DNA of 64,000 bases. It comes from Haloechinothrix halophila YIM 93223 (GTDB taxonomy: Bacteria; Actinomycetota; Actinomycetes; Mycobacteriales; Pseudonocardiaceae). Made by a program: the position numbers and the translations under genes. Positions 1 through 64,000 of this stretch are shown here, in pieces. The stretch is from the NCBI RefSeq assembly GCF_000504245.1, contig NZ_KI632509.1, forward strand, positions 1,487,723 through 1,551,722, in the 5' to 3' direction. The notes below the pieces were generated by a model. The model was not told the DNA's origin. It saw only the letters and a list, made by a program, of their open reading frames with translations, and did no database searches. How positions within the stretch are numbered: position 1 is the stretch's first letter; each line of letters opens with the position of its first letter.

Positions 1-759
1 TGTTCCCGCAAAACGCTGGCCAGCAGGGCAGCAGTGAGCGAGAACGCCGCCGACGCCTGGGGCTGCATGCTCACCGCGCTGACCCGCCACGGACGCCCGG
101 CGATCCTGCTCTCCGACGGCGGCGCGGCGTTCACCGCCCGCCACCGTGGCGGGTGGGCGGCATTCGAGGCCAACCTGCGCGCCCTGGCCATCACCCCCGC
201 GGTCGCCAGCCCGCACCACCCACAAACCTGCGGCAAGAAGGAACGCGAATGGCAAACCCTGAAACGCTGGCTGCGTGCCCGCCCCACCGCGGCCAACCTG
301 ACCGAACTACAGCAGCAACTCGACCTCTACGACGCCGCCTACAACGCGCTCCGACCCCACCAAGCCCTCGACGGACACACCCCCGACGAACGCTACGCCC
401 AACGCCACACCACCAGCGACAACAACGACGACACCCCACCCGCACCTCTGCCCCCACTACCAGTGGTGCGCGACGTCAAAGCCAGCACGACCGGCACGGT
501 CGCCATCGGCCGCCACCAACAAGCCCAAGTCGGCATCCAATGGCAACACGCCCAGCTCACCGTATTCCGCGACGGCAACCGCGTCGCGATCTTCCACCGC
601 GACCACCTCGTCCGCGCCCTCGACGCCGACCCCAACCGCCGCTACCAACCCCTCGGCAGCCGACCCGGCCCACCACGACGACCACGCCTGGCCCTACCCA
701 ACTCCCCACTGCCCCACCCCCAACTAGCCGAAGCGAGAAACCAACCCAACCACAAATGA
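1..759 (+). CDS. IS481-like transposase, 3' part (runs off left edge)
   Basis: DDE integrase-type transposase that would cut and join IS ends. The frame is open from base 1, so the visible GTG at 34 is probably internal and the N-terminus lies outside the window. The second catalytic Asp is visible in LLSDGG and the third acidic residue in GKKEREWQTLKRWL; the first Asp would be upstream. The motif SPHHPQTCGKKEREWQ and the following LRPHQALDGHTPDERY are typical of IS481/IS3-type integrase cores. A proline-rich linker and a roughly 90-residue C-terminal tail follow. Terminal repeats lie just after the stop. Confidence 0.85.
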   Translation, partial: CSRKTLASRAAVSENAADAWGCMLTALTRHGRPAILLSDGGAAFTARHRGGWAAFEANLRALAITPAVASPHHPQTCGKKEREWQTLKRWLRARPTAANLTELQQQLDLYDAAYNALRPHQALDGHTPDERYAQRHTTSDNNDDTPPAPLPPLPVVRDVKASTTGTVAIGRHQQAQVGIQWQHAQLTVFRDGNRVAIFHRDHLVRALDADPNRRYQPLGSRPGPPRRPRLALPNSPLPHPQLAEARNQPNHK

Positions 760-768
760 TCAGCGTAC

Positions 769-805
769 TGTCAGACATGTCCGGACACACGTGTCAGACA
801 TGTCC
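769..805. repeat. Duplicated 14-bp motif at probable IS right end
   Basis: TGTCAGACATGTCC occurs at 769-782 and again at 792-805, nine bases apart. Each copy contains the palindrome GACATGTC. Position 10 bp after the transposase stop suggests the IS terminal or transposase-binding repeats. The left end is outside the window, so terminal inversion cannot be checked here. Confidence 0.6.
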
Positions 806-942
806 CGCCACACCACAGCGAAATAGATCGCCACGACGTCTCAAGATCCACTTTCTGCTCGGACGAAGTGTGCGTTTCGGGCGTGCGTGGGCCGGAGTCG
901 TCGCGTGGTGCTGTGCCCGGTCCCGTGTGATTCCGCCCGTTC

Positions 943-960
943 CGATGTTGATCAACATCG
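943..960. promoter_or_regulatory. Perfect 18-bp palindrome, candidate operator
   Basis: CGATGTTGATCAACATCG is perfectly self-complementary with no spacer. It sits about 110 bp upstream of the PadR start. The core GTTGATCAAC recurs upstream of vapB (40033-40042). No binder can be named. Confidence 0.4.
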
Positions 961-1020
961 CGGAGTTCGCGCCACCAGCATCGCGGGCGAGGCCCGCGTG
1001 ACCGCCGGGAAGGTGGAACC

Positions 1021-1053
1021 TATGCAACTAGTTGCTATGCGCCTAGTTGCATA
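1021..1053 (+). promoter_or_regulatory. PadR-type operator, 11-bp inverted repeat
   Basis: TATGCAACTAG (1021-1031) is exactly inverted at 1043-1053 (CTAGTTGCATA), with an inner palindrome GCAACTAGTTGC at 1024-1035. It lies immediately before the PadR gene, the normal place for autoregulation. A 10-codon ORF (MQLVAMRLVA, 1022-1054) runs through it behind the SD-like GGGAAGGTGG (1007-1016), so the site may also affect translation. Confidence 0.6.
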
Positions 1054-1067
1054 GTAACTTGCTCCGC

Positions 1068-3664
<2,597 letters not shown>

Positions 3665-3671
3665 CACCGGC

Positions 3672-3715
3672 GCGACCGGCCGGTGCACGGCTGGGGGTGT
3701 GCACCGGCCGGTCGC
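3672..3715. terminator. Bidirectional terminator hairpin
   Basis: Perfect 17-bp inverted repeat (3672-3688 and 3699-3715, GCGACCGGCCGGTGCAC) with a 10-nt loop, exactly between the convergent fadH-like and mreB-like genes. Confidence 0.75.
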
Positions 3716-3718
3716 CGG

Positions 3719-4708
3719 TCAGTCGCCGTAGACCGTGAGGACGTCCGGGAGCTCGAGGGCACGGGTGGCGCCTTCGGCCACACAGGTCAGCGGGCGCTCC
3801 GCCGTCTTGACCGGGAAGCCGAACGACTCCTCGAGCAGCTGCGTGAATCCGCGCAGCATCGACCCGCCGCCCATGGCGAGCAGGCCCTCCGACATGACGT
3901 CGCCGACCGCCTGTGCCGGCAGGTCTTCCAGACACGCCGTCAGGGTGTGCACGATCTCCATCGTCGTCGGCCGCAGCGCGTCGACGACCTCTTCGGTCTC
4001 CAGCGTCACCAGCCGAGCGCGCCCGCTCGCGGCGTCGCGGCCCTCGACGACCAGCGGCTCGTCCTCGTCGCCCTCGTGCAGCCGCTTCTTGAGATCCTCC
4101 GCGGTCAGCTCACCGACGACGAGCTGGTGTTCCACCCGCAGGTACTGATACAGCGCGTTGGTCAGCTCGTCCCCTGCGACGCGGCAGCTGCGGTGGGTCA
4201 GGATGCCGCCGAAGCAGAAGCCGGTGATCTCGGCGGTGCCGCCACCGAGGTCGACGACGAGGTGCGCACGCGGTTCGAGCGGATCGATGCCGGAGCCGAG
4301 CGCGCCCGCGACCGGTTCCGGGATCAGCGCGACCTTGCGCAAGCCCGCCTCGTGCGCCACTTCGAGCAGCGCGCGCCGTTCCAGCGCGGTGGCGCCCGCG
4401 GGCACCGCGATCACTCCGCGCGGCCGGAGCCCGAGCCACCAGCGGTGGGCGACCTTGCGGATGATGGCGCCGATGAAGGAGCGCGCTGACTCCAGATCGA
4501 CGATCACGCCATCGCGCAGCGGACGTTGCGTTTCGTAGCCGTTCGGCGTGCGCCCGATCAGCTCCCGAGCCTGCGAACCGACCAGCACCGCCTTGGTCGG
4601 TGCGGTGCGTTTCACCAGCATGACCGACGGCTCGTTGAGGACGATCCCTCGTTCCGGCTCACCGACGACCGTGTTCGCCGTACCGAGGTCGATGCCAAAA
4701 CCACCCAT
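3719..4708 (-). CDS. MreB-like bacterial actin
   Basis: 329-residue actin/Hsp70-fold ATPase of the MreB family, which polymerises under the membrane and guides wall synthesis. Phosphate-1 loop GFGIDLGTANTVV at the N-terminus, LNEPSVMLV as in MreB, phosphate-2 region LVVDLGGGTAEIT near residue 160, and adenosine motif LLAMGGGSMLRGF near 285. It is slightly shorter than typical MreB (about 335-350) and divergent (FIGAIIRKVAHRWWLG replaces the usual segment). It is last in an operon behind the SEDS-PBP fusion, supporting a role in elongation-type wall growth. Its ATG overlaps the stop of a 12-codon mini-ORF. Confidence 0.85.
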   Translation of the reverse strand: MGGFGIDLGTANTVVGEPERGIVLNEPSVMLVKRTAPTKAVLVGSQARELIGRTPNGYETQRPLRDGVIVDLESARSFIGAIIRKVAHRWWLGLRPRGVIAVPAGATALERRALLEVAHEAGLRKVALIPEPVAGALGSGIDPLEPRAHLVVDLGGGTAEITGFCFGGILTHRSCRVAGDELTNALYQYLRVEHQLVVGELTAEDLKKRLHEGDEDEPLVVEGRDAASGRARLVTLETEEVVDALRPTTMEIVHTLTACLEDLPAQAVGDVMSEGLLAMGGGSMLRGFTQLLEESFGFPVKTAERPLTCVAEGATRALELPDVLTVYGD

Positions 4709-4746
4709 TACGCGCTCCCCGACTTGTGTTTCATGGACTTCTTCAT
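4708..4746 (-). CDS. Possible 12-codon mini-ORF coupled to the mreB-like start
   Basis: Reads MKKSMKHKSGSA; its TAA overlaps the mreB-like ATG by one base (TAATG) and a GAGGATCAGAGA tract precedes its ATG. It lies between the fusion-protein stop and the mreB-like start. It may only couple translation. Expression is not shown by the sequence. Confidence 0.3.
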   Translation of the reverse strand: MKKSMKHKSGSA

Positions 4747-4757
4747 TTCTCTGATCC

Positions 4758-7571
4758 TCAATCCCGGTTCTTCAGATAGTGCTCCAAGATCCGCGTCACG
4801 ACCGGGCCGGACACCGCGGAGCCGTAGCCACCGCTGCGCACCATCACGGTCACGACCAGCTGAGGGTTGTCCGCGGGGACCAGCGCGGAGAACCAGGCGT
4901 GCGTGCCGCCGTTCGGGGCGCTGGGGTCCTGCGCGGTGCCGGTCTTGGACATCGCGGTGATCGGCAGCTTGGCGAGCTGCCCGCCGGTGCCCTCCGCCGC
5001 TGACTTCCGCATGCCCTTGCGCACTGGTCCCAGTTTGTTCGCGAACGGCAGCCGCTTCGGCTCGGTGCTCGCGATCGGGATGTTCTGCGCGCCGCCATAG
5101 GACCCCGCGAGCTGCGGGGTGATCATCTTCCCGGTGCCGACGCCGACGGTCCAGCGAGACAGCTGCAACGGCGTCGCCGTGACGGTGCCCTGCCCGATAC
5201 CCATCAGTACCGTCGAGCCTGGATACCAGTGCCCGCCGATCTCCGAGACCGTCTTCGGCGTGCCGAGGAAACCGGACGCCTCGCCGGGCAGGTCGATCCC
5301 GGTCGGCGAGCCGACGCCGAGGTGCCGGGCGACGTTGGCGATCTTCTGCGGCCCGAGCTGGGCGGCGAGCTTGTAGAAGTAGACGTTGTCCGACCACTGG
5401 ATCGCCTGGAACATGTTGTGCGGCCCCATCGGCTTCCAGTTGTTGAACGTGTGGCCGCCGTAGGTGTAGGCCCCGCCGGTCGGGATGACCTGTCCCGGCG
5501 GCAGCGCGCCGTACTTCATGTTCGCCGAGGCCACGACGATCTTGAACGTCGAGCCGGGCGGCGCCGCGACCTGCGTTGCGTGGTTGAACATCGGCAGGCC
5601 CGGCCCTTTGCCCACGTTTCGCAGCTCGTCCATGTCGACCGGCGGGCTGTAGACGTTGTTGTCGTATGACGGCACGCTCGCCATCGTCTTCACCGCGCCG
5701 GTGCGGGCGTCCATCACGATCGCGGCGCCCAGATCACCGGGGCTGGTGCGCACCGCCTTCGCCAGTGCCTTGGTCGCCACCCGCTGCATGGACAGGTCCA
5801 GGTTGAGCCGCAGGTCGTGCCCGGCGATCGGGTCGACGCGCTCGGCCGCGGCGACCGGCCGTCCGCCGGGGTCGACGTAGACGCACTGCTTGCCGTCGAC
5901 GCCGCGCAGCACGGCGTCGTACTGCCGCTCGAGGCCGGACTTGCCGACGGTCGCGCCGAGCGCGATGTTCGGCCAGCGCTCCATGTCGCCCTCATCGGCG
6001 ACGCCGACGAAGCCGAGCATGGTGGACAGCATTTCCCCGTAGGGATACGACCTGCGCTCGGACGGCACCACGAGCACACCGGGCAGTTTCGCCTCGGCGA
6101 CCTGCCGTGCCACGTTCGGCGGGATCCTGCCGACCCGCACCGACAACTCGGTGCCCTCCCGGATCGCCTTGTCCACTTCGGCGCGCTTGACGCCGACGAC
6201 GTCCGCGAGCTGCTCGCGGGCACGTTCGTCCTTGTCGGGGAACAGCCCTGGCACGACGCGTGCCTCGTATTCGGTGCCGTTGCGCACCAGCGGCACGCCG
6301 CTCGTGTCGGTGATGACGCCGCGCTCGGCTGGCAGCCGGATGCAGCGGGTCATCTGATGCTCGCCCTGCAGCCGCAGCTCATCGCCACGGGCGACCTGCA
6401 ACTGCCATGCCGTCATCGACATGCCGATCAAGCCGACGGTGAGCCCGAACGCACCAGAGCGCACCAGCCGTGGGTGTTGCCTGCGCTTGGGCGGCGGTGC
6501 CCACAGGGGGCGTTGGACGCCGTCCCGGCGGGCGGCGAGCACGAAGCCGAGTGCGGCGAGGTGCACGACCGCTGTCGAGCCGCCGTAGCTGAGCAGCGGG
6601 ATCGGCAGTCCGGTGTGCGGCATGAGGCTGAGGTTGACCGCGATCGAGACGACGGCGTGCAGACCGAACAGCACCGCGACACCGGACGAGATCAACGCTG
6701 CCTCGCGGGACCGCGCCAGTCGTGCGGCGGTAGCGCAGCGCCAGACCAGCACCAGGATCGCCGCGATGGCAACGATCGCCGCGACCAGGCCCCAGCCGTG
6801 CACGAGGCTGGCGAACGCCAGGTCGTGCTCGCGTTCCGGCAGGTAGCTCGCCCGCAGCCCGTACAGTGGCTCGCGGGCCATGCCGAACAGCCCGCCCTCT
6901 CCGATGGCGATGTCGGCCTGCATCGCGGCCCAGCCTGGGCCGTCGGCGTCTCGCGCTCCGGTGAGGAAGGCGTGCACCCTGCTCAGCTGGTACGGCCGCA
7001 GTACGAGCACGGCGAGCGGCAGCGCGGCGACGCCGAGGCCGAACAGCGGCAGCAACGGCAGCAGCGGCACCCTGGCCAGCACCAGCATCAACCCGGCCGT
7101 CGCGCCGATGACGATCGCCGACGACAGGTTCGGCTGCAGCGCGACGATCACGGCAGGCACGGCCGCGATAACGAGTCCGAGCAGGAATCGGCCGATGCGA
7201 TAGCTACGGGCGAGCAGTGTCGCCAGAGCGAGCACGACCGCGATCTTGGCCAGCTCGGCGGGCTGCACGGTGAACAGCCCGAAGTCGAGCCAGCGTCGCG
7301 CCCCGTTGATGGTCACGCCAAGCACCGGAACGGCGAGCAGCAGCCCGATCGCGATCCCGTAGACGGTCCATGCGATCCGTGGCAGCTCTGTCAGCCTGAC
7401 CCTGCTCACCACGAACAGCAGGCCGATGCCGAGCACGACGAACATGCCGTGCCGGACCGCGAGATCGGCCATGCCGAGCGAGACCAGGTTCAGCAGGCCG
7501 AGCCCACCGAGAACGGCGGCAGCGAGGATCAGCCACGGATCTGTTACGCGGTGGTCCTGTTGCGCGCGCAT
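4758..7571 (-). CDS. SEDS (RodA/FtsW) glycosyltransferase fused to class B penicillin-binding protein
   Basis: 937 residues combining two enzymes normally encoded separately. Residues 1 to about 350 are a multi-spanning SEDS domain with INGARRWLDFG, the QPAELAKI loop and YLPEREHDLAFASLVHGWG carrying the putative catalytic Asp, so it should polymerise lipid II. From about 370 there is one more membrane segment, a PBP dimerisation domain and a transpeptidase with intact SxxK (STFK, near 674), SxN (SDN, near 726) and KTGT (near 876), which should cross-link the glycan. Both halves keep their key residues. Upstream gene ends 7 bp away; an MreB-like gene follows. It is probably a RodA-PBP2-like elongation synthase, though an FtsW-FtsI role cannot be excluded. 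Confidence 0.9.
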   Translation of the reverse strand: MRAQQDHRVTDPWLILAAAVLGGLGLLNLVSLGMADLAVRHGMFVVLGIGLLFVVSRVRLTELPRIAWTVYGIAIGLLLAVPVLGVTINGARRWLDFGLFTVQPAELAKIAVVLALATLLARSYRIGRFLLGLVIAAVPAVIVALQPNLSSAIVIGATAGLMLVLARVPLLPLLPLFGLGVAALPLAVLVLRPYQLSRVHAFLTGARDADGPGWAAMQADIAIGEGGLFGMAREPLYGLRASYLPEREHDLAFASLVHGWGLVAAIVAIAAILVLVWRCATAARLARSREAALISSGVAVLFGLHAVVSIAVNLSLMPHTGLPIPLLSYGGSTAVVHLAALGFVLAARRDGVQRPLWAPPPKRRQHPRLVRSGAFGLTVGLIGMSMTAWQLQVARGDELRLQGEHQMTRCIRLPAERGVITDTSGVPLVRNGTEYEARVVPGLFPDKDERAREQLADVVGVKRAEVDKAIREGTELSVRVGRIPPNVARQVAEAKLPGVLVVPSERRSYPYGEMLSTMLGFVGVADEGDMERWPNIALGATVGKSGLERQYDAVLRGVDGKQCVYVDPGGRPVAAAERVDPIAGHDLRLNLDLSMQRVATKALAKAVRTSPGDLGAAIVMDARTGAVKTMASVPSYDNNVYSPPVDMDELRNVGKGPGLPMFNHATQVAAPPGSTFKIVVASANMKYGALPPGQVIPTGGAYTYGGHTFNNWKPMGPHNMFQAIQWSDNVYFYKLAAQLGPQKIANVARHLGVGSPTGIDLPGEASGFLGTPKTVSEIGGHWYPGSTVLMGIGQGTVTATPLQLSRWTVGVGTGKMITPQLAGSYGGAQNIPIASTEPKRLPFANKLGPVRKGMRKSAAEGTGGQLAKLPITAMSKTGTAQDPSAPNGGTHAWFSALVPADNPQLVVTVMVRSGGYGSAVSGPVVTRILEHYLKNRD

Positions 7572-7578
7572 GACGGCC

Positions 7579-9324
7579 TCAGCACAGTGCTCGGTTGGCG
7601 GACACGAGCAACGGCGCTGAGGCGGCCTTCGCCGGGGTGTCGGTCACCGCGACGACCGCGAGCGAGCGCGAGTCTGGCAGCGTCGGACGGCTGATGCCGT
7701 ACACCTGCTGCCACCCCGGCGCGGCGGCCATGGTGACCCCTTCGCGTTTGCGAATTTTGTCGGTACAGCGATCAACAATGCGCAGTGACCAGCTGATCTC
7801 CCGATGCGAGGCCGACGGGTCGAGTCGCACGTCGACTCGTACCGGGCACACTTCGCCGCGAGTGCATTCACCTTCCGCGCGTTCGATCGTCACACCGTTG
7901 ATCGGACCGGCCTCCTTCGGGGCGAGCCGGGGAACCGGCCCTGGTTTGTCGTCGTCCTTGTTCGTTTTCTTGTCCGCGGCCGCAGTGCTGTCGCTCTTGC
8001 CGGTGGTCTTGCCGCCGCTGCTCTCGTCCTCGGGCGGAGCTACCGGTGGCAGTTGCTGCGACGGCTGGCTTGTGGTGAACACCGCTTCCCAGCCACGGCG
8101 CAGTTCGGACCACGCGCGCGGCACGGCCCACCAGCCCGCGACCGCGACCATCGCCACGATCAGCGTGATCACCACGGCCTTGCGGCGGGGCAGCCGCCGC
8201 TTGCGGTACCAGGCCCTGCGCCGTGCGCCGCGCAGGTCACCCCTTGCGAGGCTGAACGAGCTGCTAGACGTCGCTGCGCTGGACGTCTCCGCCGCGTCGG
8301 TAGTGGTTTCCGAGTCGCCTTCCGAACCTTCGTGACCGCCGTCCGCGCCATCCGCGTTGTCCGCCGCGCCGCTACCGTGCTGCGCTGACCCGCTCACCGG
8401 CGTCGTGTCGCGCAGTGCCTTGCGGCCTTCGGTCGCGGTGACCAGCGCGATGATCTGCCTGCGGGTCGTCGTCGTCCAGTCCTGCCAGCTCGCGCCATCG
8501 CCAGCCGCGAGTTCGTTGACCGCGCCCCGCACCTTGTCGCGGAGTTCGGACAGATCGGTGCTGGTGCCGGTGAGCCGATCGGTCAGCAGCGCGGCGTCCA
8601 CCTTGCGGCGCGCACTGCCGCCTCTGGTGTGGGCGGCGAGCAGCCGTACGAGCGAGTTCGCCGTGGTCGCCGCGACCGGCAGCCGCTCGAGGCCACGCTC
8701 CGCCGCGCGTGCGCTGCCGTTCGCGGAGCCGTTGCGGCGGCGGGCGGTCGTGCCGCCGGACTTCGTGCCACTTCTCGATCGAGACCCCGTACCGCGAGCT
8801 CCCGTACTCTTCTTGGTTCTGCCTTTGCCGCCATTCGAGCTCGCCTTGGTACTCGCGCTGCCACCCGCTGCGGCCTCACCCGTGTCATCGCCGCCGCTGT
8901 CCTCTTCGGAGTCGGATGCCGTGCCTGACGCGGTGTCGTTCGCGCCAGCGGCGTCCGTTGTCGCGGTTGACGCCGAAGATGCGGTGCCGATCGCCGCCTC
9001 GAGCGAGGGAGCGACCACCACGGTGCCGTCCCGCCGCACGAGTACCGAACGATCGTTCACCTGGTCCGGGCACTCGCCACGCTCCTCAAGAGTGACAAGT
9101 GTGTCCATCAGGTCAACCGCGAGTAGTCCAGCCTGCGCGGGCGTCAGCGTGGCGACCGCGAGCAGCCTGCGCAATGCGATGGTGCCCTGAAGGTCCTTAC
9201 CGGTGTCCTCGGCGGCGTGATCGGGTGGCTGGCCGTTGGCAGCCGCGGCACCAGGTTCCAGCTCGCGTCGCGTGTCCTCCTCGGCGTCGCGTTGCTGTGA
9301 CTGGTGAACTACGGCTTCTGCCAT
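7579..9324 (-). CDS. Single-span membrane protein with low-complexity cytoplasmic region, function unknown
   Basis: 581 residues. The N-terminal 100 (LTPAQAGLLAVDLMDTLVTLEERGE, then VLVRRDGTVVVAP) faintly recall the degenerate kinase-like domains of actinobacterial proteins, but no catalytic residues are present. A Ser/Gly/Thr/Lys/Arg-rich disordered stretch, a helical segment (about 200-270), an acidic Ser/Thr tract and a basic cluster (RRRAWYRKRRLPRRK) follow. One transmembrane helix lies near residue 380 (VVITLIVAMVAVAGWWAV), then a roughly 175-residue extracytoplasmic part with Cys residues. It is first gene of the operon with the SEDS-PBP fusion and mreB-like gene, so a regulatory or scaffold role in wall growth is plausible. 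ATG 9324 is chosen over the upstream start for its AAAGGGA ribosome site. Confidence 0.7.
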   Translation of the reverse strand: MAEAVVHQSQQRDAEEDTRRELEPGAAAANGQPPDHAAEDTGKDLQGTIALRRLLAVATLTPAQAGLLAVDLMDTLVTLEERGECPDQVNDRSVLVRRDGTVVVAPSLEAAIGTASSASTATTDAAGANDTASGTASDSEEDSGGDDTGEAAAGGSASTKASSNGGKGRTKKSTGARGTGSRSRSGTKSGGTTARRRNGSANGSARAAERGLERLPVAATTANSLVRLLAAHTRGGSARRKVDAALLTDRLTGTSTDLSELRDKVRGAVNELAAGDGASWQDWTTTTRRQIIALVTATEGRKALRDTTPVSGSAQHGSGAADNADGADGGHEGSEGDSETTTDAAETSSAATSSSSFSLARGDLRGARRRAWYRKRRLPRRKAVVITLIVAMVAVAGWWAVPRAWSELRRGWEAVFTTSQPSQQLPPVAPPEDESSGGKTTGKSDSTAAADKKTNKDDDKPGPVPRLAPKEAGPINGVTIERAEGECTRGEVCPVRVDVRLDPSASHREISWSLRIVDRCTDKIRKREGVTMAAAPGWQQVYGISRPTLPDSRSLAVVAVTDTPAKAASAPLLVSANRALC

Positions 9325-9423
9325 TGCGCATCCCTTTGCCCCGACTGTGATGTGCACCACCTATTGTCGCGCGATCGGGGGCACTTTGTGCAGGTCCAAT
9401 CGTGCCCAGCCGATGATCGCTAT

Positions 9424-9435
9424 GGGTGATCACCC
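9424..9435. promoter_or_regulatory. 12-bp palindrome in divergent promoter region
   Basis: GGGTGATCACCC is perfectly palindromic and sits between the divergently transcribed cell-wall operon and the methyltransferase gene. It could be an operator for either; no family can be assigned. Confidence 0.3.
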
Positions 9436-9563
9436 TAGCCGCCGTTTGGTTCCGGGGAACCCACAATCTGATTGAGATGCGGACAAGATTCGGGTATGCG
9501 CACATATCTGGGCTTGTCCGGTAGGCTTTCCCCGCACAATGTCTCGCCGAGGTGGAGGATGCG

Positions 9564-10391
9564 GTGGCAGCCAAGCGACCATCCTGGGCGCCAGAGGGTG
9601 TCGACATGGAGGTGCCTAGTCCGGCACGCATGTACGACGCGCTGCTCGGCGGTTCCCACAATTTCGACATCGACCGCAAGGCCGCTGCCAACGCGGCTGG
9701 GCTGGTCCCCGATCTGCCCAAGGTAGCGCTGAGTAACCGGGCTTTCCTGCGCCGGTCAGTGCGGTACCTCGTCGACATGGGCGTGCGGCAGTTCCTCGAC
9801 ATCGGCTCCGGTATCCCGACCGTCGGCAACGCGCATGAGGTCGCGCAGCGCGCCGCGTCGGACAGCAGAGTGCTCTACGTCGACATCGACCCGGTCGCCG
9901 TCGCGCATTCCGAGGTCATCCTCGCCGGAAACGAGCGGGCGTCCGCCATCGAAGGCGATCTGCGTTCCCCAGCCGACCTGCTCACCGATGTCCGGGTGCG
10001 CAACATCATCGACTTCGACAAGCCAGTCGGCGTGCTGCTCGTCGCGGTGCTGCATCTGCTCGCCGATGCCGACCGGCCACACGAGGTGGTGGCTACGCTG
10101 CGTGACGCCATGCCCGAGGGAAGCTACTTCGTGATCTCGCACCTGTCGAGCGCCAGCCGGCCTGACGACGCGGCTCAACTCGGCGAGCAGGCACGCAACA
10201 AGACCGGGGTGCCCATCATCTTCCGGACACGTGAGGAGATCACGCCGTTCTTCGACGGTCTTACGGTCATTGACCCAGGTGTGGTGGAATTGCCGTTGTG
10301 GCGGCCGGAATCGGAGGCCGACATCGATGAGGAACCCGGCCGATCCCTGGGGCTCGCGGGGGTCGGGCGAAAAGACACCCCCGCGAGCTGA
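9564..10391 (+). CDS. DUF574-type S-adenosylmethionine methyltransferase
   Basis: About 275 residues of the actinobacteria-specific S-adenosyl methyltransferase family (PF04672). Visible hallmarks are PSPARMYDALLGGSHNFDIDR at the N-terminus, the SAM-binding FLDIGSGIPTVGNAHEVAQ, VLYVDIDPVAVAHSE and ISHLSSASRPD. Substrates of most members are unknown; the family is very abundant in actinomycetes, often beside regulators. GTG 9564 is preferred because GGTGGAGG precedes it by about five bases; GTG 9552 is in frame. It is followed after 5 bp by the GGDEF/EAL gene, so the two are probably co-transcribed. Confidence 0.85.
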   Translation: MAAKRPSWAPEGVDMEVPSPARMYDALLGGSHNFDIDRKAAANAAGLVPDLPKVALSNRAFLRRSVRYLVDMGVRQFLDIGSGIPTVGNAHEVAQRAASDSRVLYVDIDPVAVAHSEVILAGNERASAIEGDLRSPADLLTDVRVRNIIDFDKPVGVLLVAVLHLLADADRPHEVVATLRDAMPEGSYFVISHLSSASRPDDAAQLGEQARNKTGVPIIFRTREEITPFFDGLTVIDPGVVELPLWRPESEADIDEEPGRSLGLAGVGRKDTPAS

Positions 10392-10396
10392 ACGCC

Positions 10397-12526
10397 ATGA
10401 CTACAGCGCACTCGGTCGAACGGTTCGCCACGAGGTGGGCCTCCTCGCTCAAGGGCGCTGTCGCACCGGCGATGACGCGCGCCGAACTCGAGGACTTCCT
10501 GCGGGAACTGACTGAGCAGCTCGCCGAGGCGATGCGGTCGGTGCCGTTCCGTCCCGAGCTGGGCAGGGCGGTGGGCAAGGCGCTCATCGACGCACATTAT
10601 CGCGACACCTCGGTGCTCAACCGCACGCTCGCGCTGCTCAGCGACGAGTTCGTCGCCGAGATCGGCAGTGAGCTGGGCAGCGAGCTCGGCAACGGGGCAC
10701 TCATGTCCCGGGTCTCGCAGTTGCACGGCGCGGTCGCGGAAGGCTTCGCGATCGCGCTGCGGGATACGGTGCTCGCCGAACAGGAAACGACCCAGCGGGC
10801 CGCGCTCGCCGCCGCCCGTGCCGCCGAGGAACGCCGCCGCGCCAGCGAGGCCCGGTTCCAGGCGGTGTTCGCGGGAGCAGCCGTCGGCATCGGCGTCGTC
10901 GACCTGTCTGGTGCCGTCCTCGAGGTCAACGAGGCGATGGCAGGCATGCTCGGCCGCGCGACGGATGACATCAGGGGTCGCACCATCGGTGATGTCATCG
11001 GACCGGACAACATCGGCCACGCCTACGGCGAGTTCAAGAAGTTGATCGCGGGCGACATCGACCAGTTCCGGCTGGAGACCGCGCATCTGCGCCCTGATGG
11101 CAGAGTCGCCAATGTCGACCTGTCCATGACGGCGGTGCGCGACCGCACCGGCGCCCCGGACTTCTTCATCGGCGTCGCCGTCGACGTCACCGAGCGGCGC
11201 AGGCTACAGAACCGGCTGTGGCACGAGTCCCGGCACGATTCACTGACGGGGCTGCCCAACCGCACGTTGTTCTTCGAGCGGCTGGAGGCCGCTGAGCAGC
11301 CGCTCGGGCTGTGCTACCTGGACCTCGACGGGTTCAAGAACATCAATGACAGCCTCGGCCACGACGCGGGCGACTACGTGTTGCGGGCGGTCGCGAACCG
11401 GCTGCGCAAGGCCGTCGAGCCGGATGGTTGCACCGTGGCACGGCTCGGCGGCGACGAGTTCGTCGTCCTGATCGAGCGCTGCGGCAGTCCGGACTGGGTC
11501 GCGCGGGAAGCCGAGAAGATGCTTGCCGTGTTCGGCAGGCCGATCGAGTTCGACGATGAGCAGCTCAGCGTCACCGGCAGCATCGGCGTCGTCCACTCGG
11601 CGCTGGTCGGCCGCGATCCGGGACGGCTGATGCGCGCTGCCGACGTCACGCTGTACCAGGCCAAGGCCAATGGGAGCGGCCGCTGGGAGCGTTACGACCC
11701 CGCACGCGGTGAGCAAGAGCTGACCAGGCACAGCCTCGCCACCGCCATGCCAGCCGCGCTGGCGCACAACGAGTTCCTGCTGCACTACCAGCCGCTCGTC
11801 TCGCTCGCCGATTCAACGGTGCGCGGGTTCGAGGCGCTGGTGCGCTGGGACCACCCCCGGCTCGGCCGGGTCTCGCCGGGACAGTTCATCCCGGTCGCCG
11901 AGGAGACCGGCAACATCAACGCGCTCGGGCAGTGGGTGCTCGAGCAAGGATGCCTGCAGGCACGGCGCTGGTTCGACGAGTTCGGCGTCGACGACCTCTA
12001 CGTCAGCGTCAACGTCGCCGCGACGCAGCTGCGCCAGCCCACCTTCGTCGCCGACGTGCTCGGCACGCTGGACCAGGTCGGGCTACCCGCGATGTGCCTG
12101 CAGCTCGAACTCACCGAGAGCGCCGTCGCGGGCGACACCCACGGTGCGCTGGTCGCGCTGCGGGAATTGGCCGCGGCGGGCGTCCGGCTGGCCATTGACG
12201 ACTTCGGTACCGGCTACTCCAACCTCGCGCACCTCGGCAGGCTGCCGGTGCACCAGCTCAAGATCGACCGCTCGCTGCTGTCGTCCTCCCGCAAGGGCGA
12301 GGTGGTCGACCCCGCCCACGACAAGATCATCGCCGCCACGATCTCGCTGGCTCACTCACTCGGGCTGGACGTCCTTGCCGAGGGCGTCGAGACCACGCCG
12401 CAGGCCGATCGGCTGCGGCTACTGCAGTGCGACGGCGTGCAGGGAATGCTCTTCGGTGGACCCGTTCCGGTCAGTGAGGCGGCCGAGGTGCTCGCCTGCC
12501 AAACCCGGCGTGCCAATTCCGCGTAG
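10397..12526 (+). CDS. PAS-GGDEF-EAL cyclic-di-GMP synthase/phosphodiesterase
   Basis: 709 residues. An N-terminal helical region (1-150) precedes a PAS domain (about 155-275: RFQAVFAGAAVGIGVVDLSG), a GGDEF domain with intact GGDEF near 351 and LDLDGFKNINDSLGHDAGD, and an EAL domain with FEALVRW near 478, LTESAV, AIDDFGTGYSNLAHL and AEGVETT. Both catalytic domains keep their signature residues, so it may both make and hydrolyse c-di-GMP, with PAS sensing deciding direction. No transmembrane segment is evident, so it is likely cytosolic. A conventional actinobacterial architecture. Confidence 0.92.
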   Translation: MTTAHSVERFATRWASSLKGAVAPAMTRAELEDFLRELTEQLAEAMRSVPFRPELGRAVGKALIDAHYRDTSVLNRTLALLSDEFVAEIGSELGSELGNGALMSRVSQLHGAVAEGFAIALRDTVLAEQETTQRAALAAARAAEERRRASEARFQAVFAGAAVGIGVVDLSGAVLEVNEAMAGMLGRATDDIRGRTIGDVIGPDNIGHAYGEFKKLIAGDIDQFRLETAHLRPDGRVANVDLSMTAVRDRTGAPDFFIGVAVDVTERRRLQNRLWHESRHDSLTGLPNRTLFFERLEAAEQPLGLCYLDLDGFKNINDSLGHDAGDYVLRAVANRLRKAVEPDGCTVARLGGDEFVVLIERCGSPDWVAREAEKMLAVFGRPIEFDDEQLSVTGSIGVVHSALVGRDPGRLMRAADVTLYQAKANGSGRWERYDPARGEQELTRHSLATAMPAALAHNEFLLHYQPLVSLADSTVRGFEALVRWDHPRLGRVSPGQFIPVAEETGNINALGQWVLEQGCLQARRWFDEFGVDDLYVSVNVAATQLRQPTFVADVLGTLDQVGLPAMCLQLELTESAVAGDTHGALVALRELAAAGVRLAIDDFGTGYSNLAHLGRLPVHQLKIDRSLLSSSRKGEVVDPAHDKIIAATISLAHSLGLDVLAEGVETTPQADRLRLLQCDGVQGMLFGGPVPVSEAAEVLACQTRRANSA

Positions 12527-12671
12527 GGCAGGGCGTAACTTTCCGCCGCGCGACGACGAATAGCCAGGCATTTAGGACATATGGGCGTGCTGTCTCCGGC
12601 AGCGAGCCCAGCCGTCACGTCGTCCGCCATCCGGCGTAACCGGTGGCGGCTGCTCAGAAGGAGTCTTCGTC

Positions 12672-13076
12672 GTGGTCAAACTAGCTAAACTAGCCGTAAT
12701 CGGCGTATTCGCGGCCGTGCTCGCACTGTTCGGCGGGACGCTCAGTGCCTCAGCGGGGCACTGGACCAGTGTTGAAGAGATCAGTGGCAACCCGAGCTGC
12801 GATGGTGGGCTCAAGATCGAGCCAGTCGAGAGTGGCACCTATGACGGCGTCACCATCACCGTCGACGGAACGTCGTTCAGTTTCAGTTCGTCGACAGAAG
12901 TCACCTCGGTCATCGTCAAGGGCGGGCCGAACGCACTCCTGTACACCTACGACCCCGGCGTCTTCAGTGACAGCGGGCTCACCGCTCCGGTGAACGCCAG
13001 GAACGGCAAGCCGTACGGCCTGAGCCACCTGTGCTTCTTCTTCGGCGACAAGAAGAACCCCGACCCGAAGAAGTAG
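12672..13076 (+). CDS. Small secreted protein, function unknown
   Basis: 134 residues. Start GTG 12672 has AGAAGGAG about ten bases upstream. Signal peptide is clear: KLAKLAVIGVFAAVLALFGGTLSASA, with cleavage likely after ASA, leaving about 105 residues. The mature part has two cysteines (NPSCDGG near the start and HLCFFFG near the end) that could pair, and is rich in Ser/Thr/Gly beta-type sequence. Its C-terminus is Lys/Pro rich (DKKNPDPKK). It lies 73 bp before the lysyl-oxidase-like gene and may be exported alongside it; no family is recognised. Confidence 0.75.
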   Translation: MVKLAKLAVIGVFAAVLALFGGTLSASAGHWTSVEEISGNPSCDGGLKIEPVESGTYDGVTITVDGTSFSFSSSTEVTSVIVKGGPNALLYTYDPGVFSDSGLTAPVNARNGKPYGLSHLCFFFGDKKNPDPKK

Positions 13077-13149
13077 TTGTTTCCCACTCCCAGCCGGCCG
13101 GGCGCGCGCCGCGTGTCCGGCCTAGCGCCTTTCACTCGAGGAGGTACCG

Positions 13150-14025
13150 GTGTCCCGTCGTCATTGGGCAAGCGCGGCAGCGGTCGTGCTGGCGAGCGCG
13201 CTCGTCGCCCCAGCGCAGGCCGCGGCCGAACCAACACCACAACACGCCGACCTTGGCATGGCCCATCTGTCTGACCTGTACGTCGCGACGACGACGGACG
13301 GCCGGGAATTGCTGCGGTTCTCCGCCATGATCGTCAACGTCGGATCAGGGCCGTTTGAGATCGTCGCGTCCAGAGCGGACCAGTTGTCCTCGTTCGATGT
13401 CATGCAGCGGATCAGTCAGTCGGACGGATCGACAACAGACGTCCCCACGGATGCTGAGTTGGTTTACGGCGGCGATGGCCACGACCACTGGCACGTGCGG
13501 GACCTAGAAAACTACGAACTGCTGCGGCTGGACAACGGCGTCAAGGTCGGCACGGGCGCCAAGAGCGGGTTCTGCTTCTTCGACACCGACCCATACGAGC
13601 TGAGCCTGCCCGGCGCGCCAAGTGACCCGGTGTACAGCCATGAGACATGTGGTCACCTCGACTCGCTCGACGTCTCGATGGGGTTGTCGATCGGGTGGGG
13701 CGACGAGTACCCGTGGAACCTGCCTGACCAGTACATCGAGATCACCTCGGTCGACAACGGCAAGTACCGGCTGCGCGCCACTGCCGACCAGGGCGAACTG
13801 TTCACCGAGGCCAGCGAGTCCAACAACGTCACCTGGGTCGACATCCGGCTGTCCCGGCGCGGCGGCAAGACGTCGGTGAAGATCCTCGACTACGGCCCCG
13901 ATGCCCTCAGCTCCGGCGATGACGATGGCTCCGGTGGCGATGACGGCGGCGGGCCCGGTAACGGCAACGGCAACGGCAACGACAACGGCGTTGGCAACGG
14001 CGGCACCCCGCCTGGCCACGAGTAA
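13150..14025 (+). CDS. Secreted lysyl-oxidase-like copper protein
   Basis: 291 residues. Signal peptide (RRHWASAAAVVLASALVAPAQAAA) followed by a lysyl oxidase fold (PF01186): DLGMAHLSDLYV, RFSAMIVNVGSGPFEI, the copper-binding talon GHDHWHVRDLENYEL near residue 111, GFCFFDT, HETCGHL, GLSIGWGDEYPW, and GKYRLRATADQGELFTEASESNN. In animals this family oxidises lysine side chains using copper and a quinone cofactor; bacterial members are poorly studied. A C-terminal tail of about 45 residues is Gly/Asn/Asp rich. Start GTG 13150 follows GAGGAGG. A terminator hairpin comes after. Confidence 0.85.
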   Translation: MSRRHWASAAAVVLASALVAPAQAAAEPTPQHADLGMAHLSDLYVATTTDGRELLRFSAMIVNVGSGPFEIVASRADQLSSFDVMQRISQSDGSTTDVPTDAELVYGGDGHDHWHVRDLENYELLRLDNGVKVGTGAKSGFCFFDTDPYELSLPGAPSDPVYSHETCGHLDSLDVSMGLSIGWGDEYPWNLPDQYIEITSVDNGKYRLRATADQGELFTEASESNNVTWVDIRLSRRGGKTSVKILDYGPDALSSGDDDGSGGDDGGGPGNGNGNGNDNGVGNGGTPPGHE

Positions 14026-14039
14026 ACCGCCCGGGTGTC

Positions 14040-14086
14040 GCGAGGGGCTTCTGTGGGACGCGAGGTGTCCCGGAGAAGCCCCTCGC
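14040..14086. terminator. Terminator hairpin after lysyl-oxidase-like gene
   Basis: Perfect 13-bp arms GCGAGGGGCTTCT (14040-14052) and its inverse (14074-14086), 15 bp after the stop. Confidence 0.75.
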
Positions 14087-14226
14087 GCTGCCTCACCCAT
14101 TCCCTGTCTCACCGCGATGACGGATAATCATCGTTTCGTCGACAGCATGGACATTTTTCTGTGACTACCGGCCTTAGTCATGCATCACAGGAGTATCCAA
14201 CGTGATGCGATAGGGACGGTGATCAT

Positions 14227-14925
14227 ATGCGCATGGCAGGTCGTGTAACAGGCACGGTGGCGGTGCTCGTGACGCTCGTGGCAGGGGCCTGCACGGCGGG
14301 TGAGCCGGTCGCGGGCGACGCGACCGGCGCGACAAGCCCGACGACCGCGACCACCGGCACGACAAGCCCGACGACCAAGTCGGAACCCACCGCGACGACG
14401 GCGGAGTCGACCACGACCACACCGGAACGGGCAGGGGCAGGGCCGTCGTCGTGCAAGCGGGTCACGACGTGGGACTTCCGGCCGGACCGAGAGCCAGGCA
14501 GCTCGTCCGACCGGCTGTTCCAGGCCCGAATCGGGCAGCACAAGTGCTTCGATCGGGTGGTCTTCGACATCGACGGCACCGACAAGCCGGGCGCGCTGGT
14601 GCGCTACGTCGATGTCGTGCGCGCCGACGGCTCCGGCGAGCCGTACCCGGTCGCGGGTGACGCCGCGCTTGAGGTGATCGTCCGGGCGTCGATCAGCGGC
14701 TACCCGGAGAGCACCGGCACGTTTGGCAGGCCGGGCAACCGGCTCTACACCGCCGAGGATCTGCGCGACTGGCGCACCCTGCGTGAGGTCCGGTTCGCGG
14801 GGTTCTTCGAGGGGCAGTCCACGATCGCACTCGGCGTGCGGGAGAACCTGCCGTTTCGCGCGTTCACTCTCGTCGACGCCGATGCGGGCATCAGCAAGCT
14901 GGTCGTCGACATCGCACACAAGTAA
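14227..14925 (+). CDS. Lipoprotein with AMIN-like domain
   Basis: 232 residues. The signal ends in a lipobox (LVAGAC), so the mature protein is lipid-anchored outside the membrane. A Thr/Ser/Ala-rich linker (about 25-75) spaces it from a globular C-terminal domain resembling the AMIN-like domain of actinobacterial lipoproteins: RIGQHKCFDRVVFDIDG, VRYVDVVRADGSGEPYPVAGDAALEVIV, LREVRFAGFFEGQSTIALGVR and a final LVVDIAH. AMIN-related domains are linked with peptidoglycan or cell-surface targeting, but this subtype is uncharacterised. ATG 14227 gives the signal peptide. Confidence 0.75.
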   Translation: MRMAGRVTGTVAVLVTLVAGACTAGEPVAGDATGATSPTTATTGTTSPTTKSEPTATTAESTTTTPERAGAGPSSCKRVTTWDFRPDREPGSSSDRLFQARIGQHKCFDRVVFDIDGTDKPGALVRYVDVVRADGSGEPYPVAGDAALEVIVRASISGYPESTGTFGRPGNRLYTAEDLRDWRTLREVRFAGFFEGQSTIALGVRENLPFRAFTLVDADAGISKLVVDIAHK

Positions 14926-14998
14926 ACGGCCACACGAATAACCGGGGGTGTTGCCATGGCATCATCACGCTGAATCGCGGGACGAGAGCTGGAGGAGC

Positions 14999-16300
14999 AT
15001 GTCCGAGGACGTACTCGCCCACGGCAGCGGTGGGCGAGAGGACCTGCTGCTGCCGTTCGCCGTGGTCGTGATGGGTGCGCTGCTCGTCGTCGCGGTGACG
15101 TTCGTGGCGCTGAGCTATACCTGGCGGCGGCCACGACTCCGCGGTGCCGCCGCGGGCACGCCGTTGCCGACGCCGCTGGCCGCCGCGCTCGACTCCGCCG
15201 CGCTGCACTGGGTGATGCGGGCGTTTGGTCTGCTCGCCGCCGCGGGGCTGGTGCTGATGCTGCTGTTCGGACCGGAAACCGCCCGGTCCAACCCGGCTGG
15301 CGGCATGGTATACGGGCTGCTCTGGGTCTGGCTGCCGCTGATCTCGGCGGTGGTCGGGCCGGTGTGGCGGCGGATCAACCCGCTGCGCACGGTCCACGCC
15401 GCCATCGCGCGGCTCAACCGCACTGACCCGGCGAGCGGCCACCTTGACTTGCCTGAGCGGTGGGGCTACTGGCCAGCCGCCGCGCTGCTGTTCGGGTTCG
15501 TCTGGCTGGAACTGGTGCCGGACGCGCGGGCCGATCCGCCGCTGCTGTTGCTCGGGGTTACCTGTTACGCGGTGGCGATGCTGATCGGGGCGTTGCTGTT
15601 CGGCGCTCGCTGGTTCGACCAGGCTGATCCGTTCGAGGCCTACTCCGGCCTCGCCGCGCACCTGGCTCCGCTGGGACGTCGTGAGGACGGCACGCTCGTG
15701 GTGCGCAACCCGCTCGACGGCCTTGCCGCGCTGCGCCAGCGGCCTGGCGTGGTCGCGGTGCTGGCGATCCTGCTCGGGTCGACCGCGTTCGACAGCATCA
15801 CCGACACAGTGTTCTGGCTGGAGTTCACCCGAGCCACCGCGTATCCCGGCCTGGTCGCCGTTCTTGCGTTGCTCGTGGTTGTCGTCGTGATCGCCATGGT
15901 CTACGTGCTCGCGGCCCGCACGACAGGGCGTGGCGAGGGGCTGCCTGGCCGGTTCGCCGCCGCGTTGATCCCGCTGACGCTCGGCTACATGATCGCGCAC
16001 TATTACACCGTCGCGGTTTACGAGAACCAGCGGACCGTGCTCCGCACCCTGGCGACGATCAGCGACGGCGGTCTGTTCGGCGCGAGCGCGTCCGATGCCA
16101 GTGCGGTCATCGCCACGCCGACGATCGTCGCCAGCGTCAAGGTGATCGCCGTTGTCGTGGCGCACGCCCTCGCCGTCGTGGTCGCGCACGATCGCGCGGT
16201 ACGGCTCCGCGCGCGCGAACGCGGCGCACTCGGCGAAGCTCCGCTGCTGGTGTTCCTCGTCGGCTATCTGGTCGCCGGGTTGTGGCTGTTGTTCCCATGA
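14999..16300 (+). CDS. Polytopic membrane protein, function unknown
   Basis: About 433 residues with around ten hydrophobic segments (for example LLLPFAVVVMGALLVVAVTFVAL, FGLLAAAGLVLMLLFG, ALLVVVVVIAMVYVLAA). Motifs include AHGSGGREDLLLPF at the N-terminus, WVWLPLISAVVGPVWRRINPLRT and YMIAHYYTV. Similar proteins in actinobacteria have been labelled fenitrothion hydrolase, but nothing catalytic is visible and that name should be treated with caution. ATG 14999 is preferred (GGAGGA just upstream); the longer reading from 14948 lacks support. It stands alone, followed by the palindromic element. Confidence 0.7.
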   Translation: MSEDVLAHGSGGREDLLLPFAVVVMGALLVVAVTFVALSYTWRRPRLRGAAAGTPLPTPLAAALDSAALHWVMRAFGLLAAAGLVLMLLFGPETARSNPAGGMVYGLLWVWLPLISAVVGPVWRRINPLRTVHAAIARLNRTDPASGHLDLPERWGYWPAAALLFGFVWLELVPDARADPPLLLLGVTCYAVAMLIGALLFGARWFDQADPFEAYSGLAAHLAPLGRREDGTLVVRNPLDGLAALRQRPGVVAVLAILLGSTAFDSITDTVFWLEFTRATAYPGLVAVLALLVVVVVIAMVYVLAARTTGRGEGLPGRFAAALIPLTLGYMIAHYYTVAVYENQRTVLRTLATISDGGLFGASASDASAVIATPTIVASVKVIAVVVAHALAVVVAHDRAVRLRARERGALGEAPLLVFLVGYLVAGLWLLFP

Positions 16301-16383
16301 CGGCGGGCCCGGGTCGGTGCGCTGCTCGTCGTCGCCCGCTTGGCTGGCGTCGTCGCGTTTGGACGTTGAAGCTGGCTGTCGGA

Positions 16384-16441
16384 GTGTCGATCTTGAGGCG
16401 TTGAGGCGACACATATCGCCACAACGCCTCAAGATCGACAC
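16384..16441. repeat. Intergenic palindromic element, copy 2
   Basis: Perfect 19-bp arms (GTGTCGATCTTGAGGCGTT at 16384-16402, inverted at 16423-16441) around an inner imperfect stem GGCGA/TCGCC. The outer core GATCTTGAGGCG is shared with 26873-26920 and, in part, 815-852. It lies between a + and a - gene and could act as a terminator. Confidence 0.75.
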
Positions 16442-16491
16442 CTCGGAGGTCGCTCGGTGCGGTGTAACGTACGCTGCCGTAGCCGCCGTTC

Positions 16492-18183
<1,692 letters not shown>

Positions 18184-18212
18184 CTCGTGTTGCGGACCCG
18201 TAGTTTCCGAGA

Positions 18213-18228
18213 ATACCCCTGCGGGTAA
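18213..18228. promoter_or_regulatory. CstR/CsoR-type operator 2
   Basis: ATACCCCTGCGGGTAA: arms ATACCC/GGGTAA with a 4-bp centre, one mismatch from the site before cstR. It lies 30 bp before the cstB-like start. Confidence 0.72.
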
Positions 18229-18257
18229 CCCTCGCGGGGTCGAAGGGAGTGGGAACG

Positions 18258-19688
18258 GTGACGTCGAATGTGGTGTCAGGCCAGGGCGGAGACCCCGCTG
18301 GCGGACTCACTGTCGAGGTGATCGAGACGTCCTCGCTGGGGGACCGCAGTTATCTCGCGACAGACGGCGAGGTCGCCGTCCTCGTCGACCCGCAACGCGA
18401 CATCGACCGGGTGATCGCCGCGGCGGGTAGGCACGACGTCCGGATCGTGGCCATCGTCGAGACCCACGTGCACAACGACTACGTCTCCGGTGGACTCGAG
18501 CTATCGCGGGTGACCGGCGCGGAGTACGGCGTCGCGGCGGCGGACAACGCACCGTTCCGGCATCGCCCGCTTGCCGACGGCGAGGTCATGACGTTGTCGG
18601 ACCAGATGCGACTGCGTGCGGTCGCCACACCGGGCCACACCTTCCATCATCTGTCCTATGTGCTCGAAGGCGGGCAGGGCGCCGTCGGGGTGTTCACCGG
18701 TGGCTCGCTGCTCTACGGCACCACCGGCCGCACCGACCTGCTCGGCGAGGATCACAGCGAGGAACTGGCCCGCCACCAGCACGCCTCGGCGCGCAAACTC
18801 GCCGACATGCTGCCGGATGGCGCGCGGATCTGGCCGACGCACGGCTTCGGCAGCTTCTGCGCGGCGACGCCGTCCTCCGGCGAGTCGGCCACCATGGGCG
18901 AGCAGCGCGTGGTCAACCCCGCGCTGACCCTCGGCGAGCACGAGTTTGTCGAGCAGACCCTCGCCGGGCTGGACGCCTATCCGGCGTACTACGCGCATAT
19001 GGGCGTGAAGAACCTGGCAGGGCCGGAGCCGATCGACCTGCGCGAGCCCGACAGGGCGGACAAGCACGAGCTGGCCAAGCGGCTGGACGCTGGCGAGTGG
19101 GTGATCGACCTGCGTTCCCGCAAGGCGTACGTCATCTCGCACCTCGCGGGCATCATCAGTCTCGGTCTCGACGGCGCCATGGTGACGTGGCTCGGCTGGC
19201 TGATCGACTGGGGCACGCCGATCACGCTGGTCGGCGAGACCCGCGATGAGGTCGCCGAGGCACAGCGTGAGCTGGCGCGCATCGGCATCGACAAGTTCGC
19301 CGCGGCGGCGACAGGCAAACCGGAGGAACTCGCCGCCGACCCTGCCCAGCTGCGTAGCACCGCCACCGCGAGCTTCACCGACCTTGCCGCCGCGCAGTCC
19401 GGTCAGCAGCTCAGCGGCCTGCCGCTGCCCGAGGTCATCCTCGACGTGCGCACCAACAACGAGTACCGCACCAGCCACGTCGACAGTGCCGTGCATATCC
19501 CGCTGTACGAGCTGACACGCAGGGTGGAAGAACTTCCGCCCGGCACGATCTGGGTGCACTGCGGCAGTGGCTACCGGGCCGCTGTCGCCGCGTCCCTGCT
19601 TGAGCGCACCGGGCGTACCGACGTCATCGTGGTGGACGACTACTTCGATGACGCCGCCGACTCCGGCGTGCGTATGGCTGACGCGTGA
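18258..19688 (+). CDS. cstB: CstB-like persulfide dioxygenase-sulfurtransferase (MBL, pseudo-rhodanese, rhodanese)
   Basis: About 476 residues in three parts. The N-terminal metallo-beta-lactamase domain carries the iron-binding motif THVHNDYVSGG near 68 and ATPGHTFHHLSYVLE, as in ETHE1/CstB persulfide dioxygenases. A central rhodanese-like domain (about 265-345) has no active-site Cys (ITLVGETRDEV at the expected loop). The C-terminal rhodanese is intact with WVHCGSGYRAAVA, Cys near 434. This is the CstB layout, which oxidises persulfide to sulfite and transfers sulfane sulfur to give thiosulfate. Start GTG 18258 follows GAAGGGAG; GTG 18249 is also in frame. It is likely repressed by the adjacent CstR. 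Confidence 0.88.
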   Translation: MTSNVVSGQGGDPAGGLTVEVIETSSLGDRSYLATDGEVAVLVDPQRDIDRVIAAAGRHDVRIVAIVETHVHNDYVSGGLELSRVTGAEYGVAAADNAPFRHRPLADGEVMTLSDQMRLRAVATPGHTFHHLSYVLEGGQGAVGVFTGGSLLYGTTGRTDLLGEDHSEELARHQHASARKLADMLPDGARIWPTHGFGSFCAATPSSGESATMGEQRVVNPALTLGEHEFVEQTLAGLDAYPAYYAHMGVKNLAGPEPIDLREPDRADKHELAKRLDAGEWVIDLRSRKAYVISHLAGIISLGLDGAMVTWLGWLIDWGTPITLVGETRDEVAEAQRELARIGIDKFAAAATGKPEELAADPAQLRSTATASFTDLAAAQSGQQLSGLPLPEVILDVRTNNEYRTSHVDSAVHIPLYELTRRVEELPPGTIWVHCGSGYRAAVAASLLERTGRTDVIVVDDYFDDAADSGVRMADA

Positions 19689-19731
19689 CTGGGATCGCGC
19701 TGGGCTGAGCCGTCAGCGCTGGCTCAACGCG

Positions 19732-22086
19732 TCAGGTTCGCTGCCCGCCGACCACCCACGCCGCGATCTGCGCCCGGTTAGTGAAGCCCAGCTTGGTCAG
19801 GATGTGCTCGACGTGGGTCTCGGCGGTGCGCTGCGCTATGACCAGCGTCGACGCGATCTGGCGGTTGGTCATGCCCTTGGCGACCAGCTCCGCGATCTCC
19901 GATTCGCGCTTGGTCAGCGGGGTCTGCGGGGCGTGCTGCTCGGCCGGTTCCTCGCCGAGCGCGTAGCCGATCGCGGCGTCGGTCGGCAGTGCGGCGCCGA
20001 CGGTGAATTCCGCGCCTGCCCGCTCGCTGCCCAGCTCGCCGGTGACCCGCTCGGTGTCCCGGTACAGCGGATCGACGAACGCCCCGTAGTGCGTCGGCGA
20101 CGCGCCGAGCGTGTGCCACACCGTCGTCGCGGCGCCGAGCAGCCTCGCGGCCCTGACCGGGTCGTCGTGGTGGGTGGCGCAGCCGGCCATCACGGTCAGC
20201 GCGAACGCGATGATCACCTGGTCGTCGACCCATTGCTGCAACCGCAGCACCTCGAGGCCCGCTTTCTTGGCCGCGTCGATGTCGCCGCGCAGGTACTCGA
20301 CGGCGGAACGAGACCACAACGCCCATGACCGCCAGAACACCTCGCCGCGTGCGACGAACGTGTCGATGCAGTCGCCGAGCACCGTGCGTCCGCCGTCGAG
20401 GTCGCCATCCAGCCCGAGCGCGAGGCCGTAGTTGAACGTCGACCACAGCTCGGCGCTGAGATCGCCCTGTTCCCGGAACATACTCCCCGCCGTGCGGAAT
20501 AGCTCGACGGCGGTGGACACGTCGTTGCTGATCAACGCGGCGTAGGCGCGCACGTGGCGCACATAGGCGCGAGCGCTGTCGTCGTCGGTCGCCTCCGCGA
20601 CATCGGATGCCTTGGCCAGCGCGGTTTCGTAGGCGGCGAGGTCGTTCTGTACCAGCGCGAAGAAGGCGTAGATCCACAGCGCGTGCCCTCTGCCAGCGGC
20701 ATTGGCTGGGGCGGCGTCGATCAGCTTGGTCAGCCAGATCCTGCCCTCGCAGATGCCGCAGATGATCCAGTACTCCTTGAACGCGAACACCATCCGCAGC
20801 CCGATGACGGCCTCGGTGGGGTCGGTGGCGCAGAAGTCGAGCGCCACCCGCAGGTTGGCGTTCTCGCGGCGGAACCGGTTGATCCAGTACACCTGGTTCG
20901 GCCCGATCCAGTCGGCCTCGAAGCGTTCGCTGAGCGCGAGGTAGTAGTCCCGGTGCCTCCGCTTGAAACGCAGCAGCGCGCTTGCTTGTCGCAGGCGGTC
21001 CTCACCGTACTGGCGCATCATCTCCAGCATCCGGTAGCGGACCTCGCCGTCGCGTTCCTCACGGAGCAGGATCGACTTGTCCAGTAAGCCGTCGATGACG
21101 TCGAGAATGGCGGCGCTGTCCAGGCCGTCGCCGGCACAGACCTGCTCGGCGGCGTCCAGGTCGAAGCTGCCGGAGAACACCGACGCCCGCCCCCAGAGCA
21201 GTCGTTCCGGCTCGGTGCAGAGGTCGTAGCTCCAGTCGATCAGCGCCCGCAGCGTCTCGTGGCGACTTGGCGCGCTGCGGTTGTTGCCGGTGAGTAGCGC
21301 GAACTGGGCGTCGAGCCGGTCGGCGAGCTGGCGCACCGACAGTGCCCGCAACCGCACGGCCGCCAGCTCGATCGCAAGCGGCAGCCCGTCCAGTCTGCGG
21401 CACAGGCTGATCACGTCGTCCACGTTGTCCTGGGTGATCTCGAACGACGGCACCACGGCGGTGGCGCGGTCGACGAATAGCCGCACCGCGTCGTAGCGTT
21501 CCAGCGCCTGTGGCCGCTCGCCGTGCTCTGGGACCGCAAGCGGCGGCACCGACAGCACGCGTTCACCAGCGACGCCGAGTGACTGTCTACTCGTCGCGAG
21601 CACGACGAGGTGATGGCAGGCGGTCACCAGCGTGCCGACGAGCCTCGCGCAGGCGGCTACCAGGTGCTCGCAGTTGTCCAGCACAAGCAGCATCCGTTTG
21701 CTGCGCAGTGCGTCGACGATGACGTCGACGGTCGGCCGCGCCGACCGGTCGCCGGGTGCCAGCTGATTGGCGATCGTGTTGACAAGCAGGTTCTCGTCGC
21801 GCAGTTCGGCGAGCGGGACGAACAGGATGCCGTCGCGAAACGTCGTGCTTGCCGTCGCGGCGACCCGCAGTGCCAGCCGTGTCTTGCCGACGCCGCCTGG
21901 CCCGGTCAGCGTTACGACGGATGCCGCGCCGAGTAGCCGTTTGACCTCGCGTATCTCGGTGTCGCGGCCGACGTAGGTCGTCACCTCAACGGGGAGGGGA
22001 TCGACCGGCGATCGGTGCGCCGTCGGACTCAGCGCCGTCACGTCATCACCAGTCCCGTTCGCGCGTGCAGCTGTCCGCAGGTGCAC
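19732..22086 (-). CDS. Large LuxR-family regulator with STAND ATPase domain
   Basis: 784 residues. An N-terminal NB-ARC/STAND ATPase has Walker A LTGPGGVGKTRLAL near 60, Walker B MLLVLDNCEHL and a sensor region LATSRQSLGVAGERV; a winged-helix part (LSVRQLADRLDAQFALL, RHETLRALIDWSYDL) and a TPR-like helical middle follow. A C-terminal GerE/LuxR HTH reads LTKRESEIAELVAKGMTNRQIASTLVIAQRTAETHVEHILTKLG (shown in part). Such proteins are ATP-dependent activators in actinobacteria. It is convergent with cstB and 84 bp from an MFS gene on the same strand. The exact start is uncertain; a GTG 15 codons in is possible. Target genes unknown. Confidence 0.85.
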   Translation of the reverse strand: MHLRTAARANGTGDDVTALSPTAHRSPVDPLPVEVTTYVGRDTEIREVKRLLGAASVVTLTGPGGVGKTRLALRVAATASTTFRDGILFVPLAELRDENLLVNTIANQLAPGDRSARPTVDVIVDALRSKRMLLVLDNCEHLVAACARLVGTLVTACHHLVVLATSRQSLGVAGERVLSVPPLAVPEHGERPQALERYDAVRLFVDRATAVVPSFEITQDNVDDVISLCRRLDGLPLAIELAAVRLRALSVRQLADRLDAQFALLTGNNRSAPSRHETLRALIDWSYDLCTEPERLLWGRASVFSGSFDLDAAEQVCAGDGLDSAAILDVIDGLLDKSILLREERDGEVRYRMLEMMRQYGEDRLRQASALLRFKRRHRDYYLALSERFEADWIGPNQVYWINRFRRENANLRVALDFCATDPTEAVIGLRMVFAFKEYWIICGICEGRIWLTKLIDAAPANAAGRGHALWIYAFFALVQNDLAAYETALAKASDVAEATDDDSARAYVRHVRAYAALISNDVSTAVELFRTAGSMFREQGDLSAELWSTFNYGLALGLDGDLDGGRTVLGDCIDTFVARGEVFWRSWALWSRSAVEYLRGDIDAAKKAGLEVLRLQQWVDDQVIIAFALTVMAGCATHHDDPVRAARLLGAATTVWHTLGASPTHYGAFVDPLYRDTERVTGELGSERAGAEFTVGAALPTDAAIGYALGEEPAEQHAPQTPLTKRESEIAELVAKGMTNRQIASTLVIAQRTAETHVEHILTKLGFTNRAQIAAWVVGGQRT

Positions 22087-22170
22087 GGTGGGTCCTCATT
22101 GTGCCTCATTATTTCGGAATCGATACATCGCGCCAACGAAGAAGGTTCGGTTCTCCTGGCGGGTCGCCGC

Positions 22171-23310
22171 TCAGCGGATCGGGGCTGACGTCGTGGTGCG
22201 GTGGGGCCAGCCTGCCACGATGGCGGGGATCGCGAGTACAAGCAGCGTCGCGGGGAGCAGAAATCCGAGCACGGGATCGGCGCGATACAGCCCGGTGAAC
22301 GCCGCGGGTGCCGCGGCCATGCCGAGGAACCGCGCCGAGGTGACCACCGAGATCGCCGAACTGCGGGTGGTGCCGTCGCCGGTGAGCGCGGTGGTGTTGA
22401 CGCCGACGAGCACGAGTTGCGTGGCAAGCCCCGAGAGCGCCCACGCCGCGATGATCAGCGGGAGCGAGTCGGACAGGGCGATGCCGCCGATGGTGAGCCC
22501 GCCGAGCAGCAGGCCGCCGCTGACCGCGGCCCGGGCCCCGAACCGGTCGGCCGCCCCACCGACGAACCGCGCGCCGAGGATGCCCGCGACGCCGTAGGCG
22601 GTCAGGATCGTGCCGCGCAGCGACGGGCTCAGCGCGAAGGCGTCGTCCAGCCGGAACGCGACAAGGAACGGCAGCCCCGCCAGGCAGGTGCCCAGCAGCA
22701 GTGCCGCTCCGATCGGCCACCGCACCACCGGGCGGAGCATGCTGCGCAGCGTCGCCGCGATCGAGGTCGGGGCGGCGGGTGTGTCGCCGGGCAGCGGGCT
22801 CGCGGTGAGTGCGAGGGCGACCACGGCGATCCCGGCGAACGCCCAGCGCCACGACGCCTCGGCGGCGAGCCCGCCGATCAGCGGGGCGGACGTCTGCCCG
22901 ATGGCCTGCATGGCGCCGAACGTGCCGACCGTGCGGCCGAGCCGGTGCGCTGGGGTGATCGCGGCGAGCTTGGTCAGCAGCAGCGGCGTGGTGAAGGCGT
23001 TCGCCGCCCCCTGTAGGCCTCTGCTGACCTGGAATAGCCAGAACCACGGCGCGATGACCGACAGCAGTGCGGCGAGCACGTAGACCAGGTAGGCGACGCG
23101 GATCGAGCGGCTGAGTCCCCACCGTTCGCCCAGCGTGCCGGAGACCAGCATGACCAGTGCGAACGGCAGCAGGTACGTCGTCAGCGACGACGCGGCGAGC
23201 GCGGGTGAGACGCCGAAGCTGGCGCCGAGTTCCGGCAGCATGGCCGCGACGACGCCCCCGCCGAACGGGCCGAGCAGTCCACCGATGTACAGCGCGGCCT
23301 TGGTGTTCAC
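22171..23310 (-). CDS. MFS transporter (drug/arabinose efflux type)
   Basis: 379 residues with 12 predicted membrane helices. The cytoplasmic loop 2-3 motif is visible as GTLGERWGLSRSIR, followed by YLVYVLAALLSV, the motif-C-like GAMQAIGQTSAPLIGG, and a second-half loop FVGGAADRFGARAA. These place it among proton-driven drug or sugar exporters. The substrate cannot be inferred. Start GTG 23310 overlaps by four bases (GTGA) the end of a 7-codon SD-led ORF. It is probably independent of the LuxR gene downstream. Confidence 0.82.
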   Translation of the reverse strand: MNTKAALYIGGLLGPFGGGVVAAMLPELGASFGVSPALAASSLTTYLLPFALVMLVSGTLGERWGLSRSIRVAYLVYVLAALLSVIAPWFWLFQVSRGLQGAANAFTTPLLLTKLAAITPAHRLGRTVGTFGAMQAIGQTSAPLIGGLAAEASWRWAFAGIAVVALALTASPLPGDTPAAPTSIAATLRSMLRPVVRWPIGAALLLGTCLAGLPFLVAFRLDDAFALSPSLRGTILTAYGVAGILGARFVGGAADRFGARAAVSGGLLLGGLTIGGIALSDSLPLIIAAWALSGLATQLVLVGVNTTALTGDGTTRSSAISVVTSARFLGMAAAPAAFTGLYRADPVLGFLLPATLLVLAIPAIVAGWPHRTTTSAPIR

Positions 23311-23330
23311 CGAACACCCCGCTGCGTCAT
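23307..23330 (-). CDS. Possible 7-codon leader ORF of the MFS gene
   Basis: MTQRGVR, preceded by GGGAGCG six bases before its ATG; its TGA overlaps the MFS GTG. Arrangement resembles translational coupling or attenuation leaders, but coding status is unproven. Confidence 0.3.
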   Translation of the reverse strand: MTQRGVR

Positions 23331-23575
23331 CGCGTTCGCTCCCGTCGCTGTTCCGCTGCTAAAAAGTTCGCGTTGCTAACTAGGTAGCCGCTCATACGGT
23401 AATGGCGTCGGGCTGGCCTGGCAGCGCAGCCGTCCGTCGGTGGTGCGTCGGGTCATGCTCTTGCACATCTCGCGGCAATCGGTAAGGGTGTTCACTCACT
23501 CGGATGACGTGATCGCAGGGCTACCCGCCGTGCGAACTGGAGTCCGACCCGACGGAATCGACACAAGGAGCACAG

Positions 23576-23812
23576 ATGTCGCACTCGCGCCGGAAGTCAT
23601 ACGCCGCCGTTGCCGCGCTGGCCGCCGCTGGCGGTCTGCTGCTCGGGGTCGCCCCCGCCGCGGCGCACGGTGGTTCTGTCACCCCGCCGAGCGAGCAGCA
23701 GGACTGCCGCAACCTCTCGCTGCACGAGAAGGGCGAGGGCAGCAACGCGCAGGACGGTACCAACACGGCAGGCGAGAACGGTGCTGCCGTCGAGGGTGGT
23801 CACTGCGACTGA
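23576..23812 (+). CDS. Small secreted protein, function unknown
   Basis: 78 residues. AAGGAGC precedes ATG 23576 at good spacing. A signal peptide (RRKSYAAVAALAAAGGLLLGVAPAAAHG) with cleavage after AAA leaves about 48 residues, hydrophilic and rich in Gly, Asn, Glu, with two cysteines (QQDCRNL and GGHCD at the C-terminus). It has its own strong terminator, so it is a monocistronic exported small protein. No family recognised. Confidence 0.7.
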   Translation: MSHSRRKSYAAVAALAAAGGLLLGVAPAAAHGGSVTPPSEQQDCRNLSLHEKGEGSNAQDGTNTAGENGAAVEGGHCD

Positions 23813-23826
23813 CCGATCTCTCGTAA

Positions 23827-23864
23827 CGCTGTCCGGGTGAGCGCGTCCGTTCGCCCGGACAGCG
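23827..23864. terminator. Terminator hairpin
   Basis: Perfect 11-bp arms CGCTGTCCGGG (23827-23837) and CCCGGACAGCG (23854-23864), 14 bp after the small secreted protein stop. Confidence 0.78.
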
Positions 23865-23963
23865 TGCCGTGACCCAGCCGCGTCGTCTCCGGCGCGCCGG
23901 GATCATGCCTGCCCCAACGAGCATCCCGATTGGACGCGCCACCAGACTGGGGCCGTCGCCGGG

Positions 23964-24068
23964 ATGTCGCTCGGTGTCGTCACCGTCCTGCTCGCGACCG
24001 GCCTCGCGGGGTGGCCGGGTGTTGTTCACGCTCAGGATGGGTACACCCGGAGGAGGCCATCGGCCTAG
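23964..24068 (+). pseudogene. Possible remnant of a small exported protein
   Basis: 34 codons from ATG 23964: MSLGVVTVLLATGLAGWPG followed by a cleavage-like VHAQDGY. No ribosome site. The frame stays open about 33 codons upstream with protein-like sequence (PNEHPDWTRHQTGAVAG) but no start codon, suggesting decay of a longer gene. Low certainty. Confidence 0.25.
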
Positions 24069-24164
24069 TCCGGCGGGACGAGAGACACCCGTTCGGCGCA
24101 GCGCACACGGTCGATGACCCGTTTAAGCGGCACACATCGATCATCTAGGCATATCCTGGACGTC

Positions 24165-25544
24165 ATGGGCGGGAGCAGGGCATCGTCGACCTACGGTGAC
24201 GCGGTACGCGACCTGCGGCAGCAGCTCGCGTCCGCACCGTCGGACGCGCCACCCAGGCTGGCCAAACGCACCTCGAATCTGTTCCGCTTCCGCGAACCGC
24301 CAACCGGGCCCACGCTCGACGTCAGCGCGTTCAGCCGCGTGTTCAACGTAGACCCAGACGCCCGCACGGCCGACGTCGGCGGCATGACGACCTATGAGGA
24401 CCTGGTCGACGCCACGTTGCCGCACGGGCTGATGCCGCTGGTCGTGCCGCAGCTCAAGACGATCACGCTCGGTGGGGCCGTCGCGGGGCTTGGTATCGAG
24501 TCGACGTCGTTCCGCAACGGCCTGCCGCACGAGTCGGTGCTGGAGATGGACGTTCTCACCGGCGACGGCGAGGTGGTGCTCGCCAGGCCGGACAACGAGC
24601 ACAGCGACCTGTTCTTCGGCTTCCCGAACTCCTACGGCACCCTCGGCTACGCGGTGCGGCTGCGGATCGAGCTGGAACCGGTGCGGCCAACGGTGGCGCT
24701 GCGGCACCTGCGGTTCGCCAACGCAGCCGAATGCGCCGAGGCGATCGCCGAGATCAGTAAGCGGCACGCCCACGGCGACGACGCCGCGCCGGTCGACTTC
24801 ATCGACGGCACGGTGTTCGGGCCGGACGAGTACTACCTGACGCTCGGCCGGTTCACCGACGACGACGTCCCGCACAGCGACTACACCGGCACCCGCATCT
24901 ACTACCGCTCGATTCACGAACGCACCACCGATGCGTTGAGCGTTCGGGACTATCTGTGGCGCTGGGACACCGACTGGTTCTGGTGTTCGCGGGCGCTCGG
25001 CGCGCAGCATCCGCTGATCCGTCCACTGTGGCCCAAGCGGTATCTGCGTTCGGACGTCTACCGCCGCATCGTCGCGCTGGACCGCCGGTACCGGCTCAGC
25101 GATCGGCTGCGCGCGCTGACCCGATCACCACGGCAGGAACCGGTGATCCAGGACATCGAGGTGCCGGTCGACCGGCTCGCCGAGTTCATGGAGTTCTTCC
25201 ATCGCGAGGTCGGCATCACGCCGATCTGGCTGTGCCCGTTGCGGCTGCGCGGCACGCGGACCTGGCCGCTGTACCCGCTCGAACCGGACACGCTCTACGT
25301 CAACGTCGGATTCTGGTCCGCTGTGGACCTGCGCGACGACGAACGGGTAGGCGACCGCAATGCCGAGATTGAGCGGGTGGTGACCGCGCTCGACGGGCAC
25401 AAATCGCTGTACTCGACGTCGTTCTACTCCGAAGATGAGTTCCGCAAACTCTACAACGGAGCTGAACACGACCAGCTCAAACGCCGCTACGACCGGGATG
25501 GACGGTTGCCCGGGTGGTACGACAAATGCGTACGAGGGAGGTAG
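24165..25544 (+). CDS. FAD-dependent oxidoreductase for methyl-branched fatty acid synthesis (TmsA/Rv3719-like)
   Basis: About 459 residues of the FAD-linked oxidase family related to DWARF1/DHCR24. N-terminal RLAKRTSNLFRFREP is typical; the FAD domain contains DVGGMTTYEDLVDATLPHGLMPLVVPQLKTITLGGAVAGLGIESTSFRNGLPHESV (quoted in part) and FFGFPNSYGTLGYAVRLRIEL. In mycobacteria and relatives such a flavoprotein works with a Cfa-like methyltransferase to reduce the 10-methylene intermediate to a 10-methyl fatty acid, and that methyltransferase is the next gene, 3 bp downstream. ATG 24165 is preferred over the upstream 24114 start on homology. The Rv3719/Rv3720 pair is an alternative counterpart. 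Confidence 0.8.
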   Translation: MGGSRASSTYGDAVRDLRQQLASAPSDAPPRLAKRTSNLFRFREPPTGPTLDVSAFSRVFNVDPDARTADVGGMTTYEDLVDATLPHGLMPLVVPQLKTITLGGAVAGLGIESTSFRNGLPHESVLEMDVLTGDGEVVLARPDNEHSDLFFGFPNSYGTLGYAVRLRIELEPVRPTVALRHLRFANAAECAEAIAEISKRHAHGDDAAPVDFIDGTVFGPDEYYLTLGRFTDDDVPHSDYTGTRIYYRSIHERTTDALSVRDYLWRWDTDWFWCSRALGAQHPLIRPLWPKRYLRSDVYRRIVALDRRYRLSDRLRALTRSPRQEPVIQDIEVPVDRLAEFMEFFHREVGITPIWLCPLRLRGTRTWPLYPLEPDTLYVNVGFWSAVDLRDDERVGDRNAEIERVVTALDGHKSLYSTSFYSEDEFRKLYNGAEHDQLKRRYDRDGRLPGWYDKCVRGR

Positions 25545-25547
25545 GCA

Positions 25548-26795
25548 ATGCGGCTTGCCGAACTGTTCATGCGAGCCATCGGGGACAGCGAGCTGTCCGA
25601 AGTGCACGCCTATGACGGCAGCCATGCCGGAACCGATGGTGCCCCTGTCCGGTTCGAGGTGCGTTCGCCGTACGCGGTGTCGTACCTGGCGTCCGCGCCG
25701 GGCGAACTCGGGCTGACCCGCGCCTACATCACCGGCCATCTCGATATCGCCGGTGACCTGCACGGCGCGCTGACCAGGATGCACACGCTGCGGGTCTCGG
25801 ACCTCTCGCCAGCGCTGCGCGCGCGGATGATGGTGCGGCTGCTCGCGACGCGGTTGCGATGGCCGGTCAAACGGCCCGCGCTTGAGGCGCGGCTGCGCGG
25901 ACGTAAACATTCACCGGAACGCGACCAGGCCGCCATCGCGCACCACTACGACGTCTCGAACCGCTTCTACGAGTGGATCCTCGGTCCGTCGATGACCTAC
26001 ACCTGTGCGGTGTATCCCCGTGAGGACGCCACGCTGGAGGAAGCGCAGTACACGAAGCACGACCTTGTCGCGCGCAAGCTCGGGCTGAGTTCCGGGATGC
26101 GGCTGCTCGACGTCGGTTGCGGCTGGGGCGGCATGGTCATGCACGCGGCCAAGGAGTACGGCGTGCGTGCGCTGGGCGTGACGCTCTCGCGCAAACAGGC
26201 GGAGTGGGCGCAGAAGGCCATCGCGCAACGCGGGCTCGGTGACCTCGCCGAGGTGCACCACCTCGACTACCGCGACGTCGCGGAGAGTGGCTTCGACGCG
26301 ATCAGCTCGATCGGGCTGACCGAGCATATCGGTAAGTCGCAGTTGCCCAGCTACTTCCAGTCGTTGTACGAGAAACTACGGCCTGGCGGCAGGCTGCTCA
26401 ACCACTGCATCACGCGGGCGGACAACTCGCGGCCATCGAGCGTGAAGGGCTTTTTCGACCGCTACATCTTCCCGGACGGCGAACTGCTCAGCCCCGGCTT
26501 CATCATGTCGACGATGCACGACACCGGTTTCGAACTGCGCCACGACGAGAACGTGCGTGAGCACTACGCCAAGACGCTGACCGCCTGGGCGGACAATCTC
26601 GACGCGCACTGGGACGATGCGGTGTCCGAGGTAGGCGAGCAGCGCGCGCGGACGTGGCGGCTGTATCTGGTCGCGTCCCGGATCGGGTTCGAGACCAACA
26701 ACATCCAGCTGCACCAGTCGCTCGGCGTGAAGCTGGACGGGGCACGCTCCGGCATGGCACGCTCCGGCATGCCGCTGCGGCCGGACTGGGACTGA
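25548..26795 (+). CDS. Cyclopropane-fatty-acid synthase-like SAM methyltransferase (TmsB/UfaA1/Rv3720-like)
   Basis: 415 residues. An N-terminal helical region is followed by the Cfa methyltransferase domain: IAHHYDVSNRFYEWILGPSMTYTCAVY, SAM site LLDVGCGWGGMVMHAA near 186, GVTLSRKQAEWA, IGLTEHIGKSQLPSYF and FFDRYIFPDGELL. It transfers a methyl group from SAM to an olefinic acyl chain. Its close coupling to the flavoprotein suggests the product is a methyl-branched rather than cyclopropane lipid. The C-terminal RSGMPLRPDW is family-typical but preceded by a 15-bp tandem duplication (26741-26770) that repeats ARSGM. Confidence 0.85.
   Translation: MRLAELFMRAIGDSELSEVHAYDGSHAGTDGAPVRFEVRSPYAVSYLASAPGELGLTRAYITGHLDIAGDLHGALTRMHTLRVSDLSPALRARMMVRLLATRLRWPVKRPALEARLRGRKHSPERDQAAIAHHYDVSNRFYEWILGPSMTYTCAVYPREDATLEEAQYTKHDLVARKLGLSSGMRLLDVGCGWGGMVMHAAKEYGVRALGVTLSRKQAEWAQKAIAQRGLGDLAEVHHLDYRDVAESGFDAISSIGLTEHIGKSQLPSYFQSLYEKLRPGGRLLNHCITRADNSRPSSVKGFFDRYIFPDGELLSPGFIMSTMHDTGFELRHDENVREHYAKTLTAWADNLDAHWDDAVSEVGEQRARTWRLYLVASRIGFETNNIQLHQSLGVKLDGARSGMARSGMPLRPDWD
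26741..26770 (+). repeat. 15-bp exact tandem duplication inside methyltransferase gene
   Basis: GGCACGCTCCGGCAT occurs twice back to back, keeping frame and repeating five residues near the C-terminus. It looks like a recent slippage event. Confidence 0.85.
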
Positions 26796-26872
26796 GCTGG
26801 CGCGCCGCCACCGGCGGAACCGCCTGTGGTCGATCCGGAGTGCCACTAGCGTGCGCTGCTGTCCAGACATGT

Positions 26873-26920
26873 GATCTTGAGGCGTTTTGGTCGCTATGAC
26901 GACCACATCGCCTCAAGATC
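26873..26920. repeat. Intergenic palindromic element, copy 3
   Basis: Outer arms GATCTTGAGGCG (26873-26884) and inverse (26909-26920) with inner stem TGGTCG/CGACCA around CTATGA. The same outer core as 16384-16441 but a different, still paired, inner stem. Confidence 0.75.
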
Positions 26921-27012
26921 CACCGAACATGTGGGCAGTATCGCGTTGCCGATGCCTGGAGAACATCAGCGCCGCATGGGACGGTGGAACGCGTTCTCTT
27001 CGAGGAGGTGCC

Positions 27013-27714
27013 GTGGATCGAGAACATGATCGCGAGCGTGACGTCGAGGAGTCCACCGATGTGCTGGCTGATCGGCGCGCTGCGGTCGCCGAGCTCGGCG
27101 CGGAGCTGCGCGCGCTGGTCGAGGCAGCCGTGCGCACCGAGGTCGCGCCCGATGAGTTGCGGCACGTCGCGAAGGAAACGCGGCGGCTGACCGAGCGGCT
27201 CGGCGAACGGCAGCGCGAGGTCACCGAGGTGGCGGCGGTCGACGACCTGAGTAGCAGGGTGCGGATGTACAACCCGGTGATCGGGGACGGTCATCCTGTC
27301 GCGCCGCCGATCGATTTCGTGCGCGACGGCGACGAGGTCACTGGCCACTTCACGCTGGGTGCGATGCATGAGGGGCCGCCGTCGTGCAGTCACGGCGGCA
27401 TGAGCGCGCTGTTTCTGGACCAGGCGCTCGGCCACGCGGCGGCGACCATCGGCGCGCCCGGGGTCACGACCGATCTGAAGGTTCGCTACCTGCGGCCGGT
27501 ACCGCTCGGGGAGCCGCTGCGCATCTGGTCGAAGGTGACCGAGGCGAGCGGCAATCGCACGCACGTCAGGGGTGTCATCACCACGGCAGCCGAACCGGGC
27601 ACCGCGCTGGTTGAGTCCGAGGGACGCTTCATGCGGCTCAGCCGCGCGCAACTGGAGCGCATCTTCCCGGACCTGGTCGGCAAGCACGTGTCGCCGGGCA
27701 GCGTGCACGACTGA
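27013..27714 (+). CDS. Hotdog-fold thioesterase (PaaI-like)
   Basis: About 233 residues. GTG 27013 follows GAGGAGGT by 3-4 bases; the longer frame from 26887 would run through the palindromic element. An N-terminal charged helical region precedes a hotdog domain: FVRDGDEVTGHFTLGAMHEGPPSCSHGGMSALFLDQALGHAA, with HGGMSALFLDQ as the usual catalytic/active-site helix, and LKVRYLRPVPLGEPLRIWSKV. It should hydrolyse an acyl-CoA thioester. Standing after the lipid-modification pair, it could act on fatty acyl-CoA, but the palindrome separates the transcripts. Confidence 0.82.
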   Translation: MDREHDRERDVEESTDVLADRRAAVAELGAELRALVEAAVRTEVAPDELRHVAKETRRLTERLGERQREVTEVAAVDDLSSRVRMYNPVIGDGHPVAPPIDFVRDGDEVTGHFTLGAMHEGPPSCSHGGMSALFLDQALGHAAATIGAPGVTTDLKVRYLRPVPLGEPLRIWSKVTEASGNRTHVRGVITTAAEPGTALVESEGRFMRLSRAQLERIFPDLVGKHVSPGSVHD

Positions 27715-27721
27715 GCGCCGC

Positions 27722-29413
27722 CTAGGCGAACGGGTGCGGCAGCAGCAGTTCCGTGTTGCGGTCGGCAGCAGAGCCGGTTCCGGTGCCGAAACCCTTCTGC
27801 GGGTCGTTGGCCATCAGCTCCCGCGCGAATGACGCGACGTCGTCGTCCGCGTGGTCGACCATGGTCGTGAATAGCGACACTGTCCCGTCGTGGTTGTCCA
27901 GCACGTCGATCAGCCGTGCCTGTGATGGCCAGTCGATGTGCGCCGCGGAGCCGATGTCCCAGAACGGCCCTTGCCTCGGCGTGATCACGTTGTTGTGGGT
28001 GTGGCCGTTGACCCAGCCGATCACGCTCGGGTGTGCCGAGACGACGGCGAGCACGTCGTCAGCGGTGTGGCGGGGGAGGTCGTTGCCGTCCGCTTTCGCG
28101 AACGGGTCCGGTGCCTGGTTGGGGTTGGTCAGCGAGCGCGGGCCGTGGTGGCTGAACAGCAGCACCAGTGTGCGCTCGGCGTCGGCTTCATCGAGCCGGT
28201 CGTCCAGCCAGGCCAGTTGCCGATCTCCGACGGAACCGTCGGCCAATCCACCCGGATTGACGGTGTCCAGCACGATCCAGCGCACCGCGCCGACGTCTCG
28301 CACGTAATAGGCCACGTTCTCGTCGACGTTGCGCTGCGCGAACCCGTGCCCGGACGGCGCGCCTGGCGAGTCGAGGTGTGCTCGCATCCACCCGCGTTTG
28401 CGCACGTACTGCCGCTGCTGGTCGGCGGTCACCGGCAGAGCGGGTGCGCCAGGCGTGGTCAGCTGCCCCAGTGCGGCGGCCGGGTCGGTGAGGCTGTGGC
28501 AGGTCGCGTGCTCCGGCGTGCCGACCACCTTCACTCCGCCCTCGGCGATCACCCGGTACGGGAGCAGCACCGGCGAGTTGCCCTGGGCGAGGCCATCGTG
28601 GTTGCCGTAGCAGCTGAACCACGGCATGCCAGCGCCCGCCGCGTCGAACGGCGCGAGCGCTCGCTCCAACCAGCCGGGCGCGTCCGGGAAGCCGAACAAC
28701 TCCTTGTACTGGTCGGGCGTCCCGGTGACACCGGGGTCGGGATGCCAGTACGCGCGGTCGCCGGACCGCTGCACCCCCTCGTAACGGGCCAGGTCACCGG
28801 ACTGCGCCACCAGCGGACGCCCGGTGAGCGCGGAGCCGTCCATCAGATCGAGGAACGTCTTGAGCTCGTTGCCCTGCTGGTTGTCGGTGTTGTCGCCGGT
28901 GCAGATCGCGGCCTGCAGTGGGGCGCCACTGACTGGAGACGTACCGATCGCGCGGATACGGCGCAGCATCGCGTCACCGATGCGGGCGCTCGCGGCCTCC
29001 TGCGGGCGATGCGCCGACGACAACGGCGTGATCGCGCCGCACTCGCCGTCGGCGTAGCGGTCGGTGAACTCCACCCGCGTCGTGGACTGGGCATCGATGA
29101 TGTGCTGGTCGGTGAGGTGCACGAACGACACCAGGCTGCTGCGTCGTCCCCTGCGGCCGGGTAGCGCGCTGGCCAGCTCCTCGCGGAGCAGATGCGGCTC
29201 GCCCCGGTCCGGTGTGACGGCGCGGTAGTCGCCGATCTGGCCCTCGCGCAGCACCCTGCCGGGACGCAGCGTGCGGGCGAGCGTGGTCAGTCTTCGCGCT
29301 CGCCTCGCGGCGTTCCTGCCCGGCGTGACCTGCGCGGACGCGGCGTCCGGTAGCCCAGCCGTGACCGCGGCGGTGCCGATGATGCCGAGGAAGGCTCGGC
29401 GGCCGATGCTCAC
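27722..29413 (-). CDS. Tat-exported metallophosphoesterase (PPA1498-type)
   Basis: About 563 residues. A twin-arginine signal (GRRAFLGIIGTAAVTAGL) directs export folded. The calcineurin-like phosphoesterase core has FVHLTDQHIID (metal-binding D/H), ICTGDNTDN, FSCYGNHDG (GNHD), VLLFSHHG and WVNGHTHNN (GHxH), so the dinuclear metal site is complete. This matches the actinobacterial TIGR03767-type family; substrate unknown. GTG 29413 places the twin-Arg five codons in; a TTG at 29440 would extend it. No SD is evident. It is divergent from the M14 peptidase. Confidence 0.82.
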   Translation of the reverse strand: MSIGRRAFLGIIGTAAVTAGLPDAASAQVTPGRNAARRARRLTTLARTLRPGRVLREGQIGDYRAVTPDRGEPHLLREELASALPGRRGRRSSLVSFVHLTDQHIIDAQSTTRVEFTDRYADGECGAITPLSSAHRPQEAASARIGDAMLRRIRAIGTSPVSGAPLQAAICTGDNTDNQQGNELKTFLDLMDGSALTGRPLVAQSGDLARYEGVQRSGDRAYWHPDPGVTGTPDQYKELFGFPDAPGWLERALAPFDAAGAGMPWFSCYGNHDGLAQGNSPVLLPYRVIAEGGVKVVGTPEHATCHSLTDPAAALGQLTTPGAPALPVTADQQRQYVRKRGWMRAHLDSPGAPSGHGFAQRNVDENVAYYVRDVGAVRWIVLDTVNPGGLADGSVGDRQLAWLDDRLDEADAERTLVLLFSHHGPRSLTNPNQAPDPFAKADGNDLPRHTADDVLAVVSAHPSVIGWVNGHTHNNVITPRQGPFWDIGSAAHIDWPSQARLIDVLDNHDGTVSLFTTMVDHADDDVASFARELMANDPQKGFGTGTGSAADRNTELLLPHPFA

Positions 29414-29546
29414 AGCCGGAGAGCGTAGACCTTGGCGCAACCCCGCACTACCGATCAGCCCGGCCGTACCTTCCGAGCGGCTTCGTCGTTAACGCCAGCA
29501 AGAGAACACGACACGTATTCAGCTCCTGCCGCCGGGAGGTGCCGCG

Positions 29547-32500
29547 ATGCGTCGCATCATCGCGTTGATCGGATCAGTCGTCGTTGTCGCCGCCGCACTG
29601 ACGCTCGTTGGCGCACCGCAGAGCGCGGCCACCCCGGTCGCCACGACCGAGGAAACCTATCAGCAGTTCAAGCGGGCATTCCCCGATCCGCAAGGGTGTC
29701 TCGACGGCGAGGCGGGCACCAGCCCGTGGGCCAAGGGCGACGTCTGTGCGGCCCAGTTCATCCAATACCAGGAAGCGCTCGACGGGCTGAAGTTCCTGGA
29801 GAACCGCTTCCCCCGGTACTTGCGGCTGTTCAACCTGCGCGAGCAGTTCGGCGACCAGTTCCGTGAGGAGATGCGTAGCGCGGGGCTGCCGCAAGAGGAC
29901 CTGTCGCGGCTGCGTAGCGACCTGCGGGTGGTGAAGGTGACCGACAGGGAGTCGCCGGTGCCAGAGCCCGACCGCAAGCACTTCGCATACGTGCTCTCCA
30001 TCCACGGCATCGAGAAGGCAGGCCTCGAAGGTGGCATCAGGGCAGCCGAGGAGTTGGTGACCTGGGCTTCCTGCGAACAGGACGCGGATTCCGCGCCCGC
30101 CTGCGCCGAGGAGGGGCCGTTCCCCAAGCCGATCCTGGAACCATCCAACTCGGGCCCGACGGCGACCGAGACGTTGCGCGAATCCGTCATCTACTTCGTG
30201 CTGGCGAACCCGGACGGCTGGCGGCGCGGCGACGTCACCGACGGCGGCGTGTCCTATCAGCGCTACAACGGCAACGGCATGGACCTGAACCGGGACTGGC
30301 CCACCATGGGCTACACCGAGCAGCAGTACACCCCGGGGAGCGAACCGGAGACCAGGAGTTTCGCCGAGTACCTGACGGCGGTGAAGGACCGCACGTCGGC
30401 GGGCAGGTTCGCGGGTGCGATCGACCTGCATGGCATGGTGACGGCGCCGTCGTTCTCCTTCACGCTGCTCGGTGCTGGTCAGCGCGACTACCAGCGCAAC
30501 GAGCTCACCGTGGACACCGCGATTCGCACCTTCCGGGACTCCGAGAAGCGGCTGTCCTGGTCGAACCTGATCGCCACCCAGGAGGAGGGCTGTCCCGGCG
30601 ACATCGAGGAGCCCGTGTTCGGTGGCGGCATGCCGATGTGCTCCGACCAGTGGGGCACCGTGTGGGACACCATCAACTACCAGATCACCGGCGGGTTCGC
30701 CGACTGGATGGAGTCGCCACTCGGCCTTGACGCCGTCGGTATCGACAACGAGATGGCGTTGTCACACCTCGCGCCGAATACCGTCTACGACCCCGAGCTG
30801 GAGCAGCTGCACATCGACGGCAACAAGGGCCTTATCTACTCGCAGATCGCCTCCATGCTGGAAGAACGCTCCGCCGAGTTCCAGCCGGACGGCAAGGTCG
30901 GCTATATCTTCGACCCGGAGCGCATCACCAACCCGGGCGGCGAGCCCGTCGACGGTCCGGAAGGGATGCCGACCCAGGACACGATCACGCACATCTCGCC
31001 GACCGGTATCCAGGAGTTCCAGTTCGACGTCAAGGGCGTGCCGGACGGGTTCTTCAACGGCGGGCTGACCGTCGAGGCCACATTCGGCAACCTCGACGGC
31101 ATCTCCACCAACTCCGCCGCCGAGCTGATCTTGGATTACTGCGGCCCGCCGCTGCACCCCGGCGGTGAGGAAGGCTGCCGTGAGGTGGCGCGGTACTTCA
31201 ACCAGAGCCCGATCTACCTGCAGGCGGGCGCGCGGATCGACCTGAACAGCCCGCCTGCCGGGCCGTACCGGATCCGCGCCAACCCGACGCGGGCGCTGCC
31301 GACGAGCTACGAGATCTCGTTCAGCTCGGATCAGGCCTATGACCAGCCGGATCAGGCTGGCTACGACGTGTCCAGGATGGACTTCTTCCGCGATCTGAAC
31401 GAGTACGTGCCCGATGGCAGCGACTTGACGGCGATCCCGGTGGACGACGTCCTGAAGGGCAAGGGCAGGAAGCTGGACCGGTTCGACACCGTCGTCGTCG
31501 CCGGTGACCTGATGCCTGGTTTCGTCAGCAACGGCGAGCAGGACCAGGGTGAGCCGCAGCCGTCGGAGTCGTTCAGCTTCGGCCCGGACGCCGCTCCGTT
31601 GCCGGGGACGTCGAGCCCCGCTTACGAGTTCACCGTGGCGGATGGTTTCGACAACGACCGCATGGTGGTCGAGGCCAGCTGGGCGAACACCAGCGACTAC
31701 GACCTGCGCGTTGAGCGGCTGAACCCGGCCACCGGTGAGTGGGAGGATCGCGGCTGCGAGTGCGTGTTCGTCAACACGGGTGAACAGGTGACGGTGTTCG
31801 GCCCTGAGCCGGGCGACTGGCGAGTGCGGGTGGAGAACTTCCTCGCCGCCCCGCAGCAGGTCGACGGCACGATCGAGTTCGTGTCCGATCCGGCGCCGGA
31901 GGCGGGTGGCGACAGCGAGTACAGCACGCGGCAGTTCGAGCGGTATGCGTCCGGGCTCTCCCGGTTCGCCGCGCGCGGCGGCAACCTGGTGCTGACCGAC
32001 TCGAGCATCTCGGGCCTGCCCGCACTGGGTACCGGCATCGACCAGGATGCGGTCACCGGCGGGTTCTTCTACGCGGGGTGGATGGACTTCCACGACGGCT
32101 CCGATGGTGAAGGCCCCACCTACGACCGGCACCCGCTTGCCGAAGGTGTCAACAAGGAAGGCACCGCGGAGGGACAGGCCACTGTGGACGGTCACGAGTT
32201 CAACAACCGGCACCAGACGTACGAGCCGGTGCCGATCGGGTACTACGTGAGCCCGTCCGGATCGGGTAACGCCGACTGCGACAGTGACCGGTGCGACTCG
32301 CCGAACTGGATCGTGTCGCAGGAGGCGTGGGAGTCTGCTGGTGGCAGCACGGCCGCGCGGACGCTGGTCCGCACCAGTAAGGGGCCGGGGCCGTCCGAGG
32401 TCGGGGTGTCGCTTGGCGAGTTGCCGGTGGGGCAGGGGCGCATCCGAATCGCCGGTGCGCTGCTGCCGGAACCGACCGAGCAGAACCCGCACCCGTACGG

Positions 32501-32567
32501 CCTGCGCTCCTACGCGCTGACCTACACCGGCTACCAGCTCGTGGAGAACCTCCTCGACCTGCCCTAG
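29547..32567 (+). CDS. Secreted M14 zinc carboxypeptidase, large
   Basis: 1006 residues with a signal peptide (IIALIGSVVVVAAALTLVGAPQSAA). The M14 domain occupies the first half: zinc ligands in SIHGIEKAGLEGG (HxxE, near 152) and IDLHGM near 293, with substrate-site DLNRDWPTMGY and a C-terminal GIDNEMALSHL carrying the probable catalytic Glu. The remaining 450 residues are beta-rich pre-peptidase-like and adhesion-type domains (DYDLRVERLNPATGEWED, GDWRVRVENF) typical of secreted actinobacterial peptidases. It should trim peptides or proteins outside the cell. ATG 29547 follows GGGAGGTG. Confidence 0.85.
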   Translation: MRRIIALIGSVVVVAAALTLVGAPQSAATPVATTEETYQQFKRAFPDPQGCLDGEAGTSPWAKGDVCAAQFIQYQEALDGLKFLENRFPRYLRLFNLREQFGDQFREEMRSAGLPQEDLSRLRSDLRVVKVTDRESPVPEPDRKHFAYVLSIHGIEKAGLEGGIRAAEELVTWASCEQDADSAPACAEEGPFPKPILEPSNSGPTATETLRESVIYFVLANPDGWRRGDVTDGGVSYQRYNGNGMDLNRDWPTMGYTEQQYTPGSEPETRSFAEYLTAVKDRTSAGRFAGAIDLHGMVTAPSFSFTLLGAGQRDYQRNELTVDTAIRTFRDSEKRLSWSNLIATQEEGCPGDIEEPVFGGGMPMCSDQWGTVWDTINYQITGGFADWMESPLGLDAVGIDNEMALSHLAPNTVYDPELEQLHIDGNKGLIYSQIASMLEERSAEFQPDGKVGYIFDPERITNPGGEPVDGPEGMPTQDTITHISPTGIQEFQFDVKGVPDGFFNGGLTVEATFGNLDGISTNSAAELILDYCGPPLHPGGEEGCREVARYFNQSPIYLQAGARIDLNSPPAGPYRIRANPTRALPTSYEISFSSDQAYDQPDQAGYDVSRMDFFRDLNEYVPDGSDLTAIPVDDVLKGKGRKLDRFDTVVVAGDLMPGFVSNGEQDQGEPQPSESFSFGPDAAPLPGTSSPAYEFTVADGFDNDRMVVEASWANTSDYDLRVERLNPATGEWEDRGCECVFVNTGEQVTVFGPEPGDWRVRVENFLAAPQQVDGTIEFVSDPAPEAGGDSEYSTRQFERYASGLSRFAARGGNLVLTDSSISGLPALGTGIDQDAVTGGFFYAGWMDFHDGSDGEGPTYDRHPLAEGVNKEGTAEGQATVDGHEFNNRHQTYEPVPIGYYVSPSGSGNADCDSDRCDSPNWIVSQEAWESAGGSTAARTLVRTSKGPGPSEVGVSLGELPVGQGRIRIAGALLPEPTEQNPHPYGLRSYALTYTGYQLVENLLDLP

Positions 32568-32579
32568 CCCGCCCCGGAT

Positions 32580-32684
32580 ACGTCGTGTCCGACGCTCAGG
32601 ACGTCGTGTCTGGCGCTCAGGACGTCGTGTCCGACGCTCAGGACGCCGTGTCCGACGCTCAGGACGTCGTGTCTGGCGTTGTGG
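32580..32684. repeat. 21-bp tandem repeat array A (5 units)
   Basis: Five head-to-tail 21-bp units at 32580, 32601, 32622, 32643 and 32664, sharing GTGTCCGACGCTCAGGAC; units 2 and 5 carry a TCTGGCG variant and unit 5 is degenerate at its end. No spacers, so not CRISPR. It starts 13 bp after the M14 gene. Confidence 0.85.
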
Positions 32685-32810
32685 ACAGGCTTCGCGTCTA
32701 GTCGCAAGCCGGTCACAGGACGTTGCAGGATGGTATAGGCGGCCGTCCGAGTGGGGCAGTCTCATTAGCATCGCCCAGTCGCACTATCGGATGACGACAA
32801 TGGAGTAGGC

Positions 32811-33255
32811 ATGGCCCACCCCGAATACCCGCCGCCCGCGACCCGCCCGGGATCCGTGCCGATGGGCCTGGCCATGAAACGCCGTAACCCGATCACCGTG
32901 TGGCTGGTGTGGCCGCTTCTGGCGCTGGGTATCTACCACCTGGTGTGGTACTACAAGATCCACCGCGAGATGGCCGAGTTCGACCGTCGCCGTGAAGTGC
33001 CGGTCGGGCCAATGCTGGGTGCTCCTGCTGCTGAGCTGGACGCTCATCGCGCCGCTGATCTCGTTCTACAACACCGGTAACCGAATCAGGAACGCTCAGC
33101 ACGCCGCCGGACTCGCCCCGACCTGCAGCCCCGTCGTCGGCTTGTTGCTGTGTTTCGTGTTCGGCGCGAAGGTCATTTATTACCAGGCCGAGCTGAACAA
33201 GATCGCGGACCGCTACGGCGTCGAGCCGGGCACACAGATTCGGCTCGCTGCCTGA
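32811..33255 (+). pseudogene. DUF4234 membrane protein gene with +1 frameshift
   Basis: The first frame (ATG 32811) encodes RRNPITVWLVWPLLALGIYHLVWYYKIHREMAEFD and then loses sense after GPML; the second frame (to 33255) continues VLLLLSWTLIAPLISFYNTGNRI and ends with a further membrane segment. Removing one G from the GGG run at 33017-33019 joins both into a normal DUF4234 small membrane protein of about 147 residues. Either a real pseudogene, or a sequencing/assembly error. It lies between two 21-bp repeat arrays. Function of DUF4234 is unknown. Confidence 0.75.
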
Positions 33256-33278
33256 TCGCAACTGGGTCGGCGTGAAGG

Positions 33279-33404
33279 ACACGACGTCGCCAGCGCAGAA
33301 CACGACGTCCTGAATGTCGAACACAACGTCCTGAACGTCAGACACAGCGTCGGGAATGCCGGACACAGCGTCGGGAATGCCGGACACGGCGTCCTGAGTG
33401 TCGG
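33279..33404. repeat. 21-bp tandem repeat array B (6 units), inverted relative to array A
   Basis: Units begin at 33279, 33300, 33321, 33342, 33363 and 33384; the last reads as the reverse complement of the array A unit with few changes (CCTGAGTGTCGGACACGG). Units 4 and 5 are identical. The array runs into the terminator at 33403-33437. Confidence 0.85.
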
Positions 33405-33437
33405 ACACGGCGCTGGGTTCACCCCAGCGCCGTGTCC
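33403..33437 (-). terminator. Terminator hairpin after livK
   Basis: Perfect 15-bp arms GGACACGGCGCTGGG (33403-33417) and inverse (33423-33437), loop TTCAC, 18 bp downstream of the livK stop on the minus strand. The left arm continues the 21-bp repeat register. Confidence 0.78.
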
Positions 33438-33454
33438 CACCTCCCGCGCCGCGG

Positions 33455-34789
33455 TTAGCTAATCGGGTCGGGGATGCCGTCCTCAGGTGGCGAGTCGTTG
33501 CCCGCACCAGAGTTGTCCTCGGTGATCGGGGTGTCGCCGATGTCGGTGACCAGCACCGGTGTCAGCGGGTCCGCCTTACCGTCCTTCAATTCCGACACTC
33601 GCAGCCCGGAGATACCCATGTGGCTGTCGCCGGAATAGCGGAACGGTGCCAGCGCGGGCCCATCGAACTCCGTGCCCGCCTGCTCGATCGCCTCGACGAT
33701 GCCCTCCCGGGTCGGGTTCGGTCCCGCCGCCTGCAGCGCCTGCACGAACGTGTAAGCCTGCGACATGCCGTACACGCGGTAGTTGGTCAGCTTGGCGTCG
33801 CCGCCGTGCTCATCCCACACTTGCTGCCACAGCTCCATCCATGGATCGTCCGGCGTGTCGACGCCGGGGATGTACTCCGTGGTCAGCACGCCGTCGAGCA
33901 GGCTGCTGCCATCCTTGACCGCGCCTTCGGAGAACCGCGCGAGCAGTGAGCCGACCAGTTCGGGATCGGAGCCGACGTTGCTGTAGAACCACTTCGGGTC
34001 GAAGTTGAGCTTCTTCGCGGTGAGCTGCGTCAGTGCGGTGTACGACGGCGTGTTGAAGCCGAGCACGACGTCCACATCGGCCGCTTGCAGCGCTGCGATC
34101 TGGGGTGCGACGTCGGTGTTGCCCGAGGTGTAGCGCTCGGTGGCGACGATCTGCTTGTCGAGATACTGCCGCAGGCCCTTCTCGCCGTCCTCACCGAAGT
34201 CGTCGTCCTGCAGGAACAGTCCAACGCGGGCGTCCGGCATGTTCTGCTTGACCCACTGGCCGACGATCTTGCCTTCGGTCTCGTAGTCTGGTTGCCATCC
34301 GAAGGTGTAGGGCTTGGACTCGACGTCGTCACCCCACTGCAGCGAACCGGACGAGACAAAGAGGTCCGGCACCTTCTCGCCGTTCAGGAAGTCGACGACG
34401 GCGCTGTGCGTCGGAGTGCCGAGGCCGCCAACCATCGCGAAGATCTCGTCTGAGAGCACAAGTTCGTTCGTGACCTGGCTGGTCTGCGTTGGGTTGTAGG
34501 CGTCGTCGCGCACGACGAACTCGATCTTGCGCCCATGGATGCCGCCGTTGGCGTTGACGTATTCGTAGTACGCCTTGTGTCCGCTGGGAATCTCGCTGTA
34601 TCCAGGCGCGGCGACGCCGGTGAGCGGGAAGTGCGCCCCGATCTTGATGGAGTCCTCTGTGACGCCGACGACGTCCGCCGAACCGCCTTCGCTGTCGTCC
34701 GGCCTGCCGCCAGCGCCGCACGCCGCGAGCACCGCTCCGGCTGTGAGCACGCTGGTGAACACCGTGACGCGCCGTGACCACGTCCTCAT
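33455..34789 (-). CDS. livK: Branched-chain amino-acid type ABC transporter, substrate-binding lipoprotein
   Basis: About 444 residues. ATG 34789 follows AAAGGGCG and gives a lipoprotein signal ending LAAC. Periplasmic-binding fold type I: IKIGAHFPLTGVAAPGYSEIPSGHKAYYEYVNANGGIHGRKIEFVVRDDAYNP (in part), AMVGGLGTPTHSAVVDF and the C-terminal lobe with RVYGMSQAYTFVQALQAAG. It captures the ligand outside and passes it to LivHM. The ligand need not be leucine; this family also binds amides, urea and aromatic acids. Last gene of livGFHMK, an unusual position as binding proteins often come first. Confidence 0.85.
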   Translation of the reverse strand: MRTWSRRVTVFTSVLTAGAVLAACGAGGRPDDSEGGSADVVGVTEDSIKIGAHFPLTGVAAPGYSEIPSGHKAYYEYVNANGGIHGRKIEFVVRDDAYNPTQTSQVTNELVLSDEIFAMVGGLGTPTHSAVVDFLNGEKVPDLFVSSGSLQWGDDVESKPYTFGWQPDYETEGKIVGQWVKQNMPDARVGLFLQDDDFGEDGEKGLRQYLDKQIVATERYTSGNTDVAPQIAALQAADVDVVLGFNTPSYTALTQLTAKKLNFDPKWFYSNVGSDPELVGSLLARFSEGAVKDGSSLLDGVLTTEYIPGVDTPDDPWMELWQQVWDEHGGDAKLTNYRVYGMSQAYTFVQALQAAGPNPTREGIVEAIEQAGTEFDGPALAPFRYSGDSHMGISGLRVSELKDGKADPLTPVLVTDIGDTPITEDNSGAGNDSPPEDGIPDPIS

Positions 34790-34832
34790 ATGTTCGCCCT
34801 TTCTGTTGGTGATCTGTTGTCCGCCTGACGAG

Positions 34833-35876
34833 TTAGGTATGCGCACGACGCTTGCGCCATGCGATCCGCGCCGTGCCGACGATGCCCGCTGGCGCGAGAA
34901 TGACGACGAGCATCGTGGTGAGGCCGTAGACCAACGGCGCGAGCTCCGCGGCCTGCAAGTCGGACAGCCCCGCGTCCAGCCCGATGCCGGTGACGACCTG
35001 GGGCAGGAACGTCAGCAAGGCCGCGCCGACCAGCGCACCGAGCAGGCTGCCGAGGCCGCCGAGCACCACCGCGCTGAGCAGCGCGAGCGAGAGTACGAGC
35101 GTGAACCCGCTTGGCGCGGCGAGCCGCACCGCGAGCGCGAGGACCGCACCGGCAAGCCCCGCGCACGCGGTGCTGACGACGAACGCGAGCACCCGCGCCC
35201 TGCCCAGGTTGATGCCCGCGAGTTCGGCCGCGACGTCGTCGTCGCGCACCGCGCGCCAGGTACGGCCGACCCGGCTCCGGGACAGGTTGGCCAGCAGTAC
35301 GAAGGTGACGATCAGGCTGATCCAGCCGATGTAGGCGACGTACTTGCTGCTGCTGATGTCGTTCCCGGTGATGAAATAGGCGACGTCGGCGAACCAGTCG
35401 GGGACAGCGGGCACCGCGACGGTCAGCCCCTGCTCGCCGCCGAGGGTGCCCTGGAAGTAGAGCGCGATGCCGGGGACGGCGATCGCCAATGCCAGCGTCG
35501 CGCCAGCGATGTAGGGACCGTGTAGCCGGGCGGCGGCGACCCCGACACCCGCGCCGATCACGAGCGTTACCAGCGTGGCGGCGAGTAGCACCACAAGCAG
35601 CGGTGGCGCACTGTCCCAGTCGGACAGCAGCAACGCCGTGGTGTAGGCGCCGATGGCCATGAACGCACCATGACCGAGCGACAACTGTCCATTCAGGCCG
35701 GTTAGCACCGTCAAACCGCCAGCTGCGATCCCCATGTACGCCATCACGGCGAACTGTCCATTGCGGAACGCACTGGTGCTTTCCAGCACCAGTATCACCG
35801 CGACCAAGCCGGCTGCTGCCAGCAGCACGTGGCGCGCCAGGGTGGAGGACCAGATGCGCTGTGCGAACTCCGTCAT
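34833..35876 (-). CDS. livM: Branched-chain amino-acid type ABC permease LivM
   Basis: 347 residues with 9-10 hydrophobic helices. LivM features are the Q-L-S-L-G-H motif in GLNGQLSLGHGAFMAIGAYTTALL, the loop VGRTWRAVRDDDVAAELAGINLGRARVLAF that contacts the ATPases, and a C-terminal VVLGGLGSLLGALVGAA. It forms the channel with LivH. Its start lies one base beyond the livH stop, indicating translational coupling. Confidence 0.9.
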   Translation of the reverse strand: MTEFAQRIWSSTLARHVLLAAAGLVAVILVLESTSAFRNGQFAVMAYMGIAAGGLTVLTGLNGQLSLGHGAFMAIGAYTTALLLSDWDSAPPLLVVLLAATLVTLVIGAGVGVAAARLHGPYIAGATLALAIAVPGIALYFQGTLGGEQGLTVAVPAVPDWFADVAYFITGNDISSSKYVAYIGWISLIVTFVLLANLSRSRVGRTWRAVRDDDVAAELAGINLGRARVLAFVVSTACAGLAGAVLALAVRLAAPSGFTLVLSLALLSAVVLGGLGSLLGALVGAALLTFLPQVVTGIGLDAGLSDLQAAELAPLVYGLTTMLVVILAPAGIVGTARIAWRKRRAHT

Positions 35877-35877
35877 G

Positions 35878-36756
35878 TCAGACCCTCCTTGCCGGTGCGT
35901 GGGAGAACAAGCCGCCTGGCCGGAGCAGCAGCACCACCATCAAGATGACCAGGGCCGCCAGCGCGACGACCTCGGAGCCGATGTAGCCGCTCACGAAACT
36001 GAGCGAGAGGCCGAGAATGAGACCGCCGACGACCGCGCCGATCGGACTGTCCAGTCCACCGAGGACGGCGGCGACGAAGCCGAACACCACGACGGAGTCC
36101 ATGTAGGCCGGATGCACCAGGTTGCCGCCCGCGATCAGCAGTCCGGACAGCGACCCGACCATGGCGGCCAGCGCCCAGCCCTGGGTGAGCATGCGAGTCA
36201 CCCGGACCCCCAGTAGCCGGGCGACCTCCTGGTTGAACGCGGAAGCTCGCATCATCAGGCCGACATTGGTGAACCTGAACAGCAACACCAGCAACAACAT
36301 CACCGCGAGCACGGCGAGGATGGAGAACACGCCGAAGCCTGTCAGCGCGATGTTCATGTCACCAACTTTGAAGCCGCTCAGCCCGAACGGCGCCGGAAAC
36401 GACCGGTACCGGGAACCGAAGATGACCGCGGCGAGCGCGTGGAGGACGATGAACAGTCCTAGCGTCAGGATCACCGCGTTGATGTGCGGCTTGTCTTCGA
36501 CCGGCCGGATCGCGACGCGCTCGACCACCGCGCCGAGCAGTAAGCCGGAGAGCAACGCCGCCGCGAAACCGAGCCAGTAGGAGTACCCGGCGTCGATAAT
36601 GACCAGCGCGACGTAGACGGTGATCATCGCCATCGGCGCCTGCGCGAAGTTGACGATCCGGGTCGAGCGCCAGATCAGCACCAGGGCCAGTGCGAACGCG
36701 GCGAAGATCATGCCTTGCGTCAGGCCGTTCAACGCCGTTGTGAGGAACTGCTGCAC
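35878..36756 (-). CDS. livH: Branched-chain amino-acid type ABC permease LivH
   Basis: 292 residues, about eight membrane helices. Typical LivH sequence: ALNGLTQGMIFAAFALALVLIWRSTRIVNFAQAPMAMI (in part), the EAA-like loop TNVGLMMRASAFNQEVARLLGVRVTRM for ATPase contact, and VLGGLDSPIGAVVGGLILG. Pairs with LivM. It lies 36 bp after livF, with an SD-like tract near the ATG. Confidence 0.9.
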   Translation of the reverse strand: MQQFLTTALNGLTQGMIFAAFALALVLIWRSTRIVNFAQAPMAMITVYVALVIIDAGYSYWLGFAAALLSGLLLGAVVERVAIRPVEDKPHINAVILTLGLFIVLHALAAVIFGSRYRSFPAPFGLSGFKVGDMNIALTGFGVFSILAVLAVMLLLVLLFRFTNVGLMMRASAFNQEVARLLGVRVTRMLTQGWALAAMVGSLSGLLIAGGNLVHPAYMDSVVVFGFVAAVLGGLDSPIGAVVGGLILGLSLSFVSGYIGSEVVALAALVILMVVLLLRPGGLFSHAPARRV

Positions 36757-36792
36757 GAGGTCTCCCGTGGTCGCGAGGGGTCGGAAACCAGA

Positions 36793-37497
36793 TCAAAAAC
36801 CGAGGTAGGCGTGGCGGAGCTTGTCGTCGGCGGCGAGCACGGCCGCGTCGTCGTGGACGACGAGCTTGCCGAGGTTGAGGACGACGCCGTAGTCCGCGAT
36901 GGACAGTGCGCTTCTTGCGTTCTGCTCGACGAGCACGATGGTGAGCCCGTCCGACTCCACCAAGGACTTGAGCAGGTCGAAGATCTGCGCGACGATGCGC
37001 GGCGCCAGCCCGAGCGACGGCTCGTCAAGCAGCAGCACCTTCGGCGTCGCCAGCAACGCCCTGCCGATGACCAGCATCTGCCGCTCGCCGCCGGAGAGCA
37101 CGTGCGCTGTTTTGTGCCTGCGGTCGGCCAGCTTCGGGAACAGGGTGTAGATCCGTTCCATGTCAGCGGGCTTGGCGCGATCGGCCCGGCCGAGCCCGCC
37201 AAGGCGGAGGTTCTCCTCGACGGTGAGTTCGGTGATCACGCCGCGTCCCTCGGGCACATGCGAGAGGCCGAGCCGGGCCATCCGCTCGACCGGAACCCGG
37301 CTCAGGTCCTTATCGGCCAGGTAGGCGCTGCCCCGTGTGGGGCGCAGCAGTCCCGAGATCGTGCGCAGCAACGACGTCTTGCCCGCGCCGTTGGCGCCGA
37401 GCACCGCGGTGATCTTGCCCTCAGGGGCGGTGAAGGACACCCCGTCGAGCGCGGTGACCGGCCCGTAGGCCGCGGTGAGGTCACGGATATCGAGCAT
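36793..37497 (-). CDS. livF: Branched-chain amino-acid type ABC ATPase LivF
   Basis: 234 residues, usual LivF length. Walker A GANGAGKTSL, signature LSGGERQML, Walker B VLLLDEPSLGLAP and the H-loop-region VLVEQNARSALS are all present. It hydrolyses ATP to drive import with LivG. Start ATG lies 4 bp past the livG stop. Confidence 0.92.
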   Translation of the reverse strand: MLDIRDLTAAYGPVTALDGVSFTAPEGKITAVLGANGAGKTSLLRTISGLLRPTRGSAYLADKDLSRVPVERMARLGLSHVPEGRGVITELTVEENLRLGGLGRADRAKPADMERIYTLFPKLADRRHKTAHVLSGGERQMLVIGRALLATPKVLLLDEPSLGLAPRIVAQIFDLLKSLVESDGLTIVLVEQNARSALSIADYGVVLNLGKLVVHDDAAVLAADDKLRHAYLGF

Positions 37498-37501
37498 GTC
37501 C

Positions 37502-38329
37502 TCAGCTCCTCGTCGTCGCGGGGTGGTCGTGCTCGACCTCGTCGCCGAGGTAGGCGGCGAGCACGGCGGGGTCCTCCTTGACCTGCTGAGGTGGCCCGCT
37601 CGCGATGTTCTTGCCGAAGTCGAGGACGACGATGTGGTCGCAGACGCTCATCACGAGGTCCATGTGGTGCTCGACGAGCATCACCGACATCCGCCGCGAC
37701 AGGCCCCTGATCAGCTCGCCGAGCTCAGCCATGTCGTCCCCGGACAGGCCTGCGGCGGGCTCGTCGAGCAGCAGCAGGTCGGGCTCGCTGACCAACGCGC
37801 GAGCTAGCGCGACCCGCTTACGCACCGGATACGGCAGGCTGGACGGCAGCTGACCGGCGTGCTTGGCCGCGCCCAGCTCGTCGAGCAGTGCCATCGCGCG
37901 GTCTCGCAGCGCACGCTCTTCCTTGGCGCTGCGCGGCAGCCCGAGCAGACCTGAGAAGAACCCCGCACGGGCGTGCCGGTCGGCGCCGACGATCACGTTT
38001 TCCAGCACGGTCATCCGGTCGAACAGCCCGAGACCTTGCAGCGTGCGACCGATGCCCAGCCCGGCGAGCTGGTGCGGTCGCAGCCGCTTCAGCTCGCGAT
38101 CGCGCCAGGTCAGCGTGCCGGTATCGGGCTGGACGAACCCGCAGGCGACGTTGAACAACGTGGTCTTGCCTGCTCCGTTCGGCCCGATGACGCCGAGCAC
38201 CTGGTTCGGCGCGACGTCGAGCGAGACGTCGGAAAGCGCGGCGATCCCGCCGAAGTTGACGTTGATGCCCGCCATACGAAACGTGCTGACCGCTCGATCC
38301 GTGGTGGAATGCTCCGCCGGTCCGGTCAC
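37502..38329 (-). CDS. livG: Branched-chain amino-acid type ABC ATPase LivG
   Basis: About 275 residues. GTG 38329 follows GGGAGGT; the upstream ATG 38365 is less likely. Walker A GPNGAGKTTL, Walker B LLLLDEPAAGLS and VMLVEHHMDLVM are normal. The ABC signature is unusual, SSLPYPVRKRVALARAL where LSYGQQRR is usual, so the LSGGQ-type helix is changed although the Arg/Ala pattern after it is kept. First gene of livGFHMK, divergent from a PucR regulator 153 bp away. Confidence 0.88.
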   Translation of the reverse strand: MTGPAEHSTTDRAVSTFRMAGINVNFGGIAALSDVSLDVAPNQVLGVIGPNGAGKTTLFNVACGFVQPDTGTLTWRDRELKRLRPHQLAGLGIGRTLQGLGLFDRMTVLENVIVGADRHARAGFFSGLLGLPRSAKEERALRDRAMALLDELGAAKHAGQLPSSLPYPVRKRVALARALVSEPDLLLLDEPAAGLSGDDMAELGELIRGLSRRMSVMLVEHHMDLVMSVCDHIVVLDFGKNIASGPPQQVKEDPAVLAAYLGDEVEHDHPATTRS

Positions 38330-38482
38330 GTGACCTCCCTCGGGACGTGCTGTGGTGCACACCACGGTGGGCTACGCGCACACATTTGGAAACGGGCGCA
38401 GTGCACAAGATGTCTCGTGCTGATCGCCCGATTTCCTGGTCAGGGCTTGGCTGGACTGTGCACTGAGTGCGATCGTGGCCTA

Positions 38483-39733
38483 ATGAGCCTGTCTGGATCG
38501 CCGTCCGCCACCGACACCGACGACGTACGCGACGGTGCCGTCGTGGAGGAGCGCGTCGCGCGTGCGTGGGCGTCGCTGCTCGACCAGGCCGACGCGATCG
38601 CTGACAGCATCACGCTGACCCTGCTGGAAAAGGACAGGGACTTCTACGAGACGGCGCCGCCCGAACTGCGCGCCGACGTCAGGGACAACACCCGTGAGCA
38701 CGTCCGGCGGGGTATCCGCACGATGGCGGGACTGGCCAGCCCCGACGAGAAGGCGGTGCACGTCTGGCGGGAGACCGGCCGCAGGCGGGCGCGGCAGGGT
38801 GTGCCGATGGAACTGGTGCTCAACGCCTACAGCCTCGGCACCAGGGTGTTGTGGGAGGCGCTGCTGCATCAGCGGGGCAACGCGGCGGTGGACATCGACG
38901 ACCACGTGCTGCTGCTCGCCGGCCAGCGGATCTGGCACGCGCTCGACGTTCAGAACGCGACGCTCGTCGAGTCCTACCGGCGGGAGAGCGCCCGGCTGCA
39001 ACGTCGTGACCTGCAACGACAGCAGAGCATCCTCGATGGTCTCGCGGAGGGGCGTGGGGCCGACCCGGAGTTCGCGGGCGAGGCCCGCGAGGTGCTCGCG
39101 ATCGACGCTGACGAGCCGCTGGTCTGCGTCGTCGCGGCGTTCGACGATCTGTCCGGTGAGCCGCTGCACGCGCCGGAGGACAAGCTGGAACGCGCGGGCG
39201 CCACCTCGCATTGGCATGTGCGGGCTGGCACGCATTTCGGGCTGGTCGCGCTGGGCGAGCTCGCGGTGTCCGACCTGGTCGAGCTGCTGCGGCCCGCCGT
39301 GGCGGGCCGGGTCGGGGTGGCGCTGTCGGCGGACGGGTTCGCCGGGTTCGCCACTGCCTACCTGCTCGCGGCGCGGGCGGCCGACACCGTGGCACGCGGA
39401 AGCACGGAGATCGTCGCCGTCACCGATCGACTGCCCGAGGTGTTGCTTGCGGGGAATCCGGAGGTCACCTCACTGGTCGTCGATCAGACGCTCGGCCCGC
39501 TGCTCGCGCAGCCGTCGCACACTCGCGAGGTACTGGTGACGACGTTGACCGCGCTGCTCGCCCATGACGGCTCACCGACGCATGCCGCCGAGGACCTGTA
39601 CTGCCATCGCAACACCGTGATCTACCGGCTCAAACAGATCGAGTCGCTCACCGGACGAAGCCTGCAGAACCCACAGGACAAGCTGCTGTTCTCGCTCGGC
39701 CTCGCCGCGACTGGGCGTTGGCGGGCGGGCTGA
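38483..39733 (+). CDS. PucR/CdaR family transcriptional regulator
   Basis: About 416 residues. The N-terminal helical sensor domain (RVARAWASLLDQADAIADSI ... REHVRRGIRTMAGL) is the RsbRD-like type common in actinobacterial PucR proteins, then a weak GGDEF-like CdaR region (about 220-310) and a C-terminal HTH: LTALLAHDGSPTHAAEDLYCHRNTVIYRLKQIESLTGRSL. Such activators respond to small nitrogenous or aromatic compounds. Divergent placement next to livGFHMK suggests it controls that transporter. ATG 38483 is chosen because the frame further upstream runs through livG. Confidence 0.85.
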   Translation: MSLSGSPSATDTDDVRDGAVVEERVARAWASLLDQADAIADSITLTLLEKDRDFYETAPPELRADVRDNTREHVRRGIRTMAGLASPDEKAVHVWRETGRRRARQGVPMELVLNAYSLGTRVLWEALLHQRGNAAVDIDDHVLLLAGQRIWHALDVQNATLVESYRRESARLQRRDLQRQQSILDGLAEGRGADPEFAGEAREVLAIDADEPLVCVVAAFDDLSGEPLHAPEDKLERAGATSHWHVRAGTHFGLVALGELAVSDLVELLRPAVAGRVGVALSADGFAGFATAYLLAARAADTVARGSTEIVAVTDRLPEVLLAGNPEVTSLVVDQTLGPLLAQPSHTREVLVTTLTALLAHDGSPTHAAEDLYCHRNTVIYRLKQIESLTGRSLQNPQDKLLFSLGLAATGRWRAG

Positions 39734-40108
39734 GTGCTGGTGCGTTGAATGACGCTGTGCCCGCGCCGCGCTGTCCCTGCCGCACGACACGAGTTCGTCT
39801 ATCTGTTCACACCGCAGTACGCCGAGGGCGCGACGGCCGCGAACAGCGCTCCCGCCGCCATGGCGCAGCCGGGACGAGGACGGTCGGGGCGCTGACTGAG
39901 TTTGTCGTCCGCGTGGCGACCGGGCGGGGTGACCCATACCGGTAGGTGAGGCACTGAGTTGATCAGCTTCCCCTGCGGTGCAACCAAGTTGTATCCGATT
40001 TGTCGCGAATTGATGGTCACAGGCCAGGGTAAGTTGATCAACTAGGCGGTGGCGGCATGAGGTGAACACTTCACCACACCAGATCGCTCATGCTGCTAAT
40101 ATGTTTTT
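39734..40108. other. 375-bp gene-free stretch before vapBC
   Basis: No supported gene. Begins with GTTGAATGACGCT (39744-39756), related to the arm of the 40812-40858 hairpin. Two similar 12-bp sites, AGTTGATCAGCT (39957-39968) and the perfect palindrome AGTTGATCAACT (40032-40043), are 75 bp apart; the latter may be vapBC operators. The last 12 bases hold a leaderless promoter. Confidence 0.5.
40097..40108 (+). promoter_or_regulatory. -10 element of leaderless vapBC promoter
   Basis: TAATAT (40097-40102) ends six bases before ATG 40109, with GTTTTT between and no SD. This spacing is the mark of leaderless actinobacterial mRNAs. Confidence 0.6.
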
Positions 40109-40366
40109 ATGCGCACCACGGTTCAGCTGCCTACCGAGCTGCTGCGGGCAGCCAAGGCGGAAGCGGCGGCGCGAGGTGAGACGCTGAAAGAGTTCCTCAC
40201 CCGCGCGGTCACCCATGAGCTCGGTGGGTCAGCGCCGCCCGGTGAGCACAAACGGGTGCGGCTTCCGCTTGTCGGTAGCTCGAAGCCGGGTGCGGTGGAT
40301 ATCACTAACGCCGGTATCGAGGCGATCTTCGCCGCTGAGGACGCAGAGAAGCACGCCGGTCGCTGA
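40109..40366 (+). CDS. vapB: VapB-type antitoxin
   Basis: 85 residues. An N-terminal ribbon-helix-helix DNA-binding motif (RTTVQLPTELLRAAKAEAAARGETLKEFLTRAVTHEL) is followed by a flexible C-terminal tail that in this family wraps the toxin's active site. It probably represses its own promoter together with VapC. Its stop overlaps the vapC start (TGATG), the classic toxin-antitoxin coupling. Confidence 0.88.
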   Translation: MRTTVQLPTELLRAAKAEAAARGETLKEFLTRAVTHELGGSAPPGEHKRVRLPLVGSSKPGAVDITNAGIEAIFAAEDAEKHAGR

Positions 40367-40785
40367 TGCTGCTCGACGTCGGGGTATGGCTGGCTGCGGT
40401 ATGGAGCGGCCATGCGCACCACCCGCGAGTGGCGGAGTGGTTCGACGACCAGCCAGATGCGCTTGTGCTGTGCCGGGTGACTCAGATGGGGCTGCTCCGC
40501 TTGTTGTCCAACCCCGCTGTCATGGGCGCTGACGTACTCAGCCGGGCTGACGCGTGGCGTGTCGCGGATGCGCTCCGTGCGGATGACCGCATTCAGTGGG
40601 CGAGCGAACCGGTGCAGTTGGAGCAGGCGTGGCGGGCAGTGTCGGCGCGCGATGACAACAGCCACAAGCTCTGGACCGACGACTATCTCGCCGCCTTCGC
40701 ACAGACGGCTGGGCTCTCGCTGGTCACGCTGGACATTGGATTCCAACGCCGTTATCCAGCCATCACCGTGATCACCGTGCGGTGA
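40366..40785 (+). CDS. vapC: VapC-type PIN-domain toxin
   Basis: 139 residues, a Mg-dependent RNase of the PIN family. Acidic centre residues are visible: Asp4 in LLDVGVW, the Asp of TDDYLAAFAQ near 104 and the Asp of LVTLDIGF near 122; the conserved acidic position in the second helix reads VTQMGLLRLLSNP, a Gln variant also found in this subgroup. The usual LDVN is LDVG here. Likely cleaves tRNA or rRNA when freed from VapB. Intact reading frame. Confidence 0.87.
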   Translation: MLLDVGVWLAAVWSGHAHHPRVAEWFDDQPDALVLCRVTQMGLLRLLSNPAVMGADVLSRADAWRVADALRADDRIQWASEPVQLEQAWRAVSARDDNSHKLWTDDYLAAFAQTAGLSLVTLDIGFQRRYPAITVITVR

Positions 40786-40811
40786 ATGCGGTCTTACCTG
40801 CGTTGGGCGAC

Positions 40812-40858
40812 GTGAATGACGCTTTCGCCGCACCCAACGCGGCGAAAGCGTCATTCAC
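40812..40858. terminator. Perfect 20-bp inverted-repeat bidirectional terminator
   Basis: Arms 40812-40831 (GTGAATGACGCTTTCGCCGC) and 40839-40858 are exact inverses around a 7-nt loop, between convergent vapC and htpG, 5 bp from the htpG stop. Confidence 0.8.
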
Positions 40859-40863
40859 CGCGG

Positions 40864-42837
40864 TCAGCCCTCGTCGCCCTCGGACTCCGGCTTCTCCGAC
40901 GCCGCTGACTCCGACGCCGCTGACTCCGGCATCGCGCCGACGAGGCGGTCGGCCAGCAGCCGGGTGAACCGCGCCGGGTCGGCCAGCTCGCCGCCTTCGG
41001 CCAGCAGCGCCATGCCGTGCAGCAGCTCAGCGGTGTCGACAAGGCCGGCGTCGCCAGGGTGCTTGGCGTGCGCGTCGCGCAGCGACGTCACCAGCGGGTG
41101 GTCCGGGTTCAGCTCCAGGGTGCGCTTGACGGTGGGGATCTCCTGGCCCATCGCCCGGTACATCTTCTCCAGCGTCGGCGTGATGTCGTACTCCTCGCCG
41201 ACGAGGCACGCGGGCGACGTCGTGAGCCGCGAGGACAGGCGCACTTCCTTGACCTGCTCGCTCAACGTCGAGTTGAGCCAAGACAGCAGGTCGGCGTAGC
41301 CCTCCCGCTGCTCGGACTTCGTGTCGTCGGACTCGGACTCGTCCTTGTCGTCGAGGTCGACGGCGCCCTTGGCGATCGACTGGAACTTCTTGCCGTCGAA
41401 CTCCGGCACCGCGCCGACCCACATCTCGTCGACCGGGTCGGTCAGCAGCAGGACCTCGTACCCCTTGGCCCGGAACGCCTCGATGTGCGGCGAGTTCTCC
41501 ACGATGGACCGCGACTCGCCGGTCACATAGTAGATGTGCTCCTGGCCTTCCTTCATGCGTTCCACATAGGACCGTAGTGTGGTCTGCTCCTGTGAGGAGT
41601 GTGTTGAGTCGAACGAGCAGATCTCAAGCAGCGTCTCTTGGTTGTCGAAGTCGGACAGCAGTCCTTCCTTGACCGCGCGGCCGAACTCGGCCCAGAACGT
41701 CTTGTAGCGCTCCGGGTTGTTGGCCTGCATGTCCTTGATGGTCGACAACACCTTCTTCGCGAGCCGCTTGCGGATCATCTGGATCTGGCGGTCCTGTTGC
41801 AGCAGCTCACGGGAGACGTTGAGCGTCAGGTCCTGCGAGTCGACGACACCCTTGACGAACCGCAGGTACTCCGGCATGAGCGCGTCGCAGTCGTCCATCA
41901 CGTGCACGCGCTTCACGTAGAGCTGCACGCCGTGCTTCGCATCGCGCATGAACAGGTCGAGCGGGGCGTGCGAGGGGATGAACAGCAACGCCTGGTACTC
42001 GAAGGTGCCCTCCGCCTGCATGCGGATGACTTCGAGCGGGTCCTGCCAGTCGTGGCTGACGTGCTTGTAGAACTCGTTGTACTCCTCGTCGGTGACCTGG
42101 CCCTTCGGCCGCGCCCACAGCGCCTTCATCGAGTTGACCGTCTCGATCTCGGTGGTGGCCTCGGCGTCGTCGGTCGCGGGCTTGGTCACCGCCATCCTGA
42201 TCGGCCAGGTGATGAAGTCGGAGTACTTGGTCACCAGCTCGCGGATCTTCCACTCCGCGGTGTAGTCGTGCAGCTGGTCCTCGGCGTCCTCCGGCTTGAG
42301 GTGCAGCGTGATGGCCGTGCCCTGTGGCGCGTCCTCGACGGTCTCGATGGTGTAGGTGCCGGTGCCTTCCGACGCCCAGCGCGTGCCCGTGGCCTCGCCC
42401 GCGCGCCGGGTCACCATGCTGACTTCGTCCGCGACCATGAAACTGGAGTAGAAGCCGACGCCGAACTGCCCGATCAGGTCGGCCGACTCCGCGTCACCCG
42501 CGTCCTTGAGCTTGCGCAGCAGCTCAGCCGTGCCCGACTTGGCGATGGTGCCGATGACCTCGACGACCTCGTCGCGCGACATGCCGATGCCGTTGTCCCG
42601 GATGGTCAGGGTGCGCTGCTCTGGGTCCCGCTCGATGGCGATGTGCAGGTCGGAGGTGTCGACCTCGAGGTCCTTGTCGAGCATCGCCTCCAGCTTCACC
42701 TTGTCAAGGGCGTCGGAGGCGTTGGAGATCAGCTCGCGCAGGAAGACGTCCTTGTTCGAGTACACCGAGTGGATCATCAGCTGCAGCAGTTGCCGCGCTT
42801 CTGCCTGGAACTCGAATGTCTCGGTCTGCGTACTCAC
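40864..42837 (-). CDS. htpG: Molecular chaperone HtpG (Hsp90)
   Basis: About 657 residues. GTG 42837 follows GAAGGGAG. N-terminal ATPase (GHKL) motifs: FLRELISNASDALDKVK, IRDNGIGMSRDEV, QFGVGFYSSFMVAD and GTAITLHL; the middle domain has the catalytic-loop sequence NVSRELLQQD; the C-terminal dimerisation domain is complete. It refolds client proteins in the cytosol. The end is a Ser/Ala/Glu low-complexity tail containing an exact 15-bp duplication (40895-40924). Monocistronic, with a strong terminator. Confidence 0.95.
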   Translation of the reverse strand: MSTQTETFEFQAEARQLLQLMIHSVYSNKDVFLRELISNASDALDKVKLEAMLDKDLEVDTSDLHIAIERDPEQRTLTIRDNGIGMSRDEVVEVIGTIAKSGTAELLRKLKDAGDAESADLIGQFGVGFYSSFMVADEVSMVTRRAGEATGTRWASEGTGTYTIETVEDAPQGTAITLHLKPEDAEDQLHDYTAEWKIRELVTKYSDFITWPIRMAVTKPATDDAEATTEIETVNSMKALWARPKGQVTDEEYNEFYKHVSHDWQDPLEVIRMQAEGTFEYQALLFIPSHAPLDLFMRDAKHGVQLYVKRVHVMDDCDALMPEYLRFVKGVVDSQDLTLNVSRELLQQDRQIQMIRKRLAKKVLSTIKDMQANNPERYKTFWAEFGRAVKEGLLSDFDNQETLLEICSFDSTHSSQEQTTLRSYVERMKEGQEHIYYVTGESRSIVENSPHIEAFRAKGYEVLLLTDPVDEMWVGAVPEFDGKKFQSIAKGAVDLDDKDESESDDTKSEQREGYADLLSWLNSTLSEQVKEVRLSSRLTTSPACLVGEEYDITPTLEKMYRAMGQEIPTVKRTLELNPDHPLVTSLRDAHAKHPGDAGLVDTAELLHGMALLAEGGELADPARFTRLLADRLVGAMPESAASESAASEKPESEGDEG

Positions 42838-42898
42838 GCGCAACTCCCTTCCCTGCGGTTTGTGCCGGTCCGCACTGTAGTAAAGCGAACCCGAACCA

Positions 42899-43489
42899 CT
42901 ATGTCTCCCGCCGGGTGCTGCTATCACCGAGCAGCCTGGCGGCGGTGTTACGGGCGTGACGAACAGCGTCGGGAACGCAGCCGGTGGCTGCCGTCACGGC
43001 GATGCCTTCGTGTAGCAACATCAACGTGGTGCCTGTCTCATCCGGCGCGGTGGCCCCGGCCGCGGTCGCCAGGCCGGTGAGGTAGTCCCGCAGCCACCGC
43101 TTCTGTTCGATGACGACCGCGTGGCCCGGATGCTCGGCCGATGGCAGCTCGGCGAGCGCGTTGATGAACCCGCAGCCACGCGAATCCTCCCGCTCGATCC
43201 AGGCGCCCATGGCGTCGAAGGTGGCCAGCACCCGCTCTCCGGCGGACGATGCGTGCTCGTCGACCCACTCGGTCAGCCAGCGTCGCCAGCGCTCGTCGCG
43301 TTCGGCCAGGTAGGCAGCCACCAGCTGGTCCTTGGAACCGAAGCAGACATACAGCGTCTTCTTGGTGACACCAGCGGTCGCGGCGATCGCCTCGACACCG
43401 ACCGCGTGGATGCCCTCGTCGTAGAACAGCTGGGACGCGACGTCGAGCACTCGGCGTCCCGCCGGGGTCAGCGTGTCGGCTGCACTCAT
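42899..43489 (-). CDS. TetR family transcriptional repressor
   Basis: About 196 residues. ATG 43489 follows GGAAGGAG. The HTH is clear: VLDVASQLFYDEGIHAVGVEAIAATAGVTKKTLYVCFGSKDQLVAAYL. The ligand domain contains EDSRGCGFINALAELP, seen in TetR proteins near oxidoreductases. Two operators (43515-43528 and 43557-43570) lie between it and the divergent dehydrogenase, so it probably represses both. Confidence 0.88.
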   Translation of the reverse strand: MSAADTLTPAGRRVLDVASQLFYDEGIHAVGVEAIAATAGVTKKTLYVCFGSKDQLVAAYLAERDERWRRWLTEWVDEHASSAGERVLATFDAMGAWIEREDSRGCGFINALAELPSAEHPGHAVVIEQKRWLRDYLTGLATAAGATAPDETGTTLMLLHEGIAVTAATGCVPDAVRHARNTAARLLGDSSTRRET

Positions 43490-43514
43490 GGCGCTCCTTC
43501 CGTCCCCACGAAGT

Positions 43515-43528
43515 ATACCGACCGGTGA
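43515..43528. promoter_or_regulatory. TetR operator 1
   Basis: ATACCGACCGGTGA, arms ATACCG/CGGTGA (two mismatches), part of a 14-bp exact inverted relation with site 2. 26 bp before the tetR start. Confidence 0.65.
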
Positions 43529-43556
43529 GTTGACTTCGCTCACCCATGATGTAACC

Positions 43557-43570
43557 ATACCGGTCGGTAT
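43557..43570. promoter_or_regulatory. TetR operator 2
   Basis: ATACCGGTCGGTAT, perfect 6-bp arms around GT, 18 bp before the dehydrogenase ATG. GTATACCGACCGGT (43513-43526) is the exact reverse complement of 43559-43572. Confidence 0.7.
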
Positions 43571-43587
43571 ACATTGAGGAGGCGATC

Positions 43588-44622
43588 ATGCGAGCGGTGG
43601 TACTGACCGGATTCGGCGGGTTGGACACGCTGGACTATCGGGAGGACGTGCCGGATCCGGAGCCGGGACCGGGCGAAGTGCGGGTGTGCGTCGGAGCTGC
43701 TGGAATCAACAACACGGATATCTGGACGCGGCAAGGTGCGTATGGTGCGGCCGACGATCCGGACGCGAGCACGGGCTGGCGGCGAGAGCCGCTGAGGTTC
43801 CCGCGAATTCAGGGCGCCGACGTCGCGGGCCGGATCGACCAGGTAGGGCCAGGCGTCAGTGAATCGCGGATCGGTGAGCGCGTACTGGTCGATCCGATGC
43901 TCTACGACGGCGACGAGCGCGCGCTGGTGACCACCGAGTACCTCGGCAGCGAGCGCGACGGCGGGTTCGCGGAGTACGTCACTGTGCCAGCGGCGAACGC
44001 GCACCCGCGCGAAGGCGCATTGACCGACGCCGAGCTCGCGACGTTTCCCACCGCATACGCGACCGCCATGCGGATGCTGAACCGCGCCGACGTCGGGCAG
44101 AGCGAGACGGTGCTGGTCACCGGCGCGTCCGGTGGCGTCGGCTCGGCGCTGATCCAGCTCGCTACCCTCCGAGGTGCCGGCGTGATCGCCGTGGTGGGCA
44201 AGGGTAAGGAGGTGCGGGCGCGCGAACTGGGCGCCGCCGAAGTGATCGGCCGTGACGAGCTGACCGACGCCGTATCCGACGACGCGGTGGACGTGGTCGC
44301 GGACGTCGTCGCAGGCCCCAGTTTTCCGGTGCTGCTGCGGGCGTTGCGGCCGCTGGGGCGGTACGTAGTAGCGGGTGCGATCGCCGGGCCGTTGGTGGAG
44401 ACCGATCTGCGCACGGTGTACTTGAAACAGGTGCAGCTGATCGGCTCGTCGTTCGGCAGTCACGACGACTTCGCGCAACTGGTAGCGCACATCAGGAACG
44501 GCGAACTGAGTCCGCTGCTCGCCGGGACCTACCCATTGCGCGAGTTGCGCGCCGCGCAGGAGGCATTCATGGCGAAGGATTTCTTCGGCAAGCTCGTCGT
44601 TGTCCCGGAGATCGCATCATGA
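43588..44622 (+). CDS. MDR-family oxidoreductase (quinone reductase-like)
   Basis: 344 residues of the medium-chain dehydrogenase/reductase superfamily. Sequence MRAVVLTGFGGLDTLDYREDVPDPEPGPGEVRV opens the GroES-like domain; GADVAGRIDQVGPGV and the Rossmann fold VLVTGASGGVGSALIQLA for NAD(P)H follow. The catalytic zinc Cys and His of alcohol dehydrogenases are absent at the usual positions (AAGINNTDIWTRQG), so it is likely a zinc-free quinone or enone reductase. ATG follows GAGGAGG. Coupled to a HAD hydrolase by 4 bp overlap; regulated by the divergent TetR. Confidence 0.85.
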   Translation: MRAVVLTGFGGLDTLDYREDVPDPEPGPGEVRVCVGAAGINNTDIWTRQGAYGAADDPDASTGWRREPLRFPRIQGADVAGRIDQVGPGVSESRIGERVLVDPMLYDGDERALVTTEYLGSERDGGFAEYVTVPAANAHPREGALTDAELATFPTAYATAMRMLNRADVGQSETVLVTGASGGVGSALIQLATLRGAGVIAVVGKGKEVRARELGAAEVIGRDELTDAVSDDAVDVVADVVAGPSFPVLLRALRPLGRYVVAGAIAGPLVETDLRTVYLKQVQLIGSSFGSHDDFAQLVAHIRNGELSPLLAGTYPLRELRAAQEAFMAKDFFGKLVVVPEIAS

Positions 44623-45305
44623 TCCCCGGTGGCGTCCGGCTGCTGACGTTCGACGTCGTCGGCACGCTCATCGACTTCGAAACCGGAATCCTGAACTGCC
44701 TCCGGCCGCTCACCGACGTCGACGACGCGGCGTTGTTGGCGAGCTTCGGGCGTGCCGAAGGTGTCCAGCAGCAGCTGACGCCGGAGAAGCCGTTCACGCA
44801 GATGCTTGAACCGATCTACGCACGGATGGTTGACGAGCTTGGGTTGCCTGACGGCGCACGGTTACGGGAGTCGATCCCGCACTGGCCCGCCTTTCCTGAC
44901 GCTGTCGAGGGACTGCGTGTCCTCGGGCAGCGATACCGGCTGGTCGCGTTGACCAACACGGACAACTGGGCGCTCACCCACATGGCCGTCACGCTGGGCT
45001 CGCCGTTCGATGACACGGTCACCGTCGAGGACGTCGGGGTGAACAAGCCCGATCCGCAGATGTTCGCGTATTGTCTTGGCAGACAAAGCATGTACGGCTA
45101 CACGAAGAGCGCCTTCCTCCACGTCGCGCAGAGCCAGTACCACGACATCGGTGCCGCACATCGGCTCGGCTACCGCACCTGCTGGGTGGAGCGACGTCAC
45201 GGGAAGTCGGGTAGCGGGGCGACACCGGCCCCGGAGGTGGTGACCGCGCCGGACTATCACGTGACGTCGCTGGCCGAGTTGACGAGTCGGATCACATCCT
45301 GCTGA
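44619..45305 (+). CDS. HAD-superfamily hydrolase (haloacid dehalogenase-like)
   Basis: 228 residues. Motif I reads LTFDVVGTLID, with nucleophile Asp; the absence of the second Asp (DxxGT) fits 2-haloacid dehalogenase-type members rather than phosphatases. Motif II is VALTNTDN, motif III Lys lies in GVNKPDPQMF, and motif IV is the less standard AQSQYHDIGAAHRLGYRTCWVER. ATG overlaps the dehydrogenase stop, so the two act together, perhaps on a halogenated or phosphorylated small compound. Substrate unknown. Confidence 0.83.
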   Translation: MIPGGVRLLTFDVVGTLIDFETGILNCLRPLTDVDDAALLASFGRAEGVQQQLTPEKPFTQMLEPIYARMVDELGLPDGARLRESIPHWPAFPDAVEGLRVLGQRYRLVALTNTDNWALTHMAVTLGSPFDDTVTVEDVGVNKPDPQMFAYCLGRQSMYGYTKSAFLHVAQSQYHDIGAAHRLGYRTCWVERRHGKSGSGATPAPEVVTAPDYHVTSLAELTSRITSC

Positions 45306-45655
45306 GCACGACGCCTTCCAGGAGCAGTTGTCATCGGTGTCCTTTTCGGTGAGCGCGGTGAGCCCTATCCGATCGAATCTCATGATCCCTGCGTATACAA
45401 GGGAATTATTTCAATGCATTCGTCCGGCGACGCGACTTTGGCGATGAAGAAATCGAGCTAGGAAAAGCGGTAATGTGTTGGCGTGAGGTGCATGAGCGAT
45501 ACCGTTTCAAGCGGCGCACGAGGCTGCTGTAGGCCCTCGCGGTTGCTGTTTTCCTGAGTCGCTGATTCTCGCGCTGCCGCATTCGGTGGCGATGGTAGCG
45601 TCACGATCATCTCTGCACGAACGTGCTGGAGCATGAACTGCCGACACCGCCTGCG
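45306..45655. other. 350-bp stretch with lower GC and no supported gene
   Basis: Visibly richer in A/T than its surroundings (for example 45385-45480). A 19-codon ORF after AGGAAAAG (ATG 45472) is too weak to call. No repeat or operator is evident. Confidence 0.45.
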
Positions 45656-45787
45656 TCACCGGTCCTGGCTGGTGCGCTGTTCGATGAGCTTCTTGTCCCT
45701 GGGTATCTCGTAGAACAGGTGGTAGCTGAGCTTGGCGACGAAGATCAGCACGACGACCGCGAAGATCCCATAGTGCAATAGGTTCAT
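45656..45787 (-). CDS. 43-residue single-span membrane protein
   Basis: Starts MNLLHYGIFAVVVLIFVAKLS, one hydrophobic helix after a short N-terminus, then a charged tail FYEIPRDKKLIEQRTSQDR. ATG 45787 has an excellent ribosome site GGGAGGCG at seven bases. The surrounding longer frame to 45883 adds unlikely sequence. Function unknown; the size and layout resemble small regulatory or stress membrane proteins. Confidence 0.6.
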   Translation of the reverse strand: MNLLHYGIFAVVVLIFVAKLSYHLFYEIPRDKKLIEQRTSQDR

Positions 45788-45977
45788 CAGTCGCCTCCCA
45801 ACGGGCGTGCGGTGGTGATCGCAAGGTGTAATGCGAAATGGGGGTAGATACACAATGTTACGTCGTAGTTGTCCCCAATTCAACGACGTCGACAGTCGTT
45901 ATTGATCCACATCGAAAATCTATACAGCTGAAACGCGGAAAGCAATAGGAGAATTGATCTCCTGGTGGGAGGCGGAG

Positions 45978-46001
45978 ATGGCTGTCGGTGCCCGTCAGTA
46001 G
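45978..46001 (+). CDS. Possible 7-codon leader ORF of the second MFS gene
   Basis: MAVGARQ, with GGGAGGCGGAG directly upstream and stop 11 bp before the MFS GTG. Just upstream, AGGAGA/TCTCCT (45947-45963) can form a 6-bp hairpin near the ribosome site. It may be an attenuation leader. Unproven. Confidence 0.3.
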   Translation: MAVGARQ

Positions 46002-46012
46002 CCTCCGGCCGC

Positions 46013-47233
46013 GTGATCGTCGTCTCGGCCCCGAAGCCCGCGCAGCGTAACCGCCTACCCAGCTCGTACCTCGTCTGGCTTGGCGGCGCGTTGACGTCCC
46101 AACTCGGCAGTGCGGCGATGTTCTTCGCGCTGACCTGGGCCGCGACCGCGCATGGCGGTACGGCCGCTGGATTGGTGCTGTCCTCGATCGTGGCCCCGAG
46201 CGTGTTGTTCGTGTTGGTCGGCGGCGCGGTGGGCGACCGTGCTGGCGCACGGCGGGTAATGCTGACCTGCGACGCCGTCATGGTGATCGTGGCGGTCGCG
46301 GTCGCCGTCACGGCCGGTGCGATCGGCACACCTGTCGCGTTGCTGCTCATCGCGGGTGTGCTCACGGGCGTCAACGACGCGTTCTACTATCCATCGTCCG
46401 GGTCGATGCCACGACGCATGGTCGAGCCAAAGCACCTGGGCAGGGCGGTCGCGTTACGGCAGAGCGGCGTGCACCTCGTCAGGACCGTAGGCGCCCCGGT
46501 GGGCGGAGCGCTCGTCGCTTTCGGCGGTCTTTCATTCGTGGCTTGGGTCGACGCGGGAACGTTCCTTGTCGCCTTCACCGTGCTGCTGCTGATACGGCCA
46601 CGGTTCACTCCGCCGGCGCCCGAGGTGCGCAGGCACATCGCGCGGGAGACGCTCGACGGTGTGCTGGTGGTGTTCCGAACACCCGGGCTCGGCACTGTGT
46701 TGCTGCTCATCGCGGCTGTGGCTGGTGTGTTCCTGCCGGTCGGCTCGTTGCTGGTTCCACTGCTCGCGCGCGAGCACACCTGGGGTGCGCACGCGGCTGG
46801 CATCCTCGTCGGCGCACTCGGGCTCGGAACCGTGCTGGTGACGCTGGTAGTCGCACGGGTCGGCACGTACCGGCTGCCCGGGTTGGCGGCTTCCGGTGCC
46901 TGCGCGGTCACCGGGTTCGGCGTGGCGGCCATCGGAGTCGCGCCGAGCCTGCCGGTCGCGGTCGCCGGGGCGTTCGTCGCGGGCGCTGGTGTCGGCACGT
47001 TCGTCAGCCACTTGGCGCCGGTCCTGCTCAGCGCGGCACCAGAAAGTCATCTCGCGCGCGTCCAGGCAGTGTTCTCGCTGATACAGAGTGTGTCGTTGCT
47101 GGTGATGAGCGCCGGTCTGGGCGCTATCGCGCACGCGCTCGGCCCCGTGGCGACGGTCGGCTTGTGCGCCACCGTGCTCACTCTGTGTGCCGTCACGGGG
47201 TTCGCCAGCCGACAAGTACGCCACCTGAGGTGA
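46013..47233 (+). CDS. MFS transporter (EntS/multidrug-like)
   Basis: About 406 residues with 12 predicted helices. Motif A-like VGGAVGDRAGARRVML, LIAGVLTGVNDAFYYPSSGSMPRRMV and LRQSGVHLVRTVGAPVGGALV are typical of MFS_3 (enterobactin exporter-like, macrolide efflux) members. GTG 46013 is chosen because the region before it encodes a 7-codon ORF with its own strong SD in another frame; GTG 45965 is the longer option. No SD lies directly before 46013, consistent with coupling. Substrate unknown. Confidence 0.82.
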   Translation: MIVVSAPKPAQRNRLPSSYLVWLGGALTSQLGSAAMFFALTWAATAHGGTAAGLVLSSIVAPSVLFVLVGGAVGDRAGARRVMLTCDAVMVIVAVAVAVTAGAIGTPVALLLIAGVLTGVNDAFYYPSSGSMPRRMVEPKHLGRAVALRQSGVHLVRTVGAPVGGALVAFGGLSFVAWVDAGTFLVAFTVLLLIRPRFTPPAPEVRRHIARETLDGVLVVFRTPGLGTVLLLIAAVAGVFLPVGSLLVPLLAREHTWGAHAAGILVGALGLGTVLVTLVVARVGTYRLPGLAASGACAVTGFGVAAIGVAPSLPVAVAGAFVAGAGVGTFVSHLAPVLLSAAPESHLARVQAVFSLIQSVSLLVMSAGLGAIAHALGPVATVGLCATVLTLCAVTGFASRQVRHLR

Positions 47234-47303
47234 CTTTGAATTGTGGTCTAGATCATGTCGGCGCTCGGGAGTACGGTCTCGGTTGAACCGCAGGAGGTGG
47301 GCT

Positions 47304-48722
47304 ATGACCTTCGAAATAGACCCATGGACGCGACGTAGGTTTTTCCAGCTCGCGGGCTTGGCCGGGGCTGGTGTCACGCTGGGGGCCTGCGCCAGTGAGC
47401 CGGAGAGCCCCGCGGAACAAGGCGGGGGCAAGGCTCCGAGTCCAGTATTCAACGAACCAGCAACGCAACTGTCCGGCGAATTGAGCATTTTGCTCTGGAG
47501 CCACTTCGTGCCCAGCCACGACACGTGGTTCGACTCCTTCGCCAAGGAATGGGGCAAGAAGGTCGGCGTCAACGTCCGGGTCGATCACGTCGACGTCGGC
47601 AACGTTCCGACCCAGATCGCCTCCGAGATTCAGGCGGGCCAGGGGCACGACATCCTCCAGTACATCGCGACGCTGTCCGAGTTCGAGGAGGGCGTGCTCG
47701 ACCTGACCGACGTCAACGACGAGGTCGCCAACCGGCACGGTGAACAGCTCGCGATGTGCCGGGAGTCCAGCTACAACCCGCATACCGACAAGTTCTACGC
47801 GCTGGCGCCCGGCTGGGTGCCCGATCCCGGCAACTTCCGCAAGAGTCTCTGGGAGCCGGTCGGATTCCCGGATGGACCGTCCACATGGGACGAACTGTTG
47901 CAGGGATCAAGCGAGATCAAGAAGAGTCAGAATGTCCCGGTTGGACTGGGCATGTCCCAGGAGATCGACTCCAATATGGCTGGGCACGCCTTGCTCTGGT
48001 CGCACGGCGCGTCGGTGCAGGATGCGAACGAGAATGTCGTGCTCGACTCGCCGGAGACCATCGCCGCCGTCGAGTTCATGCAGAAGCTGTTCAAGAACTC
48101 GATGACCGACGAGGTGTTCTCGTGGAACGCGTCCAGCAACAACGAGGGCCTGATCGCCGGCGAGCTGAGCTACATCCTCAACTCGATCTCGGCGTGGCGG
48201 TCCTCGCAGGAGGCCAACCCGGAAGTCGCGAACGACACGTTCTTCGTGCCCGCGCTGGAAGGCCCGGAGACCGCGCTGGCGGCGCAGCACGTGATGTACA
48301 ACTACGTCGTTCCGAAACACGCCAAGAACCCGGACGCCGCCAAGGAGTTCTTGCTGCACTTCACGGACAACTTCGGGCTGGCGACGTATCACTCACGGCT
48401 GTACGACTTCCCGTCGTGGTCGAGCCTGTCGCCCCAGCTTGGTGATTGGCTCAGCAGCGACCCGTTCGGCGCGAAGCCAGCCGACAAGCTGTCGTTCCTC
48501 GGCGACGTCGACACGGCGGCGGAGTGGAGTGCCAGCATCGGTCACCCTGGCCCATCGAGCCCTGCGATCGGCGAGGTCATCGGCACCTTCGTCATCCCGA
48601 ATATGTTCGCGCGGGCAGCGCGCGGCGGCATGTCGCCTGAGCAGACGGTGAAGCGAGCGCACGAGGAGTGCCAACGGATCTTCAGCAGGTGGCGCAAGCG
48701 GGATCTCATCGGTGGTGGCTGA
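47304..48722 (+). CDS. Carbohydrate-type ABC transporter substrate-binding lipoprotein
   Basis: About 472 residues. ATG 47304 follows CAGGAGGT. The signal combines a twin-arginine stretch (TRRRFFQLAG) and a lipobox (LGAC), so it is likely a Tat-exported lipoprotein. Solute-binding family 1 fold: ELSILLWSHFVPSHDTWFDSFAKEWGKKVGVNVRV (in part), STWDELLQGSSEI, LWSHGASVQDANENVVLDSPETIAAVEFMQKLF and NYVVPKHAKNPDAAKEFLLHF. It begins a four-gene importer operon. The ligand (sugar, polyol or similar) is not evident. Confidence 0.87.
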   Translation: MTFEIDPWTRRRFFQLAGLAGAGVTLGACASEPESPAEQGGGKAPSPVFNEPATQLSGELSILLWSHFVPSHDTWFDSFAKEWGKKVGVNVRVDHVDVGNVPTQIASEIQAGQGHDILQYIATLSEFEEGVLDLTDVNDEVANRHGEQLAMCRESSYNPHTDKFYALAPGWVPDPGNFRKSLWEPVGFPDGPSTWDELLQGSSEIKKSQNVPVGLGMSQEIDSNMAGHALLWSHGASVQDANENVVLDSPETIAAVEFMQKLFKNSMTDEVFSWNASSNNEGLIAGELSYILNSISAWRSSQEANPEVANDTFFVPALEGPETALAAQHVMYNYVVPKHAKNPDAAKEFLLHFTDNFGLATYHSRLYDFPSWSSLSPQLGDWLSSDPFGAKPADKLSFLGDVDTAAEWSASIGHPGPSSPAIGEVIGTFVIPNMFARAARGGMSPEQTVKRAHEECQRIFSRWRKRDLIGGG

Positions 48723-48764
48723 GGTCGCGGCAGCCGAACCAGTCACGGCAGCGAGGGAGTTGGG

Positions 48765-49814
48765 GTGTCGGTAACTGTCGAGGTCAGCAACCTCGTCAAG
48801 CAGTTCGACGGCGGCCATGTGCGCGCCATTGACGACGTGAGCCTGGCGATCGAGGAGGGCGAGTACCTCGTCCTCCTCGGGCCGTCCGGGTGCGGCAAGA
48901 CCACGCTGCTGCGCACCATCGCGGGGCTGGAACAGCCGACGTCGGGCGACGTGCTCATCGCTGGGTCCGTCGTGAATGGACTGCCGCCTCGGGTGCGCAA
49001 GGTGGCTATGGTGTTCCAGAGCTACGCCTTGTATCCACACAAGACGGTACTCGCGAACATCGTGTTCCCGCTCAAGCCGGAGAAACTGCCGAAGCAGGAG
49101 CGAGAAGCCAAAGCTCGCTGGGCGGCGGAACTGCTTGGTATCGACAACCTGCTTGACCGCAAGCCACGGCAACTGTCCGGTGGGGAACGTCAGCGGGTGG
49201 CGCTCGCGCGGGCGCTGGTGCGGGCACCGCACGTCTTCCTGCTCGACGAGCCTCTGTCCAATCTGGATGCGAAGCTGCGAGCGTCCGCCCGCGACGAGCT
49301 GAAGCAATTCCAGCAGCGGGTCGGCACAACGACCGTCTACGTCACCCACGATCAGGCTGAGGCGATGGGCCTCGGCGACCGGATCGCCGTGATGGACCAC
49401 GGCAAGCTGCGCCAGCTCGGCCCGCCCGTCGAGGTCTACGACGACCCCGCTGACACCTTCGTCGCGACGTTCATCGGTTCGCCGCCGATGAACCTCATCC
49501 CGCGCGACGGCACGTTGGTCGGTTTCCGGCCGGAACACCTGCTGCCCGTCGAGCACGTCGTTGGCGAGCGAGTCGACGCGTCGTTCCACGTTGATCGGAT
49601 CGAGTACCTGTCCGGTGACCGGCACGTCTACGGCACGGTGAGCGGGATCGGCAAGGACACTCGCGTCATCGCGCGGCTGCCCGCCACGGTGACCGACTCG
49701 GTGACGCCGGGGGAGTCGCACGCCTTCGGCGTCAGCGTCACCCGGCTCCGGTTCTTCGATGCCGAGAGCGGCCTTCGCAGCGAACCGATCCAGGTGAATG
49801 CCGAACATGGCTGA
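48765..49814 (+). CDS. Carbohydrate-type ABC transporter ATPase (MalK/UgpC-like)
   Basis: 349 residues. Walker A GPSGCGKTTL, Q-loop MVFQSYALYPHKTVLANI, signature LSGGERQRV, Walker B VFLLDEPLSNLDAKL and H-loop VTHDQAEAMGLGD are intact; the C-terminal TOBE domain (VGFRPEHLLPVE) is present. GTG 48765 follows GAGGGAG. It energises the two permeases downstream. Confidence 0.9.
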   Translation: MSVTVEVSNLVKQFDGGHVRAIDDVSLAIEEGEYLVLLGPSGCGKTTLLRTIAGLEQPTSGDVLIAGSVVNGLPPRVRKVAMVFQSYALYPHKTVLANIVFPLKPEKLPKQEREAKARWAAELLGIDNLLDRKPRQLSGGERQRVALARALVRAPHVFLLDEPLSNLDAKLRASARDELKQFQQRVGTTTVYVTHDQAEAMGLGDRIAVMDHGKLRQLGPPVEVYDDPADTFVATFIGSPPMNLIPRDGTLVGFRPEHLLPVEHVVGERVDASFHVDRIEYLSGDRHVYGTVSGIGKDTRVIARLPATVTDSVTPGESHAFGVSVTRLRFFDAESGLRSEPIQVNAEHG

Positions 49815-50742
49815 GACACTCACGGAGACACCGCCTCGGCAGAAGCTTGACGGCGCGCGGCAGCGGCTGAGCGACCGGGACGGCTTTCTCGCGTGGATCT
49901 TCCTCGTGCCGACGGTGGTCTACATCGTCGTGCTGGTCGCGATCCCGTTCTTCCTGGCGATCGCGTTCGCGTTCAGCGACGTCACCTCGGGCAACCCGTC
50001 CTACGACTGGGTGGGGCTGGAGAACTTCTACCGGGTGTTCGACGACGCGGTGTTCTGGCAGGCGCTGCGCAACACCTTCGTGTTCACCGTGATCTCCATG
50101 CTGCTGATCGTGGTGCTCGGCAAGGTGCTGGCGATGGTCCTGGTGGCCGATTTCAAGGGCAAGTGGATCGTCCGGTTCCTGGTGCTGCTGCCCTGGACGA
50201 CGCCGGTCGCGCTGTCCAGCGTGACGTGGCTGTGGCTGCTGCACTCGATCTACAGCCCGATCGACTGGGTACTGCGCAACGTCGGCCTGATCGAGGAGAA
50301 CTCCTACTTCCTGGGACGTCCAGCGCTGGCGATGGGCTCGATCATCGCGGTGCACGTGTGGCGGCTGGTGCCGCTCGCCGCCGTGATCATGATGGTGGGG
50401 ATCCTGTCGATCCCGGACGACATCACCGAGGCGTCTCGCATCGATGGAGCCGGGTTCTGGCGGCGGATGTTCGAGGTCACCATCCCGCTGACGTTCCCGC
50501 TCATCGCCGTGGCCGCGCTGTTCGGTGCGATCTTCACGTTCACCGACATGGCGGTGGTGTACGTGCTCACCGGCGGCGGGCCGACCAACTCGACACATGT
50601 GCTGGCGAGTTGGTCGTTCGTCAGAGGTATCGGCGGTGGTGACATCGGGCAGGGCGCGGTGATCGCGTTGTTCTTGTTCCCGCTGCTGCTGGCCGCGGCG
50701 ATCTTGATCCTGCGCGCGGTTCGCAAGATGGAGACGATCTGA
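49807..50742 (+). CDS. Carbohydrate-type ABC permease (MalF/UgpA-like)
   Basis: About 311 residues with six membrane helices. The EAA loop is visible as DDITEASRIDGAGFWRRMFEVTIPL. ATG 49807 (AGGTGA nine bases upstream) overlaps the ATPase stop by 8 bp; ATG 49798 is also in frame. Pairs with the next gene. Confidence 0.88.
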   Translation: MAETLTETPPRQKLDGARQRLSDRDGFLAWIFLVPTVVYIVVLVAIPFFLAIAFAFSDVTSGNPSYDWVGLENFYRVFDDAVFWQALRNTFVFTVISMLLIVVLGKVLAMVLVADFKGKWIVRFLVLLPWTTPVALSSVTWLWLLHSIYSPIDWVLRNVGLIEENSYFLGRPALAMGSIIAVHVWRLVPLAAVIMMVGILSIPDDITEASRIDGAGFWRRMFEVTIPLTFPLIAVAALFGAIFTFTDMAVVYVLTGGGPTNSTHVLASWSFVRGIGGGDIGQGAVIALFLFPLLLAAAILILRAVRKMETI

Positions 50743-51647
50743 TGGCGGCGCCGGTAGCGACCGATGCCCCGTCGGCGGCCGAGACCGCGCGGCTGCGACG
50801 TCGTTACGCGATGCGCGGGGTGTTGAGCAGGGTGAGCCTCTACCTTGTCGCGATCCTGGCCGCGCTGCTCTGCGCCGGGCCGTTCGTGTGGAGCACGCTG
50901 ACCGCGACAAAGCTCAACGCCGACCTCTACAACCCGCAGCACAACCCGTTCCTCTACAACAAGCCGCCGACCGCGGACCACGTGATGTTCCTGTTCACCG
51001 ACACCGCGTTCGCGACGTTCGCCTGGAACACGTTGTGGGTGGGCCTCCTGGTCGTGCTGATCACGCTGGTGCTCGGCGTGCCGGCGGCGTACTCCATCGC
51101 ACGGCTGAACCGGCCATGGTCGACGCCGATGGGCATCGGGATCTTCTTCGTGTACCTGGTGCCGCCGAGCCTGCTGTTCCTGTCGCTGTCGCGGGTGGTG
51201 GTCTGGAGCGGGTTGCAGGACTCGACGTGGTCGCTGGTGCTGATCTACCCGACCATCACCGTGCCGGTGTCGACCTGGCTGCTGATCGGCTTCCTCAAGG
51301 CGCTGCCGCGTGACATCGAGGAACAGGCGATGGTGGACGGCTACAGCAGGCTGGGTGCGGTGCTGCGTACCGTCCTGCCGCTGCTGTTCCCCGGCGTCGT
51401 CGCGGTGGTCGTGTTCGCGTTCACCCTGACCGCCAGCGAGTTCATCTACGCGCTGACGTTCATCTCACCCACCAGCGAGAAGGTGGTCAGCACGGGCGTG
51501 CCGACCGAGCTGATCCGCGGCGACGTGTTCTTCTGGCAGTCACTGCAGGCGGCGAACATCTTGATCGCGGTGCCGATCGCCTTCGTGTTCAACCTGTTCC
51601 TCGCCCGGTTCATCTCCGGGTTCACGATGGGCGCGGTGAAGGGTTAG
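50742..51647 (+). CDS. Carbohydrate-type ABC permease (MalG/UgpE-like)
   Basis: 301 residues with six membrane helices. EAA loop ALPRDIEEQAMVDGYSRLGAVLRTVLPLLFPG is well kept. Its ATG overlaps the stop of the previous permease by one base (TGATGG). It completes the importer; its end overlaps by 4 bp the convergent LVIVD gene. Confidence 0.9.
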   Translation: MAAPVATDAPSAAETARLRRRYAMRGVLSRVSLYLVAILAALLCAGPFVWSTLTATKLNADLYNPQHNPFLYNKPPTADHVMFLFTDTAFATFAWNTLWVGLLVVLITLVLGVPAAYSIARLNRPWSTPMGIGIFFVYLVPPSLLFLSLSRVVVWSGLQDSTWSLVLIYPTITVPVSTWLLIGFLKALPRDIEEQAMVDGYSRLGAVLRTVLPLLFPGVVAVVVFAFTLTASEFIYALTFISPTSEKVVSTGVPTELIRGDVFFWQSLQAANILIAVPIAFVFNLFLARFISGFTMGAVKG

Positions 51648-53467
51648 TCACCCTCCCACGGGGCGGGGCCGTCGCCGGTCCAGCGGAAGACGTCGAAGCC
51701 ACGGCCGATGTCGCCCGCGTAGACGTACGGTCCGGTGTGGAACTTCGCCGCCCAGGTGTTGGCCTCCGGCATGACGGCGCTGGCGACCTCGACTGGATTC
51801 GCGGGATCGGACCAGTCGACGATCCGGGTGCCCGCGATGTACCAGCCCATCGACAGGATCTTGGTGTCCGGTGCGAACCGGCCGAAGTGCGAGGTGCACG
51901 GCCGGTCGCCAGACGGTCCGGTCACGTCGGGTGTGTAGTACGCCAGCGGCCCCCGCGGTGAGGTCTCGTCGGTGGTGTCGTAGGACGCAAGGCCCTCACC
52001 AGGGCAGACGCCGGTGCCATCGACGAGGAACCCGCCGATGACCAGGCTCTCGTTGTTGGTCACCATCAGCTTCTTGTCGGAGCTGGGGAACACGCCGTGC
52101 GCGTAGGACCCGACGTTCGGCGTCCGCGACAGCAGCTCTGGCCGCCACGGCTTGGACGAGTCGTAGATGCGGTAGTTGTTCTCCGACGCGGCGTAGGCGC
52201 GGTCACCGTCTGGGCTGAATTCGATGTCGTGCACGCCGCCCTCGGTGTCCGGTCCGCGCAGGATCTTCGGGTCGTCCAGCTCGGTGAAGTCCACGATTGG
52301 GATTTCGTTGATCCCGCCGGGCAGCGCGCCGTTGGACGCGTACCCGTATGGCTCGGTCGGGTGGAAGATGAAGTTGTGCACGCCGCCGAACCCGGTGCGC
52401 AGCCGGTACATCGATGACCACTCGTACGGGTCGGTGATGTCGAAGACGCCGATGCCACCGGAGCCCTCGCCGAGCAGCGGCGTCTCGGCGGGCGCGGTCT
52501 CGATCGTTGCGTCGACCGTGGTGCCGTCGATGACGGCATCCCTGACGTCGACCACGTGCTCGGTGCGGAACAGTTCGATCGCCGGGATGTCGGTGGTGAT
52601 GGTGGTGGCGTTTCCGTTGGGCTGGGTTTCCGGGTCGGGGATCTGGATGAAGCCGACGGCGCCCGCCTCCTGCGCGGTGCGCACCTTCTGGAAGAACGTG
52701 TAGATCGGGCATGTGTCGGCTGGGTTCGTGGCGCTCTGCGAGTCGTCGACCAGTGCGATGTTGCCCTGGATGCGGTCGGCCACCGGCGCGTAGCTCGCCG
52801 CACTGCAGCCGGTACCCGCGTAGACCAGCTCGCCGGACTGCCCGTCGACGTCGCCGCTCGCGCCCCACTGCACGCCATCGAGGAACGCGCTCAGCTCAGC
52901 CGGTGCGTCGACGTTGACGCCGACACCGCCGTAGTTCGGGCACGGGTTACCGCTCTGCTGGCTCAGCGCGAGCACCACTCGCTGTTTGCCGGTCTCGGGG
53001 TCGGTGAACTTCTTGATGCCGACGTCGTTGCGGTCCTGGCGGCAGGTCACTTGGCTGACGAACTGCGGGTTCTCCGGGTCGGTGATGTCGAAGACGTAGC
53101 CGCCGCGCTGGTAGGAGCCCATGACGGCGAAGTCCCGCGTGGCCATGACCGGCTTGGCCTGCGCTTGGTTCGGCAGCGGCTCGCCAGCGCGGTTGATCAG
53201 GTTGCCTGTCTCGTAGTCGCGCAGCGGCACGCGGTGAGTGAAGAACTCGACGTCCGAGCCCGCGAACGGCTCCTCGGCCGGGTCTTCGGCGCGCGGATCG
53301 TGCTCGCGCGGATTGAAGTTGTAGACGTGTTCGAGGTTGACCAGGCTCACGTCGCCCGGCGCGGCCTGGGGCTGCGCTCCGGCGGTGGACGCCCCCACCA
53401 GGGACGCCATGGCCAGCGCAACCGCGCCCGCCGCTGCCGTGATCTGCTTCCGGCTCCGTTTCGACAT
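51644..53467 (-). CDS. Secreted LVIVD beta-propeller-like protein with inserted PA domain
   Basis: About 607 residues with a Sec signal (SRKQITAAAGAVALAMASLVGASTAGA). Repeated strands such as GGYVFDITDPENPQFVSQ, GGIGVFDITDPYEWSS, HDIEFSPDGDRAYAAS and TRIVDWSDPANPVEVAS are LVIVD/propeller repeats. Between about 205 and 330 lies a protease-associated (PA)-like insert (NIALVDDSQSATNPADTCP ... FFQKVRTAQEAGAVGFIQIPDP). Several cysteines may form disulfides. It probably binds surface ligands; no catalytic site is seen. ATG 53467 follows GGAGGCG. Confidence 0.75.
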   Translation of the reverse strand: MSKRSRKQITAAAGAVALAMASLVGASTAGAQPQAAPGDVSLVNLEHVYNFNPREHDPRAEDPAEEPFAGSDVEFFTHRVPLRDYETGNLINRAGEPLPNQAQAKPVMATRDFAVMGSYQRGGYVFDITDPENPQFVSQVTCRQDRNDVGIKKFTDPETGKQRVVLALSQQSGNPCPNYGGVGVNVDAPAELSAFLDGVQWGASGDVDGQSGELVYAGTGCSAASYAPVADRIQGNIALVDDSQSATNPADTCPIYTFFQKVRTAQEAGAVGFIQIPDPETQPNGNATTITTDIPAIELFRTEHVVDVRDAVIDGTTVDATIETAPAETPLLGEGSGGIGVFDITDPYEWSSMYRLRTGFGGVHNFIFHPTEPYGYASNGALPGGINEIPIVDFTELDDPKILRGPDTEGGVHDIEFSPDGDRAYAASENNYRIYDSSKPWRPELLSRTPNVGSYAHGVFPSSDKKLMVTNNESLVIGGFLVDGTGVCPGEGLASYDTTDETSPRGPLAYYTPDVTGPSGDRPCTSHFGRFAPDTKILSMGWYIAGTRIVDWSDPANPVEVASAVMPEANTWAAKFHTGPYVYAGDIGRGFDVFRWTGDGPAPWEGD

Positions 53468-53664
53468 CGTTGTCGCCTCCACCAGCAGAGGTCAGCACGT
53501 TCGTGATTGAAATAACGATTGTCTGACTGATCCGATGCGCGAAAGTTCACGGCGTTGGATACCGCGTTCACGACATCCGCGCGTCGTGAGCAGTGCCTCG
53601 GCAGGTCGGTTGTCGACGTGGCTTTGAGGTGGAGAACTGAGGCGGGGCCTGCGATCGTGGGGCC

Positions 53665-54381
53665 ATGATGTCGGAACCAGCCATCGAGACCGCACTGGAG
53701 TGGGTCGAGCGGGGACAACGCCAGCTGGAGGATGCCGTCGCCGCGCTGCGACCCGCGGCGGTCACCGAACCCTCCGCGTTGTCAGGCTGGACGCGCGGGC
53801 ACGTGATCACGCACATCGCGCGCAACGCTGACGCGCTGGTCAACCTGCTCACGTGGGCGCGGACCGGGACGCCGACGCCGATGTACGCCACGCCCACACA
53901 GCGAGACGCCGACATCGAGGCGGGCGCGGGCCGCGCGCTCGACGAGCAGCTGGACGACCTGCGTGAATCGGGACGGCGCTTCGCCGCGACGGCCGCCGCA
54001 CTGTCCGCGGACGCCTGGCAGGCACCGGTGCGGAACGCGCAGGGCGTGGCGATGCCCGCGAGCACGGTGCCGTGGTTTCGCACGCGGGAGGTGTGGCTGC
54101 ACCTGGTCGATCTCGACGTCGGCGCTGGGGTCGACGTCATTCCGGACGACGTCGCCGCCGAGCTGGTGCGAGATGTCGCGCGCTGGATGTCACCGAAGCT
54201 GGAGCAGGCGGTCTCACTCCGGCCCGAGGGTCATCGGCCGGTGCCGCTCGGCCCCGATGTCGACACGCCCACCACCATCGCGGGCCCCGCGAGCCACATC
54301 GCCGGGTGGCTGACCGGCCGCGCGGACGCGAGCCGGTTGCGGTGCGAGGGCACGGTCCCTGAGTTGCCACGCTGGCTGTAA
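53665..54381 (+). CDS. Mycothiol-dependent maleylpyruvate isomerase-like protein
   Basis: 238 residues of the MDMPI/DinB-like fold. SGWTRGHVITHIARNADALVNLL holds a metal-binding His and REVWLHLVDLDVG the Glu and His of the zinc triad (near 142 and 146). The family isomerises maleylpyruvate using mycothiol or acts in other mycothiol-linked steps; the C-terminal MDMPI_C-like part (DTPTTIAGPASHIAGWLTGRADASRL) is present. Start could be either of two adjacent ATGs. No gentisate-pathway genes are nearby, so the exact substrate is open. Confidence 0.82.
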   Translation: MMSEPAIETALEWVERGQRQLEDAVAALRPAAVTEPSALSGWTRGHVITHIARNADALVNLLTWARTGTPTPMYATPTQRDADIEAGAGRALDEQLDDLRESGRRFAATAAALSADAWQAPVRNAQGVAMPASTVPWFRTREVWLHLVDLDVGAGVDVIPDDVAAELVRDVARWMSPKLEQAVSLRPEGHRPVPLGPDVDTPTTIAGPASHIAGWLTGRADASRLRCEGTVPELPRWL

Positions 54382-54451
54382 CCCAGAACTCGCGGTACCA
54401 GAAGTCGGGACTCGGGGCACCACAACGCGGGACTCGCGATGCCAGTGGCCG
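54382..54451. repeat. Degenerate short tandem repeat between convergent genes
   Basis: About three 18-22-bp units share (GG)ACTCGCGGTACCA-like sequence: AACTCGCGGTACCAG, GGACTCGGGGCACCA, GGACTCGCGATGCCA. It fills the gap between two convergent genes, as the 21-bp arrays do elsewhere, but with different sequence. Confidence 0.5.
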
Positions 54452-55999
54452 TCACTCCGGGGCGAGGAAGATCGGGTTGGTCAGGGCGACCATGCCGGAG
54501 CGGCCGTTGAGCGGGTCCTCGGTGTCGGGCTCCGGCGCCCCGCGCAACTCGGCGCGCAGGTAGCCACCTGGCCCGATCGGCTGGTCCAGCGTCACGGTCT
54601 GCTCGTCGGCGGTGACCGGTTCCGTCCGGACCACGAGGCCATCCCGCAGTAGCGTCAGCACCCGCTCGGTGCCGCCTCGCACCAGCACGGACACCGTGAC
54701 TACGTCCGCGGGTCCGCCGGTCACCGTGCCACCGACCATGGCGTGCTGTCCGGCGGGGCCCTCTGCGGTCAGGTACAGCTCTGGCCCTGACGGACCCGAC
54801 GTGACGTAGCTGCGGCCCGCTTTGAGCGCCGCCACCACCGCGTCCCGGGACAGCGAACCCGCGTAGACCACGGTCGTCGGCGCACCCAGCGCGGACGCCT
54901 CCGGGTTCGCGGTGCCGTGCAGGTCACTGCCGCCGCTGGCGAACACCCGGTGTCCCGCGGCGAGCAGCCGGTCCCAGATGGCGATCGCATCGTCGTCGTC
55001 CGGCTGGTATGGCCCGTTCCACACCTCGAGCCCGTCGGGCAGCAGCGCTGGATCGGCCAGCCCGTCCGCGAGGAACTGCCAGGACAAGTGCGCGCTCGCC
55101 GGATGCGCCGCGGACACGTAGGCGCCGTGCCGCCGTGCGGCGTCGAAGAACGCGTCGATCCGGCGTTCGTAGCGCTGCAGCGGGATCCCGTTCGGCCGTT
55201 GCCGCCAGTCGAGCCACGCGCCCGGCGGCAGCCCGCTGACCGTCGCGTGACCGTGGAACCAGTTGGTCATCTCCACGCCGCCGATCAGCAGTACCCCAGT
55301 GTCTCCCGCGATGCGCGCGAGGTCGTCGTTGCTCGTGGTCACGTTGTGATCGGTGAAGACGACCCAATCCAGCCCCGCGCGCCGCATGGCGTCCGGGTAC
55401 TCGTCCGGTTGGAGCGCGCTGCCGGACGCGAACGCATCCGAGGAGTGCGTGGTGTGATTGTGCAGGTCACCGCGATACCAGCCAGGTTCGGCGCGGACGA
55501 CGTCTTGCTCACGCCCGAGCGGTCGCTCGCCGCGCTGCGGCCCGAAGCTCAGCCGCACCGTCACGGTCAGTTCTGTCGGCGTCGGCGCACGGAACACGGG
55601 GATGATCACCGTCCAGGTGCCTGGTTCGATCCTCCCGGCACGGAACGCCCGTGACGCGGCGTGCGCCGCGACGAAAAAGGAGTTCTCCTCCTCGCCGTAG
55701 ACACCCCGGAAACCGGGGGATCCGTAGCCGGGACCGCGCTCGTCGAACAGGCCAATGCCGACGGCGGTGTGCTCCGCCCCGGCACCGGACTTCGTCAGCG
55801 ACGCCGCCACTCGGTTCACCCCAGCTGGCACGGGGAACGGCAAGTAGAGGTAGGTGCCCGCGCCAGCGGCGGTCGCGGTGAGCGTGAGTTCGGAGGCCGC
55901 GACGGCAGGGGATGCCGTGGTGATGCCGAGGCCGGCGACCCCGGTGGTCAGCACCGCGCCGCGTCGCAACATCGCGCGTCGGGACAGCTCATCGGACAT
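54452..55999 (-). CDS. Exported PHP-domain metallohydrolase (CehA/McbA family)
   Basis: 515 residues. Tat-like signal (SRRAMLRRGAVLTTGVAGLG). PHP motifs: YRGDLHNHTTHSSDA (HxH), DWVVFTDHNVT, GVEMTN, SAAHPAS and SGGSDLHG, giving a complete multi-metal site. CehA/McbA enzymes hydrolyse carbamates or phosphoesters. A beta-sandwich C-terminal region follows (VVTVSVLVRGG). Divergent from a second CehA/McbA-like gene. ATG follows GAGGAGTG. Confidence 0.82.
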   Translation of the reverse strand: MSDELSRRAMLRRGAVLTTGVAGLGITTASPAVAASELTLTATAAGAGTYLYLPFPVPAGVNRVAASLTKSGAGAEHTAVGIGLFDERGPGYGSPGFRGVYGEEENSFFVAAHAASRAFRAGRIEPGTWTVIIPVFRAPTPTELTVTVRLSFGPQRGERPLGREQDVVRAEPGWYRGDLHNHTTHSSDAFASGSALQPDEYPDAMRRAGLDWVVFTDHNVTTSNDDLARIAGDTGVLLIGGVEMTNWFHGHATVSGLPPGAWLDWRQRPNGIPLQRYERRIDAFFDAARRHGAYVSAAHPASAHLSWQFLADGLADPALLPDGLEVWNGPYQPDDDDAIAIWDRLLAAGHRVFASGGSDLHGTANPEASALGAPTTVVYAGSLSRDAVVAALKAGRSYVTSGPSGPELYLTAEGPAGQHAMVGGTVTGGPADVVTVSVLVRGGTERVLTLLRDGLVVRTEPVTADEQTVTLDQPIGPGGYLRAELRGAPEPDTEDPLNGRSGMVALTNPIFLAPE

Positions 56000-56185
56000 C
56001 GAGCATCACTCCTCTCGCGATGCGGGAAGGCCGTAGCGTAACCCTCATGGCCGCTGGTGCGGCACCTCTGATCGACGAACTCACCACGAATAACGACTGA
56101 ATCGGAGAAACGTCGTATCTCGCATCGGACGCGGCCGTTGACATCAACGTGAAGATGACTCGTGGCACTTCCTGAGGTGATCAGT

Positions 56186-57706
56186 GTGGCGCTGTCTCGA
56201 CGCGAGGTCCTCGCGGCGTCGGTGGCATCCGGAGCGGTGCTGCTGTCCCGGCCGTCCGGCGCGGCGGCGGCACGCCTCGGGCCGGATGCGGACACCTCGG
56301 CGTCGCGGACGTCCAAACTAGACCCAAACGTCCGGCTGGCGCACGCGGACCTGCACAACCACACGCTGCTGTCGGATGGCGACGGACGTGCGGACGCCGC
56401 CTTCGAGACCATGCGTTCGCACGGCCTCGATGTGGCCGCGCTGACCGATCATTCCGGTGTCGGCAAGGTGCTCGGGCCGACATGCCAAGGCTGTGACGCC
56501 GCGATCGGCATCGACGAGTCCGAATGGGACCGCCTCAAGTCCTATGCGGACGCGGCGAACGCGGATGGTGAGTTCGTCGCGCTGCGCGGGTTCGAGTGGT
56601 CTTCGCCCGTACTTGGCCACATGAACGTCTGGTTCTCCGCGACCTGGACCGACCCGCTCGCCACCGCTGGTGTCAACGCCAGTTCAACGGCCGGGTTCCT
56701 GCTGCACGAGGACGACACCCTGATCGGTCCGGACACCGAGGCGTTGCTGAACGACGTGCTTCGCGGTGCGCCCGACCGGCCGGTGTCCATGGCCGGGTTC
56801 TACGACTGGCTCGACGCCGATCCGGAGCGCGCGATCGTTGGTGGTGGGCTGGACGGTATCGCCGGGTTCAACCACCCCGGCAGGGAAGGTGGCAGGTTCG
56901 GCTACTTCACCTACGACCCGCGCATCGCCGACCGTGTGGTCAGCATCGAGATGTTCAACCGCCGTGAGGATTACCTGTTCGAGGGCGTCGCGGAGGGCAA
57001 TCCGTCGCCGCTGGTCGAATGCCTCGACGCTGGGTGGCGCGTCGGCATCCTCGGCGTGACCGACGAGCACGGCGACGACTGGGGTGGCCCGCTCGGCAAG
57101 GGGCGCACCGGTCTGTGGGTGCCCCGCCTGAGCAGGGACACCGTGCGCGACGCGATGGAAAGCCGACGGTTCTTCGCCACCAGGGAGCGTGGCTTGCGGC
57201 TGGACGCCACCGCGAACGGCACGCCCATGGGTGGCAGGCTCGCGCACCGCGACGGCGAGGTCAGGTTCGCGCTCGACATCGACAAGGGCCGCGAATGGCA
57301 GGGTCGCACGCTGCTGATGCAGGTCATGCAGACCGGCGACCCGCTGCCGACGCTGACTCACCAGGTTGAGTTCCGGGTTCCTGGTCCCGACGAGCCCGCC
57401 GTCGCGGTGACGGTGCCGGTGAGCAGGGACGACGGCGACTGGGTCGTCCTGCGTGTCACCGACCCCAGCAGGTCGGCTGACGACCGTGCGCAGCCGTACC
57501 CCGCCTATCGCGCGGCGGGCAGGGCCGTCGCCTACGCCAGCCCATTCTTTCTCGTCGAGAACGACGAACCGCCGACGTCGCCTGATGCCGTGTCCCTTAC
57601 CGCGAGTTCGCTCGGCGTCGCGGGTGCGGCTAGCCTGCGCCGTGCCGAGCATGCGCATGATCATGACCGACCCCGCATGGGCGATCTTGGCAAATCGTTG
57701 TGGTAA
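56186..57706 (+). CDS. Exported PHP-domain metallohydrolase (CehA/McbA family), second copy
   Basis: About 506 residues. Tat-like signal (ALSRREVLAASVASGAVLLS). PHP motifs: HADLHNHTLLSDGDG, VAALTDHSGVG, LRGFEWSS, IAGFNHPGREGG and LGVTDEHGDDWG, so metal ligands are in place but the sequence differs clearly from the neighbour. GTG 56186 follows GAGGTGATC; GTG 56162 would extend it eight codons. Role probably extracellular ester or phosphate hydrolysis. Confidence 0.8.
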   Translation: MALSRREVLAASVASGAVLLSRPSGAAAARLGPDADTSASRTSKLDPNVRLAHADLHNHTLLSDGDGRADAAFETMRSHGLDVAALTDHSGVGKVLGPTCQGCDAAIGIDESEWDRLKSYADAANADGEFVALRGFEWSSPVLGHMNVWFSATWTDPLATAGVNASSTAGFLLHEDDTLIGPDTEALLNDVLRGAPDRPVSMAGFYDWLDADPERAIVGGGLDGIAGFNHPGREGGRFGYFTYDPRIADRVVSIEMFNRREDYLFEGVAEGNPSPLVECLDAGWRVGILGVTDEHGDDWGGPLGKGRTGLWVPRLSRDTVRDAMESRRFFATRERGLRLDATANGTPMGGRLAHRDGEVRFALDIDKGREWQGRTLLMQVMQTGDPLPTLTHQVEFRVPGPDEPAVAVTVPVSRDDGDWVVLRVTDPSRSADDRAQPYPAYRAAGRAVAYASPFFLVENDEPPTSPDAVSLTASSLGVAGAASLRRAEHAHDHDRPRMGDLGKSLW

Positions 57707-57820
57707 TCATTTCTATGAGCAAATTGTCCAGGTACGGTGTGAGGGCGTTGTGGAACGGATGACACGCGGCCCACACGGGTCACGCGGTGACGACGTGACC
57801 CACGAACCGAGGTGGCGCGA

Positions 57821-58381
57821 ATGACGGACTCGCTGGCCATGCGCAGCGCTAATGCGGCGACAGGGTTCGTGCTCTCGTCGCTGTTGGTATGCGGGGTGAT
57901 CGTGGTGTCGGAACCCGGCACCTACGCACTGCCCATAGGCAGTCATGGCGCCCCGGTGGCGGAGGATGCGCGGCCCGGCGGGCTCGGCGATCCGGGAGCG
58001 GACACACCACGTCCGACGACCGGGCAGTCGATCACTGTGCCGGTGAAGCTGCGTGCGCCGCGTGACGCCAACGCGCGCGGCGCTGCGGTGGCGTTGCCCG
58101 CGTCGGCCGAGTCGGCAGCGGCGCGACCGGATCAGCGACGCACCACGAACCGGAGCGGCGAACCCGATCCCGGGCGGGAATCGTTCACCAGCGACGTGAA
58201 CAAGGACCAGCCGGAGCGCGACGAGCGCGGCTCGCGGACGTCGTCACGGCGTGGTGCCACATCGTCAGCGCGTACGTCGAACTCGCGCGACACCTCCCAG
58301 GAACGGGACACCTCGCCTGACCGGCGAACCAGGACGTCCCAGTCGGCTGACTTCCGCGAGAGGTCCGGCAGGGGAGCCTGA
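57821..58381 (+). CDS. Membrane-anchored or secreted Arg/Ser/Asp-rich protein, unknown
   Basis: 186 residues. ATG 57821 follows GAGGTGG. One N-terminal hydrophobic helix (ATGFVLSSLLVCGVIVVS) could be a signal anchor. The rest is disordered: Pro/Gly/Ala-rich then a highly charged Ser/Thr/Arg/Asp region (SSRRGATSSARTSNSRDTSQ, DRRTRTSQSADFRE). No domain recognised. Terminated by a strong hairpin. Confidence 0.6.
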   Translation: MTDSLAMRSANAATGFVLSSLLVCGVIVVSEPGTYALPIGSHGAPVAEDARPGGLGDPGADTPRPTTGQSITVPVKLRAPRDANARGAAVALPASAESAAARPDQRRTTNRSGEPDPGRESFTSDVNKDQPERDERGSRTSSRRGATSSARTSNSRDTSQERDTSPDRRTRTSQSADFRERSGRGA

Positions 58382-58424
58382 ACCACACCGTGGCGGTGGT
58401 CCGGACGGCTCCCCGCGGCGCTCC

Positions 58425-58472
58425 GGTCGTGAGTGCTCATCAGAGTTCTAACTCTGATCGGCACTCACGACC
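58425..58472 (+). terminator. Terminator hairpin
   Basis: Outer arms GGTCGTGAGTGC (58425-58436) and inverse (58461-58472) plus inner arms ATCAGAGT/ACTCTGAT, 44 bp after the preceding stop. Confidence 0.78.
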
Positions 58473-58489
58473 CCGCCGGTGCGAATCGC

Positions 58490-58502
58490 TAGTGTCGTGA
58501 CC
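58490..58502 (+). promoter_or_regulatory. Likely leaderless promoter -10 of decarboxylase
   Basis: TAGTGT (58490-58495) ends seven bases before ATG 58503 and no SD is present, the pattern of a leaderless mRNA. Confidence 0.5.
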
Positions 58503-59942
58503 ATGGCGAGTCACATGTCAGCGGAGGAGTTCCGCAAACACGGCAAGCAGGTGATCGACTGGATCGCGGACTACATGGCCGGGATCGAGTCCTACCCGGT
58601 GCGCTCGCAGGTGCGGCCAGGTGAGATCAGGGCCGCGCTGCCGGACCGTGCCCCCGAGCAGGGCGAACCCTTCGACCGCGTGCTCGCCGACCTGGACCGG
58701 ATCATCCTGCCCGGTGTGACGCACTGGCAGCACCCGAACTTCTTCGCCTACTTCCCCGCCAACGCCAGCGGCCCGGCGATCCTCGGCGACCTGCTCTCGT
58801 CCGGTCTCGGCGTACAGGGCATGATCTGGGCGACCAGCCCCGCATGCACCGAGCTGGAGACGGTCGTCGTCGACTGGCTCGCTGACCTGCTCGGCCTGCC
58901 GGAGCACTGGCGCACCGACGCGCGCGGCGGTGGCGTCATCGAGGACTCCGCGTCCAGCGGCAGCCTGGTCGCGCTGCTCGCCGCGCTACACCGTGCTGGC
59001 AGGGCGCGCAACACGCTGTACGTGTCCTCGCAGACGCACTCCTCGCTGGAGAAGGCCGCCGTCATCGCCGGGGTCGCGACGGAGAACGTGCGGATCGTCG
59101 ACGTCGACCCTGACACGCTGGCCATGCGCCCGGAGCACCTCGCGACGCTGATCGCGCAGGACCTGGCCGACGGGGCGACACCGACCATGGTGTGCGCGAC
59201 CATTGGCACGACGTCGACCACCGCGATTGACCCGGTGCGGCGCATCGGTGAGATCTGCGCCGAGCACGGGATCTGGCTGCACGTCGACGCCGCCTACGCC
59301 GGGGTTGCCGCGATCCGCGACGAGCTGCGCTGGATCAACGACGGTGTCGCGGAGTTCGCGGACTCCTACGTCACCGACCCGCACAAGTGGCTGCTGACCA
59401 ACTTCGACTGCACCGTGTTGTGGGTTGCCGACCGTGTGCCACTCATCGACGCGCTGTCGATCCTGCCGGAGTACCTGCGCAACGCGGCGACCGAGTCCGG
59501 CGAGGTGATCGACTACCGCGACTGGCAGATCCCGCTCGGCAGGCGGTTCCGAGCGCTGAAGCTGTGGGCGGTGTTGCGTTGGTACGGCGCCGATGGCCTG
59601 CGCGAGCACATCCGCACCGGCATCGCGCTGGCCGATGATCTGGCGGGCTTGGTGCGCGAGCACGACGACTTCACGCTGCTCGAGCATCACCCGTTCGGAC
59701 TGGTGTGCCTCCGGCCGCTCTGGAGAGGTCTGTCCGATGTGGACTCCGAGGATGCCACGGCCGCGTTGCTGGCACGGCTCAACGACTCCGGCGATCTCTA
59801 CCTCAGTCACACCAAGATCGGCGCTCGCACGATGCTGCGGGTGGCCATCGGCGCGCCCGCGACCACGCGCGAGCATGTGCGGGCCGCCTGGCAGCGCATC
59901 GAAGCGGAGTATCGAGCAGTGCTGGCGGAAAGGGTGGAGTAG
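58503..59942 (+). CDS. PLP-dependent group II decarboxylase (aromatic amino acid type)
   Basis: About 479 residues. AADC-like features: WQHPNFFAYFPANASGPAILGDLLSSGLG, SPACTELETVVVDWLADLLGLP, IGTTSTTAIDPV, WLHVDAAYAG and the PLP lysine in VTDPHKWLLTNFDC near 295. It should decarboxylate an aromatic amino acid such as tryptophan, tyrosine or phenylalanine to an amine. ATG 58503 is chosen from the leaderless -10. Followed by a small ABM-domain gene. Confidence 0.88.
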   Translation: MASHMSAEEFRKHGKQVIDWIADYMAGIESYPVRSQVRPGEIRAALPDRAPEQGEPFDRVLADLDRIILPGVTHWQHPNFFAYFPANASGPAILGDLLSSGLGVQGMIWATSPACTELETVVVDWLADLLGLPEHWRTDARGGGVIEDSASSGSLVALLAALHRAGRARNTLYVSSQTHSSLEKAAVIAGVATENVRIVDVDPDTLAMRPEHLATLIAQDLADGATPTMVCATIGTTSTTAIDPVRRIGEICAEHGIWLHVDAAYAGVAAIRDELRWINDGVAEFADSYVTDPHKWLLTNFDCTVLWVADRVPLIDALSILPEYLRNAATESGEVIDYRDWQIPLGRRFRALKLWAVLRWYGADGLREHIRTGIALADDLAGLVREHDDFTLLEHHPFGLVCLRPLWRGLSDVDSEDATAALLARLNDSGDLYLSHTKIGARTMLRVAIGAPATTREHVRAAWQRIEAEYRAVLAERVE

Positions 59943-59993
59943 GTCGCCGGCAGCGGCTCCGTTGTCAGGACACGGCCAGCAAGGGGAGGAACC

Positions 59994-60278
59994 ATGATCA
60001 TTGTGTCCGGGTCACTGTACGTCGATGCCGACGTGCGTGACGCCTACGTCAAGGACTGCGTCAGCGTGGTCGAGCAGGCGCGCGAGTCGCCGGGATGTCT
60101 CGACTTCGTCATCGCCGCCGATCCGATCGAGCCTGGCCGGGTCAACGTCTACGAGCGGTGGGACTCCGACGAGAACCTGATGCGGTTCCGTGGCTCCGGG
60201 CCGTCGTCGGAGCAGACGGCCCAGATTCGGGACGCCTCCGTCGCGAAGTACCGCATCTCCGCGACCGAAGACCCGTAG
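59994..60278 (+). CDS. ABM-domain monooxygenase-like protein
   Basis: 94 residues, antibiotic biosynthesis monooxygenase/YgiN-type alpha-beta barrel: SGSLYVDADVRDAYVKDCVSVVEQARESPGCLDFVIAADP, VNVYERWDSDENLMRFRGSG. Such dimers can oxidise quinol-like substrates without cofactor, or simply bind them. ATG follows GGGGAGGA. Likely co-transcribed with the decarboxylase 51 bp upstream. Confidence 0.82.
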   Translation: MIIVSGSLYVDADVRDAYVKDCVSVVEQARESPGCLDFVIAADPIEPGRVNVYERWDSDENLMRFRGSGPSSEQTAQIRDASVAKYRISATEDP

Positions 60279-60381
60279 CCCGAGGGCGCTGGGCCGCACC
60301 GGGCATGGCTTCGTCCGTGTGGCCCAGCTCATGGCGTTCGGTCTCGGCGGGCGTTGACAAGGCGCCGCCGCACCAGAGAAG

Positions 60382-60397
60382 CTAAGCAAGCGCTTAG
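60382..60397 (+). promoter_or_regulatory. TetR-type operator-like palindrome
   Basis: CTAAGCAAGCGCTTAG: 6-bp arms CTAAGC/GCTTAG, containing AAGCGCTT. It is 66 bp upstream of the thioesterase ATG. Resembles TAAGCGCTTA-type operators of TetR repressors; no such regulator is adjacent. Confidence 0.5.
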
Positions 60398-60462
60398 TTA
60401 CCTGTTGCCCTGCCGCGTCTGGGCGCACCGGTTCGGCCGGTGAGGACTGCGAAGGAACGCCG

Positions 60463-60975
60463 ATGACATCGAGTGACCCGCGTGGCGGATGGCTGCCGCC
60501 CGTCGCGGAACTGCTGAACCTCCCCGCCGAGCTGAAGCAGGCCATCCCGCCTGAGTACGAAGACCTCAACGGTCACATGAACATCAAGCACTACTTCGAG
60601 CTGCAGTCGTTCGCGGCGTGGGGCGTGTTCCGCAGGGTCGGCTACGAGGACGAGCGGCGGCCGGACGAGGGAGCGTTCACGCTGGAACAGCACCTGCGGT
60701 ATCACAACGAGGTGCTGGTCGGGCAGGAAGTCTCGGCGCACGTCGTGTTGCTCGATCGCTCCGACAAGGTGGTGCACGGCATCTCGTTCCTGGTCAACCG
60801 CACTACCGACCAGGTGGCAAACACCCTGGAGTTCGTCTCGGCGCACGTTGATCTTACCCAGCGCCGCATCAGCCCGTTCCCCACACGGATCGCGGACGCG
60901 CTCGACGCCGAGCTGGCCCGGTGTGCCCATCTCGGCGACGTCGAATCGCCCGGACCCGCCCGGCTGCGGTCCTGA
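60463..60975 (+). CDS. Hotdog-fold acyl-CoA thioesterase-like protein
   Basis: 170 residues. EDLNGHMNIKHYFELQSFAAWGVF is the 4HBT-like active segment (DxNGHMN), followed by FTLEQHLRYHNEVLVGQEVSAHVVLLDRSDKVVHGISFLVN. Predicted to hydrolyse acyl-CoA or acyl-carrier thioesters. The TetR-type palindrome upstream suggests regulation by a distant repressor, as for lipid-degradation genes. Confidence 0.8.
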   Translation: MTSSDPRGGWLPPVAELLNLPAELKQAIPPEYEDLNGHMNIKHYFELQSFAAWGVFRRVGYEDERRPDEGAFTLEQHLRYHNEVLVGQEVSAHVVLLDRSDKVVHGISFLVNRTTDQVANTLEFVSAHVDLTQRRISPFPTRIADALDAELARCAHLGDVESPGPARLRS

Positions 60976-60982
60976 AGCGGGC

Positions 60983-61007
60983 GGGCCGGCACCCGCGATG
61001 CCGGCCC
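60983..61007. terminator. Bidirectional terminator hairpin
   Basis: Perfect 9-bp arms GGGCCGGCA (60983-60991) and TGCCGGCCC (60999-61007) between the thioesterase and the minus-strand ATPase. Confidence 0.68.
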
Positions 61008-61021
61008 ACCCAATCAGTACG

Positions 61022-62113
61022 TCACGCCGTCAGGCGCTCACCCGTCTCGGCGTCGAACACCAGCACCCGCGCTGGGTCGCACGCGAGCCGCAGCGACTGC
61101 CCCTTGCGCGGCGGATCGCGTGGATCGATGCGCGCCACGACCTCGGCGAGCTCGCTCTGCTCGGTGTCGGTGGCGCTGCCGTAGAGGAAGGCATCCGCGC
61201 CCAGCTCCTCGATCAGCGTCACCTCGACGGGCAGGCCGGGATCGTCGTCGGCCACGATGCGCCAGTGTTCCGGCCGGACGCCTACCTTCAGCGCCCGTCC
61301 CGGCGTCCGCGCCTGCGTGTCGCGGTCGAGTGGCACGATGTAGCCGCCGACGTCGGCGCCGCCCTCGGTGGGCTTGCCGTCGAGCAGGTTCATCGCAGGT
61401 GAGCCGATGAATCCCGCCACGAACAGGTTGGCTGGCTTGTCGTACAGGCTCAAGGGGACGTCGACCTGCTGCAGCACGCCGTCCTTGAGCACCGCCACCC
61501 TGTCGCCCATCGTCATCGCCTCCACCTGGTCGTGGGTGACGTAGACGGTGGTGATGCCGAGCCTGCGCTGCAGCGACGCGATCTGACTGCGGGTGGACAC
61601 CCGGAGTTTCGCGTCCAGGTTCGACAGCGGTTCGTCCATGCAGAACACCTGCGGCTGGCGCACGATGGCGCGTCCCATCGCGACGCGCTGCCGCTGGCCA
61701 CCGGAGAGTTCCTTCGGCTTGCGATCGAGGTAGTCCTGCAGGCCAAGCAGCTCAGCCACATCCTTGACCTGCGCCAGCCGTCCGTCCTTCGACACGCCCT
61801 GCATCTTGAGTGCGAACGCCATGTTGTCGGCGACGCTCATGTGCGGATACAACGCGTAGTTCTGGAAGACCATGGCGATGTCGCGGTCTTTCGGGGCCAC
61901 GTCGGAGACGTCGCGATCGCCGATGTAGATCGCGCCCGACGTCGTCTCCTCAAGACCGGCGAGCATTCGCAGCGAGGTGGATTTCCCGCAACCGGATGGG
62001 CCGACGAGCACCATGAACTCGCCGTCGGAGATCTCAAGGTCGAGCGCGTCGACCGCAGGCGTGTCCGACCCCGGGTACACCCGGCTGGCCTTCTCGAAAC
62101 GTACAGAACTCAT
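61022..62113 (-). CDS. ABC transporter ATPase (MsmX/UgpC type)
   Basis: About 363 residues. Walker A GPSGCGKSTS, Q-loop MVFQNYALYPHMSV, signature LSGGQRQRV, Walker B VFCMDEPLSNLDAKL, H-loop VTHDQVEAMTMGD and a TOBE/OB C-terminus are intact. MsmX/UgpC-type ATPases often serve several sugar importers encoded elsewhere; none of the permeases is next to it. ATG 62113 follows AAGGGAA. Upstream lies a terminator and a GH31 glycosidase, so it may supply energy for import of starch or isomalto-oligosaccharide breakdown products. Confidence 0.88.
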   Translation of the reverse strand: MSSVRFEKASRVYPGSDTPAVDALDLEISDGEFMVLVGPSGCGKSTSLRMLAGLEETTSGAIYIGDRDVSDVAPKDRDIAMVFQNYALYPHMSVADNMAFALKMQGVSKDGRLAQVKDVAELLGLQDYLDRKPKELSGGQRQRVAMGRAIVRQPQVFCMDEPLSNLDAKLRVSTRSQIASLQRRLGITTVYVTHDQVEAMTMGDRVAVLKDGVLQQVDVPLSLYDKPANLFVAGFIGSPAMNLLDGKPTEGGADVGGYIVPLDRDTQARTPGRALKVGVRPEHWRIVADDDPGLPVEVTLIEELGADAFLYGSATDTEQSELAEVVARIDPRDPPRKGQSLRLACDPARVLVFDAETGERLTA

Positions 62114-62174
62114 AACACAGGTTCCCTTCACCGGCAGGTACGTGCCGGACGATCCGTAGTAAAGGTGATGGTGA

Positions 62175-62210
62175 GCGGGTGCCGGTCGGGATGGCCCGAC
62201 CGGCACCCGC
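62175..62210 (-). terminator. Terminator hairpin of GH31 gene
   Basis: Perfect 16-bp arms GCGGGTGCCGGTCGGG (62175-62190) and inverse (62195-62210) with a 4-nt loop, just after the GH31 stop on the minus strand. Confidence 0.8.
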
Positions 62211-62214
62211 CGCG

Positions 62215-64000
62215 TCAGAACGAACCGCTCGTGACGCCGCCATAACCGCTGGCGGGCGTCGTGAACGCGTTGTTCGAACCCGGCTGCCACTCGTCAGCCG
62301 TGTCCGGGTAGTTGTCCTCCTGTCGCTTGATGCACTTCCACTCCACCGCCGTGCTCGGCGGTAGCTTGCTGATGGTGCCCGTCCAGGTCGGGTAGTTCGT
62401 CGGCTCCAGCTTGACCGCGCTGGCGACCGACCACTCACCGAGTTGGGGGACATTGCCGACAGCATAGACGGACTGACCCGTCACCGTGTTGCCGTTGTCA
62501 CACTGGAATTCCATCGACACTGGCTCCTGGCCGAGCGTGAACTCGAACGTCGTGCCGTTCGAAACGGACAGCGAGTCCGATTTCGCCACGATCAGGTTGC
62601 CGCCCGCGTTGTACCAGCCGCTGGTCGCGGCATCGAACTCCGCTTTGTTGGCGTGCTGGGTCAGCGCGGTGCCGTTCAGCGTGACGGCTGACGCCTGGGT
62701 GTCGGCGACCAGCTCGACGACGTTGGCCCTGCTGGCGGGCGCGCCGTCGTAGCTGCCGGACGCCGCCCCGACGGTCACGGTGGCGGTGGAGCCGGACAGC
62801 TGCTGGCTGATCACCGTGCTGCGCTTCGCACCCGACTGGTAGCTCACCGTAGCGCCGTCGTCTTCCACCAGCGTGAAGTCCGACGCCGTCTCGTCGGCGT
62901 AGACCCGCGTGATCAGCTCGTCGCGGGTGCTGCCGTCGGAGCGCTTGCCCATGACGTTCAACGTCTTGTCGTCGACGTGCATCTTCGGCACGATCGCGCC
63001 CGCCTTGGCGTAGGCGGGCAACTGGAACTCGCCGTTGCGCCACAGCGGAACGTCGGTCAGCCACTCGCCGGTACTGACGTGCTTCGTGTTGGTGTGATAG
63101 TCGAACCACGTGCCTGCTGGCAGGTACATATCGCGCTTGCGCTCACCGGCACCGGCCACTATCCCGACAAGCAGGTCGGATCCGACCATTTTCTGGTGGC
63201 CCATTTCCCGGACGTTCGGATCGTCCTGGAAGTGATACACCAGCGGCGGGACAAGCGGCTCACCCTCGGTGTGCGCACGATGCGCCAGCGAGTAGTAGTA
63301 CGGCGTCAGCTCGTAGCGTTGCCGCAGGTTCTCCCGGTTGCTCGCCGCATCGCCAATCCGGTTGGGCTTGGTCTCGTGGCACTCGCACAGATCCTCGGTG
63401 TGCGGGCGCACCGGAACGTCGAACCACGCCGAGTTCGCGAACCACTGGGTGTAGAGCTCGTCCAGATCGGTGTCCAGCATCTCCCTGCGGAACCCGCCGA
63501 TGTCCGAACCGTAATAGTCCACACCGGACATCGACATGTGCATCTGGACGTTCTGTTGCGCCGCGAGCGCGGTCAGCTTCGATCCGATGTCGCCGGACCA
63601 CATCGCGGCACCGGTGCGTTGGATGCCCGCTGCACCGGAACGGGTGAGCAGGAACGGCCGAGCCGTCTCGCCGTTCGCCGCATACTGGTCGGCGATACCT
63701 TCGGCCCACTTCAGGTTGTAGACGTTGTGGTAGTCGGCGTGTGCGTGCTTGCCAGGTAACACACCCGCCGTCCAATCCGCACTGTCGTACATCTCCGGCT
63801 CGCCAAGATCGAGCCAGTGACCGAGCACGCCCTCGTCCAGCAGGTGCTGGCGTTGGTTGTTGTGCCAGCGTGCGCTCGCGGCGTCCTGGGTCCAGTCGAT
63901 CATGCCGCCCCGGCCCCACCAGTCGTTCTCGGTGAGATACACCGGGTCGCAGGTCGAGCAGCCCGCTCGCACCAGATAGCCGTTGGACGCCATGTCGCTG
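62215..64000 (-). CDS. GH31 glycosidase with C-terminal CBM20-like domain (5' part outside window)
   Basis: About 594 visible residues; the frame is open to the window edge. The GH31 catalytic nucleophile is visible in HWLDLGEPEMYD and the acid/base in MWSGDIGSK, followed by FRREMLDTDLDELYTQWF and MVGSDLLVGIVAGAGERKRDMYLPAGTWFDYHT. The last 95 residues (VSMEFQCDNGNTVTGQSVYAVGNVPQLGEWSVASAVKLEPTNYPTWTGTISKLPPSTAVEWKCI, in part) resemble a CBM20 starch-binding domain. It should act outside the cell on alpha-glucans, possibly as an alpha-glucosidase or glucosyltransferase of the DLGEPE subgroup. Confidence 0.85.
   Translation of the reverse strand, partial: SDMASNGYLVRAGCSTCDPVYLTENDWWGRGGMIDWTQDAASARWHNNQRQHLLDEGVLGHWLDLGEPEMYDSADWTAGVLPGKHAHADYHNVYNLKWAEGIADQYAANGETARPFLLTRSGAAGIQRTGAAMWSGDIGSKLTALAAQQNVQMHMSMSGVDYYGSDIGGFRREMLDTDLDELYTQWFANSAWFDVPVRPHTEDLCECHETKPNRIGDAASNRENLRQRYELTPYYYSLAHRAHTEGEPLVPPLVYHFQDDPNVREMGHQKMVGSDLLVGIVAGAGERKRDMYLPAGTWFDYHTNTKHVSTGEWLTDVPLWRNGEFQLPAYAKAGAIVPKMHVDDKTLNVMGKRSDGSTRDELITRVYADETASDFTLVEDDGATVSYQSGAKRSTVISQQLSGSTATVTVGAASGSYDGAPASRANVVELVADTQASAVTLNGTALTQHANKAEFDAATSGWYNAGGNLIVAKSDSLSVSNGTTFEFTLGQEPVSMEFQCDNGNTVTGQSVYAVGNVPQLGEWSVASAVKLEPTNYPTWTGTISKLPPSTAVEWKCIKRQEDNYPDTADEWQPGSNNAFTTPASGYGGVTSGSF

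Follow-up and report, generated by a model that had tools for sequence, protein, structure and literature searches.

Three adjacent genes of Haloechinothrix halophila YIM 93223 (5.55 Mb, one contig; the host genome) probably encode an accessory peptidoglycan synthase of the Rod (elongasome-like) type. They lie on the minus strand of the 64,000-nucleotide stretch of DNA analyzed here (the window, to which all coordinates refer) in the order membrane protein (9324-7579), fusion of a SEDS polymerase with a class B penicillin-binding protein (PBP) (7571-4758) and mreB (4708-3719). As far as the literature searched shows, what is new is the three-gene module in which the fusion is accompanied by MreB and a bitopic membrane protein; no published description of it was found there. 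The genomes scanned comprised 150 of the host family (Pseudonocardiaceae), 397 of the host order (Mycobacteriales), 112 of a second family (f16, scanned for the fusion) and, sampled across the phylum, 396. The features identified are given below; residue numbers for the membrane segment of the bitopic protein are counted from a longer ORF start at 9360.

3660..3722, minus strand: strong hairpin past the mreB stop codon (-47 kcal/mol, z = -6.35)
3716..4729, no strand assigned: inverted block that carries mreB and its ribosome site, by comparison with the related genome G081
3719..4708, minus strand: gene for a 329-aa MreB belonging to the module clade, with the equivalents of E140 and T167 kept and a WWLGL loop at the membrane-loop position
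4758..7571, minus strand: gene for the SEDS-class B PBP fusion, 937 aa, with RodA-type polymerase, cytoplasmic linker and PBP2-type transpeptidase (domain and structure matches)
4782..5729, minus strand: transpeptidase domain, residues 615-930, with S674xxK, S727xN and K876TG (domain search, alignment)
5850..6335, minus strand: PBP dimerisation (pedestal) domain, residues 413-574 (domain search)
6456..6536, minus strand: fusion linker, residues 346-372, candidate MreB docking site (alignment; docking proposed from PMC13327600)
6525..7538, minus strand: SEDS domain, residues 12-349, with catalytic Asp250, QP(A/S)E motif at 103-106 and K109 (domain search, alignment)
7579..9324, minus strand: gene for the bitopic membrane protein; the conserved start gives 581 aa, and the longer GTG start at 9360 is unlikely
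7582..7929, minus strand: outer Ig/FnIII-like domain of the bitopic protein, residues 478-593; four Cys (499, 505, 532, 593) are invariant
8113..8181, minus strand: transmembrane segment of the bitopic protein, approximately residues 394-416 (sequence; AlphaFold helix 392-428)

The first-pass annotation of this DNA had read a SEDS domain and a transpeptidase in a single frame, and this was confirmed by Pfam domains and by motifs in the places named. The fusion is one uninterrupted frame of 937 codons (7571..4758, minus strand). The SEDS model PF01098 matched residues 37-348 with 209 bits (curated cut-off 26.4), the transpeptidase domain at residues 615-930 scored 185 bits, and all domains of the fusion lay far above the curated Pfam cut-offs. 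The motifs are QPAELAKI (103-110), LPEREHD (244-250), STFK (674-677), SDN (727-729) and KTGT (876-879). In an alignment of 22 fusion homologs, residues R93, W94, Q103, P104, K109 and D250 of the SEDS half were invariant, as were S674, K677, S727, K876, G878 and T879 of the PBP half. D250 aligned with Asp255 of T. thermophilus RodA, the residue that is changed to Ala in the solved chain 6bas. Membership of the SEDS class is based on the domain score above cut-off together with this catalytic extracellular Asp, and that of the class B PBPs on the PBP dimerisation domain together with a transpeptidase carrying SxxK, SxN/D and KTG. By sequence the SEDS half is an intact RodA-type polymerase, and polymerase activity is predicted for it.

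Among solved structures, the SEDS half was closest to T. thermophilus RodA and the PBP half to E. coli PBP2. Among the NCBIfam models the SEDS half scored 233 bits with rodA against 210 with ftsW, and the PBP half 420 bits with pbp2_mrdA against 204 with spoVD; though these were the best-scoring models, the equivalog cut-offs for RodA (rodA_shape, 337 bits) and PBP2 (pbp2_mrdA, 455 bits) were not reached. The AlphaFold model of the fusion was of moderate quality (mean pLDDT 71), its PBP half matched class B PBPs at Z ~40, and a helix at residues 369-407 corresponds to the single PBP membrane helix, which follows the cytoplasmic linker. The order SEDS then PBP fits the topology, the SEDS C-terminus and the PBP N-terminus both being cytoplasmic. 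The linker is 27 residues long in 25 of 26 sequences, with RRD, LW and PR invariant. A separate PBP arising from an internal start was considered and rejected; the linker lacks a start codon in many of the sequences.

That the frame is a sequencing or assembly artefact, the failure which the first-pass annotation had allowed for, has practically no probability left, and nothing in its favor was found. A frame-joining error is excluded because 21 homologs from other assemblies match it from end to end; full-length homologs occur in many genomes and on three plasmids, with a fixed linker length and no stops. Separate SEDS and class B PBP genes were also found in the host genome, which has two further SEDS genes, one FtsW-like at 3.95 Mb and one RodA at 0.60 Mb. 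The latter adjoins a gene for a class B PBP (PbpA) and two Ser/Thr kinase genes in the usual actinobacterial pkn cluster. The fusion is therefore additional to separate FtsW and RodA-PbpA genes, and the idea that it might be the sole SEDS/PBP pair, and widespread as such, fails on both counts, the fusion being present in nine of the 150 host-family genomes. The proposal of a wall unit distinct from the housekeeping ones is upheld by these separate genes and by co-inheritance of the three module genes across families.

SEDS polymerases and class B PBPs normally form a complex of two proteins; the fusion and its neighboring genes had suggested to the annotation a self-contained machine distinct from the housekeeping one. 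PMC10449877, citing McLeod 2006, mentions natural single-ORF SEDS-PBP fusions for Rhodococcus sp. RHA1, and artificial fusions that join RodA to PBP2 or SpoVE to SpoVD in this order of domains work (PMC10449877, PMC6207328). The fusion as such is not new, since natural ones are in print and artificial ones work. The RHA1 fusion is, as here, a single ORF with SEDS and PBP parts; neither an MreB partner, a membrane partner nor a function is described for it in PMC10449877. It probably belongs to the same family as the host fusion, because homologs, 60% identical over the full length, exist on Rhodococcus plasmids. Artificial RodA-PBP2, SpoVE-SpoVD and FtsW-PBP3 fusions share with the host protein the domain order and a cytoplasmic linker, but the RodA-PBP2 constructs carry engineered Gly/Ser linkers whereas the linker here is charged and conserved.

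The mreB product was identified as a true MreB (PF06723, 306 bits; NF010539 above cut-off) and is the only one in the host genome, five other matches being distant (27-65 bits). It lacks an N-terminal helix, the chain opening with the first strand, and carries the hydrophobic loop WWLGL. The roles of the catalytic residues E140 and T167 were described in PMC4051119. In several module MreBs of family f16 (e.g. L147, L149, L150, L153, L157, L158 and L159) D, Q, N, A or G stands in place of the equivalent of Caulobacter E140, and the T167 equivalent is lost in some f16 module MreBs. Those f16 module MreBs without the catalytic Glu are possibly non-hydrolysing, so that filaments there may be less dynamic. 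A profile search of the whole host genome gave no match to MreC; this absence is meaningful because the same model scores 88-111 bits with MreC from relatives in the order. No match to MreD was obtained in the host genome with a model which is insensitive, finding MreD in five of 14 control genomes and scoring order relatives weakly.

The upstream gene had been annotated as encoding an unknown low-complexity membrane protein beginning at 9324. Both points are sustained: no Pfam or NCBIfam model matched at a significant level, and the start is conserved, M13 of the longer ORF from 9360 being nearly invariant. The alignment of 23 homologs begins with a cytoplasmic N-terminal part that is conserved; stretches of low complexity and variable sequence and a basic segment come next, then a single membrane helix, a spacer rich in proline and the outer domain with its four invariant Cys. 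The outer domain was modeled by AlphaFold as an Ig/FnIII-like beta sandwich (pLDDT >90 for most of it), and the matches listed in a fold search with the bitopic protein fell on this domain (best Z 9.8), a common fold that names no function. The likeness of the protein to RodZ and MreC is one of topology. The gene is fast-evolving (dN/dS 0.45), while the fusion (0.19) and mreB (0.05) are under purifying selection. In a profile comparison made for a degenerate protein-kinase C-lobe, the N-terminal part scored 24.5, while 30 shuffles reached no more than 15.2; the probability was only 5.6%, which makes the match a lead at most. The weak likeness, at positions 9183-9001 of the window (residues 60-120), covers helix D/E and beta 7/8 of Ser/Thr kinases, and the HRD motif is lacking.

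The intergenic gaps are 7 nt between the upstream gene and the fusion and 49 nt between the fusion and mreB. The operon with mreB that the first-pass annotation had proposed holds for the host genome but not in general, as 24 of 27 loci have mreB and the fusion facing each other, mostly with just 0 to 51 nt between the two stop codons. It is downstream and co-directional only in the host genome and in genomes G003 and G049, and lies upstream in G098. The operon is thus a feature of the host and its closest relatives, which arose through a local inversion. Comparison of positions 3716-4729 with locus L037 revealed a precise inversion, within the genus, of mreB together with its ribosome site, by which a convergent pair took on an operon-like order. 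Linkage that outlasts the inversion is more readily explained by a functional tie than by a requirement for co-transcription. The hairpin at 3660..3722 is a probable terminator between mreB and a convergent oxidoreductase gene.

The fusion was found in nine of the 150 host-family genomes (cut short in one, G049, where the contig ends), in 22 of the 397 genomes of the order (two, in draft genomes, likewise interrupted) and in 21 of the 112 genomes of f16. The total is 35 different genomes from four families of the order, plus three Rhodococcus plasmids; a scan of named genome contigs gave Actinophytocola MAGs among its matches. Among the 396 genomes sampled across the phylum no full-length fusion was found outside the order, only separate PBP2-like proteins, and none was found in the phage records searched. 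Four Oscillospiraceae loci (L051-L054) that matched both halves were rejected as fusions; they contain neighboring genes, and no ORF spans both.

MreB is present in exactly the nine host-family genomes that bear the fusion, with no second MreB found in any of them, and absent from the other 141. In the order, module-type MreB accompanies the fusion in 22 of 22 genomes; in 50 others, which lack the fusion, the only MreB is a more distant one (~40% identity). From the two sets of counts, module-type MreB is therefore present in all 29 fusion genomes examined. Its gene adjoins the fusion in 27 of these, lies 7 kb away in G335 and is on a different small contig in G278; linkage is kept in 27 of the 28 genomes having contig context. 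In G335 (locus L147) the mreB was matched in two pieces and is possibly decaying. Only the three genes are conserved across families; the flanks differ and are unrelated between genomes. Trees were built separately for the SEDS half, for the PBP half and for MreB; in each, the module proteins formed one clade (100/100), and the three agreed on the main split between a window-like and an f16-like branch. The simplest reading of these trees and counts would be a single origin of the fusion together with its MreB, with spread or loss many times thereafter.

The three plasmid fusions are 60-61% identical to the host protein over 99% of the query and are annotated merely as "FtsW/RodA/SpoVE family protein". 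Their loci (L181, L182 and L183) are on pRWAY03, pRB29 and R. pseudokoreensis unnamed4, large plasmids with metal-resistance genes nearby. The fusion is intact on these plasmids, with its linker kept and a dN/dS of ~0.2, and the bitopic gene is fragmented. No mreB was found within 12 kb of the plasmid fusions, and no Rhodococcus plasmid was among the best matches listed in a plasmid search with MreB. An intact fusion under purifying selection with no mreB near and a broken bitopic gene suggests that the fusion may work without both; the plasmid protein would either be served by another MreB or have a function of its own.

For the module as a whole we propose that the polymerase would make strands from lipid II and pass them to the attached transpeptidase. 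The covalent joining of the two would keep both activities always at 1:1 and always coupled. MreB filaments would bind the conserved 27-residue linker and align the enzyme along the side wall. In E. coli, MreB binds the RodA tail and the PBP2 N-terminus (PMC13327600), and the linker may be a merger of these two docking places, the C-terminal tail of RodA and the cytoplasmic N-terminus of PBP2. Fusion might render MreC-type assembly control partly unnecessary, and the bitopic protein could fill the place of MreC or RodZ, its outer domain then acting on the PBP pedestal while its inner part acts on MreB or a regulator. A cell whose growth is otherwise polar would thereby gain side-wall or shape-specific insertion of wall material.

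A more specific form of this proposal is put forward tentatively and with somewhat less than even expectation. It holds that the module may be a natural minimal elongasome, in which MreB sits on the linker of a one-protein RodA-PBP2, the bitopic Ig-domain protein replaces MreC, MreD and RodZ, and the three-gene cassette has moved between polar-growing actinobacterial lineages. Activated RodA-PBP2 and MreB can suffice as a minimal elongasome without MreCD and RodZ in E. coli (PMC13327600); that system has MreB and RodA-PBP2 in common with the module, and its docking segments are those which form the host linker, but it is a laboratory mutant with two separate proteins and no Ig-domain partner. 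With the Rod complex of E. coli and B. subtilis (RodA-PBP2-MreBCD-RodZ) the module shares a RodA-type polymerase, a PBP2-type transpeptidase and an MreB with intact ATPase residues, whereas in the host the polymerase and transpeptidase are fused, MreC and MreD were not found and there is instead an apparently unrelated bitopic Ig-domain protein. The module looks like a natural pared-down version of the rod-shaping machine. MreB and RodA-PBP2 acting alone as a machine are so far known from E. coli mutants. If the proposal is true, both the way in which MreB steers the synthase and the need for MreC, MreD and RodZ could be approached by reconstitution of three proteins, and the polar-growing actinobacteria, including a host family mostly without MreB, would have a transferable side-wall machine.

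An accessory elongation synthase has to be weighed against other uses of the same genes. Service in spore-wall synthesis, which the first-pass annotation had suggested beside elongation, is unlikely, even though Streptomyces Mre proteins act in spore wall synthesis (PMC4416010, PMC3296230) and MreB is absent from most members of the host family. The actinobacterial mre cluster and the Streptomyces spore wall synthesizing complex resemble the module in that MreB, PBP2 and RodA are encoded together; the canonical cluster in the host order has separate genes in the order mreB-mreC-mreD-pbp2-rodA, and the module proteins form separate clades. The Streptomyces complex is characterized by separate MreB, MreC, MreD, PBP2 and Sfr genes, a composition that the module does not have. 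No sporulation gene lies near, the flanks are unrelated from genome to genome, and MreC was not found in the host genome. Rhodococcus, which also has the fusion, is not known to form spores, and none of the evidence lends support to a sporulation role.

Less likely still is a horizontally moving accessory PBP/SEDS pair for tolerance of wall antibiotics or stress, with the MreB neighborhood secondary. Its patchy spread (9/150 and 21/112 genomes in two families) and its presence on Rhodococcus plasmids beside metal-resistance genes, without mreB, would fit such a pair. Against it, the fusion is strictly inherited together with an MreB of the matching clade in every one of the 29 genomes examined, and the likeness to low-affinity PBPs is of the general class only (50-83 bits with PBP2a models). 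That MreB and the fusion are neighbors through common descent only and work in different processes is very improbable. The orientation and position of mreB do vary, and the fusion persists without it on plasmids; against this stand the linkage in 27 of 28 genomes despite inversion and unrelated flanks, and the finding of no other MreB in the nine family genomes. An accessory Rod-type synthase is thus the reading preferred here.

Beyond the module, the window contains an S-adenosyl methyltransferase-type gene (9552-10391) that adjoins a PAS-GGDEF-EAL gene (10397-12526), a flank conserved in the genus. A fragment of a transposase with an integrase core (rve_3) is located at the window edge (34-759), and the gene at 13150-14025 encodes a secreted-looking protein with a lysyl-oxidase-like domain (PF01186).
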